Below are positions 1 to 37,297 of a DNA stretch of 37,297 nt, in pieces. Location: contig JAPPLM010000069.1 in NCBI GenBank assembly GCA_028874195.1, positions 1 through 37,297 of the forward strand, written 5' to 3'. A model generated the notes under the pieces. The model saw only the letters and a list, made by a program, of their open reading frames with translations, had not been told where the DNA came from and made no database searches. Source of the DNA: Chloroflexota bacterium. GTDB taxonomy: Bacteria; Chloroflexota; UBA11872; VXOZ01. Both the position numbers and the translations under genes were made by a program. Within the stretch, counting starts at the first letter, position 1. The number at the start of each line of letters is the position of its first letter.

Positions 1-157
1 GCGGCGGAGGCTGAGCCGCAGTTGCTCCGACCATGGCCGTTCATGCTTCGACAGGGGCTTCAACAGCTTTGACCACGTGAGATACGCGCGCTGTGCCGGC
101 GGTCATATCTCAGATGGATTGGGCATGGCATCGCCTTGCGCAGGGCCGCACATGCCC
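1..157. other. Intergenic start of window with a dispersed-repeat fragment
   Basis: No credible gene is seen here. Positions 40-70 carry CGTTCATGCTTCGACAGGGG, a fragment of the same repeat family found at 17839-17932 and 28171-28236. Open frames through this part are short and resemble nothing I know. Confidence 0.5.
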
Positions 158-187
158 TTGACATCACATCTTTGCGCACGCTACAAT
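158..187 (+). promoter_or_regulatory. Sigma-70-type promoter of the first solute-binding protein
   Basis: TTGACA at 158-163 and TACAAT at 182-187 are separated by 18 bp, close to the housekeeping consensus. The next gene starts at 335, so the transcript would have a leader of about 140 nt. Confidence 0.6.
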
Positions 188-334
188 TCTTCCAAGCTGT
201 CTAGGAATTGCGGTCTTTACTGTAGTTTCCTGGAAGGGATGGCAGCGGACGGCAAACCACTGGTGTCCCGTCATCCCGTTTAGCGATGGTACGAGTTCGG
301 AGTAACGCCTACCAGGCAGGAGGAAGCGGTTCTC

Positions 335-1738
335 ATGAAGAGTCGTACTGATTTCCACGTAACGCGGCGTCATATGCTCGCGGGCACGGGAGCCGCGGCG
401 GGCGCGGTGCTCTTTGCCGCGTGCGCCCAGGGCGGCATGGCCCCGGCGGCGGGTGATGCGCCTGCAGCCGACGAAGAGATGAAGCAGGCGGACGATGGGG
501 CGATGATGGAGAAGTTGCCTGTCAACTTCTGGGCCATCGACATGGGCGGCAGTAATTGGGTCAAAGGTATTGGCGAGGAGATCGTGGCCGAGTACCACGA
601 AGCCAATCCCGATGAAAACGTCAACGTCATCGTAACCACGTATGGCGACACCATCAACAAGCTGCCCACGGTGGTCGCCGGCGGCATTCCGCCGGACATT
701 TCCTACATCGACGCCTATCTGCCGAAGGACTTCGGCGTGCGCGGCATCGCCGCCGACATTACCAATTACGTCAAGGCGTCGACGGTGATTGACGCGGATG
801 ACTACTATCCGCGCGTCGTCTTCGACTCGACGTACCGCGGCCATTGGTTCGGGCTGCCCTGGGCGCCCACGGTCTTTACCTATTTCTATAACAAAGACGT
901 CTTTGTGGAAGTGGGTCTCGATCCCGATAGCGGGCCCGCGAATTGGGACGAACTCGACGCGGCGATATCGAAGACGCTCAAGAAGGATGGCGACAACATC
1001 GAGCGCCTCGGGTTCTGGTACGGCAACAGCTCGCTGGTGTGGTGGCTGGTGCCGTTCTGGCAGCAGGGCGGACGCCTGCTCAGCGACGACGAGCTTGAGT
1101 CGACGATCGACAACGAGTTGATGGAGACCGCGTTCAACTTGACCCTGCGCTTCTTCGACCTGCAGGGCGGCCTGGACGCGATGAATGAGTTCAAGGGCGA
1201 CGAGCGGCATCAACACCTCTTCTCCACCGGCCGTTGCGCCATGTGGACCGACGTGATGAACATCACCCGGTTCGAGCAGTATGAGGAGGCCTTTGCCAAG
1301 ATCACCGTCGGCGTGGACACCTATCCGGTGGCGGAGGGCGGCTCGCCCGCAGCCTATCGCGGCGGCGGCGCGCACCTGATGCCGGAAGGTTCCAACAACC
1401 CGGACGGCGCCTTCAAGTTCCTGGAGTGGCTCTTCCTGGAGCCCAACGACCGCCGCTTCAACGACGTGCGCGACAGCCTGCCGGCGCGGCGTTCCGTGGC
1501 CCAGAGTGAGGAATTCACCCAGGGCGACCCGTTGCGCATCCAAGGCGCCCGCGAGATGGACGGCGCCCAGTGGGTGGTCAGCGCCCCCGGCGGCCGCAAG
1601 ATCATCGGCATCCACGTGCGCATGGCAAGCTCCATCTGGAAGCGCGAGAAGACCGTGCCCGAAGCGCTGGCGGACGGCAACGAGCAGGTGCAGCAGGCGC
1701 TGGATGAGGCGCTGGAAAACTCAGTCGTCGACTTCTAG
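335..1738 (+). CDS. ABC-type sugar-binding lipoprotein (extracellular solute-binding protein, family 1)
   Basis: Predicted substrate-binding component of a carbohydrate ABC importer, anchored outside the membrane. The 467-aa product begins with a twin-arginine motif (RR at residues 11-12), a hydrophobic stretch and a lipobox ending in Cys30 (LFAAC), followed by an Ala/Gly/Asp-rich linker. The mature part has the usual composition and length of family-1 binding proteins, including a YNKDVF-type hinge segment and a conserved C-terminal helix. The ATG at 335 follows AGGAGGA at 318-324, so the start is well supported. The gene stands alone between its own promoter and terminator, and no permease or ATPase gene follows, so it must work with a transporter encoded elsewhere. 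The sugar cannot be named from sequence. Confidence 0.85.
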   Translation: MKSRTDFHVTRRHMLAGTGAAAGAVLFAACAQGGMAPAAGDAPAADEEMKQADDGAMMEKLPVNFWAIDMGGSNWVKGIGEEIVAEYHEANPDENVNVIVTTYGDTINKLPTVVAGGIPPDISYIDAYLPKDFGVRGIAADITNYVKASTVIDADDYYPRVVFDSTYRGHWFGLPWAPTVFTYFYNKDVFVEVGLDPDSGPANWDELDAAISKTLKKDGDNIERLGFWYGNSSLVWWLVPFWQQGGRLLSDDELESTIDNELMETAFNLTLRFFDLQGGLDAMNEFKGDERHQHLFSTGRCAMWTDVMNITRFEQYEEAFAKITVGVDTYPVAEGGSPAAYRGGGAHLMPEGSNNPDGAFKFLEWLFLEPNDRRFNDVRDSLPARRSVAQSEEFTQGDPLRIQGAREMDGAQWVVSAPGGRKIIGIHVRMASSIWKREKTVPEALADGNEQVQQALDEALENSVVDF

Positions 1739-1769
1739 TCTGATCGCGCCGTAGGGCACCTTGCGAATT

Positions 1770-1801
1770 ACGCACGCGTGGGATTCCCACGCGTGCGTTT
1801 G
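1770..1801 (+). terminator. Intrinsic terminator after the solute-binding protein gene
   Basis: A 13-bp perfect GC-rich stem (ACGCACGCGTGGG with its complement at 1786-1798) closes on an ATT loop and is followed by TTTGCTT. It lies 32 bp after the stop codon. Confidence 0.8.
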
Positions 1802-2020
1802 CTTAATCGAATCTTCCCCACCTGACACCACTCTTCGTGAATAGCCCGTTTCTCTGATACCAGCGACCAGACTCTAGAACCCAACGCTCTCCCGGGTCGC
1901 GCACCGGGGTCTGTCCTCGCGCAAAACACGCGCACTTTAGGGTGGCATGTGAGAGTATTTCGAGACTCGTGGTATAGTGGCGGTGTTAGATACTTCTCGT
2001 TACGCAGACTAGAGTCCTCA

Positions 2021-3436
2021 ATGAGCACTGCCTTACCCACGGTTGCCCCGGTCGAAACCCTGCGCGAAGAGGACGTTGCGCAACTCTGGCAGGCGTGTCC
2101 CTGGGGCGCGAAACTGCTGCGCACCACGGCGGGTGAGAGGATTCAAGTCGTCTATCCGGGGCGGCGCAACCTGGGTCCGGGCCCCGACTTCCGCGACGCC
2201 ATCATTGCGCTGGACGGCCGCCGGCTGCGGCACGGCCACATCGAAGTACATACGACCACGTCCGCTTGGCGCGCCCACGGGCACGCCGCCGATCCAGCCT
2301 ACCACAACGTCATACTCCACGTTGTCTGGGAAGACGACGGGCCCGTTGCCGGGGGGCCGCTGCGCACGCTGGCTTTGGGGCCGCACTTCCCTGAGGGCAT
2401 GCCGGAAGAGTACGTCGCACGACACCTTCCCCACTTCCAACCGTGCGCGGACCTGCACACCAAGTGCGACCCCATGACGGTGGGCATGCTCTTCGCGACG
2501 CTGGGAGAGCGCCGCCTCCGCAAGAAGGCGGCGCTAATGCTCGCGGCAATTGAGCAGCACGGCCCGGACCAGGCCCTGTATGCCGCTCTCCTCGACGCCC
2601 TCGGCTACAGCCAGAACCGGGAGCCTTTTCGCCAACTCAGTGCGGGCCTGCCCTGGTCGGTAGTGGCGGCACTGCTACACGACAAACCTGCTGCAGAACA
2701 GCGGGGTGAAGCGCTCCTGCTTGGCGCTGCGGGCCTCTTGCCGTCGCAACGTGACGGCAACGCACGTAGAGGCACGATATATCGTGCCTCTACCGCGCCA
2801 AGTCAGGCGCATGAGCGAACACTTGAGAGGCTGTGGGCGGCATGGAATCTGGAACCGGTCGTCCCTGCTGCTGCCTGGGTGCGGCGCGGTGTGCGCCCCG
2901 TCAACGCCCCTGCCCGGCGCGTGGCGGCAGCCGGAATCCTCTGCGCCGCGCTGGCTGAGACGGGGGTAGTGAAGACCTGCCTGCGGTTAGCGGACGATGC
3001 GGATTGGACGCAGGTGCTGCGACGCTTGCAAGAAGCGTTCGCGCTGCCAGCGGCGCACTCAGCCTATTGGGCAACACACTGCGACTTCGGCGTCCCGTTG
3101 CGGGGCGGGCCGCTGAGCCTCATTGGCAGTGAGCGTGTCCGCGAAATCCTCGCGAACGTGATCCTCCCATTCCTCGTTGCCTATGGAGACATCGCCGGAG
3201 ACACCGGGCTTGTCGACTGGGCCATCACCCTCTTCCGCCGCGCGCCGGCCGCCGGCATGAACCGCCTCATCCGCAGCATGCGCGACGACGTATTCGCTTT
3301 GCCCCGAAAGTACGTTCCTATGACGGCGGCGCGCCAGCAAGGGTTGCTGCACATCTATCACGCGTGGTGCCGGGAGAAGCGCTGTGACGCGTGTGCCGTG
3401 GGGCAGATGCTCGGCAAGAGCCAGCAACAGTCCTGA
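2021..3436 (+). CDS. DUF2851 family protein
   Basis: A 471-aa protein matching the DUF2851 pattern: an N-terminal LW..C.WG motif, then GPGPDFRDA and GHIEVHTTTSAWRAHGH, where conserved acidic and His residues suggest a nuclease-like core. A C-terminal segment has CREKRCDACAVG, a Cys cluster typical of the family. The function of the family is not established. An upstream GTG at 1949 would add 24 residues with no family similarity. The ATG at 2021 matches where family members begin, and a TATAGT box at 1973-1978 would leave room for a promoter before it. No clear Shine-Dalgarno precedes 2021, so the exact start is less sure than the identity. Confidence 0.75.
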   Translation: MSTALPTVAPVETLREEDVAQLWQACPWGAKLLRTTAGERIQVVYPGRRNLGPGPDFRDAIIALDGRRLRHGHIEVHTTTSAWRAHGHAADPAYHNVILHVVWEDDGPVAGGPLRTLALGPHFPEGMPEEYVARHLPHFQPCADLHTKCDPMTVGMLFATLGERRLRKKAALMLAAIEQHGPDQALYAALLDALGYSQNREPFRQLSAGLPWSVVAALLHDKPAAEQRGEALLLGAAGLLPSQRDGNARRGTIYRASTAPSQAHERTLERLWAAWNLEPVVPAAAWVRRGVRPVNAPARRVAAAGILCAALAETGVVKTCLRLADDADWTQVLRRLQEAFALPAAHSAYWATHCDFGVPLRGGPLSLIGSERVREILANVILPFLVAYGDIAGDTGLVDWAITLFRRAPAAGMNRLIRSMRDDVFALPRKYVPMTAARQQGLLHIYHAWCREKRCDACAVGQMLGKSQQQS

Positions 3437-3524
3437 GGTCCGTGCTGGTTCCCGCTATTGCACGTTACTACTGCGCGGAACCCCCCTGGTTCTCAGCCTG
3501 ACAATTGTGCCACCCGCCAAGAAC

Positions 3525-3555
3525 TGGATTCCGGCTTGCGCCGGAATGACGGCAC
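3525..3555. repeat. Dispersed palindromic repeat (ATTCCGGC family)
   Basis: ATTCCGGC-ttgc-GCCGGAAT is a perfect 8-bp inverted repeat, flanked by CTGG and GACGGC. The same core occurs at 19800-19852, 35239-35311 and, with changes, at 37176-37250. It lies between converging genes and may also help end their transcripts. Confidence 0.6.
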
Positions 3556-3621
3556 TTTGAATTCCTAGGCACCCCACCGGACGCGCTTGCCCCACCGAAT
3601 GCGGTTTGGCGCCATTCCGCC

Positions 3622-4617
3622 TCAAGTGCCCAAGTAGACGGTCTTGCCGCTTGCCGACGCCGCGTAGATACCCTGGACGATGGCTACCGCCCGTTTGCCG
3701 TCTTCGCCGGTGACGCTGGGCGGGCGTTGCTCCAGGATGCTCGCCACGAACTCGCCGTCCTCGCGTACAAACTGGCTACGATTCTGCGGAAAGGTGAATG
3801 TCTCCCACTCCTCGGCCTCCGCCGCGGCGACCTTCAGGTGCCGCCACGTCGCGATCTCCATTGCGCCGGCTGAACCCGTCACCACGGCGCGGCAGCGACC
3901 CAATACGGGGGCTGCGATCAGGGAGATTTCCATGGTCGCGGTGGCGCCATTGGCGAACTCAAGATGCGCCACGCCGTGGTCCTCACCCTCGGTGCGCGCG
4001 CCGTAGTGGCCCACCTTGGCCGTAATCGTCGTCACCTCGGCCCCGATCCACCAGCGCAGCCGGTCGGCGCTGTGGACGCCGTTATCCATAAAGACGCCGC
4101 CGCCCGCCATCGCCTTGACCCCGCGCCAGCCCATTTCCTTGTGTCGGTTCGGCGACTGAATGGAGTCGTGGATGTGCAGCACGTCGCCGATCGCCCCGGC
4201 CTGTAGTAACTCCTGTGCCCGCAGGTGTTCATGTATGAAGCGATGTGTGTGACCCACCATGAGGTTCACGCCGGCTGCCCGGCAAGCGGCGATGATGTCG
4301 TCGCATTCCGCCACGCTCACACCCAGCGGCTTTTCGCAGAGCACGTGCTTGCCGGCCTGGGCCGCAGCGATGGCTACCTCACCATGGAGCGCATGGGGCA
4401 AACTGATTACTATGGCGTGCACCGCTGGGTTCTCAAGCACAGCGCGGTAGTCTGTGTGCACATCCGCGACGTCGTGGGCAACGGCAAAATCGCCCACAGC
4501 CGTCTCGTTCACATCGGCCGCCGCCACGATCCGCGCCTGCGGCACGCCCGCCAACCCGCGCGCGTGCGACTGAGAATTGCCGCCTGTTCCTACAAAGCCA
4601 ATATTCACCGTTTCCAT
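3622..4617 (-). CDS. Gfo/Idh/MocA family oxidoreductase
   Basis: Predicted NAD(P)-dependent dehydrogenase acting on a sugar, inositol or related polyol. The 331-aa protein has an N-terminal Rossmann fold with GFVGTGGNSQSH (residues 7-18), a VAAADVN segment at the end of strand 2, and the family signature EKP at residues 95-97. A second domain follows with GGGVFMDNGVHSADRLRWW, which supplies the usual catalytic Asp/His region. The length is typical. A GAGGAGC ribosome site lies just before the ATG. The gene stands alone and opposite to its neighbours. Family membership is sure; the substrate is not, since members share little beyond the fold. Confidence 0.85.
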   Translation of the reverse strand: METVNIGFVGTGGNSQSHARGLAGVPQARIVAAADVNETAVGDFAVAHDVADVHTDYRAVLENPAVHAIVISLPHALHGEVAIAAAQAGKHVLCEKPLGVSVAECDDIIAACRAAGVNLMVGHTHRFIHEHLRAQELLQAGAIGDVLHIHDSIQSPNRHKEMGWRGVKAMAGGGVFMDNGVHSADRLRWWIGAEVTTITAKVGHYGARTEGEDHGVAHLEFANGATATMEISLIAAPVLGRCRAVVTGSAGAMEIATWRHLKVAAAEAEEWETFTFPQNRSQFVREDGEFVASILEQRPPSVTGEDGKRAVAIVQGIYAASASGKTVYLGT

Positions 4618-4746
4618 GCATTTTGCTCCTCTATGTGTATCTTAGAGACCCTTAATAACCCAGACTCCTCGTGGCGGCTTGGCAAATCAAGTTCGCTCGT
4701 GTCGTCAAGTCTTACCATGCCGCACCCCACCTTATTCTAAGCGCAC

Positions 4747-4775
4747 CCGTTGCGGACTTGCAGGCATGGTATACT
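4747..4775 (+). promoter_or_regulatory. Extended -10 promoter of the thiamine operon
   Basis: TGG-TATACT at 4767-4775 is an extended -10 element. The upstream -35 region is weak, which extended -10 promoters tolerate. Transcription would start at about 4782, some 34 nt before the riboswitch P1 stem. Confidence 0.55.
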
Positions 4776-4815
4776 GAAACCGTCTTACTGGTGCGAATTG
4801 TTAAGCGCCACTAGG

Positions 4816-4908
4816 GCCGCTGGGGGAGCCTCTATGGCTGAGAGCCTCTGTGTGAGCAGCGGCAACCCTTGGAACCTGAACTGGATCATGCCAGCGGAGG
4901 GAAGCGGC
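4816..4908 (+). promoter_or_regulatory. TPP riboswitch (THI element)
   Basis: All the hallmarks of the thiamine pyrophosphate aptamer are present in order: GGGGGAGCC, GGCTGAGA, AACCCTTGGAACCTGAACTG, GATCATGCCAGCG and AGGGA. The P1 stem is formed by GCCGCT (4816-4821) and AGCGGC (4903-4908), a perfect 6-bp match. It stands directly before thiG, so it is expected to turn the operon off when TPP is plentiful. The linked terminator is listed separately. Confidence 0.97.
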
Positions 4909-4931
4909 AAGACTCCGAGACCTTGCTGCCA

Positions 4932-4964
4932 GCCGCTCTCCCTCTGTGAAGCGGTTTTTGTTTT
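4932..4964 (+). terminator. Riboswitch-controlled intrinsic terminator
   Basis: CCGCT (4933-4937) pairs with AGCGG (4950-4954), followed by TTTTTGTTTT. The left arm, GCCGCT at 4932-4937, can instead pair with AGCGGC (4903-4908), the right arm of riboswitch P1. TPP binding would lock P1 and free the terminator; without TPP the antiterminator would form. Confidence 0.8.
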
Positions 4965-5034
4965 GACGTGAAGCAGGGCAGTTGGCAGGCGCGCTCCATC
5001 CTGAGTATGCGCAGCCTGTGGAGAAGGAATGAAG

Positions 5035-5811
5035 ATGAACGACGCGCTTGAAATTGCGGGCAAGCAATTTAGCTCGCGGCTGATGATCGGCACCGGCAAG
5101 TACCGCGCGCCGGACGAAATGATCGCAGCCATCGAGGCCTCGGGGGCCGAAATCATCACGGTGGCGATACGGCGCCTCGATCTCAGCAACCCCAATGCAA
5201 AGACGATCCTCGACCACATCGATTGGGAGCGCTACACCATCCTGCCGAACACGGCCGGCGCCCGCACCGCGGACGAGGCCATCGTCACCGCCAAGCTGGC
5301 GCGGGAACTCACCGGCTCGGACTGGGTCAAGCTGGAGGTGCAGCCGGACCCGGATTCGCTCCTGCCGGACCCCGTAGATACGTTCCTTGCCGCCGAGGCC
5401 CTCGTCAAGGACGGCTTCGTCGTACTGCCTTACATCCACGCCGATCCGATCCTGGCGCGACGGCTCGAAGACGTAGGCTGCGCGACCGTCATGCCCCTCG
5501 GCTCGCCCATCGGCTCCGGCCAGGGCATCTTTACGCGGGAGGAGATCGAACTCATCATCGAGCAGGCCAACGTGCCCGTGGTCGTGGACGCGGGGATCGG
5601 TGTGCCGTCCGAAGCTTCACAATCGCTGGAAATCGGCGCCGATGCGGTCCTGATTAATACGGCCATCGCCCGCGCCGCAGACCCGGTGCTCATGGCGGAT
5701 GGCTTCCGCCTCGGCGTCGAGGCCGGCCGCAAGGCCTACCTGGCCGGGCGCATCGCCCAGCAGAAGTTTGCCAGCCCGAGCAGTCCGGTAGCGGGCGTCG
5801 TCCACGCATAG
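5035..5811 (+). CDS. thiG: Thiazole synthase ThiG
   Basis: Cytoplasmic enzyme that builds the thiazole phosphate ring of thiamine from deoxyxylulose 5-phosphate, dehydroglycine and sulfur carried by ThiS. The 258-aa product is typical in length and keeps the family blocks: MIGTGKY near residue 17, [20 protein letters not shown] with the Schiff-base Lys at residue 99, [20 protein letters not shown] and LINTAIA. GAGAAGGA at 5021-5028 is properly spaced from the ATG at 5035. An in-frame ATG at 5029 touches the ribosome site and is less likely. It is the first gene of the riboswitch-controlled operon, 17 bp before thiE. Confidence 0.95.
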
Positions 5812-5828
5812 CATCCCGGCAACGCTGC

Positions 5829-6545
5829 ATGAAACCGCAACTGCCCTACCCCTGTCTCACGCTGATTACGCGCCTCGGCGCGCCTCAGCGCGTTGCGCCG
5901 GAGCATTTGGGCCCCGCGCAGCGGCCCGTCCTCCCCCTGCATACGCGGAATCCGCTGGCGAGCACCCTCATGCAACGGGTCCGGGAAGGCATAGAGGCCG
6001 GCGTGCACGTCGTGCAGCTGCGGGAGAAAGAGACCTTCGCCAAGGAGCTCTATACGCTGGCACAGCAATTGCGGCACGTGACCGCGGGCCGGGCGCTCTT
6101 TCTCATCAACGACCGCATCGACGTTGCGCTCGCCGTCGGCGCGGACGGCGTGCACTTGCCTGAGGAGGGGCTGCCGGTGGCCGCGGCGCGCCGGTTGCTG
6201 GGCGAGGAGAAGCTGATCGGCTGTTCGGTGCACAACGTCGCCAGCGCCGTGCAGTGCGCGCAGGCCGGCGCGGACTTCGTGCACGTCGGCACGCTGTATG
6301 CGACGAACTCCAAGCCGGGGCGCGCCCCGGCCGGGCCCCAGTTGGTGCGCAACGTGGCGGCGGCGGTCGACATTCCCGTTATCGGCGTGGGCGGCATCTC
6401 GGCGCAGAACGCGCCAACCGTCATGGCAGCCGGCGCGCGCGGCGTGGCCGTCATCAGCGCCCTGCTCGACGCCCCCGATACGTCCGGGGCAACGCGCAAT
6501 CTGATCAGATCCCTTACCGCCCAGACCCAGGTGCAACCGCAATGA
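5829..6545 (+). CDS. thiE: Thiamine phosphate synthase (ThiE/TenI family)
   Basis: Expected to join the HMP pyrophosphate and thiazole phosphate moieties to give thiamine phosphate. The 238-aa TIM-barrel protein shows VQLREKE near residue 62, LINDRIDVALAVGADGVHL, IGCSVHN, VGTLYATNSKPG and PVIGVGGI, all family blocks. Two points are unusual. There is an extra Pro-rich stretch of about 25 residues between the first strand (LTLIT) and the first helix. The block after GVHL reads PEEGLPV rather than the QEDLP more usual in ThiE, which leaves a TenI-like role open. The operon position between thiG and thiS favours ThiE. The stop overlaps the start of thiS (ATGA), implying coupled translation. Confidence 0.85.
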   Translation: MKPQLPYPCLTLITRLGAPQRVAPEHLGPAQRPVLPLHTRNPLASTLMQRVREGIEAGVHVVQLREKETFAKELYTLAQQLRHVTAGRALFLINDRIDVALAVGADGVHLPEEGLPVAAARRLLGEEKLIGCSVHNVASAVQCAQAGADFVHVGTLYATNSKPGRAPAGPQLVRNVAAAVDIPVIGVGGISAQNAPTVMAAGARGVAVISALLDAPDTSGATRNLIRSLTAQTQVQPQ

Positions 6546-6868
6546 CGACAGACGAGCGCATTCCCCACGCAGAAGCAGGCCGCCCGCAAACGGCGCGCAT
6601 CCGCGTCACGGTGAATGGAGAAGACCGGCGGCTGGCGCCAAGGACAGCCCTTGCTACTTTCCTGGCGGAGCAAGACGTGCCGGCGCAGTTCGTCGCCGTC
6701 GCCGTAAACAACGAGGTGGTCCGCCGCGCCGACCACGCCCGCGTCTTCCTTGAAGACGGCGACGTGGTGGAGATCGTCCGTATGGTCGGCGGCGGCAGCG
6801 GTCGGCAGCCCAGTACGCGTCGTGCCCCGATTGCCGCGCGCACCGGTCTCGGCCAGAGTGCTCATTAA
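6542..6868 (+). CDS. thiS: Sulfur carrier protein ThiS with a C-terminal extension
   Basis: Ubiquitin-fold protein that carries thiocarboxylate sulfur to ThiG. The 108-aa product has a short N-terminal lead, then the fold from about residue 19: RVTVNGE, a helix with LATFLAEQ, VAVAVNNEVV and the closing DGDVVEIVRMVGGG. ThiS normally ends exactly at Gly-Gly, because the terminal glycine is adenylated. Here about 25 residues (SGRQPSTRRAP onward, ending GQSAH) follow before the stop. They are Arg/Ser/Pro-rich and look unstructured. Either a protease trims the tail, or a frameshift or sequence error hides the true stop. The ATG overlaps the thiE stop by 4 bp. Confidence 0.85.
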   Translation: MTTDERIPHAEAGRPQTARIRVTVNGEDRRLAPRTALATFLAEQDVPAQFVAVAVNNEVVRRADHARVFLEDGDVVEIVRMVGGGSGRQPSTRRAPIAARTGLGQSAH

Positions 6869-6906
6869 GGAAGACCTCTGTTGGATGGACAGAAAGCGAT
6901 GACACG

Positions 6907-8022
6907 ATGTCCCTGACCACCGAGGTCGCCATCGTTGGCGGCGGCATCATCGGCTGCGCGCTCGCCTACACCCTGGCGAAAGACGGTGCGCGGGTAGCCG
7001 TTTTCGAGAAAGAGCGCGTCGGCGGCCAGGCGCGCATCGCCGCAGCCGGCATCCTGGGCTCCGGTGTGGAGAGCGACGGGAGAGACACGTTTCCCAGTCT
7101 GTCCGCGCAATCGGCCCGTCTTTACCCCGACTTTGCGGCCGAACTCGAAGCCGCCACCGGCCTGGACGCCACCTACACGCGTTCCGGCGCGCTCACCATC
7201 GTATTTGGCGAAACCCAAGCCATGTTCCTCGAACACCAGGCCGGCGTGCTCGCCGCCGAGGGAAGGCGCGTGGCCTGGCTCGAACCCGACGCCCTGCAAG
7301 CGACCGAACCATTGCTCTCCACCAAGGCGCGCGGCGCGCTCTTCTTCCAAGACGACGCTCACGTCTACGCGCCGCAACTCATGCACGTGCTCACGCTGGC
7401 AGCCGTTGCCCAAGGTGTGACGATACACGAATACACGCCTGTGCATGGCTTCCTCACCACCGGCGAACGGGTTACCGGCCTCCAAACGGCTGCGGGTCCT
7501 GTGCATGCCGATACCGTCGTCATCGCGGCCGGCGCCTGGAGCCGCCTGCTCGGCGACCACATCGGCATCTCCCTACCATTGAAACCAACCCGCGGCCAGG
7601 TCATGGTGCTGGAAACCTATGACCGCCCCCTACGGCGCGTCGTCTTTGGCGCGGGCGGCTATCTGGCGCCCAAGCAAGACGGTCGCATCGTCGTGGGCGC
7701 TACGGAAGAAGACGCGGGCTTCGAACGCGAGAATACGGCCGGCGGCGTGGCCTTCCTCGTCAAGATACTGCAACGGCTTGCCCTCAGCCTGGCCGACACG
7801 CGCGTCCACCACTTCGGCGTCGGGTTGCGGCCCACGCCGCCCGACGGACTGCCGTTGCTGGGGCCGGTCGCGGGCCGGCCGGGACTCTGGATCGCCGCCG
7901 GCCACCACCGCAACGGCATCCTGCTCGCGCCCATCACGGCTCACCTCATGTCCAACGCCATCCGCAAGGGCGACCTGGCGCCGCTGCAACCCTACGCTCC
8001 CGAGCGCTTTGCCGCGCCGTGA
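6907..8022 (+). CDS. thiO: Glycine oxidase ThiO (FAD-dependent, DAO family)
   Basis: Oxidises glycine to iminoglycine, the nitrogen donor for thiazole formation by ThiG. The 371-aa protein starts with a dinucleotide-binding motif (VGGGIIGCALAYTLA, residues 10-24) and the acidic end of strand 2 (VFEKE). It has the DAO-family C-terminal block GLRPTPPDGLPLLGP followed by LWIAAGHHRNGILLAP, which contacts FAD and the substrate carboxylate. The length matches known ThiO proteins. It lies 38 bp after thiS in the same direction and completes a thiG-thiE-thiS-thiO order. Use of ThiO rather than the radical enzyme ThiH fits an oxygen-using organism. Confidence 0.9.
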   Translation: MSLTTEVAIVGGGIIGCALAYTLAKDGARVAVFEKERVGGQARIAAAGILGSGVESDGRDTFPSLSAQSARLYPDFAAELEAATGLDATYTRSGALTIVFGETQAMFLEHQAGVLAAEGRRVAWLEPDALQATEPLLSTKARGALFFQDDAHVYAPQLMHVLTLAAVAQGVTIHEYTPVHGFLTTGERVTGLQTAAGPVHADTVVIAAGAWSRLLGDHIGISLPLKPTRGQVMVLETYDRPLRRVVFGAGGYLAPKQDGRIVVGATEEDAGFERENTAGGVAFLVKILQRLALSLADTRVHHFGVGLRPTPPDGLPLLGPVAGRPGLWIAAGHHRNGILLAPITAHLMSNAIRKGDLAPLQPYAPERFAAP

Positions 8023-8108
8023 ACGGCAGCCGCAGACGGGTCGTGGTAGAGTCTCGCTAAGGAAATCGGATCACGCGACGCTATACGCGACGTGGCTGTG
8101 AAGACCTT

Positions 8109-8128
8109 CCAGGGTGTGACCACCCTGG
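8109..8128. promoter_or_regulatory. Perfect 20-bp palindrome upstream of the peptidase gene
   Basis: CCAGGGTG-TGAC-CACCCTGG has 8-bp arms and a 4-nt centre. It is not followed by a T-run, so it is a poor terminator for thiO and could instead be an operator for the gene starting at 8246. The role is open. Confidence 0.4.
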
Positions 8129-8245
8129 TCCCGTGCCGCTCGTGGTGGTGCCGTATGCGGGACATCACATCCCACCGCCCGCCTTGGCAGCCGGACACAC
8201 TATTAATGAATCCAATGCAGAGCACATATATGTAGGGTTGAGCGC

Positions 8246-9262
8246 ATGTCAGACCGGAACCCCAACAAGCCCCCGCTTTCCAACGACTCGCTCGATCTCA
8301 TCCCAACGACCGAGTTTCGCGGGCCCAGGCTCACCTTCGACTTTCCCGACCTGGAAATCGGCATTGCCGAATACGCTGAAGGCCCCACGGGCTGCACGGT
8401 GTTCGCGTTCGGCCACAGCGCCGTCGCCGCCGTGGACATTCGCGGCGGCGCGCACGCCACGCTCTACACCGAGCCGCTGCAGAACGGCGAAGGCAAACTG
8501 GACGCCATCTGTTTGGCCGGCGGCTCGTTCTACGGCCTGGAAGCGGCCGCGGGCGTGGCGGCGGAGTTGCTCGCCCAGCGCGCTTACTCGCCCCACTGGG
8601 GCAATATCGCGCTCGTTTCCGGGGCCATCATCTACGACTACGGCCCCCGCGCCAACGCCGTCTACCCGGACAAAGCCCTCGGCCGCGCGGCGCTCAAGGC
8701 GGCGCGGCCGGGGGTCTTTCCGCTCGGTCCCCGCGGCGCGGGACGTTCGGCGACCGTCGGCAAGTGGCTGCAGAAACCCTACCGCAGCGAGCGCGCCGGC
8801 CAGGGCGGCGCGTTCCGTGAAGCCGAGGGCGTGAAAGTAGCCGTCTTCACGGTGGTGAACGCCGTGGGCGCTATCCTCAATCGCCACAGTCGCGTGGTGC
8901 GGGGCTCGCTGGACCCGCGCACGGGCGAAAGGCCGCGCGTGGCCGACGCCGGTCTGCCAGCGCCGCCTCCGCCGGGCAACACCACGCTCACCGTCGTGGT
9001 CACGAACCAAATCCTGGGCGGCTGGTCGCTGCGCCAACTCGCCCGCCACGTGCACACCTCCATGGCGCGGGCCATCGAACCGCTGCACACCATCTCCGAC
9101 GGCGACGTGCTCTACGCCGTCACGACAAACGCCATACCCCAAGCGGAGGGCTTGAACGAATACGTCCTCAGCGCGCTCGCCTCGGAAACCGCCTGGGACG
9201 CGGTGCTGGCGTCGTTCGGCGACGAGGAGAGTCCTCGCGCCGGTGAAAGCGATCCCTATTGA
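8246..9262 (+). CDS. P1/S58 family peptidase (DmpA-like aminopeptidase)
   Basis: Member of the DmpA/BapA family of self-cleaving N-terminal-nucleophile peptidases that act on D-amino-acid or beta-amino-acid amides and peptides. The 338-aa product has the typical GPTGCTVFAF segment, GGAHATL near residue 68, CLAGGSFYGLEAAAGVA (residues 89-105), VGAILN, and the cleavage-site region GNTTLTVVVTN around residues 244-254. Thr246 or Thr247 would become the N-terminal nucleophile after autoproteolysis; related enzymes use Ser or Thr there. The length fits. The gene stands alone. Family assignment is firm; the natural substrate is not known. Confidence 0.85.
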   Translation: MSDRNPNKPPLSNDSLDLIPTTEFRGPRLTFDFPDLEIGIAEYAEGPTGCTVFAFGHSAVAAVDIRGGAHATLYTEPLQNGEGKLDAICLAGGSFYGLEAAAGVAAELLAQRAYSPHWGNIALVSGAIIYDYGPRANAVYPDKALGRAALKAARPGVFPLGPRGAGRSATVGKWLQKPYRSERAGQGGAFREAEGVKVAVFTVVNAVGAILNRHSRVVRGSLDPRTGERPRVADAGLPAPPPPGNTTLTVVVTNQILGGWSLRQLARHVHTSMARAIEPLHTISDGDVLYAVTTNAIPQAEGLNEYVLSALASETAWDAVLASFGDEESPRAGESDPY

Positions 9263-9860
9263 ATTGGCTTGCCCCGGACCTGGGACCTTTGCGCGGCCCT
9301 CGCCAAAGCGAGATACTCCCCTCCCTTTGGAGAGAATGCTAGAACCTGCCCCCGTGCGCCGGATACACAGTATCGGATGGTACGGGGGTGAGGGGAATTC
9401 TTGCGTATCCGCGCGGTCCGCATTCACACCAATTTTCGCCGGTGGGAATTAGTAGTTTTGGCTTGGGGTGGCCAGAGGTGAGGCACGTGATCGTCCCTAG
9501 GTCTGCGCCAACTCTCATTTGTCATTCTGAGGAGCCCTTCGGCAAGCTCAGGATGAACTCCGCGACAAAGAATCTGGAATCGGGAGCTTTTTGGATTCCG
9601 CGAACATCGCTCGACGCTGCGCTCGGAATTGTAAGTGTTGACTAATTCCCTCGCCGGTAGCGCTTGCACTCGTTCTAACGGTTTGATACACTATACGTCA
9701 GGCTGACAGGCGTATGCCTGTGCTGCTCTGCGCAGCGCGGGTGCGAGAAAAGGTCGGTTGGCCATATCCGAGGTAATGTACTGTGTTGCCGGCGGTCGGG
9801 TCGGAGATCAGCACCCAAGTCTGCGGTCTGGGCGGCGCGGCGTTTGGCCGCACGTGCCCC
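9263..9860. other. Non-coding region upstream of the tandem secreted-protein genes
   Basis: No credible gene is seen. It holds a dispersed repeat at 9522-9600, the motif GGAATTGTAAGTGT at 9626-9639 (also at 37247-37260), and from about 9750 a sequence loosely homologous to the region in front of the second tandem gene (11990-12117). That similarity includes a diverged version of the 58-nt element at about 9787-9841. Confidence 0.5.
9522..9600. repeat. Dispersed repeat (TCATTCTGAG family)
   Basis: TCATTCTGAGGAGCCCTTCG followed by GCAAGCTCAGGATGAA and AAGAATCTGGAATC forms an imperfect inverted repeat. A related piece (TGTCACTCCGAGCGCAGCG, then GAATCT) lies at 19936-19965. Confidence 0.45.
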
Positions 9861-9888
9861 TTGCATTGCGCGGGCGGTCTGGTACACT
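9861..9888 (+). promoter_or_regulatory. Promoter of the first tandem secreted-protein gene
   Basis: TTGCAT (9861-9866), 16 bp, TACACT (9883-9888). The same TTGCxx/TACACT pair stands before all three tandem genes, and in each the last base of the -10 is exactly 305 nt before the first base of the GTG start. That conservation supports it as a true promoter. Confidence 0.65.
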
Positions 9889-9933
9889 GCTAAGGAAGCT
9901 GGCAGAGCGCGCGTCCATGGTGCGGAACACCGC

Positions 9934-10192
9934 GGGCGCGGAGCGAAGTCAGCCGGTTGTGTTTCGTATCAACATACCGTGCTATTGGCGTCAACGGTCA
10001 GGTCAGCAATGATCACCCTGGTCTGCCACCTGGGGAGTGTGACGTACACCCACGATTTCCCCTCAGCGCGGGATAGTCATTTAAGAAGGGAGAGTATGCA
10101 TGCACGCGCCGGAATAGCCCGGTATTGGGTGTCTATTTGAGATTTCGACTTCTGCTTCTGTGAAGCAGACGTTCTAGTGAAAGGAAAGGAAT
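9934..10192 (+). ncRNA. Conserved structured leader, copy 1
   Basis: This part of the 5' untranslated RNA is identical to 12192-12450 and clearly homologous to 14380-14652. Visible helices include AGCCGGT with ACCGtGCT (9951-9957 and 9976-9983), TCAGGT with ACCTGG (9998-10003 and 10028-10033), and TCTGCTTC-TGT-GAAGCAGA (10151-10169) just before the ribosome site AAGGAAAGGA. Against the third copy, helix 1 shows a G-C to A-U swap and helix 2 a G-U to G-C swap, both keeping pairing. I cannot match it to a known riboswitch class. It is a candidate cis-regulatory RNA. Confidence 0.55.
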
Positions 10193-11776
10193 GTGAGACC
10201 TTTGTCTCGTTTCTTGAGCGTGTTCCTAGCACTCGTATTGTTGGCCACCAGCTTCCTCGTGGCGTCGGCGCACACTGGTGATCCCACCGCGAAGATCACG
10301 ATCGCCCGTGTGGATACCGCGAGTGACGTGCACGTCGGCACGAAGCTGAAGTTCCTCGTCATCGTCGAGCGGGGCGGCCATGATCTCCTCAACACGATTG
10401 TGATTCGCAGCGTGCATCGTCAGGATGATGATGAAGCACCTACGAACGCATTTGATAACGATACGTTTAGCGCTCCGGGTGTGAACCTAGGCACGGCCTC
10501 GGGAGTCGCAGCGGGTACTGGCGCGGAGGGTGCCTTTCAAGCTACTGATCCTGCGCTAACTACTGCCAACCCCGTCGGGACCATTGCCGAGTTCACGTAT
10601 ACGGTTCTGTCTGGAGAATTGGGCAGCGCGAAGCAGCGCAATATCCCCGTTCAGTTTGAGCTCGTTATCATTGGCGGTCTTGATGCTGGCGGCGACAACC
10701 CTCATGCGATCAATGCTGACTCTACCGGTGATGGAGATAACGACGCCCTTGTGATCAAGAGCAACACCGTCAACGTACTCGTGACCAAGGATCCGGGCAC
10801 CGGTGACGGCGCTTCGCAAGTGACGTTGAACGTCTCCATGGCCCGGCCTGACGAGATCGCCGCGGGCGAGAAGGTCAAGTTCACGGTGAGCACGGAGACC
10901 GGCAAGTATGGGTTTGGCCCGAAGCCGCTCATCATCAGCAAGCAGTTGTACGACGACGATGGTGACAAGGACGGCGGGATGGTTGCCGTGGCGGTGTTCA
11001 CTTTGGCGGATCTGCAGAGCAACTCTGTGAGCGCCGAGGCTTCCAAGGAATACACGCTGGTGCAGGATGACATCGATGCCTCGAAGGTCGAGTTCTCCTA
11101 CGCCCTCGAAATCGCGGCTGCCGACCTGGATGGCGAACCTGCCAACTATGCCACTGACAAGACCCAGAAGGGCACCTTCAACCTGGCGCCTCCGGCTCCT
11201 GTGGCCACGCCGAGCCCGTATCTCTACATGACTGATGCGGCGAAGGTGGAGGAAATCGGTGGCGGCACCGCCATCGTGGTCACCCGGTTGGATACCATGA
11301 CGACCACCACCCTGACGCTTGGCACGCTCAGCGGCGGCGGCGCGCTCTTGCCGCGTGACAGCGGCTACATCCGCGACGAGAGCCGCGGCCAGACCTATGC
11401 CGTGGTGCGGCGCGCGTCTGACAACATGGTTGTGCGTGTGTGGATCTCCTCCAATAGCGAGTGGGTGCCCCACGTGCCCTGGGCCAATGTCATAGCGTTC
11501 TACAACGTGCCGGCAGCAGTCTTGAACGCCATTCCGTTGGACGATTCCATGCCGGAAGTCGACCAACTGGTTGACGTGGGTGGCGACTACTACGTGTACA
11601 GGGATAGGGCGTGGCGCCATATCCCCAACCTCTCCACGTTCCGGGCGGAAGGCTTCTACTGGTGCGACTTGACGACCGCGCACTCAGGCCACGCAGCGGC
11701 ATCGTCAACAGCGACGCCTCTCCCGTCCAAGGTAGGGCCCCCAACCGAGGGCTATCCGGCGTGCCGGGGGATGTAG
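10193..11776 (+). CDS. Secreted tandem-family protein, copy 1 (unknown function)
   Basis: A 527-aa exported protein of unknown function. A signal peptide (MRPLSRF, a hydrophobic core, then VASA at 23-26) suggests cleavage before HTGDP. Two beta-rich, Ig-like segments follow at about 32-195 and 205-335. A Pro-rich linker near 338-350 leads to a C-terminal domain with GYIRDESRGQTYAVVRR and a closing motif, RAWRHIPNLSTFRAEGFYWC. This IP..TF..eGF.W pattern recalls short repeats of bacterial surface proteins. The only two cysteines (YWCD and YPACR) may form a disulfide. The start is GTG after AAGGAAAGGA; the ATG two bases earlier runs straight into TGA. It is identical to the gene at 12451 and related to the one at 14653. 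There is no membrane anchor, so it is probably secreted or wall-associated. Confidence 0.75.
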   Translation: MRPLSRFLSVFLALVLLATSFLVASAHTGDPTAKITIARVDTASDVHVGTKLKFLVIVERGGHDLLNTIVIRSVHRQDDDEAPTNAFDNDTFSAPGVNLGTASGVAAGTGAEGAFQATDPALTTANPVGTIAEFTYTVLSGELGSAKQRNIPVQFELVIIGGLDAGGDNPHAINADSTGDGDNDALVIKSNTVNVLVTKDPGTGDGASQVTLNVSMARPDEIAAGEKVKFTVSTETGKYGFGPKPLIISKQLYDDDGDKDGGMVAVAVFTLADLQSNSVSAEASKEYTLVQDDIDASKVEFSYALEIAAADLDGEPANYATDKTQKGTFNLAPPAPVATPSPYLYMTDAAKVEEIGGGTAIVVTRLDTMTTTTLTLGTLSGGGALLPRDSGYIRDESRGQTYAVVRRASDNMVVRVWISSNSEWVPHVPWANVIAFYNVPAAVLNAIPLDDSMPEVDQLVDVGGDYYVYRDRAWRHIPNLSTFRAEGFYWCDLTTAHSGHAAASSTATPLPSKVGPPTEGYPACRGM

Positions 11777-11916
11777 TCGCGGAGTAAAGATGCATTGAAG
11801 CTGTATGGGCGATCACAATGTCACACATCAGTGTTATCAGTGACCGGGAAGGCAACAGCGTGATGACCGCGCGCTAGCGGACCCGGGGGTCTGTACAGTC
11901 TCCTTATGCTACGGCG

Positions 11917-11955
11917 AGAGCCGGTGTCTGTGGCAGGACACCGGCTCTTGTGTTT
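11917..11955 (+). terminator. Intrinsic terminator, tandem gene 1
   Basis: AGAGCCGGTGTC (11917-11928) pairs perfectly with GACACCGGCTCT (11937-11948) across an 8-nt loop, followed by TGTGTTT. It is inside the repeated unit. Confidence 0.85.
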
Positions 11956-12042
11956 AACTTGAGCGCGGCGCCGCCGGCCCAGATGCCCTATCCCTGGGGG
12001 GAAGGTTGGTTGGCTCTGACCCTGGCAGTAAGCGATGCCAGA

Positions 12043-12100
12043 GGCGTCAACGGTCCGGGCGGAGAGGATCACCCTAGGCTCCATGCCGGGCGGTTTGACG
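12043..12100 (+). repeat. 58-nt element upstream of promoter 2
   Basis: This 58-nt stretch aligns without gaps to 12245-12302, inside the leader of the same gene, with 42 identical positions by my count, including the first 13 (GGCGTCAACGGTC), GATCACCCT and the final TGACG. It lies just upstream of the promoter, so it is found once on each side of the start point. Its role is unknown. Confidence 0.5.
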
Positions 12101-12117
12101 TTTTTCGTGTCTGCCTC

Positions 12118-12146
12118 TTGCACTGCCTGAGGCGGATTGTTACACT
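12118..12146 (+). promoter_or_regulatory. Promoter of the second tandem secreted-protein gene
   Basis: TTGCAC (12118-12123), 17 bp, TACACT (12141-12146). It lies outside the identical repeat, in sequence that differs from promoter 1, yet keeps the same two boxes and the same 305-nt distance to the GTG start. Confidence 0.65.
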
Positions 12147-12191
12147 GTAGGGCAGGCTGGCGTGCGCGCGCCCGTGATTAAGAGACGCCGT

Positions 12192-12450
12192 GGGCGCGGA
12201 GCGAAGTCAGCCGGTTGTGTTTCGTATCAACATACCGTGCTATTGGCGTCAACGGTCAGGTCAGCAATGATCACCCTGGTCTGCCACCTGGGGAGTGTGA
12301 CGTACACCCACGATTTCCCCTCAGCGCGGGATAGTCATTTAAGAAGGGAGAGTATGCATGCACGCGCCGGAATAGCCCGGTATTGGGTGTCTATTTGAGA
12401 TTTCGACTTCTGCTTCTGTGAAGCAGACGTTCTAGTGAAAGGAAAGGAAT
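12192..12450 (+). ncRNA. Conserved structured leader, copy 2
   Basis: Identical to the leader at 9934-10192, with the same helices (for example TCTGCTTC-TGT-GAAGCAGA at 12409-12427). It contains a second version of the 58-nt element (12245-12302). Confidence 0.55.
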
Positions 12451-14034
12451 GTGAGACCTTTGTCTCGTTTCTTGAGCGTGTTCCTAGCACTCGTATTGTT
12501 GGCCACCAGCTTCCTCGTGGCGTCGGCGCACACTGGTGATCCCACCGCGAAGATCACGATCGCCCGTGTGGATACCGCGAGTGACGTGCACGTCGGCACG
12601 AAGCTGAAGTTCCTCGTCATCGTCGAGCGGGGCGGCCATGATCTCCTCAACACGATTGTGATTCGCAGCGTGCATCGTCAGGATGATGATGAAGCACCTA
12701 CGAACGCATTTGATAACGATACGTTTAGCGCTCCGGGTGTGAACCTAGGCACGGCCTCGGGAGTCGCAGCGGGTACTGGCGCGGAGGGTGCCTTTCAAGC
12801 TACTGATCCTGCGCTAACTACTGCCAACCCCGTCGGGACCATTGCCGAGTTCACGTATACGGTTCTGTCTGGAGAATTGGGCAGCGCGAAGCAGCGCAAT
12901 ATCCCCGTTCAGTTTGAGCTCGTTATCATTGGCGGTCTTGATGCTGGCGGCGACAACCCTCATGCGATCAATGCTGACTCTACCGGTGATGGAGATAACG
13001 ACGCCCTTGTGATCAAGAGCAACACCGTCAACGTACTCGTGACCAAGGATCCGGGCACCGGTGACGGCGCTTCGCAAGTGACGTTGAACGTCTCCATGGC
13101 CCGGCCTGACGAGATCGCCGCGGGCGAGAAGGTCAAGTTCACGGTGAGCACGGAGACCGGCAAGTATGGGTTTGGCCCGAAGCCGCTCATCATCAGCAAG
13201 CAGTTGTACGACGACGATGGTGACAAGGACGGCGGGATGGTTGCCGTGGCGGTGTTCACTTTGGCGGATCTGCAGAGCAACTCTGTGAGCGCCGAGGCTT
13301 CCAAGGAATACACGCTGGTGCAGGATGACATCGATGCCTCGAAGGTCGAGTTCTCCTACGCCCTCGAAATCGCGGCTGCCGACCTGGATGGCGAACCTGC
13401 CAACTATGCCACTGACAAGACCCAGAAGGGCACCTTCAACCTGGCGCCTCCGGCTCCTGTGGCCACGCCGAGCCCGTATCTCTACATGACTGATGCGGCG
13501 AAGGTGGAGGAAATCGGTGGCGGCACCGCCATCGTGGTCACCCGGTTGGATACCATGACGACCACCACCCTGACGCTTGGCACGCTCAGCGGCGGCGGCG
13601 CGCTCTTGCCGCGTGACAGCGGCTACATCCGCGACGAGAGCCGCGGCCAGACCTATGCCGTGGTGCGGCGCGCGTCTGACAACATGGTTGTGCGTGTGTG
13701 GATCTCCTCCAATAGCGAGTGGGTGCCCCACGTGCCCTGGGCCAATGTCATAGCGTTCTACAACGTGCCGGCAGCAGTCTTGAACGCCATTCCGTTGGAC
13801 GATTCCATGCCGGAAGTCGACCAACTGGTTGACGTGGGTGGCGACTACTACGTGTACAGGGATAGGGCGTGGCGCCATATCCCCAACCTCTCCACGTTCC
13901 GGGCGGAAGGCTTCTACTGGTGCGACTTGACGACCGCGCACTCAGGCCACGCAGCGGCATCGTCAACAGCGACGCCTCTCCCGTCCAAGGTAGGGCCCCC
14001 AACCGAGGGCTATCCGGCGTGCCGGGGGATGTAG
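12451..14034 (+). CDS. Secreted tandem-family protein, copy 2 (unknown function)
   Basis: The 527-aa product is identical to that of the gene at 10193, down to silent positions: signal peptide to residue 26, two Ig-like segments, a Pro-rich linker and a C-terminal IP..TF..eGFYWC domain with the only two cysteines. It starts at GTG behind AAGGAAAGGA. It has its own promoter outside the repeat (12118-12146), so both copies can be expressed and may differ in strength. Two identical genes may give higher dosage or act as a reservoir for recombination with the diverged third copy. No enzymatic motif is visible. Confidence 0.75.
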   Translation: MRPLSRFLSVFLALVLLATSFLVASAHTGDPTAKITIARVDTASDVHVGTKLKFLVIVERGGHDLLNTIVIRSVHRQDDDEAPTNAFDNDTFSAPGVNLGTASGVAAGTGAEGAFQATDPALTTANPVGTIAEFTYTVLSGELGSAKQRNIPVQFELVIIGGLDAGGDNPHAINADSTGDGDNDALVIKSNTVNVLVTKDPGTGDGASQVTLNVSMARPDEIAAGEKVKFTVSTETGKYGFGPKPLIISKQLYDDDGDKDGGMVAVAVFTLADLQSNSVSAEASKEYTLVQDDIDASKVEFSYALEIAAADLDGEPANYATDKTQKGTFNLAPPAPVATPSPYLYMTDAAKVEEIGGGTAIVVTRLDTMTTTTLTLGTLSGGGALLPRDSGYIRDESRGQTYAVVRRASDNMVVRVWISSNSEWVPHVPWANVIAFYNVPAAVLNAIPLDDSMPEVDQLVDVGGDYYVYRDRAWRHIPNLSTFRAEGFYWCDLTTAHSGHAAASSTATPLPSKVGPPTEGYPACRGM

Positions 14035-14174
14035 TCGCGGAGTAAAGATGCATTGAAGCTGTATGGGCGATCACAATGTCACACATCAGTGTTATCAGTG
14101 ACCGGGAAGGCAACAGCGTGATGACCGCGCGCTAGCGGACCCGGGGGTCTGTACAGTCTCCTTATGCTACGGCG

Positions 14175-14213
14175 AGAGCCGGTGTCTGTGGCAGGACACC
14201 GGCTCTTGTGTTT
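14175..14213 (+). terminator. Intrinsic terminator, tandem gene 2
   Basis: Same 12-bp stem (AGAGCCGGTGTC and its complement) and T-rich tail as at 11917-11955, being part of the repeat unit. Confidence 0.85.
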
Positions 14214-14240
14214 AATGTTTAAGCAACTCTCGCAAATCCG

Positions 14241-14280
14241 GTCCCCTCACCCCGGCCCGCTCCCAGCGGGAGAGGGAGCG
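14241..14280. repeat. Dispersed repeat (TCCCCTCACCCCGGCC type)
   Basis: GTCCCCTCACCCCGGCCCGC followed by TCCCAGCGGGAGAGGGAGCG contains CGCTCCC opposite GGGAGcGg-type arms. It resembles short interspersed repeats common in bacterial genomes. It lies only upstream of the third tandem gene. Confidence 0.45.
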
Positions 14281-14319
14281 GAAGGCGGAGGTGGGCGCTT
14301 GTTGCGGCGTGCGAATCTC

Positions 14320-14348
14320 TTGCGGCGCGGGCGGTGGTCTGCTACACT
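14320..14348 (+). promoter_or_regulatory. Promoter of the third tandem secreted-protein gene
   Basis: TTGCGG (14320-14325), 17 bp, TACACT (14343-14348). The -10 again ends exactly 305 nt before the GTG start, although the leader between them has small insertions and deletions compared with the other two copies. Confidence 0.65.
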
Positions 14349-14379
14349 TTTAACCAAGACTGGCGAAGGTACGCCCGCG

Positions 14380-14652
14380 CTGCCGGATACCGTGGGGGCA
14401 CAAAGAGGTCAGTAATATGTATTGTGTATCAACGTACTGCGCTCTTGGCGTCACCTGCCAGGTCAGCAACGATCCCCCTGGTCTACTACCTGGAGACTGT
14501 GAGGTTACTCACGATTCCGCCTCGGCGCGGGATAATCACCACTGAAGGGAGTGTGTTCACGCATGCGACGGGATAGCCCGGAATTAGGTGTCTCTTCCAA
14601 GTTTTTGTCTTCTGCTTCACGGAAGCAGACGTTCTAGTGAAAGGAAAGGACT
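14380..14652 (+). ncRNA. Conserved structured leader, copy 3 (diverged)
   Basis: Homologous to leaders 1 and 2 but with many substitutions. Helices are kept: CAGTA with TACTG (14410-14414 and 14435-14439), CCAGGT with ACCTGG (14458-14463 and 14488-14493), GTGAG-GTTA-CTCAC, and TCTGCTTC-ACG-GAAGCAGA (14611-14629), where the loop changed but the stem did not. The 58-nt element lies at 14447-14504. Confidence 0.55.
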
Positions 14653-16191
14653 GTGAGACCCTTGTCTCGTTTGTTTAGCGTCTTGCTGACGCTTATGCTG
14701 TTGAGCGTCTCGCTGCTAACGGTGTCCGCGCATGCTAGCACTGCTCACACTGAAACCAATCCAACGTACGGCGCCAGGGTGGTACTCACCCGTAATGACA
14801 GCAAGGACCCCGTACACCCCGGTACGCTATTGACGTTTAGTGTCTATGTGCAGCGTGGAAGCCAACATGGCATCCCCAGTACCGCTACACTTACGAGCCC
14901 TGGCAGTGCTTCAACGACAATCGGCGCAGCTCTTGTCGTCGGTGGCAGGGAAGCAATAACGAAGGAAATCGAGTATACCGTTCAGCCCTCTGACCTGGGC
15001 GGCGGGATACGGCGGGCTGCGCCTATCAGGTTCACGCTCACGTTCGAGCCGGTAGACACGGACGGCCGTAGTCTCTACGCAGATACTCACCCTGAAGCCG
15101 TCGTCATGAGCAACGAGTATCCTGTCATCATCACCAAGAAGAGTGAAGCCTCGAGTGGCGATGGCTCTGCCGAGGTGGAGATAGTCTTCAGTGTGGAGGA
15201 GCCGGATGTAATCGCCGAGGGTGAAAATGTCAAGTTCACTGTGTCGGCGGTCACCGGCAAATATGCGCTGGTGACCAAGCCGCTTATCGTTCGTAAGCGC
15301 TGGTATGACGAGAACGGCGAAAGGACCGGCCCTACAACTCACGCTCGAACAGTCATCATTCGGTATCTCGACACGAACGCAGTGAGTCCAGAGTATACGG
15401 CGACCTACGTCTTGACTGAAAGGGACGCTGATGCGGCGACGATCGAGTTCTTCTATGAGTTGACAATCGAGGATACCGACCTGAGAAATGCTGACGGTAC
15501 GTCAACCGATCTTGACGAAGACTATGAAGAGACCTTCAGGGGTTCCCACATTGTCGGTCAGAGGTTAGTGTCCGCGACACCAACACCGAGACCGACGCCT
15601 GCGGTAAGAATTGTCGGGAACACGAGCGCGGCGACGGTTACGGAGAGGGGAACCGACTACGTTCACGTTGACCGGCATGACGGAGGGCGAGACTTCATTT
15701 TGACACTCGGTTACCTTGCGCCCAACGGCGGCCGCGGCTTCAATCCGCGCGGCTACATCCGCGACGACGATTTGGCCCGGGGCGGCCAGACCTACGCCGT
15801 GGTGCGGCGCGAATCCGACAACAAGGTGGTGCGCATGTGGGTCTCCCCCGAAAGCCCCGAGCGGTTCCAGGTGCCGTGGGAAACTGTAAATCTGCCGCCC
15901 TACACGGTCCCGGTGAGCGTCTTGAGCACCATCCCCTTGGATGAAACGCGTCCGGTGGAGAACCAACTGGCGCGCCGCTTCGACGCCGGCAGCGATGGAC
16001 GCATCTACGTGTACCGGAACAACGCGTGGCATTGGATCCCCGATATTCCCACGTTCAAGGCGGAGGGCTTTTACTGGTGCGACGTGACCGCGGCCGACGT
16101 CGGTTTCTTCCGCCGCGCCAATATCGGAACCGCGTTGCCCAGGAGCGGCACTGCGGACGACCCGAACTATCCGGATTGCCACTCCAAATAG
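14653..16191 (+). CDS. Secreted tandem-family protein, copy 3 (diverged paralogue, unknown function)
   Basis: A 512-aa paralogue of the two preceding genes. The signal peptide begins with the same MRPLSR and ends in TVSA at 23-26. The middle part keeps the two Ig-like segments but is strongly diverged. Best-preserved stretches are KFTVSAVTGKYALVTKPLI and the C-terminal domain: GYIRDD, GGQTYAVVRRESDNKVVRMW, then NAWHWIPDIPTFKAEGFYWC. Again only two cysteines are present, in YWCD and YPDCH. The start is GTG behind AAGGAAAGGA. The higher conservation of the C-terminal domain suggests it does the shared job, while the Ig-like part may face different partners (inference). No anchor or enzyme motif is seen. 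Confidence 0.75.
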   Translation: MRPLSRLFSVLLTLMLLSVSLLTVSAHASTAHTETNPTYGARVVLTRNDSKDPVHPGTLLTFSVYVQRGSQHGIPSTATLTSPGSASTTIGAALVVGGREAITKEIEYTVQPSDLGGGIRRAAPIRFTLTFEPVDTDGRSLYADTHPEAVVMSNEYPVIITKKSEASSGDGSAEVEIVFSVEEPDVIAEGENVKFTVSAVTGKYALVTKPLIVRKRWYDENGERTGPTTHARTVIIRYLDTNAVSPEYTATYVLTERDADAATIEFFYELTIEDTDLRNADGTSTDLDEDYEETFRGSHIVGQRLVSATPTPRPTPAVRIVGNTSAATVTERGTDYVHVDRHDGGRDFILTLGYLAPNGGRGFNPRGYIRDDDLARGGQTYAVVRRESDNKVVRMWVSPESPERFQVPWETVNLPPYTVPVSVLSTIPLDETRPVENQLARRFDAGSDGRIYVYRNNAWHWIPDIPTFKAEGFYWCDVTAADVGFFRRANIGTALPRSGTADDPNYPDCHSK

Positions 16192-16277
16192 TGCGCGCTG
16201 ACCGTGAGGGCGCTGTTTGACCGCCGCGCGCTAGCGGTCACGGGAGGCCCCGCACAGCCTCGCTGAACGACAGCAAG

Positions 16278-16315
16278 AGCCGGTGTCTGCTACAGACGCC
16301 GGCTCCTGTGTTTTT
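16278..16315 (+). terminator. Intrinsic terminator, tandem gene 3
   Basis: AGCCGGTGTCTG (16278-16289) pairs with CAGACGCCGGCT (16293-16304) across a CTA loop with one G-U pair, followed by CCTGTGTTTTT. It is clearly homologous to the terminators of copies 1 and 2. Confidence 0.85.
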
Positions 16316-16456
16316 AAGCTCAGGCGTACTTGAGGCGCGGGGCGCATCCCGCTGAAACCGGCGCCCAAGATTGCGTAGAATGGGTGGGGAACGAGGCGCA
16401 GTGACAGACAATGCGAGCATATCCGGTATGCAGACAGACCAGAAAGGGACGCCGGC

Positions 16457-16603
16457 ATGGCAAAGTGCGCAACCTGCAATGAATTAGTGGAACCGGCAAC
16501 TGCCGAGCACAAAGTAGAGTACCGCGGCGCCGTCTACTACTTCTGCTGCCGTCACTGCCTGGCGGCTTTCGAGCAAGAGCCGGAGCGGTACGCGGAAGCC
16601 TAG
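16457..16603 (+). CDS. Small YHS/TRASH-type metal-binding protein
   Basis: A 48-aa protein starting MAKCATCNE, with a CxxC pair at residues 4 and 7 and a second cluster FCCRHC at 29-34, followed by an aromatic-acidic tail (AAFEQEPERY). This spacing matches YHS and TRASH-like domains, which bind metal ions as stand-alone proteins or as parts of metal ATPases and regulators. AAAGGGA upstream of the ATG serves as ribosome site. It stands alone after the tandem genes. The copper ATPase at 25426 is too far away to link them. Which metal is bound cannot be told. Confidence 0.7.
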   Translation: MAKCATCNELVEPATAEHKVEYRGAVYYFCCRHCLAAFEQEPERYAEA

Positions 16604-16650
16604 TGGTTCGACACGTTTGCACTGAAAGGCCGTGGCTTACTGTTGCGCCG

Positions 16651-17706
16651 TCACGCGTATTCCAACGCCACGCCGAGGGCCTCGGCGGGGAGATTGATGG
16701 CGACCTCAGCCGCTTCCGGCGCCTGGTCGAACGCGAACCGGTGGGTGAGCAGCGGTGCCACGCGCACCTTGCCAGCCGCCTGCAGAGCGAGAAGGGCTTG
16801 GAGATTCTGCTCCTGGTCCCAGCGCACAAAGCGGTTCGGATATTCCGTCTCCCCGCGCAGGTAGTCGCGTTCCCGGCTACCGGGGCCGCGTCCGTTGACC
16901 CAGTGAATATCGATCTCCTTGGTGTGGGGATCGGCGTCCGGGTGCGTGGGGGTGAAGTCCCATATTACGCGACCGATCAGCAGCACGCGCCCACTCTCCC
17001 GCACCAACCGCACCGCCAGGGACGCGGGGCCGCGAATGCGGGCAGACGTTGCGATAAACACGGCATCCGCACCTCTACCGTCCGTGAAAGCGTCCACTGC
17101 GGCGGCCACTTCGTCATCGGCGCCGCTCGCCGTGGCCGCCGCGCCGAGCTCGCGGGCCTTCTCCAACCTGAATTCATGCAGATCCACCCCAATCGCCTGC
17201 CCGCCCACCATGCCGACGAGCTGCGCCGTGATCTGACCCACCATGCCGAGCCCGAGCACCACCGCCGTCTCGCCCGGCTGCACGACCGCGCGGCGCATGG
17301 CATGAAATGCCGTGAGACCCACATTTGTGGTCGCGGCTTCCAGGGGCGACAGACCGTCCGGAATCTTGGCAAACGAGTGTTTTGGCACCCATCCCTGCTC
17401 GGCGTGAAAGCCGAAGCCGCCGCCTGCCGCCGCCACGAGATCGCCACGCTGGAAGCGGTCTTGGAGGTCGTCAGAGACCTGCAATACTTCTCCGGCGGAC
17501 TGGTAACTGTGCGCCTTCTCGCTAAGCGGACCGGGGTCTTGGCCTTCCGCAATGGCTTTGCGCCGACGCGCGACGCCCGCCATCTCGGAACCGGCCCCAA
17601 ACACCGAAGCCAGCGTGCGAATGACAACGCCGGAGCCTTGCAGCGTGGGCTCCGGTACTTCCTTTAGGTACATCTCGCCGCGATTGTTGCTGTAAAGAGC
17701 GCGCAT
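16651..17706 (-). CDS. Medium-chain (MDR) alcohol dehydrogenase-like protein
   Basis: NAD(P)-dependent oxidoreductase of the MDR superfamily, 351 aa. It has a GroES-like N-terminal domain (RGDLVAAAGGGFGFHAEQ), a central AATTNVGLTAFHAM segment and a Rossmann motif, VLGLGMVGQ, near residue 150, then a strand ending in GVDLHEFR. The usual catalytic-zinc motif G.CG.D near residue 40 is replaced by FGAGSEM, with no Cys there, so a classical zinc site is doubtful. The ATG follows GGAGG at a rather wide spacing. Related proteins are often annotated as sorbitol or theronine-type dehydrogenases, but the substrate cannot be fixed here. Confidence 0.8.
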   Translation of the reverse strand: MRALYSNNRGEMYLKEVPEPTLQGSGVVIRTLASVFGAGSEMAGVARRRKAIAEGQDPGPLSEKAHSYQSAGEVLQVSDDLQDRFQRGDLVAAAGGGFGFHAEQGWVPKHSFAKIPDGLSPLEAATTNVGLTAFHAMRRAVVQPGETAVVLGLGMVGQITAQLVGMVGGQAIGVDLHEFRLEKARELGAAATASGADDEVAAAVDAFTDGRGADAVFIATSARIRGPASLAVRLVRESGRVLLIGRVIWDFTPTHPDADPHTKEIDIHWVNGRGPGSRERDYLRGETEYPNRFVRWDQEQNLQALLALQAAGKVRVAPLLTHRFAFDQAPEAAEVAINLPAEALGVALEYA

Positions 17707-17838
17707 TGTGACATTGACCTCCGGTCAGTTCTACTGATTCAGATGATTAGTTGCTTTGCTTCTACGTCAAAGTTGCTAATCCGCTATCGTTTTCCTTAGT
17801 CCGTTCGCCCCCGTATCGAGTACGGGGCAGGCTCTGAG

Positions 17839-17932
17839 CTTGTCGAAGGGTGAACGGAGACTGAATGCCTTACCTGCATGCCGTTCATGCTTCGACAAGG
17901 GCTACGCAAGCCCACTCAGCACGAACGGCGCG
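17839..17932. repeat. Dispersed inverted repeat (TTCGACAAG family)
   Basis: CTTGTCGAAGGGTGAACGG (17839-17857) and CCGTTCATGCTTCGACAAG (17881-17899) are near-perfect inverted copies, followed by a further CAGCACGAACGG. Other copies lie at 40-70 and 28171-28236. It sits between two reverse-strand genes. Confidence 0.6.
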
Positions 17933-17974
17933 GAATTCTCTGTTGGATGATTCCCGCGGCCTTCAAGACACAAC

Positions 17975-19696
17975 CTATCGCGGTATCACCGGCAGTGTCA
18001 CGTGCGAGGGTCTCGCGTGGTCGTGGAAGACCGTCTGCCGCGCGGTGACCAGCGTTGCATCTGCATAATCGTCGCGACCCGTGTTGTGGTTGCGGTCGAA
18101 GTTTGGAAAATCGCTGCTGGAAATGTCCAAGCGGATGCGGTGGCCGGCCTTGAAGCAGTTACTCGTCGGATTCATCTGGATCGTGTATTGATACACGGCA
18201 TCAGGCTCAATGAGCGTCGGTTCCGAATAGGACTCCCGGTAGCGGGCACGCACGATGCCGTGACAGAGCTCTTGGGCAAAGCCGTCCAGCCATACGTCGA
18301 TGAGCTTGACCACGAAGTCCGTATCGCGGGCGCTTGACGCCGCCCACAGTTGTACCGTAATCGGCCCGGTAACTTCCAGTGGCTTCTCTAAAGGCGGCGT
18401 GGCGTATGTCAAGATATCGCGCCGGTGCGCCAGCGCGCTTTGGTCGTGCGGCTCCTGCTGTCCGGGACCTGAGTAGAGCGTCATCACGGGATCGCGCGGA
18501 TCGTAGGTGAAGCGGTCCGGCGGCTCTGCCGTGGGCGGATCGCGCGACAGCACGCCGTCGCCAGCAGGCGTATTGGCGTCGCCGCCGCTGTGGAGAAAGA
18601 AGTCGGTGTATTGCGTGCGCGCCAGCGGCCACTCGTTCTCGCCGCGCCACGTGTTCGCGCCCATCACAAAGAGCTGGATCGGCGGCCAATCGGCGATGCC
18701 GCTGGGGTCGTCCTTCAGCCAGGCGCGGTACCAGGCATCGGCAATGGCAAAGTAATCGCGCACTGCCGCGGGGCCGAAGTCCACCGAACCGACGCTGCGG
18801 TGGAGATCCACGGCAGTGTGCGTCCACGGGCCGACGATGAGCTTCTGGTTCGCGCGGGCATGCGGGGTCATACCGTTTGCCGACATGCCGGTGAACTGCT
18901 TGATGGTGCCGATCTGCTGGTCGTACCAGCCGGTGACGCTCAAGACCGGCACATTCACCTGCTGGTGCTGCTCCAAGAAACCGAAGTGGTCCAGCGTGTG
19001 GTCTTCCAGCCAATAGCGGAAGTGCGGCGCGATGTCGGATAGCACGTCGTCGGGTAAGTCCAGCAGGGGCAGATACCACAGCCACTTGCTGCGGTCCTGC
19101 TCTTCCCAAATGAGCTGGGCGTCGTCAACGGTGAGCGGCCCGTCAGTCCTGCCAGCCCGCCGCCGCGCGTCGGGAGCGAGGGTATTGACCGACCACCACA
19201 GCACCCGGCCAAGCCGCAACACCGCCGAGAGTTCCCGGTCGAGCAGATTCGCGGCAATGCCGCTGGCGTACATGGTTGTGAGACTTGGCGGACGCGTGGG
19301 GGCAAGCGCCCACTGCGTCCAACCGGCGTACGAGTTGCCAAAGGTGCCGACCCTGCCAGTGGAACCCGGCAGCCGCGCGGCCCACTCCACAGTGTCGTAG
19401 CCGTCCTCCGCGTCGTTGACGTCGGCGCGGTAGAAGCCGGGACGAAACGCGCCGTCGGACTCATACCGCCCCCGCACGTCCTGCACCACGGTGATGTACC
19501 CATTCGCCGCGTGCCCTTCACCCATTTCCACCGAGCCGTCGAGCTTCTTGCTGTACGGCGTGCGGCACAGCAGCACGGGATACTCTCCGGGCGCGTCGGG
19601 ACGATACACGTCGGCGCGCAGCACCGTGCCGTCCCGCATCGGCACGGGGACGTTATACTCTCGCTTGACGCCAAAGTACCTGTCAGATTGAGCCAT
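17975..19696 (-). CDS. CocE/NonD family hydrolase (X-Pro dipeptidyl-peptidase S15-like)
   Basis: Alpha/beta hydrolase of the cocaine-esterase and X-prolyl peptidase group that splits esters or amides. The 573-aa protein shows VPMRDGTVLRADVYRP (residues 18-33), TPYSKK, the oxyanion-region block VQDVRGRYESDG, and the nucleophile elbow GNSYAG with Ser122. The C-terminal jelly-roll domain has TGPITVQLWAASSARDTDF and DISSSDFPNFDRNHNTG, both standard for the family. No signal peptide is seen, so it is cytoplasmic. AAGGAG precedes the ATG at a good distance. The substrate is unknown. Family members often turn up in Chloroflexota and actinobacterial catabolic gene sets. Confidence 0.85.
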   Translation of the reverse strand: MAQSDRYFGVKREYNVPVPMRDGTVLRADVYRPDAPGEYPVLLCRTPYSKKLDGSVEMGEGHAANGYITVVQDVRGRYESDGAFRPGFYRADVNDAEDGYDTVEWAARLPGSTGRVGTFGNSYAGWTQWALAPTRPPSLTTMYASGIAANLLDRELSAVLRLGRVLWWSVNTLAPDARRRAGRTDGPLTVDDAQLIWEEQDRSKWLWYLPLLDLPDDVLSDIAPHFRYWLEDHTLDHFGFLEQHQQVNVPVLSVTGWYDQQIGTIKQFTGMSANGMTPHARANQKLIVGPWTHTAVDLHRSVGSVDFGPAAVRDYFAIADAWYRAWLKDDPSGIADWPPIQLFVMGANTWRGENEWPLARTQYTDFFLHSGGDANTPAGDGVLSRDPPTAEPPDRFTYDPRDPVMTLYSGPGQQEPHDQSALAHRRDILTYATPPLEKPLEVTGPITVQLWAASSARDTDFVVKLIDVWLDGFAQELCHGIVRARYRESYSEPTLIEPDAVYQYTIQMNPTSNCFKAGHRIRLDISSSDFPNFDRNHNTGRDDYADATLVTARQTVFHDHARPSHVTLPVIPR

Positions 19697-20014
19697 TGTG
19701 ACTCCTTACTGCCCAGAAGTCCTACACATGCCCTGCCACGAAACAGGAGTCCACGCCGAATGCTCCGGTAGCGCAGGTTTGCAACCTGCGCCGCTCTCCG
19801 TAATTCCGGCGCAATGCCTGCCCCCTACGCGATACGGGGCCGGAATCCAGTTCTCTGAGATGAGGGCTCGGCTAGAACGCCAAAAGAAATTCGGCCGAAT
19901 TCAAAAATCGGGAACTGGGCAAAATTGACATTCCCTGTCACTCCGAGCGCAGCGAGGAATCTAAAGAACGATGCAAGAGGATAAGATTCTGAGAGCCCCA
20001 ACCGCACCATTCAC
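19697..20014. other. Intergenic region with two dispersed repeats
   Basis: No gene is seen. 19800-19852 carries ATTCCGGCGC and GGGGCCGGAATCCAG, a member of the ATTCCGGC family. 19936-19965 carries TGTCACTCCGAGCGCAGCG and GAATCT, a member of the TCATTCTGAG family. Confidence 0.5.
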
Positions 20015-20284
20015 CTAGCGCACTACACTAGGCATAGCTTCTGAAACAGATTTGCCGGTAAGCTGCAAATAGAGCGCATCGGGACATAGTTCAAGATCTT
20101 TTCCCCAAGCGATCTCTCCGTCCGGGGTGATGCGGACCGTTTCAAAGCAAGCTCGTTTATACCACGCCTCGAATACGCCTCTTCCTGCTAGGTGTGATAG
20201 GTCGATCTCCCCGGCAACCCCGTCTAAGTATTGGATCCAAATCCGGTACTTCCCACGTGGCTCCACGGCAGTTGGCCGAACCAT
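20015..20284 (-). CDS. DUF2442 domain protein
   Basis: A small protein of 89 aa matching the DUF2442 pattern: YRIWIQYLDGVAGEIDL, then GVFEAWY, FETVRITPDGEIAWGKDLELCPDALY and a short helix. DUF2442 proteins are often found beside DUF4160 proteins and are thought to be related to toxin-antitoxin or repressor-like pairs, but no DUF4160 gene is here. I chose the ATG at 20284, behind AGAAGAG, since the 19 residues before it are not part of the domain. It follows the broken nuclease gene by 66 bp on the same strand. Confidence 0.7.
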   Translation of the reverse strand: MVRPTAVEPRGKYRIWIQYLDGVAGEIDLSHLAGRGVFEAWYKRACFETVRITPDGEIAWGKDLELCPDALYLQLTGKSVSEAMPSVVR

Positions 20285-20350
20285 CAATACTCTTCTAACC
20301 GTCCTGGGTCCGCGCTGCGCATCGCCTAACCGACACGACACCCATCCTAG

Positions 20351-20584
20351 TCAGTCGAATCTCACCGCGAATTTCGCTGGATCTTGTCCGACGTGTTTGA
20401 TAACAATGCGAGCATTTTCAGCATGATCGTGTGCACTGTAGTTTCCTTCAGCAAAGGCATGTCCTGCTAGTTGGGGGTTTTTGAACGGCTTGCCGGATGG
20501 GTGTGTGGGATCCTTGGCAACGAGGTATCGGCTGTTTCGTCGAATGGGCAGAGAGTCTACGTGGAGAAGGTTATTCCGCATCAG
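20351..20584 (-). pseudogene. C-terminal part of the nuclease gene, cut off by an amber codon
   Basis: This frame directly continues the frame of the 308-aa nuclease gene at 20585-21511: after GGT the codons are TAG, CTG, ATG. The 77-78 residues (LMRNNLLHVDSLPI through DPAKFAVRFD) look like the C-terminal domain that normally follows the SW..V..V..W segment in this family (yLv...P..hp.G..F..p...G). Together the parts would give about 386 aa, a usual length. TGG to TAG is a one-base change, and Trp is common at this place. It is a pseudogene, a readthrough product or a sequencing error. A separate start at the ATG 20579-20581 is possible but unlikely. Confidence 0.65.
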
Positions 20585-21511
20585 CTAACCTGAGACTTCG
20601 ACCACTGCATGACTCCAACTCTTGATAGGACGATTGGAATTGTCTGGAAACCGTATTTCCACAGGCTTGGGGGATTTTCCGTTCACGGCTACCGGTTTCA
20701 ATGTTGCGAGCGATTGCCAGCCGCTCAGTGGCGTAGCGAGAAGCTCAGAGCTAGCAGTGTTGGGTTCCTTCTTCGGCGGCGTATTCGACGCCGGGGGCGT
20801 CTGTTCAGGCGGGATGCCAATTGAAGATGGCGCCTGCTCACGCACGAACTCGGTGAATGCACGCATCACAAACCGGCCAAATTGCTCTCGTCTTGCTTGA
20901 GTTGCCTGCCCTCCTTCAACGCGTTTAAGGAAGAAACGGACAAATTCATCAGAAGGACTATCGAACTCTTCGGCTATTGCCCGCCTGATCTTCGTTGTAT
21001 ACTTCAATTCTCGTGCAGCATTGACCGTCTCATCCAAACTGAATTTCGCCTTGGAAAACCGTTCGAGCGTCTCAACCTGAGATGCAGAGAGCTCGAGCAT
21101 GTTGACTTCGAAGAAAGGCTCTGCATCCATCTTGTTATCTGCATCGAGGTTGGAGAAGAGCCGATACTGGATTCCGTCGGTAAGTATGCCAAAGCGAGCG
21201 TCAGTGGTGAGGAAATAGCGCTGGAGTTGGGACAACACATTCTCGTTAAGATTAGTGCCATACGTCTTGCACTCAATTAGGATTGCGGGCTTCCCATCTT
21301 GCAGAAGGGCATAGTCCACCTTTTCGCCCTTCTTCGTCCCCACATCGGCGATGAACTCTGGCACAACTTCAGTCGGGTCATAGATGGCGTACCCTAAGAC
21401 TTGGATGAACGGCAGCACGAGCGCGTGTTTTGTAGCTTCTTCAGTATCGAGGTGGTCAAGCCTTTCGGCAAAACTGTTGGAGAGTCTGCGCACTTCGTCG
21501 ATAAAGCTCAT
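20585..21511 (-). CDS. Type I restriction enzyme R-like nuclease, N-terminal part (HSDR_N-type, PD-(D/E)xK)
   Basis: A 308-aa protein with the HSDR_N-type nuclease fold: helices with HALVLPFIQVLGY, then E52 in VVPEF, D66 in KVDYAL and the E80-x-K82 pair in ILIECKTYG, which together make a PD-(D/E)xK metal site. A long helical part with EFVRFFLKRVEGG and REQFGRFVMRAFTEF follows, then a Pro-rich linker and the start of a C-terminal domain ending SWSHAVVEVSG at TAG. No helicase motor, methylase or specificity gene is nearby, so this is a stand-alone family member rather than a full type I system. The nuclease half is intact; only the C-terminal domain is lost. It is probably defence-related (inference). 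Confidence 0.75.
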   Translation of the reverse strand: MSFIDEVRRLSNSFAERLDHLDTEEATKHALVLPFIQVLGYAIYDPTEVVPEFIADVGTKKGEKVDYALLQDGKPAILIECKTYGTNLNENVLSQLQRYFLTTDARFGILTDGIQYRLFSNLDADNKMDAEPFFEVNMLELSASQVETLERFSKAKFSLDETVNAARELKYTTKIRRAIAEEFDSPSDEFVRFFLKRVEGGQATQARREQFGRFVMRAFTEFVREQAPSSIGIPPEQTPPASNTPPKKEPNTASSELLATPLSGWQSLATLKPVAVNGKSPKPVEIRFPDNSNRPIKSWSHAVVEVSG

Positions 21512-21925
21512 TGCTGTTACGTCCTCGCTGTTGGACTGACGCTATTCCGCGCCTGGTTCTTCACTTTGCGTGTCTGAGCGCCTTGCTAGCGATTGTTGTT
21601 TGCCTTTTGCGCCAAGATGCGGGGGACAAGCCCCCGCGCTACGGCTTATCGGAGCAGCTTGGACACGTGCGGACATAGGCAAATGAACAGATTTCAGAGC
21701 CACGGCTAGGCGCATTGCAATGCCGCACCACAAAACTACGCTTTAGGCTTCATCATAGTCAACTGCGAAGTAAGGGTCAAAAGAATGAAGAGACCGTTGG
21801 CCGTGGCACACTTCCATCCAAGAGCAATGGTCAAGAGAATGCAAAGGATTTTAGCCAGGATGCTTGGACGTGCTATGTGCAGTGACCGTCTGTCGTCAAA
21901 GCGCTGTGCACTTTAGAGGCAACCT
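21512..21925. other. Intergenic region with a GC-rich palindrome
   Basis: No gene is seen. 21619-21637 is GCGGGGG-acaag-CCCCCGC, a perfect 7-bp inverted repeat; a related sequence (GCGGGGGCTTGTCCCTCGC) lies at about 37021-37039, so it is another dispersed repeat. The part from 21740 to 21900 is A-rich for this window and holds no clear signal. Confidence 0.5.
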
Positions 21926-23089
21926 CTACTCCGCTACTTCCACCACCGGTGGCGTGATGAAGTCGTGGTAGCGCTCTTTCACCCCGGCGTCGTGGGTGTT
22001 GCCGGTGTGTAGATAGACGCGGAACTTACACTTGAGTAGAGCGCCCTCGGGCAGGACGTAGCTGCCGTCCACGCCGGGGTGTCCGAGGAACTCGCGCCAA
22101 GCGAAGCAATTCGCGTGCATCAGGCCGTAGTTGCGCACGTGCCAGTAGGTGGGGAAGCGAAAGCTGGTCGGGTGATCGAACACCGCTAGGCCCACCGTCG
22201 TGCCGTCCACCGGGCCGGTGTAGTCCATCCACTGGGCGCGGGAGCCGAAGCATTCGTCCTCGCCCTTGCCTCCGTAGGCATTTTCGATGCGACCGTCGGC
22301 GTCGGCGTCCATGCTGCTCGCGACCCGCACCGAGAGCATAGCCCCCTCTTTCGTATCGCCAAAGCGCACGGGTCCCTCCGTGGCGTGCAGGGTCACGGCA
22401 ATGTCCAGGATGCGCGCGTCCGGCGCAGGGGCGTAAACCACCACGTGCTTCTCCTCCGCCACCACGGGCTGCTCACTGCGGCTGACCCAATAGCTGCGCG
22501 AGCGAAACGCGCCGCAGACCGGACCACTGACATAGGTACTACCGGCGCCGAAGGCAGGGAGAAAAGAATCGTAGCGCTGGTAGCCGTGGTCGTCGAGTTC
22601 GCTCCAGAGGTCCACACCGTTCACGTCGCCGTGGGCCACGTGGATGGACTTATGGTGGGGATGGTCGTGCTTCTCGCCGGGCACGTCGGGCACCATGGGA
22701 TACCCGCGCGTCATGCCCCGGCCGGTGGGGCCGATCACGGGGTAGAGAAACTGCTTATTGTGCTTGGCGGCGTGGTGATAGGTGGTAAACAGATCGCCGT
22801 TAAGATTAATGTCCAAACCGCACTTGCCGTCGGCCAGGCTCACACCACCTGTGCTCAGGCCTTCTTCCAACGAGAAGGTCTGAGACGCATCTGCCTCAAG
22901 CGCGGGGAGAACCCAGGCCAGCCGGACTCCGTCCGCAGTCTGCACCGCCTGCGCTGGCAGTGCCTCATTGCCGCCGTCAGCCACCACCACATAGTCGCGG
23001 GCCGGATCGAGCCCCTCGCCCGCTACCCAAACCGGACAGTGCCAACGCGCGTGGTTACCTGCGTGAACTGTGAATTGCCTGCGTGCCAT
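21926..23089 (-). CDS. PmoA-like family protein (DUF6807)
   Basis: A 387-aa protein of the family named PmoA after a methane oxygenase subunit, although there is no relation to methane oxidation. Family marks are FTTYHHAAKHNKQFLYPVIGP (read in two parts around residues 101-121), MVPDVPGEKHDHPHHKSIH, LWSE, and near the end GLAVFDHPTS, WHVRNYGLM and NCFAWREF. The His-rich block around residue 140 suggests metal or sugar binding. In other genomes such genes sit with Gfo/Idh/MocA oxidoreductases and sugar-uptake genes. Here the neighbour, transcribed divergently, is a sugar-binding lipoprotein. The function is not proven. Confidence 0.75.
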   Translation of the reverse strand: MARRQFTVHAGNHARWHCPVWVAGEGLDPARDYVVVADGGNEALPAQAVQTADGVRLAWVLPALEADASQTFSLEEGLSTGGVSLADGKCGLDINLNGDLFTTYHHAAKHNKQFLYPVIGPTGRGMTRGYPMVPDVPGEKHDHPHHKSIHVAHGDVNGVDLWSELDDHGYQRYDSFLPAFGAGSTYVSGPVCGAFRSRSYWVSRSEQPVVAEEKHVVVYAPAPDARILDIAVTLHATEGPVRFGDTKEGAMLSVRVASSMDADADGRIENAYGGKGEDECFGSRAQWMDYTGPVDGTTVGLAVFDHPTSFRFPTYWHVRNYGLMHANCFAWREFLGHPGVDGSYVLPEGALLKCKFRVYLHTGNTHDAGVKERYHDFITPPVVEVAE

Positions 23090-23311
23090 AGCGTCATCTT
23101 TCTCATCGTGGGAACAAGCGGAAAACGCTCACTCCTAGGTGCTAGCAATGAACATAGGGGCTGAGGGCGGCCTTGTCAACTGCAGGCCGCCCGCTATCAC
23201 CTTTCTCCATGCCGTAAGAGCGGGTGAAGCCAACGCGCTCTCTCCGGTCAATTGACCCATACAAAGGGATTTCCTGCACAGCGGAAAACTGCCAAAAATA
23301 CGCTATTGACA

Positions 23312-23361
23312 TTGACTCACCAGTGCACGGTGGTACAATAGATAATTGATAGTGTGTCAAT
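23312..23361 (+). promoter_or_regulatory. Promoter and candidate operator of the second solute-binding protein
   Basis: TTGACT (23312-23317), 16 bp, TGG-TACAAT (-10 at 23334-23339) is a strong extended promoter. The spacer holds CACC-N7-GGTG, and directly after the -10 lies ATTGA-N7-TCAAT (23345-23361). Either inverted repeat could bind a sugar-responsive repressor. Confidence 0.6.
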
Positions 23362-23509
23362 AGTATGCAAGGTTTAGAGAGGAGGAGGAGAGACGACGGT
23401 ATCCCGGAGGGCTGTGACGCCGCAGCCATTCCTCACTACTTTCTCCCTTCAGCAGCATGGCGCACAGTTCCAGTGTGCAAAGTATATTGACCGGAGGAGG
23501 TCATTTGCG

Positions 23510-24898
23510 ATGAAGGCACGATCGGACACTTTTACGCGACGCCGCCTGTTCATTGGCGCCGGTGGCATGGCAAGTGTGCTGGCGCTCGCCGCCTGCGGCG
23601 CTATGCCCGCTGCCACAACCGAGCCGGCAATGGAGGAGAAGACTGAGGCGAAGGCCGAAGAAAAACCGGCGATGGCAGAGACGCCGGTTATCAACATCGA
23701 TGAGTACTTCACCGAGACCGACGGCCGTCACGCCCCGTACCTGAACACGCTCAAGCAGGCCGAAGAGGCGCTGAACGTCAAGTTCAACGTCATCCCCGGT
23801 GAGTACAGCGGGATTTGGGACCGGCGCAAGACCGCCTTTGCCGCCGGCGAGGCCGACGTGGACATCTCGATGAACCAGGTGAACTGGGTCTTTTTTGGCG
23901 GGTTCAACGGCATGTTCATCGACCACATTCCGCTAATGCAGCGAGACAAGGTAGACATTGCCCGCTATTACCCTGCGGACATCAAAGCCTGGAGTTGGGC
24001 CGGCAAGCTGTATGCCATTCCCACCCAGTCCGGCGGCGAACTGGTGCTCTTCAACAAGCAGTACTTCGATGAAGCCGGCCTGAATTACCCGGGCGGCGAC
24101 TGGACCTATGACGACATGATCGACATGTGCCAGAAGGTCCACAAGCCCGACGATAACCGCTGGGCCGTGCGGATCGGTCAGAACAGCCTCTTCTACATGG
24201 CGAGCACCTTCATGCTGAATTTCGGCGGCTCGGAGCTTACCGAGGATGGCAACAAGGTGCTCTATGGTGAGGATCCAAAGTCCCACGCCGGCGCCCAGTT
24301 TAACGTGGACTTGCACCTGAAGCATGAGTTCACGCCGCCGAGCGAAGTGGTCAAGGAGCTGCTGGCCGGCCGTTCCGGCATCGGCATCCTGGAGTTGGGG
24401 CACATCGCCATGGAGTTCAACGGCGTCTTCCGCTACAACGCCTCCCAGCAGCATTTGGGTGAGAAGCTCAGTGTGACCCGGCCGCCGCGCAACGAGCGCG
24501 GCACTGCCACCGTGGTCGGCAACGCCCATTCCATCATGGGTCTTTCCAAAGTGCAGGACTCGGTATGGGAGCTGCTGAAGTGGCTCGGGTCGGATGAGGG
24601 CGCCACCGGCTCCGAGTACTTTGGCTGGACCTCTTGGCCGTCCATCATCGCGCACGCCTCCCATCCCGGGTGGGCCTCACGCTTCGAGGGCACGAACGTC
24701 CACGATGCCATCGAGGCATGGGCCGAGGAAGGCCACAACTTCCTGCGCCTGCCGGAGTTCAACGAGGCCTGGGGACCGCTGCAGCAGCCGTGGTACAGCG
24801 CGCTCAGAGGCGAAATCACGGTACCCGAGGGCCTGCGCGAGTCGGCGCGGATTCTCCAGGAGATCATCGACCGACGGCCTGAGGAGCACAGGGAGTAG
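23510..24898 (+). CDS. ABC-type sugar-binding lipoprotein (extracellular solute-binding protein, family 1)
   Basis: Predicted carbohydrate-binding component of an ABC importer. The 462-aa product has a twin-arginine motif (RRR at residues 10-12), a hydrophobic stretch and a lipobox with Cys29 (ALAAC), then a Glu/Ala/Lys-rich linker. The fold region has typical features, such as LYAIPTQSGGELVLFNKQYFDEAGL and a terminal block with WYSALRGE. GGAGGAGG at 23493-23500 places the start at ATG 23510; a GTG at 23414 would add 32 residues in front of the signal peptide and is rejected. It has its own strong promoter but no permease or ATPase partner nearby, the second such orphan in this window. Confidence 0.85.
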   Translation: MKARSDTFTRRRLFIGAGGMASVLALAACGAMPAATTEPAMEEKTEAKAEEKPAMAETPVINIDEYFTETDGRHAPYLNTLKQAEEALNVKFNVIPGEYSGIWDRRKTAFAAGEADVDISMNQVNWVFFGGFNGMFIDHIPLMQRDKVDIARYYPADIKAWSWAGKLYAIPTQSGGELVLFNKQYFDEAGLNYPGGDWTYDDMIDMCQKVHKPDDNRWAVRIGQNSLFYMASTFMLNFGGSELTEDGNKVLYGEDPKSHAGAQFNVDLHLKHEFTPPSEVVKELLAGRSGIGILELGHIAMEFNGVFRYNASQQHLGEKLSVTRPPRNERGTATVVGNAHSIMGLSKVQDSVWELLKWLGSDEGATGSEYFGWTSWPSIIAHASHPGWASRFEGTNVHDAIEAWAEEGHNFLRLPEFNEAWGPLQQPWYSALRGEITVPEGLRESARILQEIIDRRPEEHRE

Positions 24899-24952
24899 TA
24901 ACCCCTTAGATGACATTTGCACGTCACTGCCATGCGCAGAATCTCGTTGGTA

Positions 24953-25094
24953 TTGGGTGACTCTGACGAGGTACTGTATAGCAACAATGTTGCCGTAGCC
25001 CTAGCAGGCTACCGTGGCTTCACAGACGTTGGGGCCCGCGCTGAATCGGTCCGAAACGAGGGGGTAGTTCGCTGAGCTACTCCCTCGTTCTTTC
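24953..25094 (+). ncRNA. Candidate small RNA downstream of the solute-binding protein gene
   Basis: A possible promoter (TTGGGT at 24953-24958, 18 bp, TATAGC at 24977-24982) is followed by two hairpins, GCAAC-AAT-GTTGC (24981-24993) and GTAGCC-ctagca-GGCTAC (24995-25012), and ends at a terminator. No open frame of note lies inside. It could equally be a structured 3' end of the upstream mRNA. Confidence 0.3.
25055..25094 (+). terminator. Intrinsic terminator
   Basis: AACGAGGGGGTAG (25055-25067) pairs with CTACTCCCTCGTT (25077-25089) along 13 bp with one G-U pair, followed by CTTTCC. It would end the solute-binding protein transcript, about 157 bp after its stop, or the candidate small RNA. 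Confidence 0.6.
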
Positions 25095-25129
25095 CGCTGG
25101 ACGATTGTCACGCAGGAGCCCCCCATGTC

Positions 25130-25169
25130 AGAGCCTGTCCAGCGAAAGCAAGGGTGCGGGGCAGGCTCT
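25130..25169. repeat. Inverted repeat between convergent genes
   Basis: AGAGCCTG (25130-25137) and CAGGCTCT (25162-25169) are perfect 8-bp arms, followed by TTCCCCC. GGGGCAGGCTCT also occurs at 17824-17835, so this may be a repeat fragment as well as a weak stop signal. The rest of 25170-25425 shows no gene. Confidence 0.4.
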
Positions 25170-25425
25170 TTCCCCCTTCCCCGTGAGAGTAGAGGAGTAC
25201 TACCCGGGCATTGGCACTCGCTCTCAGCCAATCTGGTTTTCAGGAGGAGCATTAGTGCGTGCATGTGCTTGATAGCCGCAACGGGCGGCAGGGCCAAACG
25301 TACTGAAACCCACCGTTGCCCTGGACCTCTCCCTCGCATGAGAGCGGAATATCTAGGCCCGTTTCTTGGTCCAAGCCAAAAGCAGGCAGCCAATACAGCG
25401 TCGAGACGTGCCTCAAACCGCCGCC

Positions 25426-27918
25426 TCAAAACCGCCGGAGGCGGAGAGAATTCATGACAACCGAGACCGAAGAAAACGCCATCGCCGCTGCCGCGAACAT
25501 TGGGTTCAGCACAATACCGAAGAAGGGGTACAAGACCCCCGCCGCCACCGGGATGAGGAGCACGTTGTAGCCAAACGCCCAGCCGAGATTCTGCCAGATG
25601 GTGCGGTGGGTTGCCCGGGAAAGCGTAAAGGCCGTGTCCAGGCCGCTGAGGTCATCGCCCATGAGGGTGATGTCGGCGGCTTCCAGCGCCACGTCGGCGC
25701 CGGCCCCCAGCGCGATGCCCACGTCGGCGCGGGCCAGCGCCGGAGCGTCGTTAACGCCGTCGCCCACCATGGCGACGACTTCTCCGGCCTCCTGCCGCTG
25801 TTGGATGACTGCCGCTTTCTGTCCGGGCATGACCTCTGCCAAGACGTGATCGATACCGAGTTGCGCGGCAATCGCGTGGGCAGTGCGGACCGCGTCGCCC
25901 GTAAGCATCACTATTGCCAGGCCCCGCGCGCGGAGCGCCGGCACGAGCGGTGTGGCGCTTGGCTTGAGCGTGTCGGCTACCGCAATCGTACCTACCACCG
26001 CGCCATCGAGAGCCACCAGCAGCACGGTCTTGCCGACAGCGTTGAATGCTTGCACCTGCGCTTCGAGCGCGGCGAGCGCTTGCGGGTCCACGCCGCTCTC
26101 GGCCATATAGGCGTGATTGCCCACCCGCACGAGCTTACCCGCTACCTCCGCACGGACACCCCGTCCCGGCGCGGCGATGAAGTCCTCTGCGGGTGGGATT
26201 GCGAGTCTCCTTGCTTGCGCCGCTCGCACCACGGCTTGGCTCAAGGGATGCTCGCTGGATTGTTCCGCCGCCGCGGCAAGCTGAATCAACTCCGATTCGG
26301 ATATGCGCCGCGCAAGCACATTCGTGACTTCCGGCGTGCCTTGCGTGAGCGTGCCGGTCTTGTCGAACACCACCGTGGTAACGCTGCGCAAGCGTTCGAG
26401 GGCTTCCGCGTCACGCACCAGCACACCCCGCGCCGCGCTGGCGCCCATCGCCACCATGATGGCGGTGGGCGTCGCCAGACCCAAGGCGCACGGGCACGAG
26501 ATGATGAGCACCGCCACGAAAGCCAGCAGCGCCCGTGTGAACACCGGCTCGGGTCCCACGAGTAACCACACGACGAACGTAAGCAGCGCGACGGCAATCA
26601 CGCCTGGCACGAAATAGGCGGCAATGCGGTCCGTCAGCCGCTGCAGCGGCGCTTTAGAGCCCTGGGCTTCCTCGATAAGTCTCACGATGTGTGCGAGCGC
26701 GGTATCTTTCCCTACCCGCGTCGCGCGAAACGTGAAGGCACCCGTCGTATTCAGCGCACCGCCGACAACCTCCGCGCCGGGGCCTTTCTCCACGGGCATG
26801 CTCTCACCGGTGAGCATTGACTCGTCCACGGCGCTCTGCCCGTCCAAGACAACGCCGTCCACGGGCACGCGCTCGCCCGGCCGCACCTGAATAACGTCAT
26901 CTACGACTACCTTTGTGAGGGGCACATCCTGGAGTATGCCATCGCGCAAGACCCGTGCGGTCTGCGGCTGCCAGTCCATCAGCGCATGAATGGCGGCAGC
27001 GGTCCGGCGCTTGGCGCGCGCCTCGAGGTAGCGCCCTAAGAGAATAAGGGTGATGATGACCGCCGCCGTATCGAAATAGACAGGCACCTCGCCATTCACG
27101 GCCTGGCTGGCAAAGAAGCCCGGCGCCAGCACCGCCGCCACGCTATAGAAGTAAGCCGCGCTGGTGCCGATAGCGATAAGCGCGTTCATATCGAAGGTCA
27201 AGTGCCGCAGTGTGGCCCATGCACCCCGGTAGAAGTGCCAGCCCGCCCAGAACTGCACCGGCGTCGTTAGGGCCCAGAGCAGATAGTCGTTTTCAAGAAT
27301 TGAGCCGCGCACAAAGGGTAGAAACTGGCCGCCCATGCTGCCGAACAGTACCAGGATTGAAAGAACCAGGGAGATTCCCAGGCGCACCTGCAAAGCGCGC
27401 TGTGCGGCATGATCGGCTGCCTGCGCCTGGGCGGCTTGGTCGATTTCCGGCTCAGCTTCTGCCTCGGCCTCCAGCGTGTACCCCGTGGCGGCAACTACTT
27501 CATTAAGCGCAGCCACGTCGGTTACGTCGGGAAGATAGGCAATGGAAACCTGCTCTGTTGCCAGGTTGATGTCCGCGCGCAGCACGCCGGGGACGGCCCG
27601 GAGCGCCGCTTCCACCCGGCTCACTGCTGAAGCATCTTGCATGCCGTGGACGCGCAGCGTGCGCTTATTGACTACAGGCGTATAGCCCGCATTCGTCACG
27701 GCTTGGGTGACGGCGGCGGGCGTCGCCTGCGCGGGATCATAGGTCACCTGCGCGCGCTCTGTTGCCAGATTTACAGCCGCCTCGTGCACGCCGGGTACAC
27801 CCGTGACGGCTTCTTCGATACGCCACACGCAGGCGGCGCAGGTCATGCCTTGCACAGCCAGCGAAAATGTCTCTTCTTCCTGTGTACGTTCGGCGGTTGC
27901 CACAAGGTCACTCTTCAC
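25426..27918 (-). CDS. copA: Copper-exporting P-type ATPase (CopA type)
   Basis: P1B-type ATPase that pumps Cu(I) out of the cytoplasm. The 830-aa protein has an N-terminal metal-binding domain with GMTCAAC (Cys27 and Cys30) and a second domain of the same fold at about 86-150 that has lost its cysteines (GMQDASA). Then come the membrane part, the TGES actuator motif, the SCPC transport motif, DKTGTLT with the phosphorylated Asp, SEHPL of the nucleotide domain and [12 protein letters not shown] in the seventh and MAFSS in the eighth membrane helix mark Cu(I) specificity. The start is GTG at 27918, the first possible start after an in-frame TGA; no clear ribosome site is visible. Its promoter contains a copper-repressor-like site. 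Confidence 0.92.
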
Positions 27919-28027
27919 ATGCGCCGGTAGCGCAATCTGTTCAGCCGCTCAAATCTCTTTGCGTAATTGTTGGTTGCGGGAGAGGATTGGCGTATCGCGC
28001 GGCCAAAGCGTCACCTCCCTAGTTCAT

Positions 28028-28057
28028 ATACTACTGGGGGGTATATATTGGGGTCAA
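28028..28057 (-). promoter_or_regulatory. copA promoter with CsoR-like operator
   Basis: Read on the minus strand: TTGACC (-35), 18 bp, TAGTAT (-10). The spacer contains TATACCCCCCAGTA (28032-28045), an AT-flanked C/G tract like the operators bound by CsoR-type copper repressors. No csoR gene is in the window. Confidence 0.6.
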
Positions 28058-28170
28058 GATGTTCGACCGTTCGTCTATATTCGAGTTCCGCGCTCGCCGA
28101 GGCTGTGTAATGTGGAGAGTCGGCATACTAAGGAAAGTACATGGTTCTATAGGAGGGTTCAGCCTGCACG

Positions 28171-28236
28171 CCCGTTCGCCCTTCGACTCTTCGACAAGCC
28201 TGTGCTGAGCCTGCCGAAGCGCTCAGAGCGAACGGA
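28171..28236. repeat. Dispersed inverted repeat (TTCGACAAG family)
   Basis: CCCGTTCGCCCTTCG and CTTCGACAAGCC, followed by TGCTGAGCCTGCCGAAGCG and GAGCGAACGG, form a two-armed inverted repeat related to 17839-17932. The remainder of 27919-28412 holds only the copA promoter and no gene. Confidence 0.55.
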
Positions 28237-28412
28237 TGTGAGTTCTTGAAAACGGAATGTGCGTTCCTGAGAACGGACGTGAGATACAGGGGGCCTACTT
28301 GTTGACCCAAACGCGCGAAAGTTGATCTAAAGACGTGAAGAACGAGAGGGAACACACGTCGCTCCCTCTCGTTCATACAGTAGTTTCAAGCAACCGAAAC
28401 GGTCTCGTTGGC

Positions 28413-29435
28413 TTAGGCCGGCAGAATGGGCAGGTTCACCGTCACGCCGGTCTGCACGGCGATCTTGCCTGCTTCCAGGATTTCCTGGCCGTCGCGGTTG
28501 AACGCGGCGTCGCAGGGCGTCTCGATGGGTGTGCCGTTCAGCAGCGAGTGCACGAAGTACGCCGGGCCATTCTGCATGTGTGGTTCCGAAAGCGGCGGCA
28601 CGTCGACGATGACGCCCTCGGGGTTGTCCTGAGTACAGTGCTTGAGCTGTTCGCGGCCTACCATAGTCACGCTGCCTTCCGTGCCGTTAATGACCGGCCC
28701 GTGGATCGGCTCGGGTCCGAAGCGCGTCCAGGTAGCCTGGCTGACGCAGAGGGCGTCGTCGTAGCGCAGGAGCAGCACGGCATTATCCTCGGACTTGACC
28801 GGCTTAACGAGCGTATCTGCCATGCCGCAGACCTGGCGGGGCTGCTTGCCGAGAATCCATGTAAACACGTTTGCGGCGTAGCAGCAGTAGTCCAGCAACA
28901 CGCCGCCGCCGTCCTGTGGACGATACCACCAGGTGTCAAAGTCACCGGTGGGCCCCATGTGTCCGCCCCGGAAGGCGATCTGAAAGACCTGTCCCAGCGC
29001 GCCGGATTGCGCAATATCACGCGCCCGGCGCAAAGCCGGCCCCCATGCCGTGGGGAAATTGATCATCAAGGTCACGCCATGCTGCTCACACGCCGTGATC
29101 ATGCGGTCGGCATCGGCAAGGCTCGCGGCGAACGGCTTCTCCAGCATGATGTTGATGCCGCGCTGCGCCAGCGCCTCCACGTACTTGACGTGGTCGGCGT
29201 TCGTGGAACAGATAATCGCCGCGTCCGGCTGGCGCTCGTCGAGAAGCCGCTCATAGTCGGCGAAGACCATGTCATCACCAAATTCGTTGCGTTCTTTGGT
29301 GCGTTCGCGATGTTCCGGTTTTGGGTCGGCAAAGCCCACGAACTCGGCGCCATCAAGCTCTTGCGCCTGCCTGATAAGGCTGTGTATGTGGGGATGTGCC
29401 GACTCGAGGGCGACGATTCTAACGGTCTCGGACAT
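28413..29435 (-). CDS. Gfo/Idh/MocA family oxidoreductase (atypical nucleotide motif)
   Basis: A 340-aa protein of the NAD(P)-dependent Gfo/Idh/MocA family. It has the EKP signature (residues 99-101), a STNADHVKYV segment and the second-domain block GGGVLLDYCCYAANVFTWI. Unusually, the first turn after strand 1 reads VALESAHPHIHSL instead of the GxGxxG loop. Several relatives have a similar His-rich form, so it may still bind cofactor or may have another role. AAAGGAT precedes the ATG. It stands alone between the copA promoter region and the divergent heme A synthase gene. It is not closely similar to the other family member at 3622. Confidence 0.85.
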   Translation of the reverse strand: MSETVRIVALESAHPHIHSLIRQAQELDGAEFVGFADPKPEHRERTKERNEFGDDMVFADYERLLDERQPDAAIICSTNADHVKYVEALAQRGINIMLEKPFAASLADADRMITACEQHGVTLMINFPTAWGPALRRARDIAQSGALGQVFQIAFRGGHMGPTGDFDTWWYRPQDGGGVLLDYCCYAANVFTWILGKQPRQVCGMADTLVKPVKSEDNAVLLLRYDDALCVSQATWTRFGPEPIHGPVINGTEGSVTMVGREQLKHCTQDNPEGVIVDVPPLSEPHMQNGPAYFVHSLLNGTPIETPCDAAFNRDGQEILEAGKIAVQTGVTVNLPILPA

Positions 29436-29618
29436 GGTAAGGGTATCCTTTCACTGATACGCCCGTCCTTTACGTTGCTGTGCCAATCACGACCAAAACT
29501 CCCTGTACGCTCTTGCCGCGTCTGCAAGGGGAGCGTTCGCCCTGATATAGCGTCCTTTCGGGCAGTAGTTTCGTCCATGATAATGACATGGCAGCATCCA
29601 CCTGACAAGTCTACGCTG

Positions 29619-29648
29619 TTGCGTTTGCGCCGCGACAGCACGTATAGT
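29619..29648 (+). promoter_or_regulatory. Promoter of the heme A synthase gene
   Basis: TTGCGT (29619-29624), 18 bp, TATAGT (29643-29648). The start codon lies 41 bp further on, behind AGGAGG. Confidence 0.55.
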
Positions 29649-29689
29649 CTTAATAGAGAACGATGACTGCCTAGTCATAGGAGGATTGC

Positions 29690-30631
29690 GTGGCTGAAGC
29701 AATGAAACGCAGCGACACCCAAGCAAAGATTGCAATGTGGGGCGTCGTGTTTCAGGTCCTATTGCTGATCCTCTGGGGAGCAGTCGTACGGGCAACGGGC
29801 TCCGGCTTGGGCTGCCCGGATTGGCCGCTCTGTTCCGGCCAAGTGATACCGCCTTTCGAGACTGCGGCGGTTCTCGAGTTCATTCACCGCTTGCTGGCAC
29901 TCTTCCTGACCGTAAGCGTCGTGCGAGTTCTGGTCTGGTCGTGGTTCGGCAAGGGGCGTATGCGTGAAGTACGCAAGATTCTCACGCTAGCGACGGTCTT
30001 GCTTGTCGCGCAGATATTGCTGGGCGCGGTTACCGTGCTTACCGAGCTACCGGCTATTCTCGTGGGCTCTCATATGACGATTGGCATGCTCTTTCTATCC
30101 CTAATGGTAATCGCGTCGGTACAGGTACAAAACCTCTCTCTCAGTGTGCACGGTATGCCGAAGTGGCGGGGCATCGCGGCTCTCATCGGAGGGCTGCTCG
30201 TATTAGTCTCCGGCGCATTTGTGGTGGGCATGGCAGCAGGGATTGCTTGTCAAGGCTTCGTGACCTGTGACGGCGGCTCAACCCGCCTTCTTGAAGAAAT
30301 CCACATGGGACACCGCTACGCCGCTTATGTTTTCTCGATTACGGTAGCACTGCTGGCAGGCTGGCGTCTGCGCCTCGATCGGGGCAGATCGAAGTGGCTC
30401 GGCCTTCTCGCTATTGCACTACTGGCTGTGCAGATAACTATCGGGTTTACCCAGGTACGGATGGGTTTGCCCGACGCCCTGCGCGTAGGCCACGTGTTTA
30501 CGGCGTCCTTGATCATGGCCACGGTCACGGCTCTATTCTTCTGGCCGTTGACCCGCGACGCCGGGCAACAGGCAGTTGCCGATGCCCCAACCTCGGCTGC
30601 TTCCGAGGCTTCCGCGCCTGATCCGGCCTGA
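29690..30631 (+). CDS. ctaA: Heme A synthase (COX15/CtaA family)
   Basis: Membrane enzyme that oxidises the methyl group of heme O to give heme A for aa3-type cytochrome oxidases. The 313-aa product has about eight hydrophobic helices. Characteristic features are RATGSGLGCPDWPLC (residues 34-48) with the extracellular Cys42/Cys48 pair, and the heme-ligand candidates H66 (EFIHRLLA), HMTIGM, HMGHRYAA and RVGHVF. GTG at 29690 follows AGGAGG with good spacing; an ATG 12 bases later is possible but less well placed. No ctaB or oxidase subunit gene is adjacent. The C-terminal tail after the last helix is Ala/Ser/Pro-rich. Confidence 0.92.
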   Translation: MAEAMKRSDTQAKIAMWGVVFQVLLLILWGAVVRATGSGLGCPDWPLCSGQVIPPFETAAVLEFIHRLLALFLTVSVVRVLVWSWFGKGRMREVRKILTLATVLLVAQILLGAVTVLTELPAILVGSHMTIGMLFLSLMVIASVQVQNLSLSVHGMPKWRGIAALIGGLLVLVSGAFVVGMAAGIACQGFVTCDGGSTRLLEEIHMGHRYAAYVFSITVALLAGWRLRLDRGRSKWLGLLAIALLAVQITIGFTQVRMGLPDALRVGHVFTASLIMATVTALFFWPLTRDAGQQAVADAPTSAASEASAPDPA

Positions 30632-31038
30632 GTCGAACCCACTCACAACACACGTAGAGTTGCATGTGGCCTGGACCTTGCTTGGTCAGATGTTACGAAT
30701 CTTGGATGCCGCCTCCAGATTCTGCTGCTTCCCCGATCTCACACCTCGGATTCCCTTCCTCCGCGAGTGCTCGTATGCAAACTGCGTGTGGAGAGGGCGG
30801 CGTGGATGCTGCGTTTCGTTGCCTTCAAGCGCTTTCGGGCATTTGTCCGTGTGACACATGCACGCGGGAAGCGGGAAACACTGCTTTTCTGTGCCGCCAT
30901 TGCCGACCGGGAAAGAGGGGCAGCCAGGCCTCTCAACTTTGCTTTTTCTTACAGCGGTAAGAGCAAAGCAGTGAGGAGCCGAGCGTTCCCGCCCTTGGCT
31001 CCCCGCTGCTCTCAAGTTATCTTGTGCGAGTCTTGGTT
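30632..31038. other. Non-coding region between convergent genes
   Basis: No gene is seen. A hairpin at 30937-30968 is formed by CTTTGCT and AGCAAAG around CTTAC-AGCG-GTAAG, with a TTTT bulge on one side. It may help end transcription of either neighbour, although no proper T-run follows on either strand. Confidence 0.45.
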
Positions 31039-31656
31039 CTAGCTCCCACTGCCGAGGGTGGCCGTGGAAAACACCACGTGGAAGGGCTTGCAGTAGATCA
31101 CGATGCTCTTCACGGAGTCGATGGCGATGTTGGCCCCAATCTCGTAGTTCTGGCTGCCCACATTGCCTTTCAGCCCGCCAAGATCGACGTACCCCGTCTC
31201 CTCCAAGTCGGCCCGGTTCACCGGCTGAGCATGGTTTGCCAGCAACACGTGAAGTTGCGGGCCGTTGGTGACGCGGAAGTCCTCGAACCGCAGCAGGTGC
31301 GTGCCGTCCGCCAAGCGGTAGAGCGTCACGGTGCCGGCGCCTTTGTGGAATTCATCGGCGTCCTGGAACTGGCCTTGCGCTACCACCACCGGTTGCGCGT
31401 CATCGGCCATCTTCGGCATCTCTTCTTCCATCTCTTTGTCCGGCATCTTGGCCGCCGCGTCCATTACGTCCTCAGCCACCTTTGTCCGCTCGTCTTCCGA
31501 CATCTGTTCCATTTCTTTTTCACTGGGAATTACGAACGGCAACTCCTCCTCGACAACCTGATCGAGAAACAAGGGCGACCCAAGCCACCAGGCTCCCGCC
31601 CCGCCAACCACGACAACGATCAACCCAATGGCAATCAGCAGTGCGCGCCTATTCAT
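31039..31656 (-). CDS. Membrane-anchored DM13 domain protein
   Basis: A 205-aa protein with one N-terminal membrane helix (residues 5-25), a Met- and Glu-rich charged stretch with many EMEQM/KEMEEEM-type segments (about 45-85), and a C-terminal DM13 domain (about 90-205). The domain shows GQFQDADEFHKGAGTVTLYR, LRFEDFRVTNGPQLHVLLANH and YCKPFHVVFSTATL, with a Cys in the last block. DM13 domains are thought to take part in redox or electron-transfer chemistry outside the cell. The Met-rich linker could bind copper (inference), which would fit the nearby heme A synthase and copper ATPase. AAGGAG precedes the ATG. Confidence 0.8.
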   Translation of the reverse strand: MNRRALLIAIGLIVVVVGGAGAWWLGSPLFLDQVVEEELPFVIPSEKEMEQMSEDERTKVAEDVMDAAAKMPDKEMEEEMPKMADDAQPVVVAQGQFQDADEFHKGAGTVTLYRLADGTHLLRFEDFRVTNGPQLHVLLANHAQPVNRADLEETGYVDLGGLKGNVGSQNYEIGANIAIDSVKSIVIYCKPFHVVFSTATLGSGS

Positions 31657-31902
31657 GACTGCTACTCCTTTGCAGCGGCACAGACGATCCTTAATTCCAT
31701 AGTATCACCTGCTTTGAAAAAACGGACTCTCTCCTCATCAGAAACCCACAGTCACCACGGTAAATGTCCGGGCTGTGAACACTGAAGCAGCACTCGTTCG
31801 CGACGGGGCGACACGGGAAACGCAGACTCCTCCGAGGGTAAAGGTGAACTGCGCCTGCGCTCTTCAGTAACGGCGGGCAACGGCTCTTCGAGGTGGTGTG
31901 CC
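31657..31902. other. Intergenic region without visible genes
   Basis: Between the DM13 gene start and the GroEL terminator I see no gene and no clear promoter boxes. A GATACTAT box (reverse strand, near 31700) could be a -10 element of the DM13 gene. Confidence 0.4.
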
Positions 31903-31933
31903 GGAAGAAACGAACCCCTCCGCGAGGGAGGGG
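31903..31933 (-). terminator. Intrinsic terminator of groEL
   Basis: On the minus strand CCCCTCC-ctcgc-GGAGGGG (31915-31933) is followed by TTCGTTTCTTCC. It lies 28 bp after the groEL stop codon. Confidence 0.7.
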
Positions 31934-31961
31934 CTGTTTCGCAATAAGCTACCAATGCCGT

Positions 31962-33584
<1,623 letters not shown>

Positions 33585-33688
33585 GAATGTCGTCTCCTCA
33601 TCTAAAGAGCTAGAGTCCGGTTCTCTCGGCAATTCTTACTTGCAGGTTCCGCTTCACTGATTTCCTCGTGCAGCGCATCAAGCAACAT

Positions 33689-33738
33689 TGTGCATTAGCA
33701 CAGTGATTCACCGTACGCTACATGCTCTTTAATGTCAA
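33689..33738 (-). promoter_or_regulatory. groEL promoter with inverted-repeat operator candidate
   Basis: On the minus strand TTGACA (33733-33738) and TACGGT (33710-33715) are 17 bp apart. Just downstream lies TGTGC-taat-GCACA (33689-33702), placed over the expected start point. It contains the half-site GTGCTAA found in CIRCE, but not the second half at the usual spacing. Confidence 0.5.
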
Positions 33739-33963
33739 ATGAGCCGTGATTTGTGCAAGAATTGGCTGGTTTTTTGCTTAATTGCAATGAAACTTTGCAA
33801 AAATGCTTGCGCTCAGTATCTCTTGCGTGTGGAAAGATGAAACCCCGGCAGCTTGAACAGCGTCGGCAACACCGTTTTGACGAGAAGAGTACAATACGAG
33901 GGTAAACAACGCTATACGGAACGGCCTCTAAACCGCAGCAGGCCGCAAGAAGGGGTGGACACC

Positions 33964-35133
33964 GTGGCACGTGCAGAGACTTTCCAAGGCTACCGCCGAC
34001 CGGACGGTCGCGTGGGAGTACGCAACCACCTGGCAATTTTGCCATCTGTGATCTGTTCGTCTACCGTGGGGCAGCGCATTACGGAATTGGTGCCCGGCGC
34101 GGTGACTACTATCCATCAATACGGGTGCGGCCAACTTGGCCCGGATGCGGACCTCTTTGTGCGCACGATGGTGGGCACCGGCAGTAATCCGAACGTGGGC
34201 GCGGCTATCGTTGTAGGTCTGGGCTGCGAGACCGCCGAAGCGCCCCTTATTGCTGAAGGCATCGCGAAAACCGGCAAGCCGGTGGAACTCATCGTGATTC
34301 AGGAAGCCGGCGGATCGATTAGGACCATTCAGGAAGGCGCGCAAATGGCGCAGAAGCTTCAGGCGAAGCTTTCCACCATGCAAAAGGAGGAATTCCCCCT
34401 CTCCGAACTCGTGCTGGCAACGGAGTGCGGCGGCTCGGACACCACCAGCGGCTTGTCGAGCAATCCCGTCGTCGGTGTGGTCTCGGATATGCTCGTCGAG
34501 GCCGGCGGCACGGTGATGATTAGCGAGGCCGCGGAGTTCATCGGCGCGGAGCACATCTTCGCCCAACGCGCCCGCGAACCGGAAATTGGCGAGCAACTCC
34601 TCGCCGTGGTGCGCAAGGCCGAAGAGGACGCACTGAATATGGGCGTCGACATTCGCGGCGCCAACCCCGCCCCGGGCAACATCAAGGGCGGCCTGACGAC
34701 CATCGAAGAAAAATCGCTGGGCTGCATCTACAAAGGCGGCACGACGGTCCTGGAAGAGGTGATCGGCTATGCCGACTACCCCACCAAGAAGGGGTTGGTA
34801 GTAATGGATACGCCGGGCTACGACTCGGAATCGGTGACCGGTATGATTGCCGGCGGCGCGCAGGTCTGTATCTTCACGACCGGGCGGGGCTCGCCCTTGG
34901 GCAATCCGGTCGCGCCCGTTATTAAAGTATGCGCCAATCCGCAGACGGTGGAGCGCATGCAAGACAATATCGACTTCTCCGGCGTGCCGGTGCTGGACGG
35001 CACTGCCAGCATCCGCGAACTCGGCGAGCAGCTCTTCGACCTGACGCTCGATACCGTCAACGGCCTGTTAACAGCGACGGAAATCCTGGGACACCGCGAG
35101 TTTGCGCCGCACAGAATCGGGCCGACGATGTAA
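33964..35133 (+). CDS. UxaA family dehydratase (altronate/galactarate dehydratase C-terminal type)
   Basis: Predicted iron-dependent sugar-acid dehydratase. The 389-aa protein corresponds to the large C-terminal domain family shared by altronate and galactarate dehydratases; the small N-terminal SAF-type domain is absent here and may be a separate gene elsewhere. Landmarks are GYRRPDGRVGVRNHLAILP at the N-terminus, HQYGCGQLGPD, VGLGCETAEA, ATECGGSDTTSG, NIKGGLTTIEEKSLG and FTTGRGSPLGNPVAPVIKV. The conserved Cys residues in these blocks are potential iron or Fe-S ligands. I start it at GTG 33964, with AGAAGGGG upstream; the longer frame from 33853 adds residues outside the family. The substrate is probably a hexarate or aldonate (inference). 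Confidence 0.85.
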   Translation: MARAETFQGYRRPDGRVGVRNHLAILPSVICSSTVGQRITELVPGAVTTIHQYGCGQLGPDADLFVRTMVGTGSNPNVGAAIVVGLGCETAEAPLIAEGIAKTGKPVELIVIQEAGGSIRTIQEGAQMAQKLQAKLSTMQKEEFPLSELVLATECGGSDTTSGLSSNPVVGVVSDMLVEAGGTVMISEAAEFIGAEHIFAQRAREPEIGEQLLAVVRKAEEDALNMGVDIRGANPAPGNIKGGLTTIEEKSLGCIYKGGTTVLEEVIGYADYPTKKGLVVMDTPGYDSESVTGMIAGGAQVCIFTTGRGSPLGNPVAPVIKVCANPQTVERMQDNIDFSGVPVLDGTASIRELGEQLFDLTLDTVNGLLTATEILGHREFAPHRIGPTM

Positions 35134-35527
35134 CCTGCTGATTGTGTAAGCGCTCGATAGTGCGGACAACTAAACGTCATAGCTAGAGAGATAGAAAGCC
35201 GGCCTCCGTCATTGCCATGAAAGTAGACCGCCATCCTCCGTCATTCCGGCGGAAGCCGGAATCCAGGGTGTGCGCAGAGAAGATGGATTCCCGCTTTCGC
35301 GGGAATGACGGTCAAGAAGCAGTCCTCTCATTCGCATTCAGTTGTGCGGCCTAGGCAAGGCCATGGTCATTCGCGTGCAAAGCCTACCTTGTTGTACTCA
35401 ATACGGCTTATTGACTCGATACGGGGTGGGGATCCTAATTCACACGGCGGCAGGGCTTGCTATTGCGCAGGGTGCGCACGATCGCCAGACAAGCAGCGGC
35501 GTTTGCTAACTTGCAAGAAAAACCCTC
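35134..35527. other. Intergenic region dominated by a palindromic repeat
   Basis: No gene is seen. 35239-35311 is the dispersed repeat listed separately. The rest, 35312-35527, has no clear promoter boxes. The frame through it is short and looks non-coding. Confidence 0.45.
35239..35311. repeat. Dispersed palindromic repeat (ATTCCGGC family, full unit)
   Basis: CGTCATTCCGGCGGAAGCCG, a 30-nt middle part and GGATTCCCGCTTTCGCGGG followed by AATGACGG form two hairpins inside an overall inverted repeat bounded by CGTCATTCC and GGAATGACG. This structure is typical of MITE-like bacterial repeats. The unit at 37176-37250 has the same layout with changed bases that keep pairing (GACTCCGGC for GATTCCGGC type arms). 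Confidence 0.65.
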
Positions 35528-36331
35528 ATGAAAGTCGTCATCATCGCCCTATTCGCCGGCACCGGCGGCGTGGTGCATCAACACCAGGTAGACCCGCAGA
35601 GTGAGGCCCCCTATCTCTATGACGAAGCTCGCGGCATGATGGCCCGCGAAATTTCAGCAGCCGTGGAGGGAGTTGAGAGGGCGAGCGCGCAAGAGACCGT
35701 CGTGCACGACGCCACCGGTCTTGTGCCGTTCCATGAAGACCTGCTGCACCCCGGTGCGACGTATATCTTTGGCGAGCACCAACAGGTGCGGTTTGCCGAG
35801 TTGGACGACGCGGATGCCGCAATTCTGCTGGGGCATCCTGCCAAGGCCGGCACGTGGGGCGGTGTGCTCACACAGACGCTCGCGCCGGACATTTCACGTG
35901 TGCTGATCGATGGACGAGAGCTCGGCACTATCGGCATCCACGCCGCCCTCTGCGGCGCGCAGAACGTACCCGTAGTTTTGGTAAGCGGCGATAATCACGC
36001 CTGTGCCGAGGCAGAGGCGCTGTTGCCGGGTGTGCGCACGTGCACGACGAAGTGGGGCTTTGGCTATCAGGCCGCCAAGCTGCGTATCCCTAATGTGGTG
36101 CGCGCGGAGCTCAGTGAAGCGGTCGAGGGCGCGGTTGCTGCTGCCTCACTCCCTCTAGTCTGGGAACTACAGCCGCCGTATGAGATCCAGGTAACGGTCA
36201 CGAATACGGAAATCTGGGATCGGAGTGTCTTCAGTTCGCGGCGGCAGGAACGACTCGATGGACGCACCGCCGTCTTTCGGGGCGATGATCTTGCCTACCT
36301 GGTCGAGCACATCTGGGAGCTGGTGCAGTGA
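35528..36331 (+). CDS. DppA/M55-like protein lacking the metal ligands
   Basis: A 267-aa protein aligning along its length with D-aminopeptidase DppA (peptidase family M55): strand 1 MKVVIIALFAG, VVHDATG, ILLGHPAKAGT, DGRELGTIGIHAA and VPVVLVSGDNHACAEAE. From my memory of Bacillus DppA, the zinc ligands Asp8, Glu10, His60, His104 and Glu133 correspond here to Leu8, Ala10, Thr, Pro and Thr, and the nearby His115 to Gln. All are lost while the rest of the fold is kept, so classical peptidase activity is not expected. No signal peptide is present. It overlaps the following thioredoxin gene by 4 bp (GTGA), which links their expression. The new role is unknown. Confidence 0.75.
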   Translation: MKVVIIALFAGTGGVVHQHQVDPQSEAPYLYDEARGMMAREISAAVEGVERASAQETVVHDATGLVPFHEDLLHPGATYIFGEHQQVRFAELDDADAAILLGHPAKAGTWGGVLTQTLAPDISRVLIDGRELGTIGIHAALCGAQNVPVVLVSGDNHACAEAEALLPGVRTCTTKWGFGYQAAKLRIPNVVRAELSEAVEGAVAAASLPLVWELQPPYEIQVTVTNTEIWDRSVFSSRRQERLDGRTAVFRGDDLAYLVEHIWELVQ

Positions 36332-36918
36332 GCGCGCCCGCGCCGCCGCGGAGCATACCGCTGCGGTATATTCTCATACCGCTCTTTCTGGCGATGATTG
36401 CGGGTCTGCTGGCGCTGCTCTACTACGTTCTTACCCAAAGCGGCCAACTGGCCGGATTCTCCCCCGGCATCAATTTGGAGCCCACGCTCATCCGGCAGGA
36501 CGACCGGCCGGCGCCGGACTTTACCCTGACGCTAAGCGACGGCCGTGTGGTGCGGCTCAGCGACTTTCGCGGTCGGCCGGTGGTCATCAATTTCTGGGCG
36601 TCATGGTGCGCCCCTTGCCGAGTTGAGGCGCCGGCCTTGGAGGAGACCCACAAACGCTATGCGGACCGCGGCGTCGTCATTCTTGGCATAAACCTGTGGG
36701 ATACGGAAGAGGCCGCGGCCGAGTTTCGCAAAGTCTACGGCCAAACCTACCCCAGTGGTCCGGATCCAAGAGGCAAGATCGCCATCGAATACGGCGTGTC
36801 CGGCATACCTGAGACATTCTTCATTACGCCGGACGGTAAGATCGCCGCAAAGTTCGTAGGCCCACTGCCGATTGATACGATGGAAACGCTGCTTGCGGAA
36901 TTGTTGGCGGATGAGTAG
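36328..36918 (+). CDS. Membrane-anchored thioredoxin-like protein (TlpA/ResA family)
   Basis: Thiol-disulfide oxidoreductase facing the outside of the cytoplasmic membrane. The 196-aa product has a membrane anchor (residues 13-36), a short linker and an AhpC/TSA-type thioredoxin domain: APDFTLTLSDGRVVRLSDF, VINFWASWCAPC with the redox pair Cys94/Cys97, and the cis-proline loop GIPETF (Pro161). Such proteins reduce apocytochrome cysteines or copper-site cysteines during maturation of respiratory proteins. The start is GTG at 36328, overlapping the preceding stop codon, so the two genes form an operon. Heme A synthase and the DM13 protein nearby fit a role in respiratory enzyme assembly, though this is inference. 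Confidence 0.88.
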   Translation: MSAPAPPRSIPLRYILIPLFLAMIAGLLALLYYVLTQSGQLAGFSPGINLEPTLIRQDDRPAPDFTLTLSDGRVVRLSDFRGRPVVINFWASWCAPCRVEAPALEETHKRYADRGVVILGINLWDTEEAAAEFRKVYGQTYPSGPDPRGKIAIEYGVSGIPETFFITPDGKIAAKFVGPLPIDTMETLLAELLADE

Positions 36919-37175
36919 CAGGGGAGAGCAAGAGTCTCTGCTCTTGAGTCCATCAAGAATGCGTCTGCATCACTGGTCTGCGGCCGGTCTCCGACTATCG
37001 GCTCTCAAGGGAGATGTAACGCGGGGGCTTGTCCCTCGCTCCGCTGCAAATGAGAGTATACATGTGATAGAGCTAGTCCAAACCTAAAATAACCACCGGA
37101 TCCTCGTAGGCAATTGCAACCTTGGGCAGTCTTTGGTCGAGCTAGGAAAGAGTAAGTAAAGGCCGGCTGCTTGTT
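36919..37175. other. Intergenic region after the thioredoxin gene
   Basis: No gene is seen. AGAGCA-N8-TGCTCT near 36926-36945 may be a weak stop signal. GCGGGGGCTTGTCCCTCGC at about 37021-37039 is a diverged copy of the palindrome at 21619-21637. Confidence 0.4.
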
Positions 37176-37250
37176 CGTCACTCCGGCGAAAGCCGGAGTC
37201 CAGGGTGCGCGAGGTAGAAGAAAAGATGGATTCCCGTTTTCACGGGAATT
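37176..37250. repeat. Dispersed palindromic repeat (ATTCCGGC family, diverged unit)
   Basis: CGTCACTCCGGCGAAAGCCG, then GGAGTCCAGGG, a middle part and GGATTCCCGTTTTCACGGG. It has the same architecture as 35239-35311. It is followed by GGAATTGTAAGTGT (37247-37260), the motif also found at 9626-9639. Confidence 0.6.
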
Positions 37251-37297
37251 GTAAGTGTCAGGTAATTCGTTGACAGATTTGGGAGAATGAGCACATG

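Follow-up and report, generated by a model that had tools for sequence, protein, structure and literature searches.

Tandem genes for putative surface proteins with constant ends and a variable middle in an uncultured Chloroflexota bacterium

In Porphyromonas gingivalis, gingipain and adhesin genes are mosaic surface genes that are diversified by allelic exchange (PMC5266723). The locus described here resembles them in that variable adhesin-like domains are set within conserved ends and the variation is at odds with the genome background – but the proteins are different, and the variation was seen between species of one genus rather than within one species. The rhs genes, in which C-terminal displacement likewise keeps a conserved part and replaces a variable one, provide a second parallel (PMC2935791); in Rhs, however, it is the C-terminal tip that varies, whereas the present proteins keep their C-terminus constant and vary in the middle. 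C-terminal sorting and anchoring domains (T9SS CTD, LPXTG, PEP-CTERM, SLH and CWB2) are also single modules that end many unrelated secreted proteins, yet the domain found here matches no such model, spans ~190 residues and carries a conserved cysteine pair. Eukaryotic-like proteins of sponge symbionts have LRR, FN3 and cadherin parts, as do members of the present family, and are likewise found in sponge-associated Chloroflexota; in the consulted sections of two studies of them (PMC6306507, PMC9531527) we found no description of the shared C-terminal domain.

The locus lies on a contig of an uncultured Chloroflexota bacterium related to marine-sponge bacteria (GCA_028874195.1, contig JAPPLM010000069.1, positions 1 to 37,297; we call this 37,297-nucleotide stretch the window). 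At 9861-16315 we identified three repeated units, each with a promoter-like site, a ~300-nt leader, a GTG-initiated gene with a signal peptide and a strong terminator. Open reading frames, aligned leaders and stem folding bear out this arrangement, which a preliminary description had proposed with TTGCxx/TACACT promoters. The locus contains the following features:

9664-9692, forward strand: P0, an extra promoter-like site upstream of unit A
9748-9830, forward strand: diverged leader-like stretch between P0 and promoter A (aligned by eye; limits approximate)
9861-9888, forward strand: promoter-like site of gene A (TTGCAT-N16-TACACT)
10193-11776, forward strand: gene A, 527 aa, with signal peptide, two Ig/FnIII-like domains and C-terminal domain (fold from paralogue C)
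11914-11951, forward strand: terminator of A, 16-pair stem, folding z -6.2
12036-12101, forward strand: leader-like remnant upstream of promoter B, 71-73% identical to the leader
12118-12146, forward strand: promoter-like site of gene B
12451-14034, forward strand: gene B, GTG start, signal peptide, identical to A
14172-14209, forward strand: terminator of B, 16-pair stem, folding z -7.5
14320-14348, forward strand: promoter-like site of gene C
14349-14652, forward strand: leader of C, about 75% identical to the leaders of A and B, with no RNA-structure or coding signal
14653-16191, forward strand: gene C, 512 aa, GTG start, signal peptide, 42% identity with A
16277-16305, forward strand: terminator of C, 13-pair stem, folding z -5.8

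The terminator stems, first described as 12 bp, are real but slightly longer, at 16, 16 and 13 pairs. Similarly, the family has three units as described, but A equals B at the DNA level, leaving two sequence types rather than three. The promoter spacer of A measures 16 bp, one fewer than the 17 bp of B and C. The pattern TTGC-N18..19-TACACT occurs at four sites in the window against 0.13 expected by chance, a count reached in 0 of 100 shuffles. Because a consensus promoter scan of the window did not list the TTGCnn...TACACT sites, they rest on their mutual conservation within the locus and among relatives; a similar site at about the same upstream distance corresponds to P0 in two related genomes, G004 and G005. 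With one promoter-like site and one strong terminator each, the genes are predicted to form separate transcription units.

Two kinds of intergenic repeat, ATTCTGAGGAGC... and CCCTCACCCC...GGGAGAGGG, are present at 9500-9620 and 14240-14285, and the latter kind also occurs near family members in G004. Elsewhere in the window, a TPP riboswitch (4812-4919; Rfam, 68.5 bits) lies upstream of genes, among them one for a DAO-type oxidoreductase (6907-8022), that probably function in thiamine biosynthesis.

Signal peptides and two Ig/FnIII-like domains support the initial view of A, B and C as secreted proteins with an Ig-like part. An AF2 model of protein C shows beta-sandwich regions in two blocks ahead of the C-terminal domain (pLDDT mostly 75-90), in an arrangement that is uncertain at a pTM of 0.43. 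The best foldseek match of the variable part was RbmA of Vibrio cholerae (E 6e-7), which also has two tandem FnIII-like sandwiches but differs in its low TM-score, about 12% identity and lack of the C-terminal domain.

We compared the units across a genus of six genomes, three of which (G002, G004 and G005) encode same-type genes with the same leader. In G004 the neighbourhood of gene C is also conserved, with genes for a dehydrogenase, an S15 peptidase, a DUF6807 protein and a solute-binding protein. Among genes of one type, high conservation of the leader core and terminator contrasts with identities as low as about 35-65% in the Ig part. Between G004b and G005, identity per 100 nt is 93-99% over most of the leader (97% for the G004 and G005 leaders compared directly), drops to about 48-64% in the middle, recovers to 68-83% over the C-terminal domain and reaches 91-100% at the end. 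Synonymous divergence follows the same course: dS is 0.18 in the signal peptide, 1.81 in Ig1 (dN 0.51), 0.66 in Ig2 (dN 0.53) and 0.40 in the C-terminal domain (dN 0.20), against 0.19 and 0.28 in the two long neighbouring genes that make up the G004-G005 background, from which rows in antisense frames were excluded. For C and G004a, dS is 1.61 in Ig1 and 0.20 in the C-terminal domain, with neighbouring genes at 0.51-1.02 between G000 and G004; relative to that background, the C-terminal domain is lower and the middle equal or higher. Overall, Ig1 dS ranges from 1.4 to 2.0, an uncertain estimate like all dS and dN values for the Ig part, which come from alignments 30-50% identical, and C-terminal domain dS from 0.20 to 0.40 among closer orthologue pairs. 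At the level of sequence, the units are a constant-variable-constant mosaic across the genus. The earlier claim of stronger conservation in the ends than in the Ig part thus holds between species, but not for A and B, which are identical, and not clearly for A and C (40% identity in Ig2, 45% in the C-terminal domain).

An ordinary paralogous family could in principle look similar, if old duplications were followed by relaxed selection on the Ig part, or by diversifying selection acting through point mutation, without segment exchange. Ig-like domains often evolve fast, and the high dN of the Ig domains here (0.43-0.82) agrees with such a history. We nevertheless consider it doubtful: Ig1 synonymous divergence far exceeds that of the ends and of neighbouring genes, which protein-level selection alone does not yield, and the identity of A and B requires a recent transfer.

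The pattern of variation also includes indels over ~300 residues and does not suggest a diversity-generating retroelement. Cassette-based antigenic variation was considered and rejected, as a search of the bacterium's own genome matched only genes A, B and C and no silent promoterless cassettes. Family copies are few – three in the window and 1-5 in most carrier genomes – and this, together with the lack of silent cassettes, leaves active antigenic variation unsupported.

The identity of A and B extends well beyond the coding sequence:

9934-11957, forward strand: exact repeat copy 1, 2024 bp (most of the leader, gene A and its terminator)
12192-14215, forward strand: exact repeat copy 2, 2024 bp (gene B side)

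The copies share 100% DNA identity over 2024 bp, from 40-odd bases past the -10 site to just beyond the terminator, and their flanks differ on both sides. In the 170 bases before the -10 site, A and B are 61% identical, whereas B and its G004/G005 orthologues are 80% identical. Since the sequence upstream of promoter B matches relatives better than it matches that of A, the two copies probably predate the split of the species and were homogenised later. Inside the tract, A and B resemble each other more closely than the divergence of their older flanks would permit, as expected of gene conversion, although an assembly error could, with lower probability, also account for it. The family had been called expanding; this fits only in part, as A and B appear instead to be older copies homogenised by gene conversion, and the mosaic is the dominant pattern across species.

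G001 encodes two tandem LRR genes (L054, 5813-9945) whose LRR parts differ but which share 537 nt at 99.4% identity across the C-terminal domain – an independent case of a shared C-terminal-domain tract. In G005, downstream of a family gene, a contig ends within a leader stretch whose 55 bases are 100% identical to B's (C395:1-55, L096), and a further unit probably follows.

The A/B identity could instead be an assembly artefact, with one consensus standing for two similar genes or the unit duplicated by the assembler. Short reads resolve an exact 2-kb repeat poorly, and the G005 contig breaks within the repeated leader as short-read assemblies do. An artefact nonetheless seems rather improbable to us: the differing flanks imply two loci, the B flank is closer to related species than to the A flank, and the comparable tract in G001 comes from a genome in 9 contigs.

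The leader is kept at 83-97% identity among A-type genes. Such conservation could reflect a structured regulatory RNA or a small gene, and a small hairpin does precede the ribosome site in most, though not all, units. However, the leader matched no Rfam family, and its RNAalifold consensus fold was no better than column shuffles for the whole leader or its core (z -0.1 to -0.5), with z -2 for the 5' part (8/200 shuffles). We also found no coding signal, as substitutions are spread evenly over codon positions and frameshifting indels are present. We therefore regard either role as very unlikely; conservation of the leader may rather reflect DNA-level regulation or use as a recombination tract. 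Promoters A and B and the A-type orthologues are each preceded by a diverged leader-like stretch, which implies that promoter-leader pairs were duplicated.

All three proteins end in the same domain:

11210-11773, forward strand: C-terminal domain of A
13468-14031, forward strand: C-terminal domain of B
15604-16188, forward strand: C-terminal domain of C (predicted, pLDDT 92)

AF2 predicts a mostly beta structure with short helices (~190 residues, pLDDT 92.3, pTM 0.88). Pfam and NCBIfam scans gave no match (NCBIfam for A and C only), and neither sequence profiles (best E 0.35) nor foldseek (best EccB, E 0.034, TM 0.24) produced a significant match in the PDB; the weak fold matches, mainly EccB and beta-propellers, do not place the domain. 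It is thus an uncharacterised family, as initially proposed. Known C-terminal sorting or wall-binding families were rejected for want of a significant curated-model match (with NCBIfam again covering A and C). An LPXTG/sortase or PEP-CTERM type was also rejected, as the proteins end in YPxC plus a few residues, lack LPXTG and have no terminal hydrophobic helix in the AF2 model. Relatives in phages and viral contigs were not detected by sequence; foldseek against viral models returned short phage proteins of unknown function that cover part of the domain (best E 9e-4).

Of 41 genomes from one Chloroflexota class, 18 carry the domain by profile search, and its absence from the other 23 indicates that it is not essential. 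Among 301 genomes drawn from the phylum, matches fell within this class and none was detected outside it. The family thus extends beyond this locus, the C-terminal domain being found on many unrelated extracellular proteins. The parts ahead of it include LRR, FN3, cadherin, PKD/Big_9, subtilase (S8) with a P-domain, and PPDK_N. Named records with the domain are Chloroflexota MAGs. One carrier, AVDCRST_MAG77, is presumably from soil crust. The jk18x series records stem from work on tropical Ircinia sponges (PMC9531527).

Complete members end 0-1 residues past the domain profile; two clear exceptions extend 9 and 42 residues beyond it. As first described, the domain has exactly two cysteines in each of A, B and C; nearly all members carry them in WC and YPxC motifs, with the second cysteine close to the final residue. 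Where WR replaces WC (L055/L126 in G003; L053 in G001, C9 at 653 kb), the protein stops before the YPxC cysteine, and the joint absence of both cysteines in two members fits a disulfide. Profile match, terminal position and cysteine pair together delimit a class-restricted C-terminal domain family. Separately, small 118-residue ORFs in G007 (C11), G028 (C1) and G030 (C62) match the domain only over its final ~55 residues.

These observations suggest that the domain is most likely a surface-retention or export module behind varied extracellular parts. Alternatively, it might be the binding or catalytic part, acting on a sponge or microbial ligand, with the variable parts as stalks. This would suit the best-kept part of the protein, with its invariant R, W, D and other residues, but we find it unlikely: the domain is C-terminal whatever precedes it (subtilase, LRR arrays), as sorting and anchoring domains are, and foldseek against the PDB gave no enzyme-fold match.

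On balance, we think it somewhat probable that the locus encodes secreted surface proteins in which constant ends surround exchangeable adhesion or recognition modules diversified by recombination. Two fast-changing Ig/FnIII-like domains would be framed on the 5' side by a constant promoter, leader and signal peptide and on the 3' side by the constant C-terminal domain and terminator, and the class-restricted domain would retain widely differing extracellular parts at the cell surface or target them there. In the conserved ends, tandem copies and different strains would find the homology needed for recombination – which would homogenise whole genes, as A and B indicate in this assembly, and let middle parts be replaced, as the mosaic suggests. 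The variable part would probably serve adhesion to or recognition of host, neighbours or phages. More tentatively, the C-terminal domain could define an undescribed surface-display route of the class and the tandem locus a recombination device, with leader and domain as exchange handles for swapping symbiont recognition domains.

Sponge-associated Chloroflexota are abundant and uncultured, and little is known of how they display surface proteins. The C-terminal domain marks an extracellular protein set across the class, giving a sequence handle to list adhesins and recognition proteins. A fast-changing middle between constant ends suggests that the proteins serve recognition or adhesion and that their outward-facing part is reshuffled, and points to what host, phage or neighbours may select on.
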